Origin: a virus
Virus record (IMG/VR): IMGVR_UViG_3300036900_000166
Coordinates: 1 to 56,613 of that record
Length of the DNA stretch: 56,613 bases
Direction: 5' to 3' (one strand)
Position numbers and translations under genes: made by a program. Below the pieces are notes generated by a model. The model was not told the origin of the DNA. It worked only from the letters and a program-made list of their open reading frames with translations, and made no database searches. Below, in pieces: positions 1 through 56,613 of the stretch (the first letter of the stretch is position 1; every line of letters begins with the position of its first letter).

Positions 1-127
1 GGGGTGCCCCCCATGGAGCCCCGCTGGGCAGGTGGCGGGTGGCGTTATACAGGGCAATACACGCAGGCCAAATTCTGGTGTTCTTTTGTCTGAAGCCACG
101 GTGGAAGAACTGGAAGCTCGTTTAAGG
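1..127. repeat. Terminal direct repeat, left copy
   Basis: These 127 bases are identical to 56487-56613. An exact overlap of this odd length is what a de Bruijn assembler with k=127 leaves on a circular contig, so it probably marks closure and not a biological terminal repeat. One reading frame crosses the join without interruption, which supports real circularity or circular permutation. Confidence 0.95.
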
Positions 128-292
128 GAGTTGCGCAGTGTTAAGCCTGTATCTATTGGTGTTCCTGTGAAGGGTGGGTTGGTGGGTCCGGTGGCGTCTG
201 TGGGACCTGGGAGTATTGGTGCTGGGCCTAGGGAAGGGATGGAGAAGTTCTTGGTGGGCGGGGTGTGGGTTTACGGTAAGCGCAACAAGTAG
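1..292 (+). CDS. Junction-spanning protein, C-terminal part
   Basis: This is the 3' part of a gene that begins at 56014 and runs through the circular join. After removing the 127-bp overlap the whole product is 254 aa. The frame is open from base 2 to the stop at 290-292. The visible segment has a short charged helix (SEATVEELEARLRELR) followed by a Gly/Val/Pro-rich stretch and a basic C-terminus (YGKRNK). I do not recognise the family. If the window were linear, a GTG at 32 could be mistaken for the start. Confidence 0.7.
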   Translation, partial: GCPPWSPAGQVAGGVIQGNTRRPNSGVLLSEATVEELEARLRELRSVKPVSIGVPVKGGLVGPVASVGPGSIGAGPREGMEKFLVGGVWVYGKRNK

Positions 293-328
293 GTTGCGTT
301 TACCAGCTGCCTAACACAACATTTCCTG

Positions 329-357
329 TTGACAGATTCATTTAGCGGTGGTAAAAG
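329..357 (+). promoter_or_regulatory. Sigma70-like promoter (TTGACA-17-TAAAAG)
   Basis: A perfect -35 hexamer TTGACA (329-334) is followed after 17 bp by TAAAAG (352-357, 4/6 to TATAAT). The next ATG is at 365, so a start 6-7 nt past the -10 would give a leaderless or nearly leaderless mRNA. It sits in the 72-bp gap after the junction gene and would drive the early small-gene run. Confidence 0.6.
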
Positions 358-364
358 TTTAGTC

Positions 365-556
365 ATGAACGGAAGAATGCAAGACGACATTATGAGGGCT
401 ATCCACAAAACCCTTGAATCCTACTATGATGATGAGAACAGGTGGCCGGACATTTATGTATGCCCGACTCTTTACCACAGAATGGCTGAGGCGGCTGCTG
501 CGGTATTCGATGCCGCTGTGGAGTCCAGCCAGTTTACAGCGAAAGAGGTCAAGTGA
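365..556 (+). CDS. Small protein of unknown function (63 aa)
   Basis: An acidic, helical small protein; no family is recognised. The ATG at 365 was chosen because it lies 7 nt after a good -10 element. A TTG at 329 would extend the product by 12 residues but overlaps the -35 box. Its stop overlaps the next start by 4 bp (GTGA), so translation is probably coupled. First gene of the run that reaches 4236. Confidence 0.6.
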   Translation: MNGRMQDDIMRAIHKTLESYYDDENRWPDIYVCPTLYHRMAEAAAAVFDAAVESSQFTAKEVK

Positions 557-753
557 ACGATGTGGAACTCGCCAGTGGGCTTAGGGAGTGGTTTAAGAGG
601 ATGGGTGTGGTGTCTGGTCAGGCCCGTAGGAAAAACCCTGTGTGGGTGGCTTTGCGTGAGATTACGGGGGCGTTTGGAAACTGGAGGAACGCTCGCCGCG
701 GGAACCCGAGGAGGGGCTATTTGAGGATGAAAGAAAGGATGAATTGTGAGTGA
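553..753 (+). CDS. Small basic protein (66 aa)
   Basis: Starts with GTG at 553, overlapping the previous TGA, with an AGAGG ribosome-binding site a few bases upstream. The product is strongly basic, with clusters such as ARRKN and NARRGNPRRGY, so it may bind nucleic acid; this is inference from charge only. The end overlaps the next gene by 8 bp. No family recognised. Confidence 0.6.
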   Translation: MNDVELASGLREWFKRMGVVSGQARRKNPVWVALREITGAFGNWRNARRGNPRRGYLRMKERMNCE

Positions 754-949
754 ATTTAATAAATTACCGGACCACGATGAACGGTCGAGGGAATCCAAGG
801 ACAACGAATACACCATTCCTTCGGCAAGTCCGAATGGGAGAATTGTGTGCTACCTACCAGGAATGAAGCTCATCGACTTCTACCGAACCGACACTGTGCT
901 GGCCAAGGATGTGCCCGTGAAACCTGTCTCCACAGAGGTGAAGCCATGA
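746..949 (+). CDS. Small hydrophilic protein (67 aa)
   Basis: GTG start at 746 with AAAGGA just upstream. The hydrophilic N-terminus has no predicted structure, and a short hydrophobic stretch (RIVCYLPGMKLIDFY) follows in the middle. Overlaps both neighbours by a few bases, as do most genes here. Function unknown. Confidence 0.55.
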   Translation: MSEFNKLPDHDERSRESKDNEYTIPSASPNGRIVCYLPGMKLIDFYRTDTVLAKDVPVKPVSTEVKP

Positions 950-1203
950 CAGCCATCGAATACATGAGTGCGCGTCGGGTGGCCTTGGAAGCCTACACAA
1001 AGAAGGTGAACGAAGCCTGTGGGTCGGGTGACGGCATGGGTCGTTTGTTGAGGATCGCTTGCTTGGACGCCTTCTCGCTGGGCTTTGATTGTGCTATGGA
1101 ATCCCTTAACAAATCTTTTGGCGGTGTGGAAGCCCTGCCGGAAAAGGTAAAGGTCGTGGAACCGGAAAGCACGACCGCTCCCACCGCCACACCCACACCA
1201 TGA
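946..1203 (+). CDS. Small protein with Pro/Thr tail (85 aa)
   Basis: The ATG at 946 overlaps the previous stop and has an AGGTG ribosome-binding site, so it is preferred over an ATG at 847 in the same frame. The body is a helical, Ala/Cys-containing domain; the tail is a Pro/Thr linker (TTAPTATPTP). Unknown function. Confidence 0.6.
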   Translation: MTAIEYMSARRVALEAYTKKVNEACGSGDGMGRLLRIACLDAFSLGFDCAMESLNKSFGGVEALPEKVKVVEPESTTAPTATPTP

Positions 1204-1244
1204 ACAACCAAGGGTGGATTCGGTAACTTGATTATAAACAACTT

Positions 1245-1694
1245 ATGAACACCACTAACCTTGAGAACGAGATAATGAAGTACCAATCTCAGATCCTTGA
1301 CCTTAAGTCAGAGGTTACCCACCTCACCACCGACCTTGCTCAGGCTCGTCGTGAAGTGGAGGTGGCCAACCGAAAGCTGGAAACCGCACGTCAACAGATA
1401 GCCGATCTATCAAACGAGCGCGACCAAGCTCACGCTGATGCGGCGGTGATGCGGGGTGCGTTGGAGTTTTACGCCAAACGGGGACAGATTGCGCGTCTAG
1501 CCCTAGAGACCACCAATGCAGGAGCCGACCTGTTGTGTCGTTATCGTGAGGCGGTGGAGTTGGTTAAATCAGCTCCAAACGACCTCTCTTACGGACTTGG
1601 ACACAGGGATATGTACGAAGCAGATAAACAGGTATCTAACAAGTGGCTTCTCCGTCGAGACTCACTCCTAGCCACAGTGAAAGGTGATTTGTGA
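1245..1694 (+). CDS. Coiled-coil protein (149 aa)
   Basis: Residues 1-80 show continuous heptad-like spacing rich in Leu, Glu, Lys and Gln, typical of a dimeric coiled coil; the rest is mixed alpha. A 41-bp gap precedes it, with TATAAA at 1233-1238 only 6 nt before the ATG, a possible internal -10 without a clear -35. Overlaps the next gene by 4 bp. Function unknown. Confidence 0.65.
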   Translation: MNTTNLENEIMKYQSQILDLKSEVTHLTTDLAQARREVEVANRKLETARQQIADLSNERDQAHADAAVMRGALEFYAKRGQIARLALETTNAGADLLCRYREAVELVKSAPNDLSYGLGHRDMYEADKQVSNKWLLRRDSLLATVKGDL

Positions 1695-2068
1695 AACTTA
1701 AACCATGCCCATTTTGCGGTGGCCGTGCCGTGTTCCGATTCGCTATTGGCGAAGCAATTCTTAAATGCGCTCTATGCCATGCCACTCACCACACCTACCG
1801 CACTCACGGAATTTCCATAACCAGAGAGAAGAAAGATCTTCGAGAACGGTGGAACCGTCGCCACTCATACACCAAGAAATGGTATGGTGAAAGGTTTGAA
1901 TACCCCGACCAAGTTAAGGACTTAAAAAAGTCTCTCCACCAACGCGATGTGGCACTGGTGGAAGCGAGGGAGGCGTTGGAATCGTTGAGATACTCCGCTG
2001 GGTCTATTTTGTTTGAAAGAGCTAAAGGCGACAAAGCCCTCGCCACCATCGGCGCCACCACCAAGTGA
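1691..2068 (+). CDS. Lar-like zinc-ribbon protein (125 aa)
   Basis: GTG start overlapping the previous stop. The N-terminus carries the pattern of Lar-type restriction-alleviation proteins: LKPCPFCGG near residues 3-11, a second pair CALC near residue 26, then a Trp/Arg motif (ERWNRR) near residue 52. The Lar family modulates host type I restriction, but many phage proteins share only this ribbon, so a restriction role is unproven. The C-terminal half is a helical, coiled-coil extension not present in short Lar proteins. Confidence 0.65.
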   Translation: MKLKPCPFCGGRAVFRFAIGEAILKCALCHATHHTYRTHGISITREKKDLRERWNRRHSYTKKWYGERFEYPDQVKDLKKSLHQRDVALVEAREALESLRYSAGSILFERAKGDKALATIGATTK

Positions 2069-2075
2069 AACCGAG

Positions 2076-2249
2076 ATGAAAGACGATTCAATAGTCATTG
2101 TGTTCACTCAGTTCATGTGCACGTCGGTGATCTGCTCTTGCCTTCAACAATTCGTGGCAGCGGCGTCCTCAATATTCATCGGGTATTTGCTTCTGTGGCT
2201 GTGGTCTAGAGACCAGCAGAAGGCCGACACCACCACCAAATCCACATGA
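2076..2249 (+). CDS. Small membrane protein (57 aa)
   Basis: One strong transmembrane segment (about residues 22-43, ending in IGYLLLWLW) with a short charged C-terminus. The ATG at 2076 is 8 bases after the preceding stop. The topology would fit an accessory membrane peptide, but nothing ties it to lysis, and the holin-like candidate lies elsewhere (32937). Unknown function. Confidence 0.5.
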   Translation: MKDDSIVIVFTQFMCTSVICSCLQQFVAAASSIFIGYLLLWLWSRDQQKADTTTKST

Positions 2250-2263
2250 GCAACTTGTGACGT

Positions 2264-2533
2264 GTGAAACTGCCGACCGAAGCAATTTTGCGCGGGATTC
2301 GTTACGCGATTACAAATCACGAAGGCATGGTGATTTTTGAGGAATCGCATTGCATGTACGGATGCCACCGAAGAATGGCTTTCCACCGGGTTGGGGAGAA
2401 AGATGGGAGCGGCATGTGGCACATTGAGACTGATTCGACGTGGCAAAGCACCCCAGTAAGCCACATCGTTGCCGCTTACGATTTACTAAAGGAAGTATTC
2501 GGGGATTCATTTGAGTGCAAACAACGATTATGA
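2264..2533 (+). CDS. Hypothetical protein (89 aa)
   Basis: GTG start at 2264. Compact soluble protein with several His and Cys residues (ESHCMYGCHRRM near residues 27-38), possibly a metal site. The stop overlaps the next ATG by 4 bp. Family not recognised. Confidence 0.6.
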   Translation: MKLPTEAILRGIRYAITNHEGMVIFEESHCMYGCHRRMAFHRVGEKDGSGMWHIETDSTWQSTPVSHIVAAYDLLKEVFGDSFECKQRL

Positions 2534-2835
2534 GTAAACCCATTAACGACATTTGGAAAGACCCCAGCGTTAAGGCCGCTCTGAAGGATGGCCGATCCGC
2601 TGACGACATCGCCGTCCTATCGTGCCCTAAATGTGACCGATGGGGTTACTACAACCAGGGAAGCCATTTTTGGTGCCGGTTCTGCAAGCAGGGTTGGTAT
2701 TGCTGTTCTGAGGGAGAGGAACCACCGGACGATCGCCAATACCTTTACCTCGACGGATTCACCAGCTTAGCCGACACCGTGACGGTCACAACCGATGGAT
2801 ACGACAATGAGACTCTGGCTAATCCGAGAGACTGA
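2530..2835 (+). CDS. Zinc-ribbon protein (101 aa)
   Basis: Two CxxC knuckles 16 residues apart (SCPKCD and WCRFCK, near residues 35-58) plus a nearby CC form a likely zinc ribbon. The acidic C-terminal half is predicted to be beta-rich. Start ATG at 2530 overlaps the previous stop. Probably a small nucleic-acid or protein-binding accessory factor; no specific family assigned. Confidence 0.6.
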   Translation: MSKPINDIWKDPSVKAALKDGRSADDIAVLSCPKCDRWGYYNQGSHFWCRFCKQGWYCCSEGEEPPDDRQYLYLDGFTSLADTVTVTTDGYDNETLANPRD

Positions 2836-2992
2836 ACTGGCCCGACGCTATTCCAAAGTGCCGCCAGAACGACATCCCGAAGAATCCGACATGCTGTGGA
2901 TTCCTAAAAGCATCGTGGAGCACACGACCAAACGCGGCAACGAACACGACGTAAAACTGCCGGATTGGTTTATCGAGAAGAACGACCTATGA
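2807..2992 (+). CDS. Hypothetical protein (61 aa)
   Basis: The protein begins MRLWLIRETELARRYS and carries WIPKSIVEHTTKR, a pattern I associate with a small conserved phage protein of unknown role. ATG at 2807 preferred; an in-frame ATG at 2795 is also possible. Overlaps both neighbours. Confidence 0.6.
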   Translation: MRLWLIRETELARRYSKVPPERHPEESDMLWIPKSIVEHTTKRGNEHDVKLPDWFIEKNDL

Positions 2993-3153
2993 AAGACAAC
3001 GAACTGGACGACCTTATTGGCACCGAGGACGAGGACCACGAAAACGAATGTGCCATGTGCCACCGACTTTATCCCGTTTCGGAAGGCGACCACATCACCA
3101 GATACTGCCCAGAGTGCTCACGGGATCGGATTTGTGGAGACGAAATCACATGA
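2989..3153 (+). CDS. Acidic zinc-ribbon peptide (54 aa)
   Basis: Acidic N-terminus followed by two CxxC pairs (CAMC and CPEC, near residues 21-43), a minimal zinc ribbon. Start and stop both overlap neighbours by 4 bp. Likely a small regulatory or adaptor protein; function unknown. Confidence 0.6.
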   Translation: MKDNELDDLIGTEDEDHENECAMCHRLYPVSEGDHITRYCPECSRDRICGDEIT

Positions 3154-3716
3154 GCAACCGATCCTGCACCCTCTACCACGACCGACACCTTATTTCCTTG
3201 GGATGGTTGCCACCACGAGAGGCAAAGGTGTTGCGGGTTGACTTGGAAAAAGCTCGCCAGGAACGAAACGCCGAAGGAATGCGGGTTCGTGGGGAACTTC
3301 TGCCGAAGCTGGATCGGCTCAATGCTGACTGTGCCGCAATGATTAAAGTAATTGAACTTGCTGCAATTCACGATCACTCGGACGGTGATGAAACAGATTG
3401 TGTTCTGTGCGATGCTGTCAAAAGCGTTTTGGACAAACCAAACCCTGGACAACACTTGCTTGATGACCTCGACAATGCCCACCAGGAGGCACAGAAGCTA
3501 CGTGGTGATGTGGCCGAGATTATTGATGTGATCGCGTGGGCCAGCGAACACATTGAATCGGTGTGCAGCCCTAACCGAGAAAACGGGTTAATATGGGCTG
3601 TTTCGTGGAGAGGTAACAATTTTACCTACGACAAAGAGCTTTACGGGTGCCTCCACAAGGCTTGGATTGCATCCACCAAATCCACCGCCACCCCACTATT
3701 GGAGGGTGACAAGTGA
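3150..3716 (+). CDS. Helical protein with Cys pair (188 aa)
   Basis: Largest product of the early run. It is predominantly helical with coiled-coil potential around residues 28-60 and 110-135, and has a CxxC (CVLC) near residue 86. A longer reading exists from 3048, but 3150 couples perfectly with the preceding stop. Unknown function. Confidence 0.6.
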   Translation: MSNRSCTLYHDRHLISLGWLPPREAKVLRVDLEKARQERNAEGMRVRGELLPKLDRLNADCAAMIKVIELAAIHDHSDGDETDCVLCDAVKSVLDKPNPGQHLLDDLDNAHQEAQKLRGDVAEIIDVIAWASEHIESVCSPNRENGLIWAVSWRGNNFTYDKELYGCLHKAWIASTKSTATPLLEGDK

Positions 3717-3859
3717 TGTGGCGCTTCAAAGATTGGGTTTACCGGGTTACTGAACCCCTTGTTAAAGTCCACCAAAGGCTCTCAGGAAGGCTACATTACG
3801 TCCCTATGTGGCGTTGGAGGATGCTTTCGTGGCGTCTCAAGGGAAGGTGGAAGTTTTGA
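3716..3859 (+). CDS. Trp/Arg-rich short peptide (47 aa)
   Basis: A 47-codon frame fills the space between 3716 and 3859; its ATG overlaps the previous TGA and its TGA overlaps a TTG start. The product is very basic and aromatic, with repeated Trp-Arg pairs (MWRWRM, SWRLKGRWKF). Such peptides can be membrane-active, but the gene is supported mainly by its exact coupling at both ends. Confidence 0.45.
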   Translation: MWRFKDWVYRVTEPLVKVHQRLSGRLHYVPMWRWRMLSWRLKGRWKF

Positions 3860-4236
3860 AAACCACCGCTCTTTGGTCACTAACGGCCCTCTGTGGCGTT
3901 GTGGGCGTGGGGGTGTGGTCATTTGGTGGGTGGACCCGTCTCGGTGCCACCTTGACCCCAATACGCATCACCAAGACCGTTTGGGTTACCAATGAGGTGT
4001 CGCGTGGTTCAAGTCCGTGGTCAGAACCGCTTAAACCACTGGATAATCCGGGTGCATCCGATGACGGATTTTACACCCGATCCGATGGTCACCGATTCCC
4101 AATCAACTCGCACTTGACCAATCCTGTTCACGTTAAATCCGGTGATGCGATTATTTTTACCAACAACATGCTTGTCACCAACGTTTATTTTAACATCGGG
4201 GCATACCGCCATGCGTGGGCGGTCACAAACCTGTGA
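3856..4236 (+). CDS. Membrane-anchored protein (126 aa)
   Basis: An N-terminal hydrophobic segment (LCGVVGVGVWSFGGW, about residues 9-26) looks like a signal anchor, followed by a soluble beta-rich domain with Asn/Thr-rich strands. I chose the TTG at 3856 because it overlaps the upstream stop (TTGA) and has a GGAAGGTGG ribosome-binding site; a GTG at 3808 would add 16 residues. Last gene before the long non-coding tract. Confidence 0.5.
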   Translation: MKTTALWSLTALCGVVGVGVWSFGGWTRLGATLTPIRITKTVWVTNEVSRGSSPWSEPLKPLDNPGASDDGFYTRSDGHRFPINSHLTNPVHVKSGDAIIFTNNMLVTNVYFNIGAYRHAWAVTNL

Positions 4237-4982
4237 TGCGGGCTTGACGACAAAACGGTAACGATATAGATTTTTTCAGAATGACATCTCTGGTTGTCAA
4301 CCGAAGATCCTTGTTTGGTGGGTGGGGAGAGCCAAGACTCTCCACCAGAGCCGCCCACCAAACAGGGATTTTCCATGTACAGCTCATCGATGTCTCCAAG
4401 ACGGTCTTGGTCCATAGGTGAGCCGGAACATGGTCGGCCCACCTTTGGGTGGTGCTGGCGTTAGCGGTGGCTGCTCTGAGCCAGAACTGAGCACTCGAAG
4501 CACCCACCGAACGAAAGGTAAAAGGTGTGTCCTTTGAATGGTGGAGTTGCGACGGGGCAGATACCCCTCTAACCAAGTGCCTGCCAAAAGAGCGGATGGT
4601 TACCGACGATCCAGACCGGCTCCACTATTCAGAGGATACCACTTTTCCCTTTCTTCTCACTTTAGGGGCGGCAACTCACACATGAGGCGCTGCGCGGTAA
4701 TGCCCCACTTTTCTTGCGGAGGGGGGTTCTTTGTTTTCTGCTCTTCTTTCCCTTTTACTTTCCCTCTGATTCAGGATCTGTACCTGAACAGGATCAGCGG
4801 TGGATCAGGCACCGCTTGAGACAATTTACAACCTTGCGTGGGCACTTGTCACAAAGACCCTTGATGGTCTGACGCAGTTGCCACTTCCTTTGTTTGGAAA
4901 CATTCAGGTGCGTGAACTGGTCTTGAATCTGGGGACGCATTCCGCTTGACTTTGGTGGATCTGTTTTCACACTGCAACAGAA
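4237..4982 (+). ncRNA. Candidate large structured non-coding RNA (746 nt)
   Basis: No convincing frame exists here on either strand, unlike the rest of this dense genome. Inverted repeats crowd the tract: a 14-bp stem 4309-4322/4354-4367 enclosing 4326-4331/4338-4343; 4396-4401/4405-4410; nested 4452-4456/4490-4494 and 4468-4472/4479-4483; nested 4504-4508/4540-4544 and 4521-4525/4531-4535; 4570-4574/4598-4602; 4665-4669/4702-4706 enclosing 4675-4678/4683-4686; nested 4766-4770/4793-4797 and 4771-4775/4783-4787; 4797-4802/4810-4815; 4835-4839/4872-4876 enclosing 4855-4859/4866-4870. The loop at 4332-4337 can pair with 4405-4410 as a pseudoknot. A promoter-like sequence stands at the left edge. 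Phages are known to carry large ornate RNAs of this size (GOLLD, ROOL); I cannot assign this one. A packaging site is another possibility. Confidence 0.4.
4244..4270 (+). promoter_or_regulatory. Possible promoter for the non-coding tract
   Basis: TTGACG (4244-4249) is followed after 15 bp by TATAGA (4265-4270, 5/6 to TATAAT). The spacing is short, but the position at the left edge of the gene-free tract and just after a stop codon fits a dedicated promoter for a non-coding transcript. Confidence 0.35.
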
Positions 4983-5183
4983 ATGACCTCAAGAGTTGGA
5001 GACTGGAAAATGACCGATGACGGTACTGTCGTGTGCATAGCAGAGGGAGATGGATACGTGATGTACCGAAACAAGAGCAGGTTTCCCAAGGTGATGGAAG
5101 TCCGACTTTGGGATGAATCTATGGACACTTCTCAAATTATTGGTTTTGAGATCGACCCGAAACCCAACCCTCCAAAACCCTAA
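4983..5183 (+). CDS. Hypothetical protein upstream of terminase (66 aa)
   Basis: Small beta-rich protein ending in a Pro/Lys tail (PKPNPPKP), with its stop directly abutting the terminase ATG (TAAATG). The position before the large terminase is usual for a small terminase subunit, but the sequence is too short and has no visible DNA-binding domain. An ATG at 5010 with GGAG upstream is an alternative start. Confidence 0.5.
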   Translation: MTSRVGDWKMTDDGTVVCIAEGDGYVMYRNKSRFPKVMEVRLWDESMDTSQIIGFEIDPKPNPPKP

Positions 5184-6980
5184 ATGGCCTTCGTTAAATA
5201 CGGCGTGGAGTGGGATGACGGGATTAGCCCGGTGGAGATTGAACGACGCTGTATCCAGAAAGGGGGACAGTGGAAGTGGGACAATGGTGCGGTGGCCGGC
5301 CTTGGACTGTTCCAACACTTTAAGAACATGGAAAGCCTCCTGTGGCCCGAGGATGATCATCATCGTTGGTCAGACCTAATCCTCTCCAACATACTTGAGA
5401 ATCGAATAACGGTGGTTTGCGGGTGCCGTGATTCTTCCAAGACCAGAACCGTATCAAAGTGGGCGCTCTGTGATTATTGGTGTTGGCCCCAGGAAACCTT
5501 AATCCTCATGACCAGCACCACGGCTCAAGGACTTGAGATGCGGGTATTCGGAGACATTAAAAGCCTCTTTGCAAGGGCCAAGGAACGCTTTGAATTTCTG
5601 GAAGGCAATGTGGTGGACGCCAAAAAGGGGATCTTCACCGACAACATTTTGAACAATGATGATGTGCGCGACATGCGTAAAGGGATCGTCGGAATCCCCA
5701 CGATGACTTCAGAGGGAGAATATCAAGGAATGGCCTTAAAGAACTTTGCTGGTATTAAACAGAAACGGCGTCGTTTAATCGGTGACGAACTCCAGTTCAT
5801 TTCCTGTGATTACCTGAAGGTTTTGGATTCAATGGATAAGGGTGAGTTCAGAGGGGTGTTCCTGGGAAACATGATTGCCGACAACGGAAAAGCTCTTGAT
5901 CGGGTGGCTGAGCCGGTGAACGGGTGGACTGCCATTGATGATGCTCCCAAGACCAAGACATGGAAAAACAAGTACAACGGGATAACGATTAACCTGTGTG
6001 GTCCAGACTCACCCAACTTCGACGAAGAAACCAAAGACCGTTTTCCTTACCTGCTCTCCCAATCCGACATCAATTCAGTAGCAGCAAGGCCCGGAGGAAA
6101 GGATACTGTGGAGTGGTGGTCGCAGATCATGGGGCTGCGTAAAACCGGGGTCGTCTCAGATCGTGTGCTAACCATCGACATGATCCAGAATAACGGAGGC
6201 TTCAAAGACGTTATATGGGACCAACAACCCACAATGAAGATTTGCGGGGTGGACGCCGGGTATGGGGGCGATGATTGCGTCAACACGTACATTGAATGTG
6301 GGACAGAAGTCGGCGGCGTCAACGTCATCAAGTTCATCGAACAAAAGGTGATTCCGGTGATGATTAGTCTTCCTATTTCACCAGAGGATCAAATTGCTCT
6401 GGCGACCAAGCAGGATTGTGATGCTCGGGGAATACCCTACGAGAACGTGTACATCGAAGCAGGTATGCGAGCGACCTTGGCGGTTTCCTTCGGAAGAATT
6501 CTAAGCCCTTCCATCAATGCGATTAACTTTGGTGGTTCGGCGACCGATAGACCTGTGTCCAACGACCTGTTCATCTTCGACGAGAAAACCCAACAGAGAA
6601 GGCTCAAGAAATGCCATGAACATTACAGCAAGTTTGTTTCCGAACTGGCGTTCTCTGTGCGTGCGGTCGTCGAATCGGGACAGGCGAGGACCTTTCCCCA
6701 ACCCGCCGCTGAAGAATTTCAAAAGAGAAAGTGGACCTTCGTTTACGGAGACCGTTATGAACTGGAATCTAAGGTTGACTACAAGGAGCGAAACCAGAGC
6801 AAATCCCCAAACTGCTCTGATTCGGTTATGGTGGCTGTCGAGGGAGCACGGCGCTTGGGCTTCGCCATCGAACGACTCAAAGACCCAAACGCTGTCGAGC
6901 CCGACCAAACCGACTGGCTGGAAGAAGAAATTATGAAAGAGAGAAAGTTTGCACGACAGAACGAACTGACCTACGACTGA
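5184..6980 (+). CDS. terL: Terminase large subunit (598 aa)
   Basis: This is the packaging ATPase and nuclease that drives DNA into the prohead through the portal and cuts it. The ATPase half shows a Walker A-like loop GCRDSSKT at residues 80-87 and a Walker B-like RRLIGDELQF near residue 200. The RNase H-like nuclease half has acidic motifs: GVDAGYGGDD near 353-362, YIEAG near 420 and CSDSV near 550. Length is normal for large terminases. The Walker A loop is unusual in having SSKT where GK[ST] is usual, a form found in some phage terminases. Followed after 3 bases by the next gene. Confidence 0.85.
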   Translation: MAFVKYGVEWDDGISPVEIERRCIQKGGQWKWDNGAVAGLGLFQHFKNMESLLWPEDDHHRWSDLILSNILENRITVVCGCRDSSKTRTVSKWALCDYWCWPQETLILMTSTTAQGLEMRVFGDIKSLFARAKERFEFLEGNVVDAKKGIFTDNILNNDDVRDMRKGIVGIPTMTSEGEYQGMALKNFAGIKQKRRRLIGDELQFISCDYLKVLDSMDKGEFRGVFLGNMIADNGKALDRVAEPVNGWTAIDDAPKTKTWKNKYNGITINLCGPDSPNFDEETKDRFPYLLSQSDINSVAARPGGKDTVEWWSQIMGLRKTGVVSDRVLTIDMIQNNGGFKDVIWDQQPTMKICGVDAGYGGDDCVNTYIECGTEVGGVNVIKFIEQKVIPVMISLPISPEDQIALATKQDCDARGIPYENVYIEAGMRATLAVSFGRILSPSINAINFGGSATDRPVSNDLFIFDEKTQQRRLKKCHEHYSKFVSELAFSVRAVVESGQARTFPQPAAEEFQKRKWTFVYGDRYELESKVDYKERNQSKSPNCSDSVMVAVEGARRLGFAIERLKDPNAVEPDQTDWLEEEIMKERKFARQNELTYD

Positions 6981-6983
6981 ACC

Positions 6984-7661
6984 ATGAACATCACACAGAT
7001 ACCACCAGGCGGGTGGCAGTATTTTCAACCACAAACAGGCTGGCACGCGCCTTTCCCCGTGGGCATGACGCACCAACAACAGGTCAATAACATCATCAGG
7101 CATCGGCTTGGAAACCCCGCTGTGGTGGCCAAGTACAAGCTCGCCACCGACCCCGAAACCGTTGGTCGAGAGTTGATCAAGTACCAGCAGATTCGTGGTG
7201 CCCTACCCGCTGACCCCGCCCCAAAAATGACGCCCCCACCTATACAATCGCCGCGACTGGTGGGGGCCGTGTCGGACGCTGTTGCGGTGGTTAAGAAGCT
7301 GGCGGCTGGTGCCTCTGCTTTACTGGAGTGGGAATCCGAAGGCTTGCCGCACGCGGAACCAAAGGTGGCTGAGGCACGGGCACAGATATGCTCCAAGTGT
7401 CCCAAGAACCAAGAGGGGAGATCGCTCACTGAATATTTCACGGTTCCAGTGGCCGATTTGTATAACAAAAGATTCAAGAAGATGCATGATCTTAATCTGA
7501 CCACACCGTATGATGACGACCTCAAAGTGTGTCAGGCGTGTTTGTGTCCGATGAGGACCAAGGTGTGGTTTCCCAAGGAACTGATCCTTAAACGCCTGAT
7601 TCCAGAACAACGCCCACAACTCAACCAAATCAACCCGAGGTGTTGGATTTTAGATTTATGA
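6984..7661 (+). CDS. Cys-rich hypothetical protein (225 aa)
   Basis: The C-terminal third has two Cys clusters, CSKCPKN near residue 136 and CQACLCPM near residue 184, probably a zinc site. The N-terminus carries a Gln/Pro-rich segment and a helical middle. I associate this architecture with phage sugar-gene neighbourhoods, but no function is known. It opens the cassette between terminase and portal; its stop overlaps the next start by 4 bp. Confidence 0.6.
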   Translation: MNITQIPPGGWQYFQPQTGWHAPFPVGMTHQQQVNNIIRHRLGNPAVVAKYKLATDPETVGRELIKYQQIRGALPADPAPKMTPPPIQSPRLVGAVSDAVAVVKKLAAGASALLEWESEGLPHAEPKVAEARAQICSKCPKNQEGRSLTEYFTVPVADLYNKRFKKMHDLNLTTPYDDDLKVCQACLCPMRTKVWFPKELILKRLIPEQRPQLNQINPRCWILDL

Positions 7662-7876
7662 ACACATGCGATCAGTGCGCTCATTGGAATCGGCATCCCG
7701 TAGTCGAGGGGCTTGGTGTTTGCATGAACATCGAGGCGACATCGCGGGTTAATGCTTATTCGGGTGCTCCTTTTTCAACACACAGAGATTTTGGGTGTCC
7801 CTTCCACGAACAGCGCGAACTAACGGATGCTGAAAAAATAGCTAAGCATTTTAGAGAACAGAGATGCCATTCTTGA
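7658..7876 (+). CDS. Small Cys/His protein (72 aa)
   Basis: Cysteines spaced CDQCAHW, then single Cys near residues 22 and 47, with His residues between, resemble a small metal-binding fold. ATG at 7658 overlaps the upstream stop; the 3' end overlaps the next gene by 13 bp. Function unknown. Confidence 0.55.
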   Translation: MNTCDQCAHWNRHPVVEGLGVCMNIEATSRVNAYSGAPFSTHRDFGCPFHEQRELTDAEKIAKHFREQRCHS

Positions 7877-8574
7877 AAATCATTCTGGCGTACATCGCTG
7901 TCACGGGTGGACCCAAGACTTACGAGTATTGCGCGAGGTTCGTGGGGAGTTATCTGGCGTGCCCACCACTCGTTGAACACGAACTTGTGGTGTGCTGTAA
8001 CGGTGGGCCGTTGCCGTTTGAGACGGCTTCACTCTTTGCCCCGATTCCAAAGGTGCAGTTCTTCCCACGACGCAACGATCCGGGTTACGACATCACTGCG
8101 TATCAGGATGTGGCTGGACACTTCAGGTGCGACATGGAGGTATGTTGTGGTGAAACAATCCGGTTCCACCGGACGGGGTGGTTGAAGCGTTACGTGGAGG
8201 CGTGGAAACAACATGGACCGGGAATGTATGGAACTTTCTCCAGCAACCTGATTCGACCCCACCTGAACACGACGGGATTTTGTGTCGCACCTACGTTCTT
8301 AAAGGGCTCACCACGCCCACAGAACAAGGAACAGAGGTACGAATGGGAACACGGCAGGAATGCTTTCTGGACCAAGGTGAGTGCGTTGGGTGGAGCAACA
8401 CGACTGGTCACCTTCGATGGGTGTTACGATGTTCCACAGTGGCGTTATCCAAAGGACATCTTGTGGCGTGGAACACAAGAAAACTGTTTGATGTTCTGTT
8501 CTCATACCGACCGTTACGCCGGAGCCAGTACTGAAACAAAACTCAAGTGGTCAAAGGGAGCTGACCGAGTGTGA
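7864..8574 (+). CDS. Glycosyltransferase-like protein A (236 aa)
   Basis: The N-terminus has a Rossmann-like strand and a CNGG motif. A central region (DITAYQDVAGHFRCDMEVCCGET) occupies the place of the DxD region in GT-A enzymes, and GWLKRYVEAWKQHGPGMYG follows. The next gene encodes a clear paralogue with the same order of motifs (YDI.A.QE/D, GW..R...A...HGP, TTGF), so the two arose by tandem duplication. Family known: surface or virion sugar transfer. The specific sugar is not inferable. This copy keeps fewer acidic residues at the DxD-like site and may be non-catalytic. Confidence 0.6.
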   Translation: MPFLKIILAYIAVTGGPKTYEYCARFVGSYLACPPLVEHELVVCCNGGPLPFETASLFAPIPKVQFFPRRNDPGYDITAYQDVAGHFRCDMEVCCGETIRFHRTGWLKRYVEAWKQHGPGMYGTFSSNLIRPHLNTTGFCVAPTFLKGSPRPQNKEQRYEWEHGRNAFWTKVSALGGATRLVTFDGCYDVPQWRYPKDILWRGTQENCLMFCSHTDRYAGASTETKLKWSKGADRV

Positions 8575-9245
8575 AAATCGAAATCGTTTATGTTTATCCG
8601 AACTTTACCGGATCAGGATACAGTGCTTATGCCGAAAGGTTTTTGGGTTCGTACCTCACCAATCCACCGCTGGTTGACCACACTACGACAATCGTGTGCA
8701 ATGGTGGTGAACCCGACCTTGAAACCAAAGGGATGTTTTCACTCCTACCAGATGTCACGTACCTTGTTGGCAGCAATGCGGCGTACGACATTTCCGCTCA
8801 CCAGGAAGCCAGTGAACGGTCACAGGCCGACATGATCGTGTTCTTTGGCTCATCCTCGTACGTGCGCAAACCCGGCTGGCTCTTAAGAATGGCGTCAGCG
8901 TTCCAGAAACACGGACCCGCACAATACGGCTGCATGGGAAATCGTGGCACGGGAAACATCGCTCCACACATCAGGACCACGGGATTTTGGACTTCTCCCA
9001 AGATTTTCAATTCGTATCCTCACAGGGCCACACGACCAGAGGACCGCCACCCTTTTGAGCACGGACCAGAATGTTTCACTACGCACGTCACTCGACTTGG
9101 ACTGAAAAACTGGGTGGTCACCGCGATTGGCGATTATCTGTGGGCCGAGTGGGACAACGCTGTTGGTGGCTACCACAACAACAATCAGGAGAATTTGCTT
9201 ACCGGGGACCGGGTTTCAGAGCCGCCCTACTTCAAATGCGCCTGA
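8571..9245 (+). CDS. Glycosyltransferase-like protein B (224 aa)
   Basis: Tandem paralogue of the preceding protein. Shared landmarks are SYL.NPPLV.H near residue 30, CNGG near 44, YDISAHQEAS near 73, KPGWLLRMASAFQKHGP near 98 and RTTGFW near 128. GTG start at 8571 overlapping the previous stop. Probably a cytoplasmic GT-A-like enzyme acting with its neighbours on one glycan. The catalytic metal site is not certain by eye. Confidence 0.6.
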   Translation: MKIEIVYVYPNFTGSGYSAYAERFLGSYLTNPPLVDHTTTIVCNGGEPDLETKGMFSLLPDVTYLVGSNAAYDISAHQEASERSQADMIVFFGSSSYVRKPGWLLRMASAFQKHGPAQYGCMGNRGTGNIAPHIRTTGFWTSPKIFNSYPHRATRPEDRHPFEHGPECFTTHVTRLGLKNWVVTAIGDYLWAEWDNAVGGYHNNNQENLLTGDRVSEPPYFKCA

Positions 9246-9970
9246 ACAAAATAGCGGTGTTCTTCCACTGTCTTTTCTTTGTTGACGGCCAGTTCAGCAT
9301 CAACGCTTTCAACATTGTCTCGGAGCAGATGGAAATGCTGCGGTTGAGTGGGCTTCTGGACGAGTGCGACGAGTTGATTGTTGGTATAAACGGGGGGCAG
9401 GAAAGCTTGGAGATGGCGCGACTGGTCATTCCTTCCAAGGCCAAACTGGTGATGCACGGACTTGAATCCAAGTCGGAGAACCTGACCATCGTGGAGCTTG
9501 AACGGTGGGCACCACTACACTTGGGCTGGGACATCCTTTATTTCCACGCCAAAGGATGCACCCGAGGTGGGGACCAGAACCACTTGGATAAAGTATCTCA
9601 CCCTTGGCGACGCGCCATGATGTCGGACCTTGTGTGGAACTGGCGTTACTGCGTTTCGGAACTGGAATCGGGCTACGACATCGTGTGTTCACACTGGATG
9701 TGGAACATGGCTGACGGCACGCAGCACATTCCGGCTGGTAACTTTCTGTGGATAACCGCACGGTTCGCGGCTAACCTCCCGTCATTGTTCCTCCGATCAC
9801 AAGTCAAAACCCACGGCATCGCGGCTGCTGAAAGCCGGTGGGAAGCTGAAGTGAAGTGGGGAAACGGCAAGATTCCCAACGTGAGAGAGATTCGGCCACA
9901 CGGCGGTGACGGGGTTCCGTGGGTTAAACAGGACGGAAAACGACGGTTGGTGATGATGAATGACCCCTGA
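9236..9970 (+). CDS. Glycosyltransferase-like protein C (244 aa)
   Basis: Contains YFHAKGCT near residue 103, a run WRRAMMSDLVWNW, and HIPAGNFLWITARFAANLPS near 165, motifs I associate with a family of cell-surface sugar proteins that use an acidic/His site around YFH.KG and H..GNFWW. ATG at 9236 overlaps the previous stop by 10 bp, and the end overlaps the radical SAM gene. Third sugar-transfer type protein of the cassette; donor and acceptor unknown. Confidence 0.55.
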   Translation: MRLNKIAVFFHCLFFVDGQFSINAFNIVSEQMEMLRLSGLLDECDELIVGINGGQESLEMARLVIPSKAKLVMHGLESKSENLTIVELERWAPLHLGWDILYFHAKGCTRGGDQNHLDKVSHPWRRAMMSDLVWNWRYCVSELESGYDIVCSHWMWNMADGTQHIPAGNFLWITARFAANLPSLFLRSQVKTHGIAAAESRWEAEVKWGNGKIPNVREIRPHGGDGVPWVKQDGKRRLVMMNDP

Positions 9971-11033
9971 ACTCCAAAAGGCGTACGAGGAATCCTACCG
10001 TCCATTTGTGGAAGGTGGCGGGGCCATCACTGCCGAACAGACCAAGATGCGGTCATGGAGGTACTTTCTCGAAATCAATTCCATGTGCAACTTGAAGTGT
10101 CCCAGTTGCACTAAGGGGAATTTGGGGATCGGCTACGAGCACCTGAACGGGATCATGGATGCCGACTTAATGGAGAAGTGCATTGAGAAGATCCGCAACG
10201 AGAACAACCAAGCCATCGTGTTTCTCTACGGCAATTCTGAACCGTTCTTGCACCCACGCCTGCCAGAGTGCATTGCGATGGTGAAGAAGTACGGGCTGCG
10301 CTGTGAGATGTCCACCAACCTGAATTACCTTCAGCGTGTCGAAGAGACATTGGCCGCGCACCCCGATTTCATGATCATCAGCCTTTCAGGGTTCACTCAG
10401 GAAGTGTACGTTAAAGGTCACTCCGGGGGACAGATCGACAAGGTGAAGGCCAACATGAAGATCATCGGTGAAGCCAACGCCAAGCTTCCAATCCCGGTCA
10501 CCATCTCGGTCAATTATCACATCTACAAAGACAACGAGCACGAACTGGAATTGATGCGTGCGTACGCTTCAGAATGTGGGATTGGCCTGTTCACCTCAAC
10601 GGCACGGGCAATCAGCATGGAGAACTCTATTCAGTACGTGCGCGAGAAAGACCCCGAGGCGACACCCTACGAGGTTCAAGAAGGCCGACCCGACTGGAAT
10701 AAGCTGTTGCCTCCACCGTCACAGCAGTGGCGCGACACGATGGATCGGCTGAAGATCCCACCACAGAATGCGCGGGAGATGTACGCAAAAAACCCGGTGT
10801 CAAAGATTTGCCCGGTTGGGGCTGGTGGCATGTTCACCTTTATTCGTCACGACGGGAAGGTTTCGTTGTGCGCGTGTGTGGCCGACCGACGCATCACCAT
10901 CTCCGACGACTATCTTTCAACTAATGTTGACGAAATGGTGGAAAGGAGAGTTAATCATTCGATTTGTGCTCAGTGCTCTAAATACAAACTGAATATGTAC
11001 TACCACATCGTCGAGCGAAGCCTTTGGGATTAG
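9960..11033 (+). CDS. Radical SAM/SPASM enzyme (357 aa)
   Basis: The radical SAM 4Fe-4S motif CX3CX2C is present as C43, C47 and C50 (MCNLKCPSC). The C-terminal region has a SPASM/twitch-like set of cysteines: KICPVG, SLCACV and SICAQC near residues 280-340. The length fits SPASM-containing maturases and dehydrogenases. Such enzymes modify peptides or proteins, or epimerise or dehydrogenate sugars; the sugar-gene neighbours on both sides favour a carbohydrate substrate here, as inference. The start codon lies inside the end of the upstream gene. Confidence 0.85.
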   Translation: MTPELQKAYEESYRPFVEGGGAITAEQTKMRSWRYFLEINSMCNLKCPSCTKGNLGIGYEHLNGIMDADLMEKCIEKIRNENNQAIVFLYGNSEPFLHPRLPECIAMVKKYGLRCEMSTNLNYLQRVEETLAAHPDFMIISLSGFTQEVYVKGHSGGQIDKVKANMKIIGEANAKLPIPVTISVNYHIYKDNEHELELMRAYASECGIGLFTSTARAISMENSIQYVREKDPEATPYEVQEGRPDWNKLLPPPSQQWRDTMDRLKIPPQNAREMYAKNPVSKICPVGAGGMFTFIRHDGKVSLCACVADRRITISDDYLSTNVDEMVERRVNHSICAQCSKYKLNMYYHIVERSLWD

Positions 11034-11034
11034 C

Positions 11035-11871
11035 ATGTCAAAAATACTTTTACTTGGGAAAACAGGATATATCGGCAGCCAGTTTCACGAAGAGATTATT
11101 AAACGAGGATGGGATTACCACGCTGTCAGCCGAAAAGAGCACGATTACACCTGGAACGAGGAACTGATTCCCCTGCTTAGAAACGACATTCATTTTGTCA
11201 TCAACTGCGCCGCCTTCATACCTAAAGAATCGGTTCGGCTATGCGACAACTTTCCAGAGGAAACCATCAAGGCAAATGTGGTTTTTCCTTCAACGCTTTC
11301 AACTCTGTGCAGCCAGTTCAGCATTCCGGTGGCTCACATCTCGACAGGCTGTTTGTGGGACGACGGCCAAGAACACAATGAAGGCGACCTTCCCCAAAGA
11401 GCATTCAAGGGATATTGCGGGTTTTATGTGGGAACCAAATGGATGTCCGAACAAGAAGTCCGGAACACCAACCACAACCATTACGTGTGGAGGGTGAGGC
11501 TTCCGTTTGGTGAGGTGGACAACGATCGAAACTACCTTTCAAAACTGGTCCGATTTCCAAAGGTGTGGGACCACAACAATTCGGTGTCACACCGTGGAGA
11601 TTTTGTAAAGGCGTGCTTGGACCTGTGGCAACTTCGGGCACCATTTGGAACGTACAACGTGATGAACCCCGGTTCTGTAAGGGCGGTGGAAATCGTGGAG
11701 CAAATGCTCGACATGGGGATTATCAAGGCGATGCCGGAAATTGTCACCGGCCAACCTGGAGACTGCCAGGTCAACGTGGAGAAGATTCAAAAGGTGGGGG
11801 TAAAAATCCGTCACGTAAACGATGCGATTGCCGACGCACTCAAAAACTGGCATACAGAAACTTGTGTATAA
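11035..11871 (+). CDS. RmlD-like NAD(P)-dependent sugar reductase/epimerase (278 aa)
   Basis: Extended SDR fold: the N-terminal nucleotide loop GKTGYIG (residues 8-14) and the catalytic pair YVGTK (YxxxK) near residue 127. It is closest in outline to dTDP-4-dehydrorhamnose reductases, with a CAAF motif after the third strand and HISTGCLWD before the active site. It would finish a deoxysugar nucleotide in the cytoplasm for the adjacent transferases. Overlaps the following methyltransferase gene by 8 bp. Confidence 0.8.
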   Translation: MSKILLLGKTGYIGSQFHEEIIKRGWDYHAVSRKEHDYTWNEELIPLLRNDIHFVINCAAFIPKESVRLCDNFPEETIKANVVFPSTLSTLCSQFSIPVAHISTGCLWDDGQEHNEGDLPQRAFKGYCGFYVGTKWMSEQEVRNTNHNHYVWRVRLPFGEVDNDRNYLSKLVRFPKVWDHNNSVSHRGDFVKACLDLWQLRAPFGTYNVMNPGSVRAVEIVEQMLDMGIIKAMPEIVTGQPGDCQVNVEKIQKVGVKIRHVNDAIADALKNWHTETCV

Positions 11872-13060
11872 ACCTCACATACGCTGCCGGATCTGCTCAT
11901 CGAGAGATTTAATCGAAGTTCTGGACTTGGGCATAATGCCCTTGGCCAACGATTTTAAGGATGCCACACAGCGACGTTCAGGATACGCCCCACTCAAGCT
12001 AATGTGGTGCGACAAGTGTAACTTGGCCCAACTTTCTGCGGTTGTAGACCGGAACATCATTTACAAGAATTATCCTTACGTTACCAGCCAAAGCGAAACG
12101 ATGAAGGAGCATTTCAGGCTACTTCTGGATGATTTAATAAAAGAGTGTGAACCCGGAACTGTGGTGGAAATCGGAAGCAATGACGGGGCTTTTCTGAAGA
12201 AATGTTCAGAGTTTGGATTTAAGCGCACCCTTGGAGTCGATCCCGCTGACAACCTTTGCGACTTGGCCCACAAAAGGGGAGTTGAAACCGTCAACGAGTT
12301 TTTCAATGAAAAGACAGCAAGAGAGATTGCGAATGATGGTATCTTCCCCGACCTGATCGTGGCCCGACACGTTTTCTGTCACATCGACGATTGGCACGAA
12401 GCAATTCATTCTCTGGGAGTGCTTTCCTCCGTAAACACAGTTATTGCGATTGAGGTTCCCCACTTCCTTGAAACCGTCAAAAACGTGGAGTGGGACCAGA
12501 TCTACCACGAACACCTGTCGTTTATGACAGTCAAGGCAATGGAGCGAGCTTTGCTTCACTCGATGCTGCACATCCACGACATTAAGCACTACTCCATTCA
12601 CGGGGGTGCGATTGTGATCTTGTTGCGGCGAAATGACTGTGATGTCCCACCGCACATTACAAATATCGAGACCCTTGGACTGTCCGACCTGATGGAGTTC
12701 AAGAACAAAGCCGAATGTTTGGTGGCGGATTTGAGGAACACGGTCACCGATCTTGTAAGTCAGGGCAAAACCGTTGTTGGATACGGAGCTACGGCAAAAG
12801 CCACGCAATGGATTCAAATGTGTGGATTTACCAAGAAGCACCTCAAGCGAGTCTACGACAACACGCCCCAAAAGATTTCCAAGTTCATGCCGGGTTCAGA
12901 TATTCCTGTTGTCGATCCGCCCGCCATGTCAAAGGACCGTCCAGATTACGCGGTGTGCTTTGCGTGGAACTGGTTTTCTGAGATTCACAAGAAGGAGCAG
13001 GCATTCAAGGACAATGGTGGAAAGTGGATCGTGCCCGTTCCGGAGGTAAAAATTGTATGA
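11864..13060 (+). CDS. Sugar C-methyltransferase-like protein (398 aa)
   Basis: Three-part architecture of NDP-hexose C-methyltransferases. First an N-terminal zinc knuckle (CRIC near residue 8, CDKC near 52). Then a class I SAM fold with VVEIGSNDGAFL near residue 104. Last a C-terminal Rossmann-like domain with GKTVVGYGATAKA near 304. Known relatives methylate deoxysugars in antibiotic and O-antigen pathways. The GTG at 11864 overlaps the preceding stop; upstream in-frame ATG at 11822 is less likely. It couples directly to the portal gene (ATGA), so the sugar cassette and head genes share a transcript. Confidence 0.8.
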   Translation: MYKPHIRCRICSSRDLIEVLDLGIMPLANDFKDATQRRSGYAPLKLMWCDKCNLAQLSAVVDRNIIYKNYPYVTSQSETMKEHFRLLLDDLIKECEPGTVVEIGSNDGAFLKKCSEFGFKRTLGVDPADNLCDLAHKRGVETVNEFFNEKTAREIANDGIFPDLIVARHVFCHIDDWHEAIHSLGVLSSVNTVIAIEVPHFLETVKNVEWDQIYHEHLSFMTVKAMERALLHSMLHIHDIKHYSIHGGAIVILLRRNDCDVPPHITNIETLGLSDLMEFKNKAECLVADLRNTVTDLVSQGKTVVGYGATAKATQWIQMCGFTKKHLKRVYDNTPQKISKFMPGSDIPVVDPPAMSKDRPDYAVCFAWNWFSEIHKKEQAFKDNGGKWIVPVPEVKIV

Positions 13061-15363
13061 AATGGGACTCCGTTGGACAAGTCGAAGAGGTGGTCTGGAT
13101 CATGCGATTGGTTGACCAGCCACGGGGCGACAATCGGGCCATCCTTGACCGGCTGTTCAACGGCGATCCTCCGGAAACGAGGGAAGAGGCTGAAATCAAC
13201 AACAATCAAGTAAACCGTAACTTCCTCCACGGTCCAAATCTTCTCTCTCAAGCTCGCTCACAGTGGAACAACGCCATGATGGGACAGGCGTCGTACTTCG
13301 GGGTGACTTTGGATTCGGGTCCGGTGTACAAACGTCAGGAGTGGTCGCACACCATCTCATCCAACATCAACCGTCAACTCAAGCGGTGCCGGGGGCAGAT
13401 GGAGCAGACGAGGGCCGAAGGTGCTCAAACGATTTTACACGGGATTGCCCCGTCAGGGTTCACTGACCGACGCAACCCCATCCTCAAGACGATTCCTATT
13501 TCGTCTTTGATGATCCCCAGTGAAACCGAAATCGACTTCTCCAATCTGGAATACTTCGCCGTGTTCCGAGAATACACCCCAAGCCAACTCTGGACCCTGA
13601 CCCACGGTCCAAGTGTTGATCCGGGGTGGAACATGCCTGCTGTTGTCGAAGCATGGAAGTACGCACGCGAAATCATAATGAAAGACACCAACGCTTCGGC
13701 GCTTCAGTACATGCCGGAACGGTGGGAGGATCTTCGAAAGCAGGACATGGGATATTTGGGAACAGACGCGGTGCCGACGATAGATGTTTGGGACTTTTAC
13801 TTTCGAGAATCAGAGGATGGAAACGGGTGGTATCGGCGCATGTTTCTTGATTGGGGAGTTCCCCGAGGTGAAATCAAAGGGTCAAAACCGGAGAGCAGGA
13901 ACGGTCACGGCGACAAGGAAAAACACGGTGGGTTCCTCTACACCAGCGGCAAGCGAAAGTTCGCCAATTCACTTTCCGAGATTCTTCAGTGCCAATTTGG
14001 TGATTGTTCGGCTGTCGCTCCATTCAAGTACCACGCAGTTCGCTCCCTTGGGTGGATGCTGTGGTCCATCTGCGACATCCAGAACCGGATGCAGTGTCGA
14101 TTCACCGAGAACGTGTTCATGCAGTTCTTGTGGTGGTTCCGCGTGGCGGGACAAGGGGACTTTGCACGGGTCAAGAAAGCAATGTTTGAACAGATGGGGG
14201 TCATTCCGGCTGGCATATCCATGATTCCAGCACAGGAACGCTTCAAGCCCGATGCTGGACTTGTCGAGATGGCCTTTGAACAGAACAAACAGATCATGGC
14301 ACAAGTGTCAGGTGCCTACACCAACAACGGAGAGGACATCGGCAAGGAAGAGACAGCGACGGGCACGATGGCCAAGGTTCATTCCGTGAACGCTCTGGCT
14401 GGTGGGATTCTCACGCTGGCCTGTGAGTATTCCAAGTACAAGTTCATGGAACAGGCGCGACGGTTCTGCATTAAAAAGAGCCCGTACAAGATGGCCAGAG
14501 ACTTCCAGTTGGCGTGTCTCAAGGCCAATGTTCCACCCGAAATGCTGGATGCTTCACGGTGGAACATCGAACCAGACAAGGCTCTTGGTTCCGGCAACAA
14601 GGTGCTGGAAATGGCCATCATCCAGTTCTTGCAGGGGATCAGGAAAAACCTTGGTCCGGATGCTCAGAGGAAGGTGGATCACCTGTCCATCGTGTCGGCC
14701 ACCGACCAACCCGCTTTGGCCGAAGATTTGGCCCCCATCGAAGGCCAAAAGAAACTCAGCCCATCGACCATCAACGCTTCAGATTCTTCAACACGACTTC
14801 TTGCTGGCCTAGACTTCTTTATGCCGCCGGAAGGTGTGCCCGAGGATTACGTGACCATGTGGCTGCACGATATGGGCACCCGAATTGGCCAGATCCAACA
14901 GAGTGGCGGCGTGGGCGACCAGGATAAGCTTGCTGGCCTTGCGAACATGGCCAAGAACATTTCACAACTCTTGGCTCAGATGGAGACCAATGAGGACGAC
15001 CGTGAAAAGGTGAAGCAATATCAAGACATTCTGGCCAAGATGATGAATCACCTCAAGGGCTTTGCCCAACGGTTACAGGAACAGAAGGGTAAACAGAATG
15101 GTAGCGGTGACCCCGAAGCTGCTGCCAAGGCACAACTGACCATGATGCAGGGGGCTTTAAAGCTCAAGAACACGGCTGAGAGCCACGCTTCACGCACCGC
15201 ACAGAAACAGGCGAGCTTTGAACTGGCAGAACAACGTGCCGACCGTAAGAACCAAGCCGACATCAGGCGCGAGAATGAAAGATCGAGACAGGAACGGACT
15301 GCTGACGCACTCAAGACCGTACATGAAATACAGACCAATAGACTCAAAAGCTATACCGAGTGA
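13057..15363 (+). CDS. Portal protein (768 aa)
   Basis: Assigned as portal from size, place after terminase and before scaffold and capsid, and its architecture. The N-terminal domain is mixed, the middle contains CDIQNRMQCRFTENVFMQF, and the last 200 residues form a Gln/Lys/Ala-rich coiled coil (about 640-760), as in large portals with barrels. The ATG at 13057 has a strong GGAGG 6 bases upstream and overlaps the previous TGA; a GTG at 13024 is less likely. Large portals of this size occur in short-tailed phages such as P22 and N4. Confidence 0.75.
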   Translation: MKWDSVGQVEEVVWIMRLVDQPRGDNRAILDRLFNGDPPETREEAEINNNQVNRNFLHGPNLLSQARSQWNNAMMGQASYFGVTLDSGPVYKRQEWSHTISSNINRQLKRCRGQMEQTRAEGAQTILHGIAPSGFTDRRNPILKTIPISSLMIPSETEIDFSNLEYFAVFREYTPSQLWTLTHGPSVDPGWNMPAVVEAWKYAREIIMKDTNASALQYMPERWEDLRKQDMGYLGTDAVPTIDVWDFYFRESEDGNGWYRRMFLDWGVPRGEIKGSKPESRNGHGDKEKHGGFLYTSGKRKFANSLSEILQCQFGDCSAVAPFKYHAVRSLGWMLWSICDIQNRMQCRFTENVFMQFLWWFRVAGQGDFARVKKAMFEQMGVIPAGISMIPAQERFKPDAGLVEMAFEQNKQIMAQVSGAYTNNGEDIGKEETATGTMAKVHSVNALAGGILTLACEYSKYKFMEQARRFCIKKSPYKMARDFQLACLKANVPPEMLDASRWNIEPDKALGSGNKVLEMAIIQFLQGIRKNLGPDAQRKVDHLSIVSATDQPALAEDLAPIEGQKKLSPSTINASDSSTRLLAGLDFFMPPEGVPEDYVTMWLHDMGTRIGQIQQSGGVGDQDKLAGLANMAKNISQLLAQMETNEDDREKVKQYQDILAKMMNHLKGFAQRLQEQKGKQNGSGDPEAAAKAQLTMMQGALKLKNTAESHASRTAQKQASFELAEQRADRKNQADIRRENERSRQERTADALKTVHEIQTNRLKSYTE

Positions 15364-15454
15364 GCTTAAATTCGACCCCAAGGCCATTCGAGAGGTGATG
15401 CGAAAGGAAAGAGAGAGAAAGGGGTTTAAGGTTAGCAAATCCAAACTGCCGTGA
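15323..15454 (+). CDS. Small basic protein overlapping portal end (43 aa)
   Basis: Lys/Arg/Glu-rich peptide (IREVMRKERERKGFKVSKSK) in a second frame over the last 41 bases of the portal gene and the gap to the next start. Its TGA overlaps the following GTG. In-frame ATG at 15275 is an alternative. Function unknown. Confidence 0.5.
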   Translation: MKYRPIDSKAIPSELKFDPKAIREVMRKERERKGFKVSKSKLP

Positions 15455-16734
15455 TTGATGCCACTGTAACCGTAATTGATAACGGGCTATTCACCGAGCT
15501 TGCTGTTCGTTTGGCGAGAGAGTTTACCAAGGTGCGTTCAAACGTGGCGTGGGAGGACGAGTTTCCTACTCTGAACGACAGGGCTGTCGGGAGTGGTTTG
15601 TCAGAGGTGGAGTGGGTGGAAGATCCATATTTGGATGAGATCGTGGACAGCACGGACATCTATGTGTTTCCAGACATTTTCCATGCTGGCGACCAACAAC
15701 TTTTAAAACGTTCCGGAAAACTGGTATGGGGAAGCAATATCGGTGATGAACTTGAAACAAAACGCATAGAGTTCCGACACTTTCAGGAAGAACTGGGGAT
15801 GCCGGTTCCAAAATATGAAATTGTGACTGGCTGGACCGATTTATGCGATTTCCTTAAGAATCATGGACATTGCTTCATCAAAACCACAAGCAAGATTCGA
15901 GGGACAATGGAAACCAAAGAGTTTTGGGACTTTGAACAGTCCCAGTACTGGCTTTGGGATCTTAGGGTTAAGCTTGGATGTGGTTCTGAGAGGGTCAGGT
16001 TTCTCATTGAAGAGCCCATCGACACGCCTTTTGAGACGGGAATTGACACGTATTGCGTGAACGGACAGTACCCCAAAACACCAATGCAGGGCATTGAAGT
16101 GAAGGGCAAATTGATCCTTTCCTCTGCTCAAACTAAGTCACCGACACCAAAACCTTTGGATGAATCCCTAACACTCCTCGCTTCCGAGCTTAAGCGGCGT
16201 CAATACTGCAACTTCCTAAGCGCGGAGTTTAGAGGTGATATCCTTACGGACTTCTGCGCCAGAGCACCAAACCCTGGAATCGGTGTGGAGATGGAAATGA
16301 TCCGAAATGTTGGACAAATCATTGCTGACGGCGTTCAGGGCAAGCTGACAGAGCCGGATTTTGAGTTTGAATATGGCATTCAGGCGGCGGTATTCCATGA
16401 CGACGATAAGGAACTGTGGAAGCAGTTCAGGATTCCCGAAGAACTTCGGCGTTGGTTCAAGCTCATGGAGTTTTGCAAGGAAGGAGACGTCTTCCAAATC
16501 ATACCACGCCCCCCACACGGAGAAAAAATAGGATGGCTGATTGGCGTGGGCGACAGCATAAAGTCTGCGGGTGAGCACCTGATGGAAAACGCTGAATCTC
16601 TTAAAAAGTACCCCTTCGACATTAAAACCGGAGAACTCGAAGAAGCCGTTAAGCAAGCCCACGAAATGGAGAAGATAGGGTTCGAGTTTGCAAGCGATCC
16701 ACTGCCAGACCCAGAAACCGTTATTGAAACGTGA
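15451..16734 (+). CDS. ATP-grasp ligase-like protein (427 aa)
   Basis: Reads like a divergent PurD/GARS-type ATP-grasp enzyme: a pre-ATP-grasp Rossmann segment, then ETKRIEFRHFQEELGMPVPKY near residue 102, the ATP-binding strand CFIKTTSKIRGTME near 141, EEPIDTPFE near 191 and the metal-site region EFRGDILTDFCARAPNPG near 260. The family joins a carboxylate to an amine with ATP. The GTG start overlaps the previous stop. Its location between portal and scaffold is unexpected; it may modify a virion protein or a metabolite. Substrate unknown. Confidence 0.65.
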   Translation: MIDATVTVIDNGLFTELAVRLAREFTKVRSNVAWEDEFPTLNDRAVGSGLSEVEWVEDPYLDEIVDSTDIYVFPDIFHAGDQQLLKRSGKLVWGSNIGDELETKRIEFRHFQEELGMPVPKYEIVTGWTDLCDFLKNHGHCFIKTTSKIRGTMETKEFWDFEQSQYWLWDLRVKLGCGSERVRFLIEEPIDTPFETGIDTYCVNGQYPKTPMQGIEVKGKLILSSAQTKSPTPKPLDESLTLLASELKRRQYCNFLSAEFRGDILTDFCARAPNPGIGVEMEMIRNVGQIIADGVQGKLTEPDFEFEYGIQAAVFHDDDKELWKQFRIPEELRRWFKLMEFCKEGDVFQIIPRPPHGEKIGWLIGVGDSIKSAGEHLMENAESLKKYPFDIKTGELEEAVKQAHEMEKIGFEFASDPLPDPETVIET

Positions 16735-16946
16735 ACCAACCAATTCCACAGCCGTCAGAGAAGAAACCCGTGGACCCGGTGGCGCGGTCCATCGCCAAAC
16801 CCGATGCTTTCGCCAAGCCAGCGACCATTGGAAAACCGGGCCAACCCACCGCCAAGCAGACACGCGTACGCACCATGGACTGGAAGCGTGGTCGCGGGAG
16901 GCCACGCAAGACGCTCAGGGACAAGCGCGACGTGAAATTCTTTTGA
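16731..16946 (+). CDS. Small basic protein with AT-hook-like motif (71 aa)
   Basis: Pro/Lys/Ala-rich, disordered N-terminal two-thirds, then a basic core RGRGRPRKTLRDKR near residues 52-65 that contains the RGRP core of an AT-hook. GTG start overlaps the upstream stop (GTGA). May bind DNA in the head or on the packaged genome; this is inference from the motif. Confidence 0.55.
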   Translation: MNQPIPQPSEKKPVDPVARSIAKPDAFAKPATIGKPGQPTAKQTRVRTMDWKRGRGRPRKTLRDKRDVKFF

Positions 16947-16947
16947 T

Positions 16948-17343
16948 ATGCAATTCGACCTTAAATGCAGCGAATGTGAGCTGTACCTCAGACTCACGTA
17001 TGATTCGGTTCAAGAGGCGGTTGAGGGAATGGATGAAGAAGGTTGGGCTCTCGGGGTTGATGACCGAACACCAACTCAGAGGATTTCCGATAGTATTAAG
17101 GCCGCTCAGACTGGAACCTTGGCTGTTATCCCGGCTTATTGTAAGAATCACAACCCAAAACGAACAACGAGATCGGGAATGAATATTTCAGAACTTATCG
17201 ATGCCCTTTCCAGAATCAAAGTCTCGAACGGAGATTTGGTTTGTTACGCTCAAGACGGGTTAGATCCATCGGATTCCCAACCTGTAACTTCACTTGAAGT
17301 GGAAATGCGCCCGGATGGTCAAGTCGTTAAAATACTCGCATGA
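16948..17343 (+). CDS. Hypothetical protein with N-terminal zinc site (131 aa)
   Basis: The N-terminus has CSECELYL near residue 7 and a later CKNH near 66, suggesting one metal site. The second half (from MNISELIDALSRIKVSNGD) resembles a compact alpha/beta domain seen in several phage proteins. Unknown role within the head gene block. Confidence 0.6.
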   Translation: MQFDLKCSECELYLRLTYDSVQEAVEGMDEEGWALGVDDRTPTQRISDSIKAAQTGTLAVIPAYCKNHNPKRTTRSGMNISELIDALSRIKVSNGDLVCYAQDGLDPSDSQPVTSLEVEMRPDGQVVKILA

Positions 17344-17624
17344 TCCGTCCAGCCAGAGAGAAATTCTTAGCCACCTACGGTGAAGCGTGGAAGTCGGTGC
17401 TCAAAAGCAACGCCATCGTCTTTGAGGAAGCCACCGTTGCTTCGTTGCTTGAGCTTGCTGAAGATTTGCCGATTGAATGTGCCGTTCCACAAATGGCCTG
17501 TGACGCCCACCAGCAAATGATCGGTGCTCGCAAGGTCTTGAACATCCTTTGTTCGCTACATCAGCCACCAACACCACCAAAACCAGACCTTAACAAGGGT
17601 CTGAACTACCAAGCAGGTATATGA
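17340..17624 (+). CDS. Hypothetical helical protein (94 aa)
   Basis: Helical protein with a Cys-containing centre (PIECAVPQMACDAHQQM) and a Pro/Lys tail. Overlaps both neighbours by 4 bp. Sits directly before the scaffold gene; could be a minor head factor. Family unknown. Confidence 0.55.
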   Translation: MIRPAREKFLATYGEAWKSVLKSNAIVFEEATVASLLELAEDLPIECAVPQMACDAHQQMIGARKVLNILCSLHQPPTPPKPDLNKGLNYQAGI

Positions 17625-18919
17625 CAACCGCAATCGCACCACCACCGCCCAAACCGACACCTCCACCCGCACCGAAGGCACCAACACCACAAGCGCCACC
17701 ACACCCACCACCGGCAGAGCGCGACCCTTCCGATTACATGGGGGACATCGGCAAGGATTTGACCGACCTTGATGTGGCTGACGAAACAGCCAAGAAATCG
17801 GTGGATCGACCCCGTGACCCGGTGACCAAGAAGTTTGTAAAACAGCCCCAGGAAGAGCAGAAACCGGCCAAGGACGAGTCGGAACCTGAAAAGGACCCAG
17901 AGATACCCTCCGAGCTTGAAAAGCCCGTGGAGGAGCCAAAGCCCTCCAATATACGGGCATTGGGCAAGGCGTACGACGAGCTTAAGGGTCAACGCGACAA
18001 GGAGTGGATGCCCAAGATTCAAAGCTTGGAGGCCAAAACCAAGGAATACGAGCGCACGATTGAGGAACTGAGAAAGACGGCACCCGACCTGAAGCCAGTC
18101 ACGGAGAAACTGACGGCTTTGGAGAAGGAAAGGGATTCGCTTCTTCAAGAATTGAGGTTTTCAAATTTTCAAAAACACCCGGATTACATAAAGAATTTCA
18201 AGCAGCCATTGGATGAAAAGTGGGCAGAGGCATTGGCTGAGGTTGATGGATTTGAAGTGACTCTTGAAAACGGTTCGACTCGCCCGGTAAATGCTAGTGA
18301 TTTATCCAATTTGGGAGCATTAAACTTAAAACAGAGAGGAGAGCAGGCAAGGGCTTGGTTTGGGGATTCTGCCCCAACAATTCTTGGTCATGTTAAAGAC
18401 TTAATTGATTTGTCAAAGAAGCACGACAAGGCAATTCAAGATGCCAAAAAAGCTGCGGCAGACAACGAAGCTTCTAAGAAGGAACAAGGCACTAAGGAAA
18501 CGGCGGAAATTGCAAAGGCGTACAGTGAGGTGAGTTCACAACTGGTGGCCAAGTACCCGAAGTGGTTTGGTCCGGACGAATCCGATCCACAAGGCAACGA
18601 GCTTCTGAAGAAGGGTTTCGACTACGGGGCCACGGTGTTCGACAACAAACCCGACACCATCAACGGTGAAACAAGGGTGCTCACACCCGTGGAGAGGGTC
18701 AAAAGGCTGGCCGTTATCAAGGCCAAGGCTGCAAACCACGACCGACTTGTGGCGCGACTCAAGGCCGAACAGAAACGGGCTTCTGAACTTGAGGCAAAAC
18801 TTGCCGAGTATGAGAGCAGCGAGCCACCCACGGACGATGCGGGGTCTCCGGGGAAGGTCACCAATGGCGATTGGCAGAGCGAAATTGAGGCTGAAATCCA
18901 CAAACTGGACAGGCGATGA
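17621..18919 (+). CDS. Scaffold-like head assembly protein (432 aa)
   Basis: Assigned by position (portal, scaffold, capsid) and composition. Residues 1-30 are a Pro/Ala run, 45-115 are acidic/basic low-complexity, and 125-180, 265-300 and 350-395 are long charged helices with coiled-coil spacing. No enzymatic motif. Scaffolds form the inner core around which the capsid polymerises and are later removed. The central 180 codons (about 18150-18500) are clearly more A+T rich than the ends, so part of the gene may have a different history. Confidence 0.65.
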   Translation: MTTAIAPPPPKPTPPPAPKAPTPQAPPHPPPAERDPSDYMGDIGKDLTDLDVADETAKKSVDRPRDPVTKKFVKQPQEEQKPAKDESEPEKDPEIPSELEKPVEEPKPSNIRALGKAYDELKGQRDKEWMPKIQSLEAKTKEYERTIEELRKTAPDLKPVTEKLTALEKERDSLLQELRFSNFQKHPDYIKNFKQPLDEKWAEALAEVDGFEVTLENGSTRPVNASDLSNLGALNLKQRGEQARAWFGDSAPTILGHVKDLIDLSKKHDKAIQDAKKAAADNEASKKEQGTKETAEIAKAYSEVSSQLVAKYPKWFGPDESDPQGNELLKKGFDYGATVFDNKPDTINGETRVLTPVERVKRLAVIKAKAANHDRLVARLKAEQKRASELEAKLAEYESSEPPTDDAGSPGKVTNGDWQSEIEAEIHKLDRR

Positions 18920-19257
18920 TAAGGCCGATGACAGGCTGCATTTTAATCCGCGTGTTGCCACCCAAGGAGCAATCTGAGGGTGGAATCACGCTGCCACAGC
19001 ACACCATCACCCCAGAAGAGCGACAACAACTCAACCACCACCCCGAACCACCACCACCCGACATCGGCATAGTCGAGGCGATTGGTCCGTGGCCGGTGCT
19101 CAAAAACGGGTTAAGGGTGCCACCACCGTTTCCACCCGGATCTAAGGTGCTTGTAAGGGAAGGGAGCGGTCAGAAGCTTCATCGGGATGTGGGTGAGAGG
19201 CTAAAGTTAGTGAGGACTGATGACGTTTTGGCGGTGTTGCAAGACAATGGAATGTAA
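18916..19257 (+). CDS. GroES-like co-chaperonin (113 aa)
   Basis: Matches the cpn10 plan: strand IRVLPPKEQSEGG (11-23), the mobile-loop tripeptide region GGITLP (22-27; host GroES uses IVL), GIVEAIGPW (51-59), PPGSKVLVREGSG (73-85) and the terminal strand LVRTDDVLAVL (98-108). Host GroES caps GroEL; phage versions (T4 gp31, RB49 CocO) replace it so that the large capsid protein folds. Lying two genes before the capsid gene, this one is probably dedicated to it. A Pro/His/Glu insertion (31-48) enlarges the segment after the mobile loop. Confidence 0.85.
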   Translation: MIRPMTGCILIRVLPPKEQSEGGITLPQHTITPEERQQLNHHPEPPPPDIGIVEAIGPWPVLKNGLRVPPPFPPGSKVLVREGSGQKLHRDVGERLKLVRTDDVLAVLQDNGM

Positions 19258-19549
19258 GACGTTTTACGATTTTATACTCAATAGGGTAGAGCATTTCGAC
19301 CAGAAAATACTCGATGAAATGCACCCTATGGATTCACAGTGGGTTGGCACTATTTCTACGGGATCATTCCAGCCACAATGGTGGGAATGCCGAGAATCTG
19401 TTAGAAAGATTTCCGAAGGAGATAGTTACATGAGAAGTGAAGAAGTTGACGGAATCGGACACACTTTTGATAGATTTGCCTCTGTTTATCCAGACATCGG
19501 AACATGGAAGCCGTACGAACCTCATGATTGGGTAAAGCTTCCTGTTTAA
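19247..19549 (+). CDS. Stand-alone paralogue of the capsid N-terminus (100 aa)
   Basis: Residues 1-39 and 66-86 align with the first 75 residues of the major capsid protein encoded just downstream. Shared elements are F.DFI.RRVEH-like FILNRVEHFD, MHPMDSQWVG (capsid MHPLDSQWVG), STGSF (STGRF) and GHTFDRFASVYP (EHTFDRFENVFP). About 27 residues are inserted between the blocks, and the rest of the capsid fold is absent. It has its own start overlapping the GroES stop and a clean end, so it looks like a maintained gene. A minor capsid factor, assembly regulator or decaying duplicate are all possible. Confidence 0.75.
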   Translation: MECKTFYDFILNRVEHFDQKILDEMHPMDSQWVGTISTGSFQPQWWECRESVRKISEGDSYMRSEEVDGIGHTFDRFASVYPDIGTWKPYEPHDWVKLPV

Positions 19550-19557
19550 TATTTCTG

Positions 19558-19757
19558 TTGACTTTAGCGTTAAAGGGATCTAAAACCTGCCGCTAGTGGC
19601 GTGATAGTCTCCCGGTTTCGCCCACGGGAGCGAGCAGAAGCCCGTGCTTCCTTCATGGCTGCAAGGCCGTGGACATTCAAAAACCGAACGTCCACGCGAG
19701 ACTTGTGCCTCCCCTCTGGCCGTTCAAAAACAGTAACGCAGCAAGAACTATTTTTGT
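19558..19757 (+). promoter_or_regulatory. Capsid gene promoter and structured leader
   Basis: TTGACT (19558-19563), 17 bp, TAAAAC (19581-19586) form a good promoter candidate. The 170-nt leader that follows contains two strong hairpins, CTCCCG/CGGGAG (19609-19614/19625-19630) and CGTGGAC/GTCCACG (19668-19674/19690-19696), and no clear ribosome-binding site before the ATG at 19758. A strong separate promoter suits the most abundant virion protein; the hairpins may stabilise the mRNA or tune translation. Confidence 0.5.
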
Positions 19758-21359
19758 ATGGCCATCAGTTGCCAAGCTTTCTCAGATTTCATTTCCCGGC
19801 GTGTTGAGCATTTGGACGACAACATCATCATGTCCATGCACCCGCTGGATTCACAGTGGGTCGGTCACGTTTCCACGGGTCGGTTCAAGGCTGAAGATGG
19901 CATTGAACATACGTTTGATAGATTTGAAAACGTGTTCCCGCAGCTGGGTGCGTGGTCGGACGTGCAGGCCGCGTCTTGCGTGGGTGCGCCTTGCGATCCC
20001 ACCTCGACCAAGGTTGGGCTCGGATTCACCCGTGACAGCTACAAACTTCAACAGAAGTCGTACGAAACCGACCTGTTCTGTTGGGATTTGATTCTGTCGG
20101 CTGACCGTGCGACACAGCAATTTGCCCATTTCATCCGGGTTTTACGCCGGGTTTCGACCATTGTGTGGTCGGACAGGTTCCGCAAAGAAGCCATTCGGAT
20201 CGCCAAATTCCGGTGGGTGCTGGCCAACAACACGCTTATCGCCGTCAATGCGACGTGGAATGCGGCTCAAACCCAACTCACGTTGACCCCGGTGACCGGC
20301 ACCTTCCCAACGGGTGGGATCACAAGCCAAATCACCGCTCGCCACCTCCAACGCCGGGTTGACCCGCAGATTCGTTCCGGTGCCGATGGTCCCACGATCA
20401 ACAAGAACATGCAGCCCATGTTGGAACTGGTTTCCGACATGCAAAGCGTGTGGAACTTGGTGGAAGGTGACCCCGCTTTGACCGACCACTGGCGTTTCAA
20501 CACCTTTGCCGACGCCGCGAAGTATTACAAATACGGCTGGACGGGTTCTGTGGGCAATTTCGGTGTTCGTGCCGATGCCTACCAACTGCGGTTCGACATC
20601 GTTTCGACCTCGGCCACCAGCATCGTTCTTTCTGTGGTGTTCCCCTACACCAACATCGCAGCCACCGAAGGCATCAAGGAAGATGTCAACAGTGACTTCG
20701 ACACCGCACGGGTGTACACGCACTACATCTGGCACCGCAAAGCCATGACTTCGCTGGTGCGAGATGCCAAGGCGATCAACCCCGAAATGCCCTTTGCCGC
20801 CCGTGATTTTGCCGGGAAATGGCAGTTTGTGATGGATAACCTCACCTGTGGCACCTTTGACGTGACCGATGCCACCACGGGAGTTGTGCGAACCGTGCCG
20901 ATCCCCGTGGACAACGCACGCCGCAACAAAGGCAAGTTCATCACCGACTTTGGTGGCGCAATCCAGTCGGAATACCCTGAATTGGCCGAAGTCATCTTCA
21001 GCCTGGGTGGACCGGCTTGTATCGTTGACGTGCCTGTGTGCCCGGATGACCCTGGTTATCCCGCTCAGAACTACAGCAGCGCCAACACGCCTTGCGCCAC
21101 CACTGCGACAACGATTGTTCAGACCCCGATCCTAAACGCCACGACTGGCACCTACGAAATCCCCATGAATTCCGTGCTTTGTAACGGGATTCAGGTGGTT
21201 CACGACGCCATCACTGGAACCAGCACGGTCACGACCCTTGTGGCCCAGTTGAACGTGGTTCTGGCTGGCTTGGGAACGTGGTCGGTGTCCGGTGCCAACA
21301 TTTCGCTCTCCACCACGGCATGTACCAACATTGGTCTGCCTTGGGAGGACGCGAGCTAG
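19758..21359 (+). CDS. Major capsid protein (533 aa)
   Basis: Identified by context: after scaffold and co-chaperonin, with its own promoter and a strong hairpin after the stop, and a globular alpha/beta composition with few Lys. The N-terminal 75 residues (DFISRRVEHLDD, MHPLDSQWVG, EHTFDRFENVFPQLGAWSD) recur in the small upstream paralogue. The middle includes RHLQRRVDPQIRSGADGP and the C-terminal third is Thr/Ala-rich with Cys residues. No sequence hallmark of a named HK97 subfamily is visible to me. Other virion proteins could be equally abundant, but none has this context. Confidence 0.75.
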   Translation: MAISCQAFSDFISRRVEHLDDNIIMSMHPLDSQWVGHVSTGRFKAEDGIEHTFDRFENVFPQLGAWSDVQAASCVGAPCDPTSTKVGLGFTRDSYKLQQKSYETDLFCWDLILSADRATQQFAHFIRVLRRVSTIVWSDRFRKEAIRIAKFRWVLANNTLIAVNATWNAAQTQLTLTPVTGTFPTGGITSQITARHLQRRVDPQIRSGADGPTINKNMQPMLELVSDMQSVWNLVEGDPALTDHWRFNTFADAAKYYKYGWTGSVGNFGVRADAYQLRFDIVSTSATSIVLSVVFPYTNIAATEGIKEDVNSDFDTARVYTHYIWHRKAMTSLVRDAKAINPEMPFAARDFAGKWQFVMDNLTCGTFDVTDATTGVVRTVPIPVDNARRNKGKFITDFGGAIQSEYPELAEVIFSLGGPACIVDVPVCPDDPGYPAQNYSSANTPCATTATTIVQTPILNATTGTYEIPMNSVLCNGIQVVHDAITGTSTVTTLVAQLNVVLAGLGTWSVSGANISLSTTACTNIGLPWEDAS

Positions 21360-21392
21360 GGTTAGTCACGAGGTAGTGGTGTGGTTGTTAGG

Positions 21393-21422
21393 GGACCGTG
21401 GGTTTTCATAGGCCCACGGTCC
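21393..21422. terminator. Strong hairpin between capsid and HNH genes
   Basis: A perfect 10-bp stem, GGACCGTGGG (21393-21402) with CCCACGGTCC (21413-21422), around a 10-nt loop. It lies between two convergent genes, 34 bases after the capsid stop and directly at the 3' end of the antisense HNH gene. The T tract is weak on both strands, so it may be a partial bidirectional terminator or an mRNA 3'-end stabiliser. Confidence 0.6.
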
Positions 21423-21920
21423 TTAAAACCAAGTTTTAAAATGAACAATGGACCAAATAGTGGTCTGATGGAGGTGGAAAGCTCTGCCAAGAGCGGCCTG
21501 CGTCACGTTGCAGTCAAAGTAAAGCCGTCTTATTTCATTGGCAACATCCTTGGATATTTTTCCTCGGAACATTGTTGCCGTCGAGAATCTTCCTTTGTTT
21601 ATGCAATCTCGCATGTTATCAACCTGTGTTCCAAGGAACAGGTGATCCGGCCTTACGCAGGGATAGTTGTCGCAACGATGAAGCACTTTAAGACCTTCAG
21701 GAACAGGACCAAAGTGCATTATCCACGAAGCAATGTGTGCTTTGATATTCTTTCCATGTCCTTTGTGAATGTCTCCATACGTACCGCCTGCGCGAGAACC
21801 GATCCAAACCCAGCACGATTCAGTCTTTCTAACTTTCTTCCAGAACCTTTCCTGAAAAGTGTTATTGAATCCTTGAGAGGTAAGGTAATCCGGGGTAAGT
21901 GTTATGCGTTCAATATTCAT
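21423..21920 (-). CDS. HNH homing endonuclease 1 (165 aa)
   Basis: HNH_3-type nuclease: HIASWIMHFGPVPEGLKVLH near residue 67 gives the first His, CDNYPCVRPDHLFLGT supplies the Asn and last His, and DNMRDC follows. The C-terminus carries a helix-turn-helix-like segment (DVANEIRRLYFD, TQAALGRAF). It is antisense within the head operon and a paralogue of the protein encoded at 22292. The start at 21920 was set by alignment with that paralogue (MNIERITLTPDYLTSQG); ATG at 21971 and TTG at 21992 are in frame. Such free-standing nucleases cut alleles lacking them and spread by repair. Confidence 0.85.
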   Translation of the reverse strand: MNIERITLTPDYLTSQGFNNTFQERFWKKVRKTESCWVWIGSRAGGTYGDIHKGHGKNIKAHIASWIMHFGPVPEGLKVLHRCDNYPCVRPDHLFLGTQVDNMRDCINKGRFSTATMFRGKISKDVANEIRRLYFDCNVTQAALGRAFHLHQTTIWSIVHFKTWF

Positions 21921-21998
21921 AAGATGTTGAGCCACGCTCTCGGGTGTTCGTTCACCGCGAGGGCATTTCATTTGTAGCACGAAAGGAAACAAAACACA

Positions 21999-22295
21999 AT
22001 GGATTCCGGAATAGACGAAACACTATACGACTCAGAAACACCACAGAAACCCGATTCCAAGGCTCAATCGGTGGATGAAGAAGAGGCGATGAACCCCACC
22101 ACCTTGGTGGACCTGAAGGTGCTCACCGGAAAGGATGGCGTTGCGCCCAAAGTCGGTGAAGAGCGGGTGGTTAAAGTCACCGCGATCCACGGGGACCAAG
22201 CCGAAATTTCGTACGCCCCCGAGAAACCAGATGAATCTGAAGGGAAGGCAACGGAGTCCGACCCGGAAATGACAAAACTCAACAGCGAGTATTAG
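21999..22295 (+). CDS. Acidic hypothetical protein (98 aa)
   Basis: Very acidic, Pro/Glu/Ser-rich protein with a short beta segment in the middle (GEERVVKVTAIHGDQAEISYA). It is the only sense-strand gene between the two antisense HNH nucleases and so may be the conserved sequence they flank. The composition would fit a small head decoration or assembly factor, without direct evidence. Ends overlapping HNH 2 by 4 bp. Confidence 0.6.
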   Translation: MDSGIDETLYDSETPQKPDSKAQSVDEEEAMNPTTLVDLKVLTGKDGVAPKVGEERVVKVTAIHGDQAEISYAPEKPDESEGKATESDPEMTKLNSEY

Positions 22296-22771
22296 CCGCA
22301 CATGCGAGCTTCAAACCTAACTATTCTAGAAACGTGGTCCTGACCGACTCCAAATTGTTGGGCAATCCATTGTTGCGTATGACCCGATTCTCTAAGTTTG
22401 CGGATTTCCTGAACGTCGAATTCCGAAAGCTTTGGGCACGACCGCCTTCGTTTTCTAATGCAGTCAGTCATGTTGTCTTGTTTTGTTCCAACCCACAAGT
22501 GGTCCGGTCTAACACACTTGGGATTGTCGCACTTGTGGAGCACGCATTTTCCTTTTGGCACTGGCCCGTTGTGCAATATCCAAGAGGCGACATGGGCGAG
22601 TATGAGTTTGTCTCCAACTCCAGTTCTAAGCCTTCCGTAACCGTCATGGGTTCCTCCAGCCGACCAAATCCAACAGGTTTCGGTTTTGTTAATTCTGGAG
22701 AGCCATCTAATACGAAAGGTTTCGGAAAGACCTTGCGATGCCAGATATTCGGACGTAAGCTCGATACTCAT
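22292..22771 (-). CDS. HNH homing endonuclease 2 (159 aa)
   Basis: Paralogue of the nuclease at 21423: LTSEYLASQG, KTETCWIW, HVASWILHNGPVPKGKCVLH, CDNPKCVRPDHLWVGT and DNMTDC line up block for block. The C-terminal helix-turn-helix-like part (DVQEIRKLRESG, TQQWIAQQFG) probably recognises the target. It also lies antisense in the structural operon. The two copies differ enough that duplication is old or they were acquired separately. Confidence 0.85.
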   Translation of the reverse strand: MSIELTSEYLASQGLSETFRIRWLSRINKTETCWIWSAGGTHDGYGRLRTGVGDKLILAHVASWILHNGPVPKGKCVLHKCDNPKCVRPDHLWVGTKQDNMTDCIRKRRRSCPKLSEFDVQEIRKLRESGHTQQWIAQQFGVGQDHVSRIVRFEARMCG

Positions 22772-22783
22772 TGGTTAATTATT

Positions 22784-22818
22784 TGCGCGTTCGGGTTACA
22801 GGCCCAACGCGCATTTTC
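22784..22818 (+). terminator. Hairpin terminator after HNH 2 region
   Basis: Stem TGCGCGTT (22784-22791) pairs with AACGCGCA (22806-22813), continued inward by GGG/CCC, and is followed by ATTTTC. This is the best rho-independent-like structure on the plus strand. It would stop transcripts coming from the capsid side before the next gene at 22857. Confidence 0.6.
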
Positions 22819-22856
22819 ATTATTCACCTGTAGTTCCAAAACACAATAAAAATCAT

Positions 22857-23225
22857 ATGGCCTTAACGTGCAGTCTCCCCGGCCTAGATTCAGTAATCCC
22901 AGGTTCACTCAACAACATGTCGTCCAAGGAAAAGCAAGCTGCGCTTGTTCTTTACCTTTACCGACAGAAAAACACCTCCACCGTTGGTCAAACCATTAAC
23001 GCAGCCGACCTGCTAAATCAGGCCAAGTGCTTTGAGTGTGCGCCTTCGGAATCCTTGCTTCAGACCTTCGAGGTGTGGATTGCTCGTCAGGCGGCGATTG
23101 ACGCCGGGGCGAGCATCGGAACTTTCAGTGGCAGCGCACTCCACAGCGAGATGAAGTGTTTGATGTGCTTGAGCTTTCACGAACTGAGAGCAATCGAAAT
23201 CCTGCTCAAGTGCCAACTGGCGTGA
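22857..23225 (+). CDS. AKCxC-repeat protein 1 (122 aa)
   Basis: Contains two clear copies and one weaker copy of a Cys-pair repeat: QAKCFECAPSESLLQTFEVW near residue 55, EMKCLMCLSFHELRAIEILL near 97, and a weak copy near LTCSLPGLDSVI at the start. Each unit has the form KCxxC followed by an amphipathic helix. The same repeat forms the next two proteins, so the three are one family. Position after the capsid module suggests a virion protein. Function unknown. Confidence 0.7.
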   Translation: MALTCSLPGLDSVIPGSLNNMSSKEKQAALVLYLYRQKNTSTVGQTINAADLLNQAKCFECAPSESLLQTFEVWIARQAAIDAGASIGTFSGSALHSEMKCLMCLSFHELRAIEILLKCQLA

Positions 23226-23226
23226 A

Positions 23227-23553
23227 ATGTCGGCTACCCCTTCATCCTTGGCGACATCGGCCAAGTGTTATTGTTTTGACGACAACACGTTTCGTGAGGC
23301 ATTTGTTTACCTGCTGGCCAAGAAAGCCGGTCTTTTAGCCGTGACACCAAAAGCGTTAGCGACCTCGGCAAAGTGTTACTGCTTTCCCGACGACAAGACC
23401 TACAAGGCTGTGGTGGCGTACCTGCTCAACCAGATCGCTGGTGGCGGCAAGACCCCAGCACAACTGGCCACCTCCGCCAAGTGTTTTTGCTTTGATTCAG
23501 ACACTCAAAAGAAGGTGGAAACGTACCTGCTGGACGTGATTGCGGGTGTATGA
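23227..23553 (+). CDS. AKCxC-repeat protein 2 (108 aa)
   Basis: Built almost entirely of three tandem units of about 36 residues: SAKCYCFDDNTFREAFVYLL, SAKCYCFPDDKTYKAVVAYL and SAKCFCFDSDTQKKVETYLL. Each ends in a helix and is joined by a Thr/Ala/Leu linker (ALATSAKCYC). The invariant CxC pairs suggest disulphides or metal binding. Starts one base after the preceding stop. Confidence 0.75.
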   Translation: MSATPSSLATSAKCYCFDDNTFREAFVYLLAKKAGLLAVTPKALATSAKCYCFPDDKTYKAVVAYLLNQIAGGGKTPAQLATSAKCFCFDSDTQKKVETYLLDVIAGV

Positions 23554-23556
23554 ACC

Positions 23557-23928
23557 ATGTCCACAAGATGCGATGCCAAGGTATTGATGCAGGATGCCAA
23601 GTGTTTGTGTGGGCTCAATCAGTCCAACAAGCTCAGCATCCTCATCTACCTGTTCGCGCAAGTTTCCGGTGTGTCGATTGACCCCAACTTTTTGGTCGAG
23701 CAGGCTAAGTGTTACTGCGGAATCCCCGCCGACATGAAGATGAACGTGCTCATTTGGCTGGCCTGTCAATTTCAGGGTGGCGGTGGCAACACCTGTATCA
23801 CCTGTTTGGATGGCGCAAACGTGCCGGTTGACCCTTCGGCCTGTGATTGTGCCATCGCTTATAACATGAACAGCCAGTTCTGGTTCTGGGACAGCACGGG
23901 AAACACATGGATGCCCATCTTGCTCTAA
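23557..23928 (+). CDS. AKCxC-repeat protein 3 (123 aa)
   Basis: Two repeat units (DAKCLCGLNQSNKLSILIYL and QAKCYCGIPADMKMNVLIWL) followed by a different, Cys-containing C-terminal domain (CITCLDGANVPVDPSACDC) ending in an aromatic strand (FWFWDSTGNTWMPIL). The C-terminal part resembles small collar or fibre-cap modules, but this is only an impression. Ends overlapping the next frame by 22 bp. Confidence 0.7.
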   Translation: MSTRCDAKVLMQDAKCLCGLNQSNKLSILIYLFAQVSGVSIDPNFLVEQAKCYCGIPADMKMNVLIWLACQFQGGGGNTCITCLDGANVPVDPSACDCAIAYNMNSQFWFWDSTGNTWMPILL

Positions 23929-24155
23929 AACACGCCTCCAGAAAATGGTGGAGGTGGTTGTGGTATTGCTGGCGAAGTCGAAATGCCGTCCTTTCGACCA
24001 TCGAAGAACTGGAAGAGTGCCGAGTCGAACTTCAAGAACTGGCCCACAGTCACAAGATCGCTCGCAAGGGCAACATGGCGTTGGTAAAGTTTTTGAAGGC
24101 GCGACACCACCAAACATTGCCCTTTGGACTTGGGGCGAGGAATAGCGACAGTTGA
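23907..24155 (+). CDS. Small Trp-rich basic protein (82 aa)
   Basis: This frame fills the gap between the repeat protein and the fibre gene. The N-terminus is aromatic and basic (KWWRWLWYCWRSRN), followed by a charged helix (ELEECRVELQELAHS). It could be a membrane-associated peptide. Support is positional only. Confidence 0.45.
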   Translation: MDAHLALKHASRKWWRWLWYCWRSRNAVLSTIEELEECRVELQELAHSHKIARKGNMALVKFLKARHHQTLPFGLGARNSDS

Positions 24156-24158
24156 ACA

Positions 24159-26711
24159 GTGCAACCACCAATCCAGCACAACATTTGGGATACAGTCACC
24201 AACCCAGGACTGTTGGTGTCGGCTGGCGGGGTTACTAATAGCCTTTCGGCGGTCACATTTGCCAACAGCAACGGTGTTTCTTTCGGTCTCAACGCTGGCG
24301 TAATAACCGCAAGTGCTTCGGGTGGTGGTGGAGGTGGGTTAGCAATCTCCAACAGTCAAACTCTGTTCACCAGTGGCACCGTCGCTTTGAGTGAGGGAGG
24401 CGGGGCGATCACAATAGCTTCCTCTGCCGGTGGTCAATCGTTCATGTTTTCGGTTCCACAGACGAGCAGTTTGATCGGAACCAACGGCATCACGGTCACC
24501 CAAAACGGGTCCACGATTTCAATTTCGGCTGGAAACTCTGCCGGTATCGGCTTTACCAGCACCACCACGGCTGGAACTGCGGTGGTTGGAACTTTGAGCA
24601 CCAATGGTCTTTCGTTGGGTGTGCCTGCATACCTAACCACAGCTCCAGCGGGTTCGTCATGGACCGTATCCGACTCGGCAACTTCTGCAACGGTTGGTCG
24701 GCTCGCTTTCGTAAATAGCAACGGTGTCACCTTCGGGCTTTCCACATCGAACAACGGAAACCAGTCCGTAAGTGCTTCTTACACGGTTCCTACCGTGACC
24801 AATTCAAGTTGGACGGTGAGTGACAGCGCCACCTCTGCCACGGTGGGTCGGTTGGCGTTTGTGAACTCCAACAACGTGAGTTTCGCACTTTCCACCAGCA
24901 ACAACGGACAGCAGACGATTAAGGCGAGCATTGCCACCACGTACGCCGGGACAGGTTTTACCATCACCACCACGGCAGGAACGGCCATCGTTGGGACGCT
25001 TAACACGTCGGGGTTAAGTCTTGGGCTGCCACTTTTCTTGACAACCTCTCCCGCTGCCACTTCGTGGACCGTCAGCGACTCGGCTACATCCGCAACCGTT
25101 GGAAGGCTTGCATTCACAGCCTCAAACGGACTCACGCTCACTCTTTCTACATCCAATAATGGAAACCACACCGTAATCGGGAGCTATACAGTTCCTTCGG
25201 TGACGAACAGTTCTTGGACGGTTTCAGACTCATCAACTTCGGCCACGGTTGGAAGATTGGCGTTTACCGCTTCCAACGGACTTACTCTAAGCCTGTCCAC
25301 GTCGAACAACGGCAACCATACCGTGATTGGTTCCTACACAGTGCCCACAGTACCCGCCGCCACGTCTTGGACGGTCAGCGATTCTGCCACTTCTGCCACT
25401 GTTGGCAGGCTCGCATTTACTGCGTCAAACGGTCTCACACTCACTCTTTCCACCAGCAACAATGGCAATCACACCGTAATTGGATCTTACACGGTTCCGA
25501 CCGTAACTAACTCAAGCTGGACCGCTTCAGACTCGGTTACATCCATGACCATTGGCCGTTTGGCATTTACGGCCTCCAATGGACTTACTCTGACTTTAAG
25601 CACAACGACAGGTGGGCTAGCGACATTGGTTGGAAGTTACACGGTGCCAAGCGTTCCAGCTGCGACTTCGTGGACGGTGAGCGATTCCGCGACCAGTGCC
25701 ACCGTGGGAAGGCTGGCGTTTTCCAATGCCAACGGGGTGAGTTTCGCATTGTCCACGTCAAATAACGGTCAGCAGACCATCAGCGCCAGCATCGCCACGA
25801 CTTATGCAGGAACCGGATTTACAAGCACGACCACAGCTGGAACTGCCGTCGTTGGAACTTTGAACACTTCCGGGTTGAGCCTCGCAGTGCCAGCATTTCT
25901 TACCACCGCTGCTCAATCGAGTGCGTTAATGTCGTACTGGGCCAACCTTCCAGCACTTGAGGCGACCACAACCACGATGTGTCAGTCCAACTCGTTTTAC
26001 GTGTTTCCAATCACATTGGACAACAACATGTCGATTTCTTATGCAAGGCTTCTTGCATCGTTTAACTTTACAAGTACCAGCATTGCTACCAGTGCGGTCA
26101 ACAATGCCACAGGAGCCAGCACAGCATTCAGCGAAACTATCGCGTTCAATATTCTCCTTTATACGGCTGGCACAGGTGGAAGTTCTCGCAGTTTGCAAGA
26201 GGTGTATTCAACATCGGCTGGAATGACTTGGGCGGTGTCCGTGTCCCAAGCTTCGACCAGCAACGCCACCAACCAGAGCATCAGCCAAATCATCACATAC
26301 CCATCGCTAGGGTTCACTACCGCCACGGCCAGCACGCAATACAGCGTTAGTACGACGCTTGGACCAATTTCCACAACCCAGTGGAGCAACTTGAGTGCTC
26401 AGAGGTTCTTGGATATTCCGTTCGCCACCAGCCTTAGCGCCGGAAACTACTGGATGGCGTTGAACCGATTCAGCGGCACTGTTGGCGGTAAGAATCTGGA
26501 CGTAAATGCGACAAGCTACGGACTGAGCCAGCAAAACCTATCATTTGCCGACATGAACGTGGCCACCAACCTCACTAATTGTGCCCCACAATACGGACTT
26601 GGTCTTTGGACTCAGGCCAACGCTGCAACAAGCGCATCCATTGGTCTTGCCAATGTTTCAGCCACAACCTCGTACATGGTGCCAATGGTTCAATTCATAC
26701 GACAGGCATAA
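24159..26711 (+). CDS. Repeat-built tail fibre/adhesin-like protein (850 aa)
   Basis: Ser/Thr/Asn/Gly-rich beta protein. The N-terminus has a Gly6 run near residue 52. From about residue 160 to 590 it contains seven copies of a unit beginning SWTVSDSATSATVGRLAF, most ending in GSYTVP. Three copies of another unit, GFTSTTTAGTAVVGTL followed by LSLAVPAFLTT, are interleaved. The last 260 residues are non-repetitive and probably form the receptor-binding end. GTG start at 24159. The units are very similar in protein but differ at many synonymous sites. Likely a trimeric fibre exposed on the particle. Confidence 0.7.
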   Translation: MQPPIQHNIWDTVTNPGLLVSAGGVTNSLSAVTFANSNGVSFGLNAGVITASASGGGGGGLAISNSQTLFTSGTVALSEGGGAITIASSAGGQSFMFSVPQTSSLIGTNGITVTQNGSTISISAGNSAGIGFTSTTTAGTAVVGTLSTNGLSLGVPAYLTTAPAGSSWTVSDSATSATVGRLAFVNSNGVTFGLSTSNNGNQSVSASYTVPTVTNSSWTVSDSATSATVGRLAFVNSNNVSFALSTSNNGQQTIKASIATTYAGTGFTITTTAGTAIVGTLNTSGLSLGLPLFLTTSPAATSWTVSDSATSATVGRLAFTASNGLTLTLSTSNNGNHTVIGSYTVPSVTNSSWTVSDSSTSATVGRLAFTASNGLTLSLSTSNNGNHTVIGSYTVPTVPAATSWTVSDSATSATVGRLAFTASNGLTLTLSTSNNGNHTVIGSYTVPTVTNSSWTASDSVTSMTIGRLAFTASNGLTLTLSTTTGGLATLVGSYTVPSVPAATSWTVSDSATSATVGRLAFSNANGVSFALSTSNNGQQTISASIATTYAGTGFTSTTTAGTAVVGTLNTSGLSLAVPAFLTTAAQSSALMSYWANLPALEATTTTMCQSNSFYVFPITLDNNMSISYARLLASFNFTSTSIATSAVNNATGASTAFSETIAFNILLYTAGTGGSSRSLQEVYSTSAGMTWAVSVSQASTSNATNQSISQIITYPSLGFTTATASTQYSVSTTLGPISTTQWSNLSAQRFLDIPFATSLSAGNYWMALNRFSGTVGGKNLDVNATSYGLSQQNLSFADMNVATNLTNCAPQYGLGLWTQANAATSASIGLANVSATTSYMVPMVQFIRQA

Positions 26712-26712
26712 T

Positions 26713-27420
26713 ATGACGACCGCTGCGTGGATTGTTCCGTCTAACGTCCCCAACGTGACCAGTGGATTAGTCAACTGGTGGAAGTTTGACGAGAACACTG
26801 GCACCACCGCTGCGGATTCAATCGGAGCCGCTAACGGCACCTTTGCTGGGACACCTAACCCGACTTGGATACCCGGAAAAATCAACTCAGGGCTTCACTT
26901 CGACGGAGCCCCCAGTGGCGGATACCTTCAGTTGGCGACCAATTTGATTTCTGGATCTACCGGACTAACCGTTGCCGGATGGGTGTTCCCAACGACCAAC
27001 GTGTTGTCGTATCCCATCTACGACAGTGACGGCGATACCAGCCAAGGGTTTTGGGTTAATCTGAAACAGGGAGCAGTCTCGCTCAATGCCAGCTTTCAGG
27101 CTGTGTTTAACTCGGTCGATGTGGTTAGGGCGAGCGATGGAGAGCCCTTCACGCTAAACGCTTGGACCCACCTGACTATCACTTGGTCCGGAACCACCTC
27201 TGGAGCCGGGGTTCACATTTACGCCAACGCAGTCGAAACGGCCTATGTATCAACCCAAAACGGGTCTGGAACTCACTCTGCCAACACGACCACCAATCGG
27301 TTTATCGGCAGGCCAGATGTCGGAAGCGGTCGCTACGTGGGTGTCATGGATGATTTAAGGGTTTACAACCGTGTGCTCAGTTCCTCAGAAATACTGCAAC
27401 TCTATCAGTGGATCGGATAA
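26713..27420 (+). CDS. LamG/concanavalin-like protein (235 aa)
   Basis: Shows the LamG jelly-roll landmarks: LVNWWKFDENTGTTAADSIG near residue 19, GLHFDG near 65, TVAGWVFP near 92, WTHLTITWSG near 150, HIYANAV near 172 and the closing MDDLRVYNRVLSSSEI near 213. Binds glycans or proteins in known families. It follows the fibre gene by one base, so may be a fibre tip or attachment factor. An in-frame ATG at 26581 lies within the fibre gene and is unlikely. Confidence 0.75.
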   Translation: MTTAAWIVPSNVPNVTSGLVNWWKFDENTGTTAADSIGAANGTFAGTPNPTWIPGKINSGLHFDGAPSGGYLQLATNLISGSTGLTVAGWVFPTTNVLSYPIYDSDGDTSQGFWVNLKQGAVSLNASFQAVFNSVDVVRASDGEPFTLNAWTHLTITWSGTTSGAGVHIYANAVETAYVSTQNGSGTHSANTTTNRFIGRPDVGSGRYVGVMDDLRVYNRVLSSSEILQLYQWIG

Positions 27421-27423
27421 AAC

Positions 27424-27774
27424 ATGAAAAAACACCTCGCCATCATAACTACACTGCTGCTCGTCGTGGCAGCTTCGGCCATTGCTCAAACCACCGTTCA
27501 AATCACCTCACCGCCTGACGGTTCTCGCATATCCTCCAAGGAAGTCGAAGTGGGAATTCTCTTTTCCACCACCGACCCGGTGCCAGCGAGGTTCGATTTC
27601 ATCGCTTACGACAACGGAACGATGTGGACCTACGGATTTATACAACTGGTCGTCGTGCAAGAGATGAGCTTCACAATTCCATACCAAACCAAGGTGCGCG
27701 GGGCTCATGTTTTGGAACTGGTGTTTTACAACGGAGTTGAATCGGTGACCAACTCCATAACGGTATTTCGATAA
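27424..27774 (+). CDS. Exported Ig-like small protein (116 aa)
   Basis: Clear Sec signal peptide: MKKHLAIITTLLLVVAASAIA with a likely cleavage at AIA-QT (residue 21). The mature part looks like one bacterial Ig-like beta sandwich (VQITSPPDGSRISSKEVEV to the terminal strand SVTNSITVF). Export of a product from a virion gene block is unusual; see the findings. Confidence 0.7.
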   Translation: MKKHLAIITTLLLVVAASAIAQTTVQITSPPDGSRISSKEVEVGILFSTTDPVPARFDFIAYDNGTMWTYGFIQLVVVQEMSFTIPYQTKVRGAHVLELVFYNGVESVTNSITVFR

Positions 27775-27775
27775 C

Positions 27776-28486
27776 ATGGCCGAACTCATAATTCAGGACT
27801 TCGGTGGGAAGCTCAACGGTGACATGGCTGGCACCCGTGCTCGATTGATTAAGGGTGGGTCGTGGAAGAAGCAGCGGATTGTGTGCGTCATCCCCGCCGA
27901 TTCAATGATTCCAGCCAAGGTTTACTTGAGCCACGTCAATCTGATTTATCCACCCAACAACGGTGTTTTGAGGATTCTGGCGTTGGGAGACGAAGTGGGC
28001 GTGGCGTACAGCCAAGCCATTGAGCAGGTGTTGGCACATCCAGAACTCAAGGATTGGGAGTACCTGTTGACCATCGAACATGATAATCTGCCACCACAAG
28101 ACGGTGTGATTAGGCTCATAGAAGTACTCGAAAACCACCCCGAATTGGCGTGTGTTTCGGGGTTGTACTTCACGAAGGGAGAAGGTGGTTGTGCTCAGAT
28201 CTGGGGCGATCCCAAAGATCCACTTCCCAACTTTCGTCCACAGGTTCCACAACCCGAAGCTTTGATTGAATGCTGCGGAACAGGGATGGGATTTGCCGTG
28301 TGGCGACTGTCCATGTTCAAGGATTCACGCCTTGCACGTCCACTGTTCAAGACCAAGAAGGACATTGGTGGCGTGGGCACACAAGACCTTATGTTCTGGG
28401 CTGAAGCAAGGAAATGGGGTTATCGTTGTGCTGTGGATTGCAGAGTGAAAGTCGGTCACATTGATGCTCAGGGAATCGTATGGTGA
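27776..28486 (+). CDS. GT2-like glycosyltransferase (236 aa)
   Basis: Carries LTIEHDNLPPQDGVIRLIEVLE near residue 98, which looks like a DxD-equivalent metal site (EHDN) followed by a helix, then VSGLYFTKGEGG near 124 and ECCGTGMGFAVWR near 162, as in GT-A enzymes. It lies in the fibre block with a methyltransferase immediately after, so the pair may decorate fibre or surface glycans. The stop overlaps the next gene by 7 bp. Confidence 0.65.
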   Translation: MAELIIQDFGGKLNGDMAGTRARLIKGGSWKKQRIVCVIPADSMIPAKVYLSHVNLIYPPNNGVLRILALGDEVGVAYSQAIEQVLAHPELKDWEYLLTIEHDNLPPQDGVIRLIEVLENHPELACVSGLYFTKGEGGCAQIWGDPKDPLPNFRPQVPQPEALIECCGTGMGFAVWRLSMFKDSRLARPLFKTKKDIGGVGTQDLMFWAEARKWGYRCAVDCRVKVGHIDAQGIVW

Positions 28487-29184
28487 AAAACAAATCGAAA
28501 CGCAGCAAGACCAAGCCATTCGCACCGTGGGGAGATCCTCCTCGGTTTATTGCGATTGCTCCACCACCCACAACTGAAACAATTAGGTTGGATCTGGGAT
28601 GTGGTCCACACAAGAGGGAAGGCTTTATCGGGGTGGATTCCATCGCGTTCCCCGGTGTCGATGTGGTGCTGAACGTGGTCGATCCTATTTATGCGCCAAT
28701 TCCAACGGGAACTGACCTATGGTTCGAGTCGGCTTTTGAGCGAAAGATAATCGGATACAAATCATGGCCGTGGGCTGAAAATTCAGTGGAGGAAGCACAC
28801 GCTTCACATTTCTTAGAGCATCTTCAAAAAAAGGAACGGTGGCATTTCTTTAACGAACTGTATCGAGTTCTAAAACCCGGCGCTAAAGTCACCATCATCA
28901 CCCCTGATTGGTGCTCACAAAGGGCGTACGGTGACATGACGCACGAATGGCCTGCTGTGGCGGGGTTCTTCTGGTTTTACCTTTCAAAAGAGTGGCGTGC
29001 CGTGAACGCACCACACAACGACGCGCAACGCGTCAAGGGTGGGCTCTCCTGTAACTTCGGTGCGACATGGGGACCAACACTTCACCCCGACCTTGTGAAC
29101 CGAAACCAGGAATACCAGCAACACGCCATTAACTTCTGGAAAGAGGCTTCCCAAGACATGGTTTGCACTCTAACAAAGGCATGA
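28480..29184 (+). CDS. Class I SAM methyltransferase (234 aa)
   Basis: SAM-binding motif I is LDLGCGPHKREGFIGVD near residues 38-54; the later HFLEHL and YRVLKPGAKVTIITPDW near 107-143 are motifs IV-VI of the family. A basic N-terminal tail (KNKSKRSKTK) precedes the fold. The target is unknown; the adjacent glycosyltransferase suggests a sugar. GTG at 28483 is an alternative start. Confidence 0.8.
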   Translation: MVKNKSKRSKTKPFAPWGDPPRFIAIAPPPTTETIRLDLGCGPHKREGFIGVDSIAFPGVDVVLNVVDPIYAPIPTGTDLWFESAFERKIIGYKSWPWAENSVEEAHASHFLEHLQKKERWHFFNELYRVLKPGAKVTIITPDWCSQRAYGDMTHEWPAVAGFFWFYLSKEWRAVNAPHNDAQRVKGGLSCNFGATWGPTLHPDLVNRNQEYQQHAINFWKEASQDMVCTLTKA

Positions 29185-32100
29185 TCCGAGTCCTTCTCAT
29201 TTTGTTTTTGGCGTTACCAGCAGGTGCCGCTCAGTGGTATGCCGCCACCAACGGTGTTGACGGTGCTGCTGGAACCATCAATGCACCTTGGACCCTCAAC
29301 TATGCCCTAACCAATCTTTCTGGCTCTCACGCTGTAGCAGGGGACACCATTTGGGTGCGTGGCGGCACGTATGGACTCGGAACCAACCCCGTTTACAACG
29401 TTACCATCACGGGCACTTCCAGCAACGCCCCGATCATCGTTCGGAATTACAATTACGAGCAGGCTTCGATTAATGGTGGATTTGCCCATTTCACCGATGG
29501 GTGGGTGTGGTTTTGGGGGTTGGAAGTTTATAACTCAAACACCAACCGAGTTTCGGACAGCACGGTTAGGGTTCCGGGCTTCTTCCTTTTGGGGCACGGA
29601 GATGCTGTGATTAACTGCGTTATTCACGACGCTGGAGCACAGGCCATATTCTACGGTGCTCAAGTTCAAGGCGATTCGGGGTTCCTCTACGGCAACGTGG
29701 CTTGGGGGAACGGCATTTACTCGCTCGACCCCGGATTTGGTGGTGCGCCAAGGGGTGACGGAACCTACATGCAGAACACCAATGGTACTCGGTGGATAAC
29801 CGACATGATCACCACGCGCAACATGAACTTCGGCCAGAAGGCTTATGCCGAACAGAGTTACGCCAATGGGTTCGTGTTCAATGGGTGCGTGTCCTTTGGA
29901 AACTCGGCTCGGGAAATGGTGGTGCAAGGCAACCACAACCAACTTACCAACATCGTGGTCACCAACTGCTTCTTCTTCACCGACCGCGAAGCCAGCGAGC
30001 CAATTCGTGTTGGGGATGTGCGCGTTGATCCGTCGAGCAGCCAGAACAACCAGAATGTTCTCTTTGCAAACAACATCGTGGCCGACAATGCTGGAACCAC
30101 CTTCACGTACCTGAACGAGATGGATTATTGGTCGGTGCTCACAATGACCAACAACACCTTCATTGAGTTCACCAAGGATGCGGGGAATGCAAGCAGTTTG
30201 GCGTTTTGGGAAATCATCCCCACCAATGTCGTCAGCTACACCATCAACCGGAACACGTATTACGGGAATGGATTTAACCCCGCGTACGATGATTGGAGAT
30301 ACGACAACACCCGAAGAACATTCGCTCAAGTGCAAGGATTGGGGTTTGAGGCTCAAGGGTCGTACATCACCAGCCTTCCGGTGACCAATTCGGTGTTCTT
30401 GAGGACCAACCTATTTGAACCGGGACGCGCCAACCTCATCGTTTACAACCCGCTCTCAAACAATGCTGTGGTGGTGGACCTGTCAGGCATCGGGCTCACC
30501 AACGGCCAGATGTTCAAGGTGCGCGACGTTCAGAATTACTTTGGCACCCCGGCACTGTTCAGCATCTACGGGATGAACGGGACCAGCTTTTCAATCCCCC
30601 TCAATCTCACAGCCATCACGCCATTAGTCGGCAACGTGACCAATTTCAACATCCCACCGACCTCCCACACGCCTACCATTTTCAACTGCTTTGTGATCAC
30701 GCCTTGGGTGGGTGCTACCAACCTTGCCGCATCGTGCTCACAGGTGGACATCCAAGCTGCCATTGCCGCGTCTCAACCGGGCGACACGGTGATTGTTCCG
30801 GCTGGCACCTGTGGACCCACGGTGAGCATTCTGGTCACCAACCAAATCACGCTTCTTCACCAAGGAACGGTGTTGCAGGACTCCATTATTGATAATGGAG
30901 ACGGTGCCAATTCCTCAATTTACCAAGTCGCGGTCGGACCAAGCCCACCAGTGCCAACAAGGATTACCGGAGCGACGTTCGTGACTGGAACCCAAGTCAA
31001 AAAACGATTTGATTCTGGAAACATCCATTTAGGGGGTGGCGCAACCTTGGTGCGTCTTGATCATAACAACTTTAACGCCACCTTGAACATCGGGCTTGGT
31101 GGCGGTGATTTCTTCGGTGTTGTTGACCACAATATATTCGATGCTCAAGGCGCGTTCACCCAACCAGTAAAGTTTAACCACGCGACCATATTTGGGGGAC
31201 AGCATGGGGACAATACGTGGGCGCTTCCTTCGTGGACCAATTCTTACGTCGAAGATGGTAGCGCAATATATTTCGAGGACAACGTGTGGACAAACACATC
31301 AGGCGTTTCCGGTCTTGGCGCTGACAGTCAGGGAGGCGCAAGGCTGGTGTTCCGGCATGAAATTGCTGACCGCATCATCTTCGGTGGCCACGGAACTGAC
31401 ACCACGGGCCGCGAACGGGGATCGCGCCTCAAAGACGTTTACAACTGTTTGTTCGTAAACCACGGAGACTCTGAGGTGGGCCATTGGCGTTCCGGTTCCG
31501 GTATGTGGGCTTCAAACACCATCGTCAATTCGGCTGGAGCGTTTACCATAAGGGCGTATCGGATGCTCTTGGGTGGGTTTTGGGGGCCAGCCAGCGGAAC
31601 CAACGTTTGGGATAATAACGACCCTACTATTTTCGCAACCGGAACGGTCGGAAATGGTGGTGCGCTTTCCATGACCGACAACACCCAAAATTGGACTCCA
31701 AACCAATGGCTTAACTTTACCATCAGAAACGTGGGTAGCGGCAGGGCTTCAGTGGTTCAGGGGAACACGGCCACCACCATTACATTCTCGGGATCACCGG
31801 ACACAAGCACTTCTCCCGACCTTGTGTTTGTGGGCGGGGACACTTACCAGTTGCGAAAGATTATCACCGTCTTTGATGAACCCGGAAGAGGCATGGGAAC
31901 GCTTATCAGTGGGAGTCCTCCGACCCCTGCTGCTTGGGCTAATGAAGCGGTTGACCCGATTTGGTGCTGGGGCAACACCATGAATGGCGCTCCTATAAGC
32001 ATGAACAATGGTGGTTATTATCCAGTGGTTGTTGGACAGGAAATCCGAAACGAAACCAACACTTCTTGGAAGCCTTACATTTACCCGCACCCACTCGTTT

Positions 32101-32198
32101 CCGGAACCAACGGGCCACCACCCATCCCACCTCAAACACCAACAAGAATTGCTCGTGTGAATATCTTGCGCGTGGGCGTCACCAAAGCAGGACCATGA
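29181..32198 (+). CDS. Exported beta-helix tailspike-like protein (1005 aa)
   Basis: Signal peptide MIRVLLILFLALPAGAAQ (cleavage likely after GAA). The mature protein is a long Asn/Gly/Val-rich beta protein with pectate-lyase-like right-handed helix features (GDTIWVRGGTYGLGTN, ITGTSSNAPIIVRN, VINCVIHDAG, ASNTIVNS). A second repeat block starts near residue 530 with VDIQAAIAASQPGDTVIVPAG, a typical beta-helix entry. Such proteins bind and often cut polysaccharide. No catalytic residues are assigned. The ATG overlaps the previous stop; an ATG at 29163 would lengthen the signal peptide. Confidence 0.7.
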   Translation: MIRVLLILFLALPAGAAQWYAATNGVDGAAGTINAPWTLNYALTNLSGSHAVAGDTIWVRGGTYGLGTNPVYNVTITGTSSNAPIIVRNYNYEQASINGGFAHFTDGWVWFWGLEVYNSNTNRVSDSTVRVPGFFLLGHGDAVINCVIHDAGAQAIFYGAQVQGDSGFLYGNVAWGNGIYSLDPGFGGAPRGDGTYMQNTNGTRWITDMITTRNMNFGQKAYAEQSYANGFVFNGCVSFGNSAREMVVQGNHNQLTNIVVTNCFFFTDREASEPIRVGDVRVDPSSSQNNQNVLFANNIVADNAGTTFTYLNEMDYWSVLTMTNNTFIEFTKDAGNASSLAFWEIIPTNVVSYTINRNTYYGNGFNPAYDDWRYDNTRRTFAQVQGLGFEAQGSYITSLPVTNSVFLRTNLFEPGRANLIVYNPLSNNAVVVDLSGIGLTNGQMFKVRDVQNYFGTPALFSIYGMNGTSFSIPLNLTAITPLVGNVTNFNIPPTSHTPTIFNCFVITPWVGATNLAASCSQVDIQAAIAASQPGDTVIVPAGTCGPTVSILVTNQITLLHQGTVLQDSIIDNGDGANSSIYQVAVGPSPPVPTRITGATFVTGTQVKKRFDSGNIHLGGGATLVRLDHNNFNATLNIGLGGGDFFGVVDHNIFDAQGAFTQPVKFNHATIFGGQHGDNTWALPSWTNSYVEDGSAIYFEDNVWTNTSGVSGLGADSQGGARLVFRHEIADRIIFGGHGTDTTGRERGSRLKDVYNCLFVNHGDSEVGHWRSGSGMWASNTIVNSAGAFTIRAYRMLLGGFWGPASGTNVWDNNDPTIFATGTVGNGGALSMTDNTQNWTPNQWLNFTIRNVGSGRASVVQGNTATTITFSGSPDTSTSPDLVFVGGDTYQLRKIITVFDEPGRGMGTLISGSPPTPAAWANEAVDPIWCWGNTMNGAPISMNNGGYYPVVVGQEIRNETNTSWKPYIYPHPLVSGTNGPPPIPPQTPTRIARVNILRVGVTKAGP

Positions 32199-32608
32199 GA
32201 ACTATTGTATCCGTACTTTTACTAAGTGCGCTGTCAGCACTCGCCGCTCCGCCTTTCCAAAACGTCACTTGGGCGTTGGTGTGGGACCAGCCCACCAACA
32301 TGCCTGTTTTAGCGTCGTATTCACCGGGAACAAATCAGGCTTACAAAGTTTACGGGACCAGCACTCTTGGCACGCCACAGGCAAACTGGCCCCTGCTAAC
32401 GGTGTTCACCAACTGGTTCTTGGTGACCAATGGACCGTCTATTTCACTGAGCAACAACGTGACCCTCCCATTTGCCACGCAGTTCTTTTTCACCATCAAC
32501 CCGACCAATGTGTGGGGTGAGCCCCCTTTTTCACTGGGCTATTGGGCAATGGCTCAGTCGGGTCCACCGTGGTCAACAATCAACAACCAAAACTTGAACC
32601 GTCAATAA
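32195..32608 (+). CDS. Exported Fn3-like protein (137 aa)
   Basis: Signal peptide MRTIVSVLLLSALSALA, then one fibronectin-III-like domain (VTWALVWDQP, YKVYGTSTLG, FFFTINPTNVWGEPPFS). It belongs with the beta-helix gene, overlapping it by 4 bp. The Asn/Thr/Trp-rich wording is reminiscent of exported proteins of Verrucomicrobia-like bacteria, which is a weak host hint. Confidence 0.65.
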   Translation: MRTIVSVLLLSALSALAAPPFQNVTWALVWDQPTNMPVLASYSPGTNQAYKVYGTSTLGTPQANWPLLTVFTNWFLVTNGPSISLSNNVTLPFATQFFFTINPTNVWGEPPFSLGYWAMAQSGPPWSTINNQNLNRQ

Positions 32609-32670
32609 ACCGTGTGAGGCGTACTGTGCCGCTTCCGCCATTGCCAGGAGCCACACAATGAAAGGCTCTT

Positions 32671-32940
32671 ATGGATCTATCAAAGTATATGTCTGCTCGC
32701 TTCAACCCTACGTTGTCATGGGACGGTGTTGCTATAATCGGTTCATGCGTTTGTGCGCTTCTGTGGTTCGGCACACTAAAGGCGACCATTGAGCAGCATT
32801 CACAAACCCTCAAGCACCACGAAGAATTGCTCCAATCGCTCTCTGAAGGCCAGAAGCTCATTTCTCAAAACATCGCCGTATTGCAGACGCTCGTAAATGA
32901 AAGGACCGGGAACACGTTTCCTAAATCTAAAACACAATGA
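32671..32940 (+). CDS. Membrane-anchored coiled-coil protein (89 aa)
   Basis: One transmembrane helix (VAIIGSCVCALLWFG, about residues 20-34) followed by a coiled coil (residues 38-75). AAAGG lies 6 bases before the ATG. This topology (short N-terminal anchor plus periplasmic coil) is that of Rz-like inner spanins, and the next gene is holin-like, so a lysis role is a reasonable guess. Confidence 0.55.
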   Translation: MDLSKYMSARFNPTLSWDGVAIIGSCVCALLWFGTLKATIEQHSQTLKHHEELLQSLSEGQKLISQNIAVLQTLVNERTGNTFPKSKTQ

Positions 32941-33299
32941 TAAAAAACATCCTTACGCACTGGCGCACAAGCCTTCCGGGGTTCACCGCTTTGGTGACTT
33001 CACTGGTGACATTGGGGGCAATGATCATCAACCACAACGCCAATCAAGCTGCTGTGATTGCTTCTTTGACGGGCGCATTCACTGGACTTGGGCTTCTGTT
33101 CTCTCAGGATTACACCCAAGGTGCCAAGGCGCACGCAGAGTCTCAGGCTCAGATCGCAGAGCTTCAGTTGCGGTCCAACATCGTTCCAAATGCCATTGAG
33201 AGTGGGGACACCAGCCAGCTTCGTCGAGTTCCAATGACCCCGGCTGCGGTGCCGCCTCCACCAATCCCGCCTGTTGCTAATCAACCCCAAAACCCTTAA
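32937..33299 (+). CDS. Holin-like membrane protein (120 aa)
   Basis: Two hydrophobic stretches (FTALVTSLVTLGAMI and AVIASLTGAFTGLGLLF, residues 16-56) separated by a short turn, then FSQDY and a charged, proline-rich tail (VPPPPIPPV). The second helix with GLGLLFSQD resembles class II-type phage holins. Position beside a membrane-anchored coiled-coil gene supports a lysis cluster, but no endolysin is recognisable nearby. Confidence 0.6.
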   Translation: MIKNILTHWRTSLPGFTALVTSLVTLGAMIINHNANQAAVIASLTGAFTGLGLLFSQDYTQGAKAHAESQAQIAELQLRSNIVPNAIESGDTSQLRRVPMTPAAVPPPPIPPVANQPQNP

Positions 33300-33310
33300 C
33301 GTTAAATTCA

Positions 33311-33655
33311 ATGAAAAAGCTATTGCTATCAGCCTTACTTCTCGCAATTCCACTAGCCCCAGTGGGCTGGACCGGCATGACGTGTGCCAACAACAATAAA
33401 GTCGCCTATCAAACCATCGGAGCCACTGAAGCTGCCGTGCTTGCGGCAAACTTGGCGTATCTGGACCAAGTGGTTACCGGAGTGGTAAAGACCAACGGCG
33501 TACCCGCTGTGGAATCGGCCTTTAATGACACGCAAATGGCCCTACGTGCTGCCGCAGCCATCGCCTCGGGCGGAACCAACGCTGCCGTTCCAGCGACGGC
33601 CTTGGCCAAAGCCACGGCGTTCACCAACACCATCATGTCCGCTAAACTCCAATAA
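33311..33655 (+). CDS. Exported Ala-rich small protein (114 aa)
   Basis: Signal peptide MKKLLLSALLLAIPLAP. A Cys at residue 26 (MTCANNN) follows but lacks a good lipobox, so lipidation is uncertain. The mature protein is helical and Ala-rich (AVLAANLAYLDQVV). It could be an outer spanin partner in the lysis block; this rests on context only. Confidence 0.55.
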   Translation: MKKLLLSALLLAIPLAPVGWTGMTCANNNKVAYQTIGATEAAVLAANLAYLDQVVTGVVKTNGVPAVESAFNDTQMALRAAAAIASGGTNAAVPATALAKATAFTNTIMSAKLQ

Positions 33656-33657
33656 TT

Positions 33658-33903
33658 ATGCCAGCCGTAATTGCACTCCTTCCATCCATAATTCAGATGA
33701 TCACGCAGTATGGCGTTCCTGCCGTGGAGCAGATTTACAAGATGTTCTCCACGACCACCGGACCCACACAAGCCGATTGGGATGCTTTGAAGCAGTTGAC
33801 CCAAACCACGGCACGCCAGCAAATGATGGCGACCTTAGCGGCACATGGTATTGACCCTGCTTCACCTCAAGGACAGGCGTTTCTGGCTTTGACCCCGGCT
33901 TAG
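33658..33903 (+). CDS. Small helical protein (81 aa)
   Basis: Hydrophobic N-terminus (AVIALLPSIIQMI) then an amphipathic helix with Thr/Gln-rich segments. Starts two bases after the previous stop. May be membrane-associated; unknown function in the putative lysis block. Confidence 0.55.
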   Translation: MPAVIALLPSIIQMITQYGVPAVEQIYKMFSTTTGPTQADWDALKQLTQTTARQQMMATLAAHGIDPASPQGQAFLALTPA

Positions 33904-33906
33904 TGT

Positions 33907-34758
33907 ATGCCACTGCTCAGACCTTGTGACGATTCCGTAAATTGCCCTGACGATTTTGTCGGCAATTTCAGTTCCGAGGCTGACGACACGCTGGACTTTA
34001 TATCCAGGAAGTACGCACCCGCGCCACCCAAGATAAACAACCTGTGGACGGCCATTGGTTGCGGAACGACCTTCACCAGCACCATTTCACAGGCCGACGC
34101 TGACCAACAAGCAGCAGCGGTAATCGCCCTTTGCACACAGCAGAACTGCCAAGGGGTATGTAACAACAACCCGACCTTCTGCAACACCCCACAATCGGGG
34201 TGCGCTTCATGTCCAGATGGCACACAGACCTGTTTTAGTGTGGCGGCGGGGGTGTTCTGTGGGTATGCGAATCAGGCATCAGCCGACTCCGCAGCACTCC
34301 TGTTTGCCGTAAGGCAGGCAAGGCTTAATCCTGTTTGCCTGTCGCCACTAACAAAATGCACTTGTGTCGGAAACGGTTACTCATCGACCATTACTAGCAC
34401 CCTTCCGGTTACGTGGACTTTGGTGGATGGGTCATTGCCACCGGGGTTGACCTTTGGTGGTGGAACCGGATCTTCCACCACGATTTCGGGTATTCCAACA
34501 TCATCGGGGACGTACACGTTCCAAATCGAAGCCCATAACCAATTCGGGTTCTTCAACGTCAAAACCTATTCCATTGTGGTCCTTGAGATTGTGACCCCAT
34601 CACCGTTGCCACCATACACCGTTGGCGTCCCGTATGGCCCTGTTCAGCTTCAGGCGGTGGGTGGTTCAGGCAATTACCAGTGGAAGATTTCCAGTGGTTC
34701 TCTGCCATCAGGACTCACGATGGACATTAACGGCCTTATCTCGGGCACACCCACGTAA
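33907..34758 (+). CDS. Cys-rich protein with Ig-like (He_PIG) domains (283 aa)
   Basis: Residues 1-150 are Cys-rich with pairs such as CGTTF, CQGVCNNN, CASCPDGTQTC and CTCVG. Then a putative Ig unit (LPPGLTFGGGTGSSTTISG, SSGTYTFQIEAHNQFG, residues 175-217). A second He_PIG unit begins (YTVGVPYGPVQLQAVGGSG) but the protein stops at GLISGTPT, before the strands that complete the fold. Either the last unit is truncated or it finishes with another chain. The stop overlaps the next ATG by 1 bp. Confidence 0.65.
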   Translation: MPLLRPCDDSVNCPDDFVGNFSSEADDTLDFISRKYAPAPPKINNLWTAIGCGTTFTSTISQADADQQAAAVIALCTQQNCQGVCNNNPTFCNTPQSGCASCPDGTQTCFSVAAGVFCGYANQASADSAALLFAVRQARLNPVCLSPLTKCTCVGNGYSSTITSTLPVTWTLVDGSLPPGLTFGGGTGSSTTISGIPTSSGTYTFQIEAHNQFGFFNVKTYSIVVLEIVTPSPLPPYTVGVPYGPVQLQAVGGSGNYQWKISSGSLPSGLTMDINGLISGTPT

Positions 34759-37190
34759 TGGCATCCGACGTACGCATCACCACGGGTCAGAGTGCCTTTG
34801 ATTACGGGGTCGATTCGTCGCGTGTCCCACTCATCCAGTCGCAAGGCAACCCCAACGGACTCCAGAGAACCGCCCTTGCATGGCTGGTCAACGGCACGAC
34901 CAGAGGTGGCGGAATCACCCCGAGGTTCGGCCAAATCCCCCTTTGCAGGGTGCATGATGGAAGCGCGATTTACCAAGGCGGACTCCTCTATGACAACTCG
35001 CTCTTTGGTGGAAATCCGTACCTGATGCTCTCCATTGGTGGGAGGATGTACCAAGTGCGGGTGGACACGGACAACTCCGTGGTCGATGTTACTGGGTCTT
35101 TCCAAGACCCTGCCACCACCGAAAAAGCTTACTTCACCCAAGGAGAGCAATTCATGGTGAAGCAGGCAGGAGACGGGGTGACGCTTCCATTGTTCTGGGA
35201 TGGGTTTACGCTGCGACGGTCCAACGGTGCCAACTTCAACCAAGGCACCACCAATGCCGGATTTGTGGTTCCCGCTGTGGGCACGGGAGTGCTTGTGACC
35301 CTAAACTCCCCCTTCACTGGTCCAGTTAACCAAGTGCTTCAGTTGTGGGACTCTGCTACACCTGGACATTTCCTTAAGTTCATTCAGGTGGTGCCGGGAA
35401 ACTTTATCACGATTAAGAACATCGCCTCTTCTGCGGGTATTGTGGTAACGGCTGGAACTGCTGCAAAGCTTTCTTCTGACGGTTCAACGGTGGGTGTGTT
35501 CTTGGCTGATTTCACCACTCCCGCCGTGGGTGCCACCGTAAACGTTAAGATCACCCCGGAATATTCTGGAACAATCCCAGAGAACATCACGATTCAAGGC
35601 GCATCATTTCAGGTCACAGCTACGGGGGCAGCGGCACCCGGAGCCAACCAAATTTACTTGGTTCTGTTGGCCGACACCACGCCAACATCGGTCGGTGACA
35701 CCATCGCTGCCGGTACGATCGCCTATGCCACTCGTGAGCTTCCAGCGGCACAGTCGATGGTCTATTACATGGGACGGTTGTGGTACTCCCAGAACCGCAA
35801 ATGCACAGCAGGGGACATCGTGGGTGGACCTTCTGGCACAGTTGAATACCAACTCTCCGACGCAATCCTCAAGGTGACCGAGAACCCCCTTGCGCTTGCC
35901 GGCGACGGTTTCACGGTGCCGGGACAGGCGGGGAACATTCGCGCCTTGAGCTATCCCATCGCTTTGGACACGGCTTTGGGTCAGGGACCACTATTCATCT
36001 TCACCACCAAGCAGATTTATTCCCTCACAGTGCCAGTGACACGCAAAGACTGGATCGCCGCCGACTCCAACAATCAACCCCTTCAAAGGGTGGTGATGAG
36101 GACCAACGGAACTGTGTCCGACCGAAGCGTGGTGGCCATCAACGGAGACCTATTCTTTCAATCCTTGGACCCTGCCATACGGTCGTTCTTCATGGCCCTT
36201 CGTTATTTCGGATCGTCGTGGGCCAATCCGCCCATCAGCAACAACATCAACCGCGCCTTGGACAACCAAGACCGTGGGCTGATGCATATGTGCAGCGGCA
36301 TGGAGTTTGGTGAGCGGGTCTACCAGACCATTCTCCCCTTCCAAACGACCGTAGGCGTTGCTTTCAAAGCCTTGGCGGTGCTCGACACCGACCCGGTTTC
36401 CACCTTGCAAGACCAGAAACAACCCGTGTGGGAAGGTATTAGCACTGGACTCAACATCTTGCAGGTATTCTCGGGTGACTTTGGTGGGCTTGAACGTGCC
36501 TTTGCGGTGGTCCAAAGCGAAATAGACGGGTCGATTTGGGTGTGGGAACTGTCCAGCAGCGCCAAGTTCAATGGCACACCGGACCAGGATAACCGCACAG
36601 AGTTCTTCTTTGAAACGCCTTCCTTCGATTTCAGTGAGTATTCCCGTGAAGCTGGTGGCGGGTCGTTTGAACTCAAGGAAATCGACGGGCTGGACCTGTG
36701 GTTGGACCGCGTGTTTGGTGATGTGCTCATCAAGGTTCAGTTCCGACCCGACGAGGACCAATGCTGGTACGATTGGGACACCACCGAGATTTGTTCAGGT
36801 CGAACGTGCGCCGAAGATGTGAACACCCCCGCGTGCTACCCCATCACACCCAAGACCGAGGGTTACCGGATGCCGATAAGCTTCCCCAAGCCGACCAATC
36901 CGGTGTGTTCAGTGGGCAACCCTCGTCCGGTGACGTGGGGTGGCAAGTTCCAACTCAAGTTCACCATCAAGGGGTGGTGCCGCGTGCGCGGGTTTGAGTT
37001 TCACTGCTTGGCCAAGAACAAGTCACCGAATTACAACCAGATTTGCACGGATGACTTCAGGCCCAAGGTCAGGCGACAAATCATACCGACCCCACCAACT
37101 CCACCACCCACCAATGGAGAGGTGTTGGGCGATCCGAACACGGGGGACATTTTTGGAGACGGCAGTGGTGGAGAACTCGGAATTCCTTAA
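34758..37190 (+). CDS. Tail nozzle-like structural protein (810 aa)
   Basis: Long beta-rich protein with an N-terminal segment PRFGQIPLCRVHDGSAIYQ, repeats around YFTQGEQFMVKQAGDG and QSMVYYMGRLWYSQN, and a C-terminal Cys-rich domain (DEDQCWYDWDTTEICSG onwards). Size and outline fit the beta-propeller nozzle proteins of short-tailed phages (T7 gp12-like), as inference. The last 35 residues are a Pro/Gly linker. One of the largest virion proteins here; likely part of the tail tip or portal-proximal tail. Confidence 0.55.
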   Translation: MASDVRITTGQSAFDYGVDSSRVPLIQSQGNPNGLQRTALAWLVNGTTRGGGITPRFGQIPLCRVHDGSAIYQGGLLYDNSLFGGNPYLMLSIGGRMYQVRVDTDNSVVDVTGSFQDPATTEKAYFTQGEQFMVKQAGDGVTLPLFWDGFTLRRSNGANFNQGTTNAGFVVPAVGTGVLVTLNSPFTGPVNQVLQLWDSATPGHFLKFIQVVPGNFITIKNIASSAGIVVTAGTAAKLSSDGSTVGVFLADFTTPAVGATVNVKITPEYSGTIPENITIQGASFQVTATGAAAPGANQIYLVLLADTTPTSVGDTIAAGTIAYATRELPAAQSMVYYMGRLWYSQNRKCTAGDIVGGPSGTVEYQLSDAILKVTENPLALAGDGFTVPGQAGNIRALSYPIALDTALGQGPLFIFTTKQIYSLTVPVTRKDWIAADSNNQPLQRVVMRTNGTVSDRSVVAINGDLFFQSLDPAIRSFFMALRYFGSSWANPPISNNINRALDNQDRGLMHMCSGMEFGERVYQTILPFQTTVGVAFKALAVLDTDPVSTLQDQKQPVWEGISTGLNILQVFSGDFGGLERAFAVVQSEIDGSIWVWELSSSAKFNGTPDQDNRTEFFFETPSFDFSEYSREAGGGSFELKEIDGLDLWLDRVFGDVLIKVQFRPDEDQCWYDWDTTEICSGRTCAEDVNTPACYPITPKTEGYRMPISFPKPTNPVCSVGNPRPVTWGGKFQLKFTIKGWCRVRGFEFHCLAKNKSPNYNQICTDDFRPKVRRQIIPTPPTPPPTNGEVLGDPNTGDIFGDGSGGELGIP

Positions 37191-37192
37191 TT

Positions 37193-38332
37193 ATGAGAAA
37201 GCTTTTGTTGCTGATGCTAGTTGCGGTTGGACTTCCGGCAAGTGCTGCCACCATCAAGTTCTTCACCGATTATCCGAACTCAGTCCCCGTGGGTTCCGAC
37301 TTCTTTGTGTTTCAGCGGAACCAAAGCTACATCAACGCTTCGGTGTCACAGGTCAAAGGGGATTGGTTCAACAACCCGGTGTTCACCGGGGTCGTGACGG
37401 GGATCACCAACATCAGCTTCATCACGGTGTCGTCCACTACGAACATAAACCAGTTTGACTTCACAACGAACCTGTTCGTGAACAATTCGTACTTTACGAA
37501 CGTGACGATTGAGCAACCGGGAGGGCTCACCAACCTGAACCTCAACCCAAAGACAGTGATGTATGCCGATGTCAACGACGCTGAAGCCAGCATTCCAAAT
37601 GCTTCGGGTGTGCTGACAAACGACGGTGCTGGTGGAATCGGGTTCAACAACAAGATCGTTTTGGACGAGATTGATGCCTTGAATTTCTTCCCGACCAACT
37701 TCTTCACCGGGCTCACTAATTATTCAGTGTTGGGAACGGATGCCAACGGACTGCTCACGCTTGGAAGCAGCACGACCAACCTAACGGTGACCAACCTGAC
37801 CGTCACAACCATTTACGCATCCACCAACTTCAGCACAAACTCGTTCTTTGTTTCCGGCAAGGGGAACACGCTGATCATCACAAACACGTTATTTGTGACC
37901 AACGGGATTAGTGCGTTGAACCTCAATCCGAACCAGTTTGTGGCGAGCGACGCCAATGATAAACTGGTCTCCACGCTGAACGGCAACACTCTTACCAATC
38001 TTCTCCTTTCAGCAATAGTTTCGCCAACCAACGGAGTGTCCACGGCAAGCTCGATTGATTTTTCACTTTCAGAGGCTTTGACCAACGTTGCTGGGGCTGT
38101 TTCTCAAACCTCGTTCATAAACGCCAACCCAACCAACATAAATCACGCGATCCGGTATTACGTGAATCGCACCGGCAGCGACCAGACGATCACGGTGGGA
38201 GCATGGGAAACGGACAGTGCGAGACAAACGCCAACGACTTATATCAACACCAACAACACCACATTGGCGCTCATGTATAGCGTTTATTTCGGTCAGTTCA
38301 CCAATGTTACAGCTTACAAGACTTTCAGATGA
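37193..38332 (+). CDS. Exported fibre-like protein (379 aa)
   Basis: Signal peptide MRKLLLLMLVAVGLPASA, then a Thr/Asn/Phe-rich beta fibre pattern with many short TN-x-T steps (VTNLTVTTIYAS, ITNTLFVTNGIS) and conserved LNLNPN-type turns at two places (NLNLNPKTVMYADVNDAEA and LNLNPNQFVASDANDKL), suggesting internal duplication. The C-terminus is compact. A fibre-like protein with a signal peptide; overlaps the next gene by 4 bp. Confidence 0.6.
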   Translation: MRKLLLLMLVAVGLPASAATIKFFTDYPNSVPVGSDFFVFQRNQSYINASVSQVKGDWFNNPVFTGVVTGITNISFITVSSTTNINQFDFTTNLFVNNSYFTNVTIEQPGGLTNLNLNPKTVMYADVNDAEASIPNASGVLTNDGAGGIGFNNKIVLDEIDALNFFPTNFFTGLTNYSVLGTDANGLLTLGSSTTNLTVTNLTVTTIYASTNFSTNSFFVSGKGNTLIITNTLFVTNGISALNLNPNQFVASDANDKLVSTLNGNTLTNLLLSAIVSPTNGVSTASSIDFSLSEALTNVAGAVSQTSFINANPTNINHAIRYYVNRTGSDQTITVGAWETDSARQTPTTYINTNNTTLALMYSVYFGQFTNVTAYKTFR

Positions 38333-39141
38333 GGCTTTTGATATTCCTTTTGTCAGCGAGTGTCTGTTTCGGCCAGTTGACCATGCAGCAGATGCAGCCG
38401 TTTTTTAATGGTTCCCAATCGGCACCACAGACCCCATGCCAGATTGCGCTCGGCACTGGGTTTCCGACCAACATAACCGGATACCCGGCCTATGGATGGT
38501 GGGTTTCGGGGTGCTACTCAACTAATGCGGGGGTAGCAACACTGCACGATTACTCTGAATTGGGATTGGATTTAACAATGGTGGCCGCTGGGCTTTCACC
38601 CATAGGCGGAAGTGGGTCGTGGAACGGATTTAAGGATGTTCTTTTTGGAACTCCAAACGTGAACACATTGACCAACAAAACCGCCACCATTTGGATTCCT
38701 GCTGGCAATTTGGCGGAGTTCTGGTGCGTTATGGCGTTTACCAACGTGGCGGGTCAGCTTTGGCTGTTTCACGATGTAAGCGCAACCGGAACTGGTTTAG
38801 CCGCAGAGAACGACAGATTCTCAGGGGCCAAAATGAGTCTGGTCAATAATGCCAACGCAACCGAAGTTTTTGCTGGTGGCACCAACAAGTACATGGTGTT
38901 TAATTTTGTCTACACTTCCGGTGCCAATGCCACGATTTATACCAACAATGTTCAAGGTGTTAATGTAAACATCGGCGGAAACGACACCATGACGAGTTTC
39001 AGGCTTGGAGGTGGGCCAAGTGGAAACAATCCTCTCATTTTCAGCTTCTTGGAGGGGGGCTGGTTCAGAACCAACTTAACCGCCGCTGGAAGGCTTGCTC
39101 TGTATCAATACTGCACCAACAAATACGCGCTCCCCCCATGA
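38329..39141 (+). CDS. Exported lectin-like protein (270 aa)
   Basis: Signal peptide MRLLIFLLSASVCFGQ, then a beta-rich domain with KTATIWIPAGNLAEFWCVMAF near residue 116 and a typical terminal helix LTAAGRLALYQYCTNKY. The pattern resembles a concanavalin-like jelly roll. ATGA coupling to the neighbours on both sides. Confidence 0.6.
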   Translation: MRLLIFLLSASVCFGQLTMQQMQPFFNGSQSAPQTPCQIALGTGFPTNITGYPAYGWWVSGCYSTNAGVATLHDYSELGLDLTMVAAGLSPIGGSGSWNGFKDVLFGTPNVNTLTNKTATIWIPAGNLAEFWCVMAFTNVAGQLWLFHDVSATGTGLAAENDRFSGAKMSLVNNANATEVFAGGTNKYMVFNFVYTSGANATIYTNNVQGVNVNIGGNDTMTSFRLGGGPSGNNPLIFSFLEGGWFRTNLTAAGRLALYQYCTNKYALPP

Positions 39142-39245
39142 TCACCCGTCACTTCTGGTTGTTCTGTCTGGTGCCTTTGGTGGTGCCACTGTGGATCTTG
39201 GCTGGACCGTGGCCGGTGCTGTGCTGGCAATGCTTCATTAAATGA
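39138..39245 (+). CDS. Very short membrane peptide (35 aa)
   Basis: A 35-codon frame between two longer genes: ATG overlaps the previous stop, and its TGA ends one base before the next start. The product is almost entirely hydrophobic (FWLFCLVPLVVPLWILAGPW), so it would be a single membrane helix with a Trp/Cys tail. The exact fit supports a real gene of unknown role. Confidence 0.5.
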   Translation: MITRHFWLFCLVPLVVPLWILAGPWPVLCWQCFIK

Positions 39246-39246
39246 T

Positions 39247-40017
39247 ATGGGCTGCTCCAAACAACTCAGCCTCTCGCCAGCAGCACCAGCAGGAGCACAC
39301 TTGTCATTTTATTGGACGATGGATGAGGGTGGCGGTGCTTCCAGGGTGGATTCCACGGTGGGGCTTGCGTGGCCGACAAAGTTTGGATCATTGGCTGCTG
39401 CCGGCTTATTCTCAAACGGAATCGGGTTAAGCCGACCTCTCATCATTAACCAGAATCCGGGGCTTGAAATAACAACTGGAGCCATCACTATCAACCAAGC
39501 CACATCCACTGGGATTTCGGTGTGGTTCTGGCTAAAGATAACCGATTTCGGTTCAGCTGGATCGTCGGGTCGTTACAACATGGACACATCCGACCCGATG
39601 CACACCAACCGTTTCCGCGCTTTGTGGGGATTCACCGATGCCACTACCGGGTCAATCGAAGTGGGCCACACCAACGACACCGACGACGTGTTTGCCGACA
39701 CCCCAAACCTTGCATGGGTACTCAATTCGTGGCACATGGTCGTCATTACCTACAACAAAACGGCTCAAACACTAAACATCTACATTGACGGGGCGATATC
39801 AGCTACAGCCCCGGACGCATTTACATATCCAGACCTCACCAACACCGACATGATTTTGGATGACACCTCTTTTGGAAGCATTCTCGAAACCGCCGTGGTT
39901 GATGAGCTTGGCATGTGCCTTGGAGGTGTGCTTACGCAAGCCCAAATCACCGCTCTTTACAACGGTGGCGCTGGCGTCACTTGGCCGAACATCACCCCGA
40001 TTGTGCCATACCCATGA
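39247..40017 (+). CDS. LamG-domain protein 2 (256 aa)
   Basis: Second jelly-roll protein: LSFYWTMDEGGGASRVDSTV near residue 20, GISVWFWLKI near 90, NSWHMVVITYNKTAQTLNIY near 160 and the closing VVDELGMCLGGVLTQAQI near 219. A Cys at residue 3 follows the start without a signal sequence. Comparable in plan with the protein at 26713 but divergent in sequence. Probably binds surface glycans. Confidence 0.7.
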   Translation: MGCSKQLSLSPAAPAGAHLSFYWTMDEGGGASRVDSTVGLAWPTKFGSLAAAGLFSNGIGLSRPLIINQNPGLEITTGAITINQATSTGISVWFWLKITDFGSAGSSGRYNMDTSDPMHTNRFRALWGFTDATTGSIEVGHTNDTDDVFADTPNLAWVLNSWHMVVITYNKTAQTLNIYIDGAISATAPDAFTYPDLTNTDMILDDTSFGSILETAVVDELGMCLGGVLTQAQITALYNGGAGVTWPNITPIVPYP

Positions 40018-41129
40018 ACTTCACAGTCCAAGTAATTGATACCGAGTGCGAACAAGCTGACCAAAGCTTTTTCGTGCCACGTATCGCCATGCAGACCAAA
40101 TCCACCACCCAATTTGCTCAGCTTTACGGGTACAGTGAGTTTGTCGCTTCAAAGCCACCCAAGAAGTACCGCAAGGCGACCGTTTCAGGAACAGCCGTGC
40201 GGGTGGCGTTCACGGGGGAAGAAACACCACAGCAATGTGGTGGGGCACAGTACACTTGGAGTGGGTTCGGAGAGGTGGACTTTAAAGGTGTTCAAACAGC
40301 CAGCTACAGCAAGAAATTCTATGCTCAATGCTCCAAACAGTATTGGCCGTTTGTGCCACTCCAACTCAACCCATTCGCATCGCTTCCGAGCGATAAAGGA
40401 TTTGCAGTTCAGTTTGTTGGATATTGTTGGCCAGCAGATCCACTTAGTTGTGCAACGTGCGACCCGAATGTAGCTGCTTGGCCGTTCTTGGGTGACCAAA
40501 CCACTAATGTCCTTGGTATAGACCTTGCGGCATTTCGCCACGCCACCAATACTCCGGTTCTCACCGGAACGACTTTCACTGCGATCAACACGTTTGCCGG
40601 GTTCTTTGGACTTTCAGCACCACCACACACGGCGATTCCAAGCGGACACCACTACACATTGACCATTGGTGGCACAAACTACGACGCCGAATCGGCTTTT
40701 GTGGACCCTCCAGTGTCATTCCCCATCATGTTCATTGCGGGGTTTGGGGCACCGTACGTCGTGTTCACCGACACCAATAACTACACAGCGGTGCTTTCTG
40801 AAGAATACACCGATGCTGATGCGTTGGCTAATGCCACGGTTGTGACCGGCACCGGAGCGACTGCCGCCACCACCCCAAGGACCACGGGATTCACGTCGGT
40901 TTTCACTTCGGTGGTGTTCACGTTATTCACATCCAACTTGATTGTTGGAAAAGATTATCTTGTAACCGTCGATATGTGGGAGCAAGGTCCGAATGTGAAT
41001 ACGCACACGCCCAAGCAATACGGGTTCACCGCCACCGACACCACGCACACGATAACTGACATCATTGCGACCCCTGCTGACTTCCACACCATCACGGTCA
41101 GAACCCCAACCATTGCCTTCTCGCCATGA
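40014..41129 (+). CDS. Structural protein with Cys-rich centre (371 aa)
   Basis: Beta-rich protein with paired cysteines (TPQQCGGAQY, QCSKQYW, CWPADPLSCATCDPN) in the first half and Thr/Asp-rich strands in the second. ATG at 40014 overlaps the previous stop; an in-frame start at 39915 is inside the upstream gene. Likely tail or baseplate component by position; family unknown. Confidence 0.6.
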   Translation: MNFTVQVIDTECEQADQSFFVPRIAMQTKSTTQFAQLYGYSEFVASKPPKKYRKATVSGTAVRVAFTGEETPQQCGGAQYTWSGFGEVDFKGVQTASYSKKFYAQCSKQYWPFVPLQLNPFASLPSDKGFAVQFVGYCWPADPLSCATCDPNVAAWPFLGDQTTNVLGIDLAAFRHATNTPVLTGTTFTAINTFAGFFGLSAPPHTAIPSGHHYTLTIGGTNYDAESAFVDPPVSFPIMFIAGFGAPYVVFTDTNNYTAVLSEEYTDADALANATVVTGTGATAATTPRTTGFTSVFTSVVFTLFTSNLIVGKDYLVTVDMWEQGPNVNTHTPKQYGFTATDTTHTITDIIATPADFHTITVRTPTIAFSP

Positions 41130-42202
41130 ACCGCCCCCGATTTTTAGACTTCCGTGTTCAGTTGGCCGCATACGCCCAAAGCGTTGGCTCACCACTTGGC
41201 ATCTGTATCGGCAACATCCCTGCTTTAACAGGCTTGGTTAATGTTGCCACCGAACGGCTCATCAGCGACCCTTTGGCCCCGGAAGAAGGGTGGTGGGGTG
41301 GGTGGGCCAAGTACGTGTTCAATGTGGACCCGACCAATGCGTTCATCGTTCTCCCAAGAGGCTTGGCACGGATCATCGTCCTCGACGTGAACACCTGCCC
41401 GGTGAAGCTCCAGAACGGGTTTTACGAGTTTCTCGACTACGGCACGGGACTTCAACCGAAGCCATGCAAGGAAAACGTCTGTAACGGGTTCACCCAAACC
41501 TATGACCGCGAAACTGTACCAACACTCGGTGTACTGGCATCGACGCCACAAATCATCCGCGTGTTCCCGGTTGATCCGCGTGATGCAGGGTCCACGGTCA
41601 TCATTCAAGGTACAGATCAAAACGGACAAACGGTTACCAGCACAGATGCGGTGACCAACCAAACCATCCTCGGGGAGGAAGTGACCCTGAACCTTCCTTT
41701 CGTGGATACGGTGAATCAATTCATGTCCTTCCCCAACATGGCTGGAATCACAGGAATTGAGAAGGACGCCACCTTCGGTCCTGTCACGTTCTTCCAAGTT
41801 GACCCCAACACGGGGTTTAGCTCGCCACTCTCGTCAATGGAACCAAGTGAAACCTCATCCTCGTATCGCCGTTATTACGTGGGCAACCTTCCCTGCCGAC
41901 CCGCTTGCACCACGGGCGGGGTGAGCCAAGTGACCGCGATGGCGAAACTGGAATACACTCCCATCCAAAGCGACCCCGACTATTTGGGAATTCCTTGCGT
42001 TCCCGCTTTGATTGCGGAGTGTGAAGCGTTGCGGTACGAAAGCATGGACAACATGAAGGCGCAGCAGATGGGCACAGCCAAGCACGCCAAAGCCCTTCAA
42101 CTTCTCTTTGGTCAACTCCAGCACTACATGGGCAACGAACGTCCCGCCGTGAGCGTGAACCTGTTTGGACCAAGGAGGAGTCTCAAGATGCAACCGATTT
42201 GA
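41126..42202 (+). CDS. Head-tail adaptor/tail accessory-like protein (358 aa)
   Basis: Contains GGWAKYVFNVDPTNAFIVLPRGLARIIVLDVNT near residues 58-92 (quoted here in parts: WAKYVFNVDPTN, PRGLARIIVLD), a pattern I associate with conserved virion proteins of uncultured phages. A C-terminal helical part (ECEALRYESMDNMKAQQMG) follows. Overlaps the previous gene by 4 bp. Role inferred only from position before the ejection-protein genes. Confidence 0.55.
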   Translation: MNRPRFLDFRVQLAAYAQSVGSPLGICIGNIPALTGLVNVATERLISDPLAPEEGWWGGWAKYVFNVDPTNAFIVLPRGLARIIVLDVNTCPVKLQNGFYEFLDYGTGLQPKPCKENVCNGFTQTYDRETVPTLGVLASTPQIIRVFPVDPRDAGSTVIIQGTDQNGQTVTSTDAVTNQTILGEEVTLNLPFVDTVNQFMSFPNMAGITGIEKDATFGPVTFFQVDPNTGFSSPLSSMEPSETSSSYRRYYVGNLPCRPACTTGGVSQVTAMAKLEYTPIQSDPDYLGIPCVPALIAECEALRYESMDNMKAQQMGTAKHAKALQLLFGQLQHYMGNERPAVSVNLFGPRRSLKMQPI

Positions 42203-42205
42203 CGT

Positions 42206-43204
42206 ATGCCGACTTCAACCGACTTCTCAACTCTTCCTACGTGGGCCACGGGTGCTCTTCAAACTGGTGGTGTGACCGTTCCAACTGCCCCAACAGGACC
42301 GACCCGCCAAACATCAGGTAACACTCTTTTAGACAACTGGAACACGCTGCTCAATGGAATGAGCGGTCGCACCCAGATGGCCGAACTCCAAGCCTCTCAG
42401 AACGCACAGAACAGTGGCACCAATGTCACGGGTCAAGCTGTGGGCAACAACTTGGCAGCGGCACCCGACCTGTCCTCGCTCACCAACCTCATCAACCAAT
42501 TAAACATTGGCGCACAGCAACAGGCCAACGCTGCAAGGATTCCGGGTGCTCCGGGGTTGGAAGCTCAGTCATCAGCCAACATCGGTTCAGAGCTTTCCGG
42601 GGTCATCCCACAGGATGTCATAACCCAACTTGCCCAACAAGCGGCGGAGCGCGGCGTGGCTATGGGCAGTCCGGGGAGCGACAACTCACAGTCATCGCTG
42701 CTCCGCTCGCTTGGGCTCACAAGCCTCGACTTGCAGCAGCTTGGCCAACAGAACCTCACCGCAGCGGACGCCCGAAATCCAGTGGCAAGACTGTTCGACC
42801 CGACATCACAACTCATCACCCCCGCACAACAAGGCTCACTCAACAACCAAGCAAACCAACTGGCCTTGGATTGGTACAGTGTCTTGCATCCCAATGTGGC
42901 TGGTGGGCGTGGTGGTGGAGGTGGACAACAGCAACAGCAGCAACCGACCGCACCCGACATGAGTTGGTTCCAAAGGGCGCTAACGTCAGCGGGTGGATTG
43001 AACCGTCCCATTGGTGTTCAACCTGTCGGACTTCCACCGGCCACGACCTACGACCCGAACAGCGTTTGGGACCCCAATTTCATTGCTGGAAACCCTGTTA
43101 TGGACACAGCTGCCGTGGATTATGCGGCACCGTCGTTCGACACAGCGGGGGCCAACTACGATCCATTTTCGGGGTACGACTTCGCGGATTTGAGTGGAGG
43201 CTAA
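42206..43204 (+). CDS. Gln/Asn-rich internal virion-like protein (332 aa)
   Basis: Low-complexity, Gln/Asn/Ala/Ser-rich protein with a Gly5-Gln6 run (GRGGGGGQQQQQQP near residue 235) and helical segments before it. Composition and place beside the two following genes suggest an internal or ejected virion protein. No enzymatic motif. Confidence 0.5.
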   Translation: MPTSTDFSTLPTWATGALQTGGVTVPTAPTGPTRQTSGNTLLDNWNTLLNGMSGRTQMAELQASQNAQNSGTNVTGQAVGNNLAAAPDLSSLTNLINQLNIGAQQQANAARIPGAPGLEAQSSANIGSELSGVIPQDVITQLAQQAAERGVAMGSPGSDNSQSSLLRSLGLTSLDLQQLGQQNLTAADARNPVARLFDPTSQLITPAQQGSLNNQANQLALDWYSVLHPNVAGGRGGGGGQQQQQQPTAPDMSWFQRALTSAGGLNRPIGVQPVGLPPATTYDPNSVWDPNFIAGNPVMDTAAVDYAAPSFDTAGANYDPFSGYDFADLSGG

Positions 43205-43205
43205 C

Positions 43206-44114
43206 ATGGCTGACCTTCCCGACATCTCCCCTGACCTTGACCAGCCGTTGCCACAGGTCGATCCCAACTCTGATTTAGTTCCTTACCGCATGGCCAGGAC
43301 CGATCCCGGCCAGCAACCCGTGGTCACCACCGGCTACGGACCAAGGGCACGTCCACCCATCTCACCGCCCGGAGGTGGCGGGGTGGGTGCGCCTGATATG
43401 TCGGCCTTGCTCGGTGAAGCCTTGCAGCATCTTCCGGTGGATGAAGCCTTGAAAGCCACCGAAGCAGCCACACGCTACATCGGTCAACGTGGGTACATGC
43501 GCGACATCCAAAGCGGTGCAAATGCTGCACAGGCGTTTGCCAAGTGGGGTCCGATGTTGTTCCACCAAGCCACGGGGATACCGGAAGCCATTGACCGGAG
43601 TGTGCCGACGCCGATCACCCCGTACCAACAGGCACAGCTTAGTCTGCGAAAGCAACAGATGACCAACCAACAGGCTGCTGCCAAAGCCAAGATGGACGCT
43701 GCGGCAGCAAAAGCAGCGGTGCCGACCCTTCCACCAGAGAAGAAGGCTGATTTGACCGACGCTTACAAGGAATTGGATCAGGCTCGGAGAGAACAGGCGA
43801 AGCTTGATCCTGGAAACATAGCACCCGATGAAACGATGGATCATCAGGAAGCGGTGTTGGGGTCGGGGAAACGGGTGTTCGATGCGCGACAGAGAATCAA
43901 CAAGATTGTCGGCATTCCACCGTCACCACTGCTAACGGCAAAGGCTCCGACGTATTTCGGTCCTAAAGAGACTCAGGCGGCACCACCTCCAGCTGACCTT
44001 CCAAACCCCGCGAAAGGTCCACCCCCGACAGTTTCAACCAAGGAACAATACGACGCTTTGAAGCCCGGTGACCAATACATTGGGAAAGACGGTAAGAAAT
44101 ACAGAAAGCCCTGA
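43206..44114 (+). CDS. Internal virion-like protein (302 aa)
   Basis: Disordered Pro-rich N-terminus, then Ala/Gln-rich helices (RKQQMTNQQAAAKAKMDAAA near residue 148) and a Lys-rich end (DQYIGKDGKKYRKP). ATG at 43206 was chosen since the upstream in-frame ATG at 43194 lies within the previous gene. Probably ejected with DNA or part of the inner core. Confidence 0.5.
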   Translation: MADLPDISPDLDQPLPQVDPNSDLVPYRMARTDPGQQPVVTTGYGPRARPPISPPGGGGVGAPDMSALLGEALQHLPVDEALKATEAATRYIGQRGYMRDIQSGANAAQAFAKWGPMLFHQATGIPEAIDRSVPTPITPYQQAQLSLRKQQMTNQQAAAKAKMDAAAAKAAVPTLPPEKKADLTDAYKELDQARREQAKLDPGNIAPDETMDHQEAVLGSGKRVFDARQRINKIVGIPPSPLLTAKAPTYFGPKETQAAPPPADLPNPAKGPPPTVSTKEQYDALKPGDQYIGKDGKKYRKP

Positions 44115-44116
44115 TT

Positions 44117-47100
44117 GTGGCTGACGAATTTGGCGGCATCCCGGTTGACGAACCCCAAACCGATGAGTTTGGAGGGATTGCCGTGTCGGAACCCTCGTTG
44201 CCACAGATAAAGCTCTCCCCCTACGAACAATACAGGATGTCGGGTCGTGAGCCTGTGGCTGGACCATTTGGACCAGCAAGCCCTGAAGAGGTGCCAGCCA
44301 TGTTGGAATCGGCACAGCGACCGTTTATCCCGCTTCCCGACACGGTAGCCAAGGGTCCACTTCCAGCCCTTTACAGGTCGGTGATAAAGCCAGTGGTTGA
44401 GGGTATCGAATCCCCCGCTGGACTCCTTATGATGCCAGCGTTGGCCGAATCCGCACCGTTACGTATTGCGGCTGGTCTTGGATTTGGTGGCATGGCGGCT
44501 AAGTCCGGACTTGAGAAGATGCAAAGTGCCGACCCACAGACCCAACTAGAAGGTCGCATGGAGTTCGCGGCATCACCCCTATTTGCGCTTACAGGTGGAA
44601 AGAGGGAGAAGGGTGCCACCCCCACCGAAAGAATCGTTCCTGAAGCCACTCCAGAGCCACCAGAGGCGCTTCCAAAGGCACCTGAGATTCCACCAGAGAA
44701 AGCACCCCCTACTGAAGCACCAGAGGGGGAACCGCCAACGGCTCCAGCGACGGTTGAGGCAAGTGGTGAACCTGTTGCAGCAGGCCCACCGGAGCCAGCC
44801 AAGGTGGAACCTAGTGCAACTCCAACAGTTACGCAAGAGCATCCACCTATTGTTGGCATGGGCGGTGCTGTGCCAGGTGAGTTCATCGGGTCCACAGGTG
44901 CCGACATCTATGGTGTGGCTCAAAGGGTGCGTGAAGAAAGGGCGGCAGCAGGCCAAACACCAGCCATTCTACCCGGACAAGGCGTGTCCGATGTGGAAGC
45001 TGTCACCCACGGCAAACTCTTGCTGGCGCGAGACCCCACGTTGGCAGAGAAAGCCTTGGATGCCTTCACCAAGACCAAGGCAATCAGTTACGATGCCATG
45101 TCCACAGTTCGGGCTAAAGGCGAAGAAGCTTCCCTTGCTGCTCGACGGGTTGAAGAGAAGTTCGGCACCGATTCACCTGAATACCAGAATGCCTTTGAGA
45201 ACCTTGCTCGGTGGGACAAGGTGAGCAAGGAGATGCAAACGGAGTGGCACAAAACCGGCATGTCGCAGCAGGGCCAAACCGACATTGACACTGGCACCTT
45301 CACTGGACTCCAAAGAGCCTTCACCGAAGCCACCGGAAAGACCTTTGACGAAGCTCAATCACGCACCGCCAAAGACCTTGCCGGAAAGTCACAGAAATCC
45401 ACCGCTGATGTCGTTGCCGCCAAAGACAAGCTTTTCAAGACTCTTGATGTCGCACCGGCAGATCCCAAGGTCCAATCGTTGGCTGACCGGATCGTGTCGG
45501 TGTTGGATAAGGGGGCCAACGATGCTCTTTCGAGGATTAAGGCGCGTCGTGCTGAAGGTCGGTTGTTTGCGGCTGGCATCGACCCGGAAGCTCTTGGTGA
45601 CTACGCCATTTACGGAGCAGCCAAGATTGCCAAGGGTGCCATTGAGTTTTCCAAGTGGTCGGCTGAGATGGTCAAAGACATCGGGGATTACATCCAGCCA
45701 CACCTGAAACAGATTTGGGATGCTGCCAATAAGCATCTGGACCAGGAAATCTCCAAGCACGGTCCTGCTGCTGAACAGATAAAGCGCACCTTCCGTGGAA
45801 AACCTTCGACCGCTGAAGGCGTGCGTGCTGTGATTTCCACCAGAGAACCCGGAGCCAAGTTCACATTGGATCAGGTCAAGGCGATCTGGAACTACGCCAA
45901 GGAGCATTACCTCTCCAAAGGCGTAAACGACTTCACCGATGTGGTTCACGGTATTGCCACCGACCTTGGCATGAAACCCGATGAAGTGCGTGAAGCTTTG
46001 GCACAACCCAAGGGTGCCAAGAAGATGACCGACGAGATGTACGCCAAGATGTCGGAACAGCGCAAAATCCAGAACCAAGCCAAGATGTGGGTTAAAGACC
46101 AGCAGGTTCCGGGGTGGTTACGGTTCATGCGAAGTGTCCCAAGGGTGTTCTTCATCGACAAGGTGTTTGGTCACGGCACGGTCGGCATGATCACCCACGC
46201 GGGACTAAACATCTTCGACCCCACAGCATGGAAAACTTACTGGCCAGCGTTCATCAAGCAATATGGATTGGTTTTCAAACCTGCTTATCACGAACGGATG
46301 ATGCAGGAATTGGCCAAAGACCCGCTGTTCATCAAAGCTCGTCGTGCGGGATTGGCTAATGACCCGTGGCGCTACTCCGACGACTACCAGAACGCAGCCA
46401 TCAAGACGTTCATGGGAAAGTTTGGTGGACTTGTCGGCAACCGTGGGTTCGACGCGCTAAAGATATTCAGGCAGGCACGATTCAACCAGATTTGGAACTC
46501 GTACCCAGACCTCCTAAAAACAGATGACATGGCCAAGATGCTGGCCGACAGCATTAATCCAGCAACAGGAGTTACATCCAGAGCTTTTCCAGAATGGACG
46601 GGGTGGACCTTCTTTGCCCCCAAATTAGAGGGCTCTAGGTGGGTGTGGATGATTGGAAATCCAGCCAGAGCAGCAGCAATTTTCAAGGAATGGAAAACAG
46701 CCACCCCAGAGCAAAAAGCTTTTGCTATGGCAGAACTAAAGCAGAAGGCCACCATTGCTGGAACCTATTTTTCATTGCTGGCCATGAACCAAGGGTTGCT
46801 CAAAGCTTCTGGTAGTGACGAGAACATTAATTTCACCAATCCACGGAAGGGTGACTTTCTCGCCTTCAAGGTGTCGGGTCACAATGTCGGGTTGGTGGGT
46901 CCGATGCTTGGCATGGTGCGGCTGTTCGCTAACCTCGTCCATGACGCGGCGGGAAAACGTGGAAAACTTGAGCAGTTGACTCCGCGTGGTGCCGCCATCG
47001 CTGAAGATTTGGGGTCGTATGCGAGAGGCAAGCTCAGCCCGTTTGCTGGTCAGGCTTACAACTTGGCGTCACAATCCGACTTCCAAGGCCGACCACTACC

Positions 47101-47344
47101 GTACTCCAGCGATCCGGTTCCCTCGTACCTGAGAAAGCGTGGGGTCAAGAAGTACACGTATGGCGAATATGCAGCCCAAGAACTCCTGCCGATTCCATTC
47201 GAGGAAGCTTTCAAAGAGGTGATGGCCAACCAAGGAATGAACGAGTCGGAAATCAAAAAGTACCTCTCGGCACTAACGATTGCTGTGGCTGCTGGTGGAA
47301 CCGGAATGCGCGTGAGCAAGGATTACAACCTGAAAGGACAATAA
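44117..47344 (+). CDS. Large ejection-type/polyvalent virion protein (1075 aa)
   Basis: GTG start. Residues 1-40 hold two DEFGGI repeats; 150-230 are a Pro/Glu/Ala linker; 270-520 are helical. The C-terminal half, from about residue 650, is a conserved-looking domain (VPGWLRFMRSVPRVFFIDKV, THAGLNIFDPTAW, NFTNPRKGDFLAFKV) similar in outline to the large polyvalent-protein domains found in phage ejection proteins. No lysozyme motif is visible. Being the longest gene of the module, it may take the place of a tape measure or inner core protein. Confidence 0.55.
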   Translation: MADEFGGIPVDEPQTDEFGGIAVSEPSLPQIKLSPYEQYRMSGREPVAGPFGPASPEEVPAMLESAQRPFIPLPDTVAKGPLPALYRSVIKPVVEGIESPAGLLMMPALAESAPLRIAAGLGFGGMAAKSGLEKMQSADPQTQLEGRMEFAASPLFALTGGKREKGATPTERIVPEATPEPPEALPKAPEIPPEKAPPTEAPEGEPPTAPATVEASGEPVAAGPPEPAKVEPSATPTVTQEHPPIVGMGGAVPGEFIGSTGADIYGVAQRVREERAAAGQTPAILPGQGVSDVEAVTHGKLLLARDPTLAEKALDAFTKTKAISYDAMSTVRAKGEEASLAARRVEEKFGTDSPEYQNAFENLARWDKVSKEMQTEWHKTGMSQQGQTDIDTGTFTGLQRAFTEATGKTFDEAQSRTAKDLAGKSQKSTADVVAAKDKLFKTLDVAPADPKVQSLADRIVSVLDKGANDALSRIKARRAEGRLFAAGIDPEALGDYAIYGAAKIAKGAIEFSKWSAEMVKDIGDYIQPHLKQIWDAANKHLDQEISKHGPAAEQIKRTFRGKPSTAEGVRAVISTREPGAKFTLDQVKAIWNYAKEHYLSKGVNDFTDVVHGIATDLGMKPDEVREALAQPKGAKKMTDEMYAKMSEQRKIQNQAKMWVKDQQVPGWLRFMRSVPRVFFIDKVFGHGTVGMITHAGLNIFDPTAWKTYWPAFIKQYGLVFKPAYHERMMQELAKDPLFIKARRAGLANDPWRYSDDYQNAAIKTFMGKFGGLVGNRGFDALKIFRQARFNQIWNSYPDLLKTDDMAKMLADSINPATGVTSRAFPEWTGWTFFAPKLEGSRWVWMIGNPARAAAIFKEWKTATPEQKAFAMAELKQKATIAGTYFSLLAMNQGLLKASGSDENINFTNPRKGDFLAFKVSGHNVGLVGPMLGMVRLFANLVHDAAGKRGKLEQLTPRGAAIAEDLGSYARGKLSPFAGQAYNLASQSDFQGRPLPYSSDPVPSYLRKRGVKKYTYGEYAAQELLPIPFEEAFKEVMANQGMNESEIKKYLSALTIAVAAGGTGMRVSKDYNLKGQ

Positions 47345-47400
47345 TAACAACCAAATCACCAGAATTAAACATTACCACCGCCAAGAAACAGTACCGCGAA

Positions 47401-47559
47401 ATGCAGAAATTCTTGAAGGAGGTAGTTGCTCCAGAACTTGAAAAGATTCGAAGGGATTTCGTGCGTAAACGCGCCATCGCTCTATTTCCAGAGCATTTTA
47501 AGGGCTATGCCAGAGAGGAATTTATCAAGCAGAGTCACTGTATGTTTAAGGGTAAATAA
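47401..47559 (+). CDS. Small basic helical protein (52 aa)
   Basis: A Lys/Glu-rich 52-codon frame ending two bases before the next ATG: MQKFLKEVVAPELEKI then RKRAIALFPEHFKGYAREEF. The frame stays open upstream to 47341 without a standard start, so the N-terminus may be longer if a rare codon is used. A TTG at 47426 in another frame has a better ribosome-binding site (GGAGG) but encodes a less protein-like sequence. Confidence 0.5.
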   Translation: MQKFLKEVVAPELEKIRRDFVRKRAIALFPEHFKGYAREEFIKQSHCMFKGK

Positions 47560-47561
47560 TT

Positions 47562-47720
47562 ATGCCAGCCAAATCACAAGCCCAACGAGCTTACCTCAAT
47601 GCAGAATTTGGACATGCTTGGGTGAAGCGACACCATTTCGACAACAAGGGCAAGTTGCCGATGCACAAGAAGCGAAAGAAGCGTATTGTGCCACGTAAGG
47701 ATCGCAACGGGTTTTACTGA
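47562..47720 (+). CDS. Small conserved-type phage protein (52 aa)
   Basis: Starts MPAKSQAQRAYLNAEFG, with KRHHFDNKGKLP following and a basic run KKRKKRIVPRK, a pattern seen in many small phage proteins of unknown role. Its TGA overlaps the next ATG by one base. Basic charge suggests nucleic-acid contact. Confidence 0.6.
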   Translation: MPAKSQAQRAYLNAEFGHAWVKRHHFDNKGKLPMHKKRKKRIVPRKDRNGFY

Positions 47721-48010
47721 TGAGCCTTTGGAAATCGCTGGCGAGTGGTGCCGGTCACGCTTTGCCAGCCACAAAATACGACCTGCAACAAATGGAAAGA
47801 CGACTCATGGCACTCATAGATGACCTGACAGCACAAGTGACCGCAAACACCGATGCAGAACAATCAGCGATTGTCCTGCTCGGGAAACTCCACGACCTGT
47901 TAGTGGCGGCGGGGACCGACCCCACGAAACTACAGGCGATTAAAGACACCTTGAAAACCAGCGCCGATGCCCTTGCTGCGGCAGTGGTGGCGAATACACC
48001 GGCAGCTTAA
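47720..48010 (+). CDS. Small helical protein (96 aa)
   Basis: Ala/Leu/Thr-rich helical protein with a coiled-coil segment (residues 20-60, DLQQMERRLMALIDDL). It is the last rightward gene; its stop overlaps the stop of the first leftward gene by 4 bp. Unknown function. Confidence 0.6.
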   Translation: MSLWKSLASGAGHALPATKYDLQQMERRLMALIDDLTAQVTANTDAEQSAIVLLGKLHDLLVAAGTDPTKLQAIKDTLKTSADALAAAVVANTPAA

Positions 48011-48198
48011 TTTTCCTCCTCGCTCAATCCGGCGCACCCGTAGGGCACCTCCCCGCTCTGCGGGTCGTTCTTCCACACTTCCCACTTCCACTCGTTAGCC
48101 TCTAAAAGCCTCTCCAATTCGTCGATTGGCTCTGGCTGTGGCCACGGACCAAACATGAGCCTCCAATCGCTTGGCGGTGGGGTGGTTTCAGGTTCCAT
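48007..48198 (-). CDS. Small acidic protein (63 aa)
   Basis: Trp/Glu/Pro-rich peptide (WKWEVWKNDPQSGEVPYG). ATG at 48198 chosen; a longer frame begins at 48321 but overlaps the upstream gene fully. Distal end of the leftward operon. Function unknown. Confidence 0.55.
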   Translation of the reverse strand: MEPETTPPPSDWRLMFGPWPQPEPIDELERLLEANEWKWEVWKNDPQSGEVPYGCAGLSEEEN

Positions 48199-48415
48199 AC
48201 GAGTCAAAGAGGAACTGCACTGCTGGTGAATGCTTAAACCATCCAACCCACAGCTTGCCATCCTTGTGGTACATGATGTGGGTGACGCTGCCATCCAAGG
48301 CACTTGGAAGGTCGAACCCAAGTGTTATTGGGGCGGTGTAAATGGGTGGATGGTCGTGGGCAATCACGCATTCACAGAAACGGTGAACGAGTTGTAGGTC
48401 CAGGGTTTCGGTCAT
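48188..48415 (-). CDS. Hypothetical protein (75 aa)
   Basis: Compact mixed protein with HRFCECVIAHDHPPI near residue 11 and a WVGWF segment near 56. A TAAGGATGG sequence precedes the ATG as a possible ribosome-binding site. Start and end overlap the neighbours. Unknown. Confidence 0.6.
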   Translation of the reverse strand: MTETLDLQLVHRFCECVIAHDHPPIYTAPITLGFDLPSALDGSVTHIMYHKDGKLWVGWFKHSPAVQFLFDSYGT

Positions 48416-48774
48416 AAGCGTTCCATCCTTACGATGGTTCCGGTTTTGCCTCTGGTTTCGACCTGTCCGTATTCAAAGCGGATTCGGTGGTCTCCATCGT
48501 CGATAGCAAGGCTCCTTGCGATGCCATCACGAAGCGACTTGTATGAAGCCGAGAGATTGTCGTCATCAAGAAGTTTATGGCCGAATCGGATGATCGTAAC
48601 GCGCACAACCAAGCCTGTTTTGCGTCTTGGGCGTGGAGTCGGCTTTTGGTCCAGTGTTGGTAGCGGGTTTGGTTGGGGCTTGGTGGGCAATAATCCACCC
48701 ACAAGACGGCTTGGGTGGCAGTACTCGCCTTGGGCATTTTGGACATAATTAGGTGGTATTCCTTTAGGGGTCAT
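48412..48774 (-). CDS. RusA-like Holliday junction resolvase (120 aa)
   Basis: The segment LLDDDNLSASYKSLRDGIA (residues 68-86) and SLAIDDGD (88-95) match the acidic RusA pattern (DDDN, then paired Asp), ending in a beta strand TGTIVRMERL. Known RusA enzymes resolve four-way junctions from recombination and replication. Length fits. A basic linker (KPTPRPRRK) precedes the core. Next to an HNH nuclease and in one operon with an ERF annealing protein. Confidence 0.7.
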   Translation of the reverse strand: MTPKGIPPNYVQNAQGEYCHPSRLVGGLLPTKPQPNPLPTLDQKPTPRPRRKTGLVVRVTIIRFGHKLLDDDNLSASYKSLRDGIARSLAIDDGDHRIRFEYGQVETRGKTGTIVRMERL

Positions 48775-49085
48775 GTGGGGATCACCAATGACGGTCGGTT
48801 GAAAAGGTTGTCGGGTGCGCGGAAGCCATCTCGCGTTGCGTCATTCCTGTGAGACTCGACATGGCGATGGCAGCTTCGACAAAGCATAATCCACCCCGGC
48901 ACCCAACAAAGTAATGCGTGAACCCGGCCAAATTTATGGTGAAGCTCACGATATCGTGGGGGGATCGTGTTGTGGCATCGCTCACAAAACGGCGTGTTCT
49001 CCAAGAACAGGAGCCTCAAGTGGCGGTACTTGGCGTGATCACGCGACCTTTGCTTAGACTGGCGTGGTGGTCGTTTGGTTTTCAT
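48771..49085 (-). CDS. HNH endonuclease (104 aa)
   Basis: CERCHNTIPPRYRELHH (residues 34-50) gives the first Cys pair and the HH of an HNH core; CRSCHRHVESHRND near 69-82 provides the second Cys pair and final His. A small free-standing nuclease of the kind often placed beside phage resolvases and packaging genes. The 5' end overlaps the next gene upstream by 32 bp. Confidence 0.8.
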   Translation of the reverse strand: MKTKRPPRQSKQRSRDHAKYRHLRLLFLENTPFCERCHNTIPPRYRELHHKFGRVHALLCWVPGWIMLCRSCHRHVESHRNDATRDGFRAPDNLFNRPSLVIPT

Positions 49086-49284
49086 GGGTTAGGTAGCGGA
49101 CTAAGAAAAGGACGTGCTTGCAGTACGGCATCCCCTTGCACTGCATCTGCTCACAGGAGCATCTCGCGGTGGGCTTGTTCCATTTCTCCTCTTGCCATTG
49201 CAGGTCCACCAAATGGTCGATTCCACGTCGGCTCTCCGAGGACACCCAATAGCGGAACTCTCCAGGTATGCGGGTGACGGTCAT
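49054..49284 (-). CDS. SWIM zinc-finger protein (76 aa)
   Basis: The core CSCEQMQCKGMPYCKHVLFL (residues 43-62) fits the SWIM pattern CxCx(n)CxH. SWIM fingers bind DNA or proteins and occur in recombination regulators. Free-standing here, with a short beta N-terminus. Part of the leftward recombination operon. Confidence 0.7.
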   Translation of the reverse strand: MTVTRIPGEFRYWVSSESRRGIDHLVDLQWQEEKWNKPTARCSCEQMQCKGMPYCKHVLFLVRYLTHENQTTTTPV

Positions 49285-49595
49285 GGTGTCGGCCTTCCAG
49301 TTCTAGTGTCGAAGAACTTTGGTCCCGATTCGTGCCAGTGGAAACAGAATTGGTGCTTATTCACGTACTCCGACTTGGGTGGCAGGATTTGCACCATGTA
49401 AACGTCATCAGGGCAAAACTCGTAACGTGCTCGCTTCTGTTCTTCCCATGTGGGGTTGCGGTCGGGGCACGAAATGGAAATGTGCCACCCGATTTGTTCT
49501 CGCTCTTTAGGTCCACTGACCAGAACCCTCACGGGACCATCAGTGTAAATGTGGGCACCCGTCATCGGATCAATCCCTCGAAGTGTGTATCCCAT
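49281..49595 (-). CDS. Conserved-type hypothetical phage protein (104 aa)
   Basis: Pattern GWHISISCPDRNPTWEE, then DVYMVQILPPKSEYVN and FCFHWHES, which I recognise as a small phage family of unknown function found near replication genes. Start overlaps the upstream region by a few bases only. Confidence 0.6.
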   Translation of the reverse strand: MGYTLRGIDPMTGAHIYTDGPVRVLVSGPKEREQIGWHISISCPDRNPTWEEQKRARYEFCPDDVYMVQILPPKSEYVNKHQFCFHWHESGPKFFDTRTGRPTP

Positions 49596-49597
49596 AT

Positions 49598-50023
49598 CTA
49601 AAGCCAGTCCCCCAACTGAAGTTTCAATGAAAGCGCAATGGTGCGTGCCGCCTCTGGTTTGGCCAACATGTCGGTGTGGGCTCGACCCACGATTTCAGTG
49701 ATCCTCTTGCTTTTGTAATGTGGCAACAGGGCTCGGGCTTCACCTTCCACACACGAAAAGGGCAATCCTTTGTTGGGTCCAAAGATCGGGTGGTCCACCC
49801 ACGGCTTGTAATCGGGCTCCAAGAGCACCTTGATGTTCTTTGGTTTGAGTCGCCACCCTTTGTGGATACACTTGGTTATCCCTTCAGCCAGCTTGCTTGC
49901 TTCGGGTGACTCCCAGTAAGGCCAGTACGCCAGAGCAGTGCAAACACAGGTGCCGGGTTTGTCGTGGGTTTCACTGGACAACACCGACGCCACGATCAGT
50001 TGCTCTGTGGCGATGATGTTCAC
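49598..50023 (-). CDS. Hypothetical protein (141 aa)
   Basis: Mixed helical protein. The N-terminus (ATEQLIVASVLS) recalls the start of DnaB-type N-terminal domains, and PIFGPNKGLPFSC later has a faint resemblance to them, but no ATPase follows, so no function is assigned. Overlaps the neighbour at 50020 by 4 bp. Confidence 0.55.
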   Translation of the reverse strand: MNIIATEQLIVASVLSSETHDKPGTCVCTALAYWPYWESPEASKLAEGITKCIHKGWRLKPKNIKVLLEPDYKPWVDHPIFGPNKGLPFSCVEGEARALLPHYKSKRITEIVGRAHTDMLAKPEAARTIALSLKLQLGDWL

Positions 50024-50319
50024 CGGAGTTTCTGTGAAACCGATACGTCATCGGTGACGCCCGGAATAACAGCAGTGCGAAACTCACTGAGCTTTTCACC
50101 TAGTTTCTTGGCCTTCTTGTTGAGCAGGTTGTTGGCCGTCAGTCGCATCCGTGAAGCATCACCCCGTTTCAACTTCGCATCCTCAACAGCTTCAGGATAC
50201 TTGAAAAGCTCATCGGCAATGATGTCCAGTTGTTCGGCTTCCTTCGACAGCGCCGATGCTTTGGCGTGGCACTTGTCGATGTCCTTGATGATTTGTTCCT
50301 CGGTGGTGTAGCGTTTCAT
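50020..50319 (-). CDS. Charged coiled-coil protein (99 aa)
   Basis: Lys/Glu/Ala-rich with long helices (residues 5-45 and 55-85), no Cys. Likely a helical bundle or dimer. Gene coupled at both ends (ATGA). Unknown role in the recombination block. Confidence 0.6.
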   Translation of the reverse strand: MKRYTTEEQIIKDIDKCHAKASALSKEAEQLDIIADELFKYPEAVEDAKLKRGDASRMRLTANNLLNKKAKKLGEKLSEFRTAVIPGVTDDVSVSQKLR

Positions 50320-50534
50320 TGGTTGTGCTTGGTGGTTACAAACTTGAGTGTGACCCTTCCTTTGCCTGTCGATTTGGCGTCGATAAACTCAATGGGGAAA
50401 AGCTCAGCGGAAGGATGATGCTCTTCCTGCCACTTGATACCCACAAATTCAACCTCTGGGTCGTACTCGTAATCTGAGTGGTAACCCGCCTCGCTCTTCA
50501 CGAGGGTAATAAACTTTGAGAGTTTGAGCCTCAT
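50316..50534 (-). CDS. Hypothetical protein (72 aa)
   Basis: Beta-rich small protein (EVEFVGIKWQEEHHPSAE, RVTLKFVTTKH). Coupled to both neighbours. Unknown. Confidence 0.55.
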   Translation of the reverse strand: MRLKLSKFITLVKSEAGYHSDYEYDPEVEFVGIKWQEEHHPSAELFPIEFIDAKSTGKGRVTLKFVTTKHNQ

Positions 50535-50980
50535 AAGGTTTTCCCAAATTCACGGAACTTCTTAAACGCCTCTTCGTCGGCCATCACCTGTGCCGCTGTG
50601 CGGGGTGGACTGGTGTGGTTTTCGGTGCGTCCGGTGGCACGCAACGCTTCCTGTTTACCGTAATCAATCTTGGGCTTTCTGGCGTGCGCTCTAGCTGTCG
50701 ACAAATCCTCTTCAAAGTAATCAGGGTTGCCGATGAGATTGTGGAACTTGAGTGAGCCGGGGAACCTTTCACCCTTCTTAATCATGAACTTCAGGTAGGC
50801 GACCACCATGCGAAGCTCTTCAATGTCGTGACCGCGTTGACACCAATCCCACCAAACACGCTCCCGGTGGAAGTCCAGGGTCAACTGGTGGCCCGTCAGA
50901 TGACGATACTCATGGTGAAGCGTAGCTATGGCGGCACTGTCGATCTTAGGTAGTGGGCTACTTTGATTTTTCTCATGCAT
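50531..50980 (-). CDS. Replication-accessory-like protein, IS-fused N-terminus (149 aa)
   Basis: Residues 12-149 are the phage part: FHRERVWWDWCQRGHDIEEL and GSLKFHNLIGNPDYFEEDL are typical of small phage proteins near replication genes, perhaps helicase-loader-like. Residues 1-11 (MHEKNQSSPLP) are encoded by the end of an IS element. The original start was probably the ATG at 52369-52371, giving MKIDSAAIATL; the IS inserted between that ATG's flanks and duplicated AAGATCG. The fused frame is intact, so a product with an IS-derived N-terminus can be made. Confidence 0.75.
   Translation of the reverse strand: MHEKNQSSPLPKIDSAAIATLHHEYRHLTGHQLTLDFHRERVWWDWCQRGHDIEELRMVVAYLKFMIKKGERFPGSLKFHNLIGNPDYFEEDLSTARAHARKPKIDYGKQEALRATGRTENHTSPPRTAAQVMADEEAFKKFREFGKTL
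50941..50948. repeat. IS target-site duplication, left copy
   Basis: CGATCTTA here and CGATCTTC at 52362-52369 share 7 bp exactly (CGATCTT) on the two sides of the element, consistent with an IS1-type 7-9 bp duplication. Confidence 0.75.
50949..50966. repeat. IS terminal inverted repeat, left
   Basis: Matches the reverse complement of 52344-52361 at 17 of 18 positions. Read outward on the minus strand, the sequence just inside (50967-50980) contains an ATG in a frame that stays open through the repeat. Confidence 0.85.
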
Positions 50981-51009
50981 AATAGCTAACGGGTGGTTAT
51001 TGTTTGGGC

Positions 51010-51246
51010 ATGAAATGCCCGCATTGTGGTAACGAAATCAACATCGGCTCCCTGCTGGGGAGCACAACGTCAAAGGCCAAGGCCCGCGCAGCCAGGCGCA
51101 ACGCCAAGCTTGGGGGCTGGCCAAAGGGCCGCAAGCGCGGGAAACGTCGCCCGAACGACGCCAACGCGCTGGCGCGCTCCATTGTTTCCGAAGCTGAGAA
51201 GCTCACGCAGCAAGCCTCCGTTCGTCGATTTCCAGCAGAGCAATAA
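51010..51246 (+). CDS. IS passenger: zinc-ribbon, basic protein (78 aa)
   Basis: Begins MKCPHCGNEINIGSLLGS, with one CxxC pair, then a basic tract KARAARRNAKLGG and GRKRGKRR. Similar short proteins occur in bacteria as orphan genes. It points opposite to the transposase and overlaps its last 44 bases. Not needed for transposition by any known rule; probably a passenger gene, perhaps DNA-binding. Confidence 0.6.
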   Translation: MKCPHCGNEINIGSLLGSTTSKAKARAARRNAKLGGWPKGRKRGKRRPNDANALARSIVSEAEKLTQQASVRRFPAEQ

Positions 51247-51964
51247 GCTCGGACAATTCCCATACGTGGTCAGTCAGGCCCGCCGCCATCGCTGGGGTAA
51301 CTCTCAGCGTTTGGTGGATGCGGGCAAAATTGTAGTGAAGGAAATGAATCGCCAGCGAGAGCCGGTGATTCTCAATCGACTTGCTAAACCCGTTGGTCAG
51401 ACGGGTAAACCGGCGCATGGACATACGGAGCGTGAGGTTGTTGCGCTCGGCATGGCTCGTGCAAATCTTGTCGATGGCAGGCAAGCCCAAGACGGATTCT
51501 TTGCGTATGCCTGCAAGCGCGTTGGGGCTGTATTTACCCTCGCCGCTGGCGTCCCCGTAGATTTTGACCAGCACGCGCTCAGTGAGGCGGCGCTCAAGGT
51601 TACGCATGAACTTGTAGGCGCTTTGGGCGGTGCGGTCCCCGACGAACCAAGCGGGGATCAGTTTGGTTTCGGGGTCAATCGCAATCCAGGTCCAGACATC
51701 GCCCCAACCATCGGGGCTTTCGGCGTGGACGTTCTTGCCCTTGCATCCGATGAAAGACCAAATCTCATCGCACTGAATCGCCTTGCACGACAGGCCCGTC
51801 ATTACTCGGTCGGCAAAGCGTTCGCAAGCTTCCCCAAATTCAACCAGCAGGCGAGACACTGTGCGCTTGCAGATGCCCGTAATGCGAACGGTGGACCGGA
51901 TGCTGTTGCCTTCGACAAGGCAAGCCAGCACCCGGCATCGGTCTTCGTTGGAGAGGCGGTTCAC
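51203..51964 (-). CDS. IS1-family transposase, probably inactive (253 aa)
   Basis: N-terminal helix-turn-helix region (SIRSTVRITGICKRTVSRLL, residues 21-40), first Asp of the triad D66 in QCDEIW, WGDVWTWIAIDPETKL near 87-102, E173 in SHAERNNLT, then FTRLTNGFSKSIENH and FARIHQTLRVTPAMAAG. In the relatives I remember, RV is followed by about 26 residues that include TDGH with the second Asp and then LVKLYG. Here RV (130-131) runs straight into LVKIYG, so that segment is missing. The start overlaps the upstream gene by 4 bp. Confidence 0.85.
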   Translation of the reverse strand: MNRLSNEDRCRVLACLVEGNSIRSTVRITGICKRTVSRLLVEFGEACERFADRVMTGLSCKAIQCDEIWSFIGCKGKNVHAESPDGWGDVWTWIAIDPETKLIPAWFVGDRTAQSAYKFMRNLERRLTERVLVKIYGDASGEGKYSPNALAGIRKESVLGLPAIDKICTSHAERNNLTLRMSMRRFTRLTNGFSKSIENHRLSLAIHFLHYNFARIHQTLRVTPAMAAGLTDHVWELSELIALLEIDERRLAA

Positions 51965-52290
51965 TGGTTTTCTGGATGGTTGGCAATACGCTGCCTAAGA
52001 GTCTCATACTCGCCATTGCACGCGCATCCAGACGCCCCAGCACGGGCTAACGCAAAAATCAACAGGTGGATTTCCCAGGCGTTAAACCGTATGGTCTTTG
52101 AGGCTTTCTTTACACAGTTATCACAGAGCCCATCAAAGCCGAGGGTTGGAACGTTATACTTCTGGTGGCACCTATCGCATATCCCGTCAACCACATGCTT
52201 TTTCTTGGCAGGCGCACCGACATTCAAGGCCATGCCTTCTTTGTATTCGACTAACGATCCATCGCTTAACTCAATAAGGTTTGTTTTCAT
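51961..52290 (-). CDS. IS passenger: Cys-rich protein (109 aa)
   Basis: Two CxxC pairs (CDRCHQKY and CDNCVKK, residues 38-63) form a probable zinc ribbon, followed by a helical hydrophobic segment (AWEIHLLIFALARAG) and a CACNG motif. Directly upstream of and coupled to the transposase gene (ATGA), under a promoter with an internal palindrome. It may bind DNA and control the IS, comparable in place to InsA of IS1 but not clearly homologous. Confidence 0.65.
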   Translation of the reverse strand: MKTNLIELSDGSLVEYKEGMALNVGAPAKKKHVVDGICDRCHQKYNVPTLGFDGLCDNCVKKASKTIRFNAWEIHLLIFALARAGASGCACNGEYETLRQRIANHPENQ

Positions 52291-52294
52291 GGTT

Positions 52295-52324
52295 TCAATA
52301 TACCCAACTGTTGGGTATTGTCAA
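52295..52324 (-). promoter_or_regulatory. IS promoter with operator palindrome, leaderless start
   Basis: On the minus strand TTGACA (52324-52319), then an 18-bp spacer, then TATTGA (52300-52295). A palindrome ATACCCAA-CTG-TTGGGTAT (52300-52318) fills the spacer, so a protein bound there would block polymerase. The ATG (52290-52288) begins 5 bases after the -10, so the mRNA should start at or within the start codon. It points toward the transposase and the downstream phage genes. Confidence 0.6.
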
Positions 52325-52343
52325 CAGGAAAAATGAAAAATGT

Positions 52344-52361
52344 TCAAAGTAGCCCATTACC
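52344..52361. repeat. IS terminal inverted repeat, right
   Basis: TCAAAGTAGCCCATTACC, reverse complement of the left end with one mismatch. Just inside it, on the plus strand, an outward ATG at 52333 opens a frame through the repeat encoding KNVQSSPLP, the same peptide motif as at the other end. Confidence 0.85.
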
Positions 52362-52369
52362 CGATCTTC
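52362..52369. repeat. IS target-site duplication, right copy
   Basis: CGATCTTC. The shared CGATCTT is the duplicated target; the last base differs from the left copy. The minus-strand complement follows ATG directly (ATGAAGATCG), giving the original start of the interrupted gene. Confidence 0.75.
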
Positions 52370-52431
52370 ATGGCTTGATGTTCGCGGACCATTTGAAGCA
52401 GTTCGTGGAAGTCATGGGTCACAAATAGAAA

Positions 52432-52504
52432 TGGCCAGCCCGGTGGCTAAACGGCGATGAACAAACCACAAGACGCCGACCCCTAAAGGGTCCAGTGCTG
52501 GCCA
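52432..52504 (-). other. Compact structured leader element (73 nt)
   Basis: An 8-bp outer stem TGGCCAGC/GCTGGCCA (52432-52439/52497-52504) encloses CGGCG/CGCCG (52452-52456/52474-52478) and GACCC/GGGTC (52478-52482/52488-52492). GGTGG (52442-52446) can pair with CCAC (52466-52469) in a loop, as a pseudoknot. It lies 60 bases upstream of the original start codon at 52371, on the strand of that gene, but the IS now separates it from the coding part. Not a tRNA: no T-arm. May be a riboswitch-like or ribozyme-like leader, or a processing signal. Confidence 0.4.
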
Positions 52505-52510
52505 AAGTGC

Positions 52511-53206
52511 TCACAGTAATCCTTTAACCCGCTTGTCCAGTTCGTACATCTCCCGCATAAGGATGAATGCACGCTGGCAGATCGGGAAGATTTCAGCACT
52601 CCAATGTCGATGTTCAAAGCTCACCGGGTCGTCGGGTGCCTTTGGCTTGGAGATTCTTAGCAGGTCCATGCCTTGCAGTGGTTGGTCTGGGTGGTGTTCC
52701 TGCCACAAAAGCGAGTATCCACCCGCCACTTGAATCAGATAATCACCGTAAATGCCAGAGCTTGTTTTGTAATCCAACAGTCGCAACTGACCATTGGTGA
52801 GCACGGCGTCAAAAGTGCCTCCGAACTGGTAAAGCTCGCTCACAAGGCTTTGCTCTGCGGCTTCCAACTTGAGCTTCGACTGCTCAGCCCATTCAAGATA
52901 AGCCAAGAAAGCGTGCTCGGCTCGCGAGCGTATTGGGCCGGGATATCGCAATGTGGTATCCGACAAATCTCGCCCATGCAAGTGGTCGTCAATCATGTCG
53001 TGACAGCAGGTACCAGCGTCGGCGGCATCGTCGCGCACTTGGTTGATGTCCAGCCCATCCATACCGCATTGCCACGCCCAATGAACCAGCCCACCCGATT
53101 CCTTGAACCTGCTGATTATGGTAGTGCAACCCGGAACACGCTTTCCGTCCTTGTTGCGGTAGCCAGCCTTGGGGCGACCTGTGACTTTCGGTTCTTCGGT
53201 GGTCAT
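52511..53206 (-). CDS. PD-(D/E)XK exonuclease (231 aa)
   Basis: The motif set FGGTFDAVLTNGQLRLLDYK spans residues 128-147: D133 as the first acid, then LLDYK with D145 and K147, with E124 upstream and Q159 (LIQVAG) downstream. This is the RecB/Cas4-like nuclease core. Phages pair such 5'-3' exonucleases with annealing proteins; the ERF gene two positions upstream in the operon is the natural partner. Confidence 0.85.
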   Translation of the reverse strand: MTTEEPKVTGRPKAGYRNKDGKRVPGCTTIISRFKESGGLVHWAWQCGMDGLDINQVRDDAADAGTCCHDMIDDHLHGRDLSDTTLRYPGPIRSRAEHAFLAYLEWAEQSKLKLEAAEQSLVSELYQFGGTFDAVLTNGQLRLLDYKTSSGIYGDYLIQVAGGYSLLWQEHHPDQPLQGMDLLRISKPKAPDDPVSFEHRHWSAEIFPICQRAFILMREMYELDKRVKGLL

Positions 53207-53385
53207 GATCGATTGATGCTCGGAACAGTTTCGTAAAACGCCACGATTTTCTTGGCCAGTTCAAGGTCACGTCGAATGCGACCATCCAATTCCCAACATC
53301 GGTCACACAACTCAGTTCCCAGCATTGGCGTGGGCTTGCCACACCACCGACACGGCACCGTTTCTCGGTCATGCTTGTCTTTCAC
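53203..53385 (-). CDS. Zinc-ribbon peptide (60 aa)
   Basis: Two CxxC knuckles, CRWCGK and CDRCWE (residues 12-32), then a helical tail. Coupled at both ends between the nuclease and annealing protein genes. Probably a small DNA- or protein-binding accessory of this recombination set. Confidence 0.65.
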   Translation of the reverse strand: MKDKHDRETVPCRWCGKPTPMLGTELCDRCWELDGRIRRDLELAKKIVAFYETVPSINRS

Positions 53386-54143
53386 GACGCCACCTCCGGT
53401 TGCTCTCTCATCTGTCGCTCGAATTGGTGGATCTGCTCACCTAGCGCCACAAATTCAACAGCACTCTTGGGCAACTTGTCCAACGCCCAATCTTCAGGTT
53501 CCTGGGTGGCGTTGATGTAGCCTTTGACAGTCAAAAACTGGTGGACGATGGCCCGCCATCGTCCACCCGGATCAGCTTGCAGCTTGTTTAAGGTTTGCAA
53601 GCGGTACTTGGGTCCGACCACAGGCTCAGAATCGGCCTTTGGCGCTTCGGAAACGGGTGCTGGTGGCGTTTTGGCGGTCGGAGTGGCCTGATATGGTGGT
53701 TTTTGGGCTGGACGCGCCACAGCACCCTTGGGTGCGGAATTGCCGTCGTCGTCGGAGTCGGCATAAATGCCCAAAACAGATGCCCACGCATATCTTTTCA
53801 TGTAGGTCAGCAGCGACCCTGCTAATTGGGCGTCGGAGTTGCGGTCAGATTCACCTAATGGAAGGCTCATCGTGCCACCGTCCAGGGTTTGACCTGACTT
53901 GTGGCGTACGATCGTATGCACGCTGACAATACCATCCGCAATCGTGGCTACCTGCTGAACCGCAAGGCCAGCGTTGAAAAGCGGCTCGCGTGACGCCTCA
54001 ATGATTGCCCCCAAAGTCGCGTACTTGCTTTTGAAAAACGGGTTGGTGGCGTCCATGTGGGCGGTTTTAAGACTGCCTTGGCAAATCACCAAGGCCGCAC
54101 TCACTAAATCTTCGTGGATATCAGGTATTGTGGTTTCGCTCAT
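53382..54143 (-). CDS. ERF-family single-strand annealing protein (253 aa)
   Basis: Shows the ERF signature: NPFFKSKYATLGAIIEASRE (residues 34-53), an LAVQQ strand near 60, the helix LLTYMKRYAWASVLGI near 112-127, and an acidic DSDDDGN after it. A Pro/Ala-rich linker leads to a C-terminal region with conserved helices, like other ERF proteins. They coat ssDNA and anneal complementary strands for recombination. Start ATG 54143, chosen for its 1-bp overlap with the previous stop; an upstream in-frame GTG-type start reaching 54308 would run through the neighbouring gene. Confidence 0.85.
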   Translation of the reverse strand: MSETTIPDIHEDLVSAALVICQGSLKTAHMDATNPFFKSKYATLGAIIEASREPLFNAGLAVQQVATIADGIVSVHTIVRHKSGQTLDGGTMSLPLGESDRNSDAQLAGSLLTYMKRYAWASVLGIYADSDDDGNSAPKGAVARPAQKPPYQATPTAKTPPAPVSEAPKADSEPVVGPKYRLQTLNKLQADPGGRWRAIVHQFLTVKGYINATQEPEDWALDKLPKSAVEFVALGEQIHQFERQMREQPEVAS

Positions 54144-54406
54144 TAAAACACTCTCTTTGGTGGATTGTCTTTTACGGATTGTTCCCATGCGGCCACTTGT
54201 GAGTCGCGCTCTTTTGCCAAACAATCCGCACAAGTGACTGTGGCCACATTGATTTGTGCGCCATGTGACCGTGCCTTGGCTTCGGCTACCAGGATTGTCC
54301 ACGCCCATTCCGCCTGGGTTTGAGCGCCGACCGATGCGCTTGGCTCACCAGTCGCCACCACCCGACCGCAAGTGTCACAGATGATTTCAGCGGTGAGAGT
54401 GATCAT
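54143..54406 (-). CDS. Zinc-binding small protein (87 aa)
   Basis: CDTCGRV at residue 10 and CADCLAK at 59 form a likely zinc site. The ATG at 54406 overlaps the upstream stop by 4 bp; a longer in-frame start at 54472 is inside the upstream gene. Function unknown. Confidence 0.55.
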   Translation of the reverse strand: MITLTAEIICDTCGRVVATGEPSASVGAQTQAEWAWTILVAEAKARSHGAQINVATVTCADCLAKERDSQVAAWEQSVKDNPPKRVF

Positions 54407-54864
54407 GCGGTTTTTGCCTTTTCGAGAACGCGAGCGGCTAAGCCTTGAAGTTGTGACGATAAATCGCAGCATTCACGCGAGCACCTAACAGCTTCACAAA
54501 GCACCTGTAAAACTGCGCTGTCTGAGCACTGGTTGAGATTTTTAATCACTTCTCGGCACGCTTGCTGAAAAGCTTCGTGGCTCATTTCCATGCGACCAGC
54601 AATACTCGGCAACGGTTCTGGTGTAAATCCGTTTAGCTTTTCCAGTGCGTGAACATGGTCTTGGAGTCGCGCACACACTGAATACATGGCGGCTTGCGCC
54701 TCAGATGGTGAAACTCGGCAGCATTCAGCAACCAGCATCAACGCACCTTTTAAGGCGTCAATTTGAACGCATCGTATGCGGTCCAAGTCGCAAGCACACC
54801 AATTCGGAGTTGTGGGCCACGTATCCGATCCCCATCGGTCCAGATAAACACTTGCAGCAATCAT
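54403..54864 (-). CDS. Helical Cys-containing protein (153 aa)
   Basis: Mostly helical, with Cys near residues 22-24, 48-49 (ECC), 65, 103, 114, 123, 127 and 132-133 (ECC), and coiled-coil potential (QDHVHALEKLNG). ATG at 54864 overlaps the upstream stop. Unknown function in the leftward operon. Confidence 0.55.
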   Translation of the reverse strand: MIAASVYLDRWGSDTWPTTPNWCACDLDRIRCVQIDALKGALMLVAECCRVSPSEAQAAMYSVCARLQDHVHALEKLNGFTPEPLPSIAGRMEMSHEAFQQACREVIKNLNQCSDSAVLQVLCEAVRCSRECCDLSSQLQGLAARVLEKAKTA

Positions 54865-55142
54865 GCGAGTGGAGAGTTGCCGTGGGTGCAGAGCAGTACA
54901 TCTGAAAGCCGACACCCACAGGGAAGCGGGTCGTTTGGTGGCACTCCGATACAGTTTGGCGGTGTGATGGCCTTGGTTAGCGCGTCGATTGCCAAAGCAT
55001 GATCGCTGGCTTCAAGCGCATAACCACGTTTGATAATTAACGCCAAAGCTGCGAAAAGCTCTGGCGCACTCTCTTTGTTGACGGTTAAAACTGGCATAAT
55101 CTCTTGGCATTTAGGGCAAACAATGGCAAAAGGTGGTCTCAC
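54861..55142 (-). CDS. Zinc-site protein (93 aa)
   Basis: GTG start at 55142, overlapping the previous TGA (GTGA) with GGAGG 6 bases upstream, which outweighs an in-frame ATG-like start at 55307. A CPKC pair near residue 9 and CGCRLSDVLLC near 76 suggest metal binding. Unknown. Confidence 0.6.
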   Translation of the reverse strand: MRPPFAIVCPKCQEIMPVLTVNKESAPELFAALALIIKRGYALEASDHALAIDALTKAITPPNCIGVPPNDPLPCGCRLSDVLLCTHGNSPLA

Positions 55143-55366
55143 TTCACACCTCCAATCTTCAGTGAGTCGGCCAGCACCTGATATGCTGCGGTGGCGTGGC
55201 CACACTCCAAGAGTGACAGGCTTTCCACAATGGCACCTCGAAGCCGATCTTCGGTTGTGATTTTGATTTGGTTGAGCACCTCCAAGACTTCTTCTTGGTT
55301 GTGCCACTCAAATTGACGCGCTTTGCGTTCCACTTCACCCCAGCCATTTGAGTCGTTCACGCTCAT
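55139..55366 (-). CDS. Small helical protein (75 aa)
   Basis: Acidic/basic mixed helices (EVLEVLNQIKITTEDRLRGA), one Cys. Coupled to the genes on both sides. Unknown function. Confidence 0.6.
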   Translation of the reverse strand: MSVNDSNGWGEVERKARQFEWHNQEEVLEVLNQIKITTEDRLRGAIVESLSLLECGHATAAYQVLADSLKIGGVK

Positions 55367-55464
55367 AAACGCTCGTATTCAATGCCGGAACGTTGATTAA
55401 TGAACTTGTAAAGGGCAGCGCACAACGCCGCCTTACTTGCTTGTGTCGTTTCTGTGGTTGTCAT
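55363..55464 (-). CDS. Very short protein (33 aa)
   Basis: A 33-codon frame starting MTTTETTQASKAALCAALYK and ending in the ATGA overlap with the next gene. Support comes from that overlap and from AAAGG upstream. Function unknown. Confidence 0.45.
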   Translation of the reverse strand: MTTTETTQASKAALCAALYKFINQRSGIEYERL

Positions 55465-55489
55465 GTTTTTAGCCTTTTGTGGATTTGGT

Positions 55490-55663
55490 TTACTGCGACT
55501 GTTCCGAAATTAATCTAGACCGCTCTGGTTTGCAAGAACTATTTTCACTTTTCTTTGGCCGACCACCACGCTTGCCGTTCCTAGCTCTGGCTGCGTTTTG
55601 GGCCGGAGTATTTTGACTGCCACCTTTTGAGCCGAGCACCTTAGCTGCTTCTGTGATGTCCAT
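55490..55663 (-). CDS. Small basic protein with GGRPKK motif (57 aa)
   Basis: MDITEAAKVLGSKGG followed by AARARNGKRGGRPKK, a basic motif found in many small DNA-binding phage and plasmid proteins and resembling the basic tract of the IS passenger at 51010. A different frame (55510-55710) also stays open over this stretch, but it lacks this recognisable motif. Confidence 0.55.
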   Translation of the reverse strand: MDITEAAKVLGSKGGSQNTPAQNAARARNGKRGGRPKKSENSSCKPERSRLISEQSQ

Positions 55664-55740
55664 ATGGCGAGCCTAAACGGTCTGGTTTGTGGCGTCAAGG
55701 TTGTTGTCATTTCGTTTATAGGGCGTTTTGATTTGTGGAC

Positions 55741-55893
55741 CTACTCCGATGCCTCGGCACTCGCCAGAATCGCTCCTAGGTGCCTTTGCGTGCGTTCCTG
55801 GGTGGTCTTGGCGGCAGGTTTAACGGCTAGCGGTGACTTTGGCCCACCTTTCACGCGCCATCTGTCGCGCTCAGGTGACTCATTCATGGACAT
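55741..55893 (-). CDS. Small basic protein, first leftward gene (50 aa)
   Basis: ATG at 55893 (an in-frame upstream start lies at 55932). Composition is basic and Ala-rich (RWRVKGGPKSPLAVKPAAK) with a helical end (TTQERTQRHLGAILASAEA). It borders the divergent intergenic region, the position typical of an early regulator. No clear promoter was found on this strand. Confidence 0.4.
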   Translation of the reverse strand: MSMNESPERDRWRVKGGPKSPLAVKPAAKTTQERTQRHLGAILASAEASE

Positions 55894-56013
55894 GTAAAGA
55901 CCGGCGACACCAAAAACTGTCCACCGACCCACCCGTTAACGTCACAATCAAAAGAACACCCAAATCCACTGTCCTATTGACACACATGTAAGCTTTACCT
56001 ACAGATTTACACT
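55894..56013. promoter_or_regulatory. Divergent intergenic region with plus-strand promoter
   Basis: This 120-bp gap separates leftward and rightward units. On the plus strand TTGACA (55977-55982), a 17-bp spacer and TACAGA (56000-56005) form a strong promoter; the ATG at 56014 is 8 bases after the -10, so the leader is at most a couple of bases. No ribosome-binding site precedes that ATG. I saw no matching minus-strand promoter. Confidence 0.6.
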
Positions 56014-56613
56014 ATGCCAGCAGTAGCGGAGATGCCACGTAAACCCAAGCTCCGCACCAAAGGCACTTGGAACAAGGAACAAGCATTAGCTGCACGCGCT
56101 AAATCACTCGAAACAAGGCGCAGGAAAGCCATACAGCGTAAAGCTGTGGCCCAGGAAGCAGCGTCTCTGCTCAAGGCCATATGTGCATCAGACCCTATCT
56201 CGGACGTTGAGAAGGCACTGTCTTACGCAGCTAAGCATGGTCGAGCCAAGTCCTGTGAGCACCTAAGCCTTGCCTTGGCACGCCTCAAAGCTCAGCCCAA
56301 GAGCACGCCTAGTGCATCCAACGCCACAACAGCTTGTAGTCCCGCACGTCAACCTACGCAGAGCACACCACAAGATGTGCAAGCTGTTGAGCCTAAGCAT
56401 GTAGAGCATGCACCCAACTACGCACAATATACGTATCCTTTAGTTGGCCAGGGTAAGGAATCTCTTAATTTGGGAGGGGTGGGGGCGGGGTGCCCCCCAT
56501 GGAGCCCCGCTGGGCAGGTGGCGGGTGGCGTTATACAGGGCAATACACGCAGGCCAAATTCTGGTGTTCTTTTGTCTGAAGCCACGGTGGAAGAACTGGA
56601 AGCTCGTTTAAGG
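56014..56613 (+). CDS. Junction-spanning protein, N-terminal part (of 254 aa)
   Basis: First rightward gene after the divergent promoter. The N-terminus is very basic (PRKPKLRTKGTWNK, ETRRRKAIQRKAVA), followed by helices (ASDPISDVEKALSYAAKHG) and a Thr/Pro/Ser-rich linker; the frame passes through a G-rich tract into the circular join and continues at base 2 to 292. Basic character and promoter-proximal position suggest a DNA-binding or regulatory protein, but it has no recognised domain. Its last 127 bases here are the terminal repeat copy. Confidence 0.7.
   Translation, partial: MPAVAEMPRKPKLRTKGTWNKEQALAARAKSLETRRRKAIQRKAVAQEAASLLKAICASDPISDVEKALSYAAKHGRAKSCEHLSLALARLKAQPKSTPSASNATTACSPARQPTQSTPQDVQAVEPKHVEHAPNYAQYTYPLVGQGKESLNLGGVGAGCPPWSPAGQVAGGVIQGNTRRPNSGVLLSEATVEELEARLR
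56472..56490 (+). other. G-quadruplex motif
   Basis: Four G-runs (56472-56474, 56476-56479, 56481-56485, 56487-56490) are separated by single bases A, T and C, an ideal arrangement for an intramolecular quadruplex with one-base loops. It lies inside the junction gene, encoding a Gly/Val stretch, and directly at the contig break. Confidence 0.7.
56487..56613. repeat. Terminal direct repeat, right copy
   Basis: Identical to 1-127 along its whole length. Trimming one copy leaves a 56,486-bp circle. Confidence 0.95.

Follow-up and report, generated by a model that had tools for sequence, protein, structure and literature searches.

What is a gene-free, heavily folded stretch of DNA doing upstream of the terminase gene of a phage? 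The question is raised by IMG/VR virus record IMGVR_UViG_3300036900_000166, whose full 56,613 nucleotides form the window analysed here. The two ends of this 56.6-kb phage sequence share 127 identical bases, so it was assembled as a circle, and a plus-strand gene of about 250 aa that crosses the junction from 56014 to 292, through the 127-bp end repeat, confirms the circular assembly. The phage is remote from known phages, and its terminase protein gave no tblastn match at E 1e-5 among 50,697 phage records. The terminase gene is uninterrupted, and no tRNA genes were found in the whole genome. Between the terminase and a 779-aa gene lies a set of sugar-type genes (9960-13057) for a radical SAM protein, an RmlD-like reductase/epimerase and a C-methyltransferase; the first of them, the radical SAM gene, is 64% identical in the relative L010. 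The neighbouring genes at 7864-8574 and 8571-9245 are apparently duplicates of each other, and both match a single gene pair in L010.

The first-pass annotation had described 746 nt (4237-4982) as free of genes and packed with helices. The first part of this claim holds for 4237-4799, which begins just after the stop codon, at 4236, of a 142-aa gene. We trained a codon-usage score on 20 long genes from this genome; by that score, frames here are typically non-coding on both strands and none is clearly coding, with one frame of 52 aa (4527-4685) as a borderline case. The claim fails for 4800-4949, which holds a probable gene of 49 aa, for which no homologue appeared in the searches made. The coding-like scores of 4800-4949 and 4983-5183 thus cut the gene-free part to about 563 nt; we found no longer stretch devoid of plausible genes in this genome. 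An apparent second gap of 1.2 kb, at 55.4-56.6 kb, is mostly filled by the junction-spanning gene and is unstructured.

That the tract is dense in helices was borne out by folding. The plus strand of 4237-4982 has a minimum free energy of -312 kcal/mol (z = -7.4) that no shuffle equalled, and the minus strand gives z = -3.8. Of 282 folding windows across the genome, the one at 4237 shows the most structure, and it also ranks top among about 3400 when the genomes of relatives are included. The helices do not, however, fill all 746 nt. Structure is concentrated in about 4277-4655 (z = -8.1 for 4276-4660, and -10.7 for 4277-4720), whereas 4656-4799 folds like its shuffles; a modest z of -3.2 belongs to 4761-4939, which overlaps the 49-aa gene. 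Elsewhere in the genome, the strands of 437-637 differ strongly in folding energy (-76 versus about -48 kcal/mol), yet z is only -2.1 after shuffling, which makes this contrast mostly an effect of G-rich composition. The parts of the predicted RNA and the genes that follow it are collected in Table 1.

Table 1. Predicted RNA parts and neighbouring features between the 142-aa gene and the end of the terminase gene.
Feature	Position	Strand	Evidence
Promoter-like site, TTGACG with TATAGA at 4265 (15-nt spacer) or TAGATT at 4267 (17-nt spacer)	4244-4272	+	consensus scan 9/12
P0, possible 5' hairpin UGACA/UGUCA, loop with CUCUGGU (4288-4294)	4282-4299	+	inferred; absent from minimum-energy fold
P1, 23-pair hairpin with inner 6-pair stem	4303-4373	+	z -7.7
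P2, hairpin with GUCUUGG (4404-4410)	4374-4434	+	4374-4460 z -3.6
P3, short hairpin CCCACC/GGGUGG	4433-4458	+	predicted fold; another fold pairs differently
P4, hairpin CGGUGG/CCACCG with inner stem	4465-4509	+	4461-4512 z -2.8
P5, long hairpin with 34-nt arms and branched apical domain (4547-4619)	4513-4653	+	4513-4655 z -8.5
Pyrimidine-rich spacer with one hairpin (~4667-4694); possible transcript end	4656-4799	+	z -1.1
Probable 49-aa gene, GTG start, outside the RNA	4800-4949	+	codon score within coding range
66-aa gene directly upstream of terminase	4983-5183, alternative start 5010	+	codon score within coding range
Large terminase subunit	5184-6980	+	PHROGs phrog_2, E 1.1e-8

A strand-neutral, genome-wide search for local inverted repeats ranked P5 first and P1 second by a wide margin, so that the genome's top two lie next to each other. 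The stem of P5 has 28 Watson-Crick pairs, 3 G.T and no A.C, and that of P1 has 20, 3 and none. G.T mismatches pair only in plus-strand RNA, and the combined count of 6 G.T to 0 A.C therefore favours an RNA on that strand. Among the next nine inverted repeats, scattered across the genome, the counts are chance-like (10 G.T, 12 A.C). The bias is a small count, 6 to 0, and it agrees with the gap in folding energy between the strands; it is the sole strand-specific signature obtainable from a single sequence, and the nearest substitute for covariation.

Within P1, the apical loop of 6 nt (CCAAGA, 4332-4337) and a 7-nt bulge (ACCAGAG, 4344-4350) are unpaired, and complementarities of both to nearby segments suggest kissing contacts. 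A loop pseudoknot between 4332-4337 and 4405-4410 had been proposed; the complementarity exists and is in fact 7 nt long, the loop plus one neighbouring base (CCAAGAC, 4332-4338) matching GUCUUGG (4404-4410) in P2 perfectly. A second one, missing from the first-pass annotation, is equally perfect over 7 nt and would join the bulge to CUCUGGU (4288-4294) in the would-be loop of P0, a hairpin that is missing when the 5' end is folded to minimum energy. When the 100-nt flanks were shuffled 20,000 times, both 7-nt partners occurred together in 0.2% of cases; this test was made after the contacts had been noticed. The GUCUUGG segment is also complementary locally to a second CCAAGAC, at 4397-4403.

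The promoter that had been placed at the left edge of the tract is present as a site that agrees with the consensus at 9 of 12 positions, but about 1.2 such matches are expected by chance in the region and 4 were found; as a promoter, 4244-4272 is only suggestive. Transcription from it is predicted to start near 4277. On the other side, a consensus scan of 4656-4799 found no terminator after P5, so the tract may belong to the terminase mRNA.

Terminase-guided scans of viral contigs yielded 16 relatives, with terminase identities of 32-59%. None of the 16 carries the RNA beside its terminase. In 15 of them the region upstream of the terminase was folded and has no counterpart of the structured tract; 444 nt there give z of -2.0 to +1.9, versus -10.7 for 4277-4720. 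In most relatives the neighbour of the terminase is instead a divergent gene related to this phage's 810-aa protein. Small genes take this place in L010, the relative most similar in downstream gene order, and in two others GIY-YIG endonuclease genes stand directly upstream of the terminase (L006 18-1244 and L018 9103-9924, both on the minus strand; Pfam E 5e-11 and 1.5e-7). Since the neighbours differ in this way, with GIY-YIG genes in two relatives, the junction upstream of the terminase is a variable, repeated insertion spot. The whole records of the larger relatives contain no sequence match and no equally structured tract, and their best-folding places are single intergenic hairpins or coding DNA. 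Long single intergenic hairpins, at about 4830-4950 in L023 and about 5380-5590 in L022, are among the most structured places of those genomes. In L007 (2556-4405) the terminase matches as three overlapping pieces in different frames, and these frameshifts are probably sequencing errors or decay.

Comparison with wider collections assigned the tract to no family. Rfam 15 gave no match at gathering score and none credible at E up to 10; weak matches, mostly to models of eukaryotic microRNAs, in which any long hairpin earns a score, fell far below the cut-offs. With blastn, phages and plasmids returned nothing, or single short chance matches, and no other copy of the tract was found in the genome, the relatives, phages or plasmids. 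Degenerate patterns built on the apical domain of P5 and on the kissing elements, run on viral and genome collections, matched unrelated hairpins or coding DNA. These patterns reach close copies only, and near relatives of this phage may be missing from the collections, so a missing homologue is no proof of absence. A search guided by the upstream 142-aa gene found no relatives, and scanning bacterial genomes with an alignment of terminases gave none either. With no homologue in phage, plasmid, viral-contig or genome-contig searches, the RNA would, to the extent of the collections searched, be confined to this lineage.

The main rival to a free-standing RNA is that the tract forms a structured leader at the 5' end of the late operon, the one with the terminase, and acts in cis to control or process its mRNA, for example through stems cut by RNase III or as an attenuator where early genes give way to late ones. 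The tract shares its strand with the 49-aa, 66-aa and terminase genes that directly follow it, a promoter-like site lies ahead of it, and this rival is kept alive by the absence of any clear terminator from P5 to these genes. Moreover, stems of at least 23 pairs are the usual type of RNase III substrate. Relatives nevertheless express their terminase without the tract, and five hairpins with proposed tertiary contacts exceed the needs of a processing site; we regard a leader as unlikely. An element working at the DNA level, be it a packaging site, a replication origin or a cruciform-forming binding site, would account for the adjoining terminase, and the symmetric stems fold as single-stranded DNA on both strands too, with z of about -4. 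Such an element would not be expected to show the strand-specific 6 to 0 excess of G.T in both long stems. Iterons are absent, direct repeats are limited to two short pairs, and the cumulative GC skew does not turn here. The relatives must also package their DNA and lack the tract upstream of terminase. We found no evidence specifically in favour of the packaging signal that the first-pass annotation had offered as its alternative, and an element of this kind appears improbable.

The variable spot, with its endonuclease genes in two relatives, and the long terminal inverted repeats at P5 would also suit a mobile-element remnant without present function, for instance an intron in decay or a palindrome of the MITE type. 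We find this quite improbable, as the stems are intact, with G.T pairs as the only exceptions, and no further copy turned up, either in this genome and its relatives or among phages and plasmids. A MITE-like palindrome is further disfavoured by the single copy and by the lack of a flanking duplication around P5 by eye, and a group I or group II intron by the lack of an Rfam match up to E 5-10 and by the uninterrupted terminase. It could finally be argued that hairpins have clustered by chance in ordinary intergenic DNA, given that only a single sequence is available and that related phages also have long intergenic hairpins (about 5400 in L022 and about 4850 in L023). Chance is a very improbable source of z values of -8 to -10.7, of the top rank among ~3400 windows and of two adjacent inverted repeats that are the best in the genome.

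The most fitting label for the tract is that of a candidate orphan structured RNA of a phage, whose family would be new but whose kind is already known. The first-pass annotation had likened it in size to GOLLD and ROOL. Both of these have Rfam profiles, are frequently found near tRNA islands, and form RNA-only multimers via kissing loops; a studied ROOL measures 659 nt and many GOLLD exceed 800 nt (PMC12286853). Our candidate resembles them as a gene-free, elaborately folded phage RNA of several hundred nucleotides, with proposed kissing contacts and no assigned function. The likeness in size and identity did not hold, however, as the RNA has no match to their Rfam profiles even at E up to 10, would be shorter (~380-440 nt with a core of ~380, versus about 600-900 nt), and sits in a genome without tRNA genes. 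With the phi29-type pRNA it shares a loop contact in a phage RNA, here next to a packaging gene. It differs from that pRNA in having no Rfam match, in adjoining an ordinary large terminase (phrog_2), in the intramolecular nature of the proposed contacts and in having relatives with the same terminase that lack the tract. T7-type RNase III processing hairpins likewise combine long stems with a gene-block border and the transcribed strand, but each is one short hairpin, whereas here five hairpins extend over ~380 nt with proposed tertiary contacts.

The explanation that we favour, tentatively and with a little less than even confidence, is that the tract is the gene of an accessory structured phage RNA, one that belongs to a new family and is probably transcribed on its own. 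Of the earlier proposal of a new large phage RNA, a structured plus-strand RNA is supported by the z-scores, the G.T bias and the loop complementarities, while the proposal as a whole rests on one sequence. We infer an RNA of about 380-440 nt that would run on the plus strand from near 4277 to a 3' end in the interval from P5 (4655) to about 4715. It would be made at the border between small early and late genes, from its own weak promoter at 4244-4272, with transcription heading for the late genes. P1 and P5, both long and rigid, would be joined by three shorter hairpins, and P1 would probably be clamped twice, its bulge by the loop of P0 and its apical loop by the strand in P2. The product may be a stable folded RNA acting in its own right, possibly in trans, like other accessory phage RNAs. 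No long complementarity to other places in the phage genome was found that might mark a trans target, which disfavours antisense control of a phage gene. Inserted cargo suits a junction as variable as this one is among the relatives, two of which have GIY-YIG genes there. It is possible, if rather doubtful, that this RNA founds a class of ~400-nt phage RNAs not described before, with a doubly kissed hairpin core and carried as independent cargo at a variable insertion spot upstream of terminase.

Only a small number of large phage RNAs have, to our knowledge, been described, mostly with no function assigned. Phages spare little space for non-coding DNA, so that keeping about 400 nt for RNA folding suggests a worthwhile job. 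The sharply delimited core and the two explicit contacts make this RNA amenable to testing. Moreover, an RNA structure of such size can be confined to a single phage lineage, and hence be missed by discovery based on covariation.
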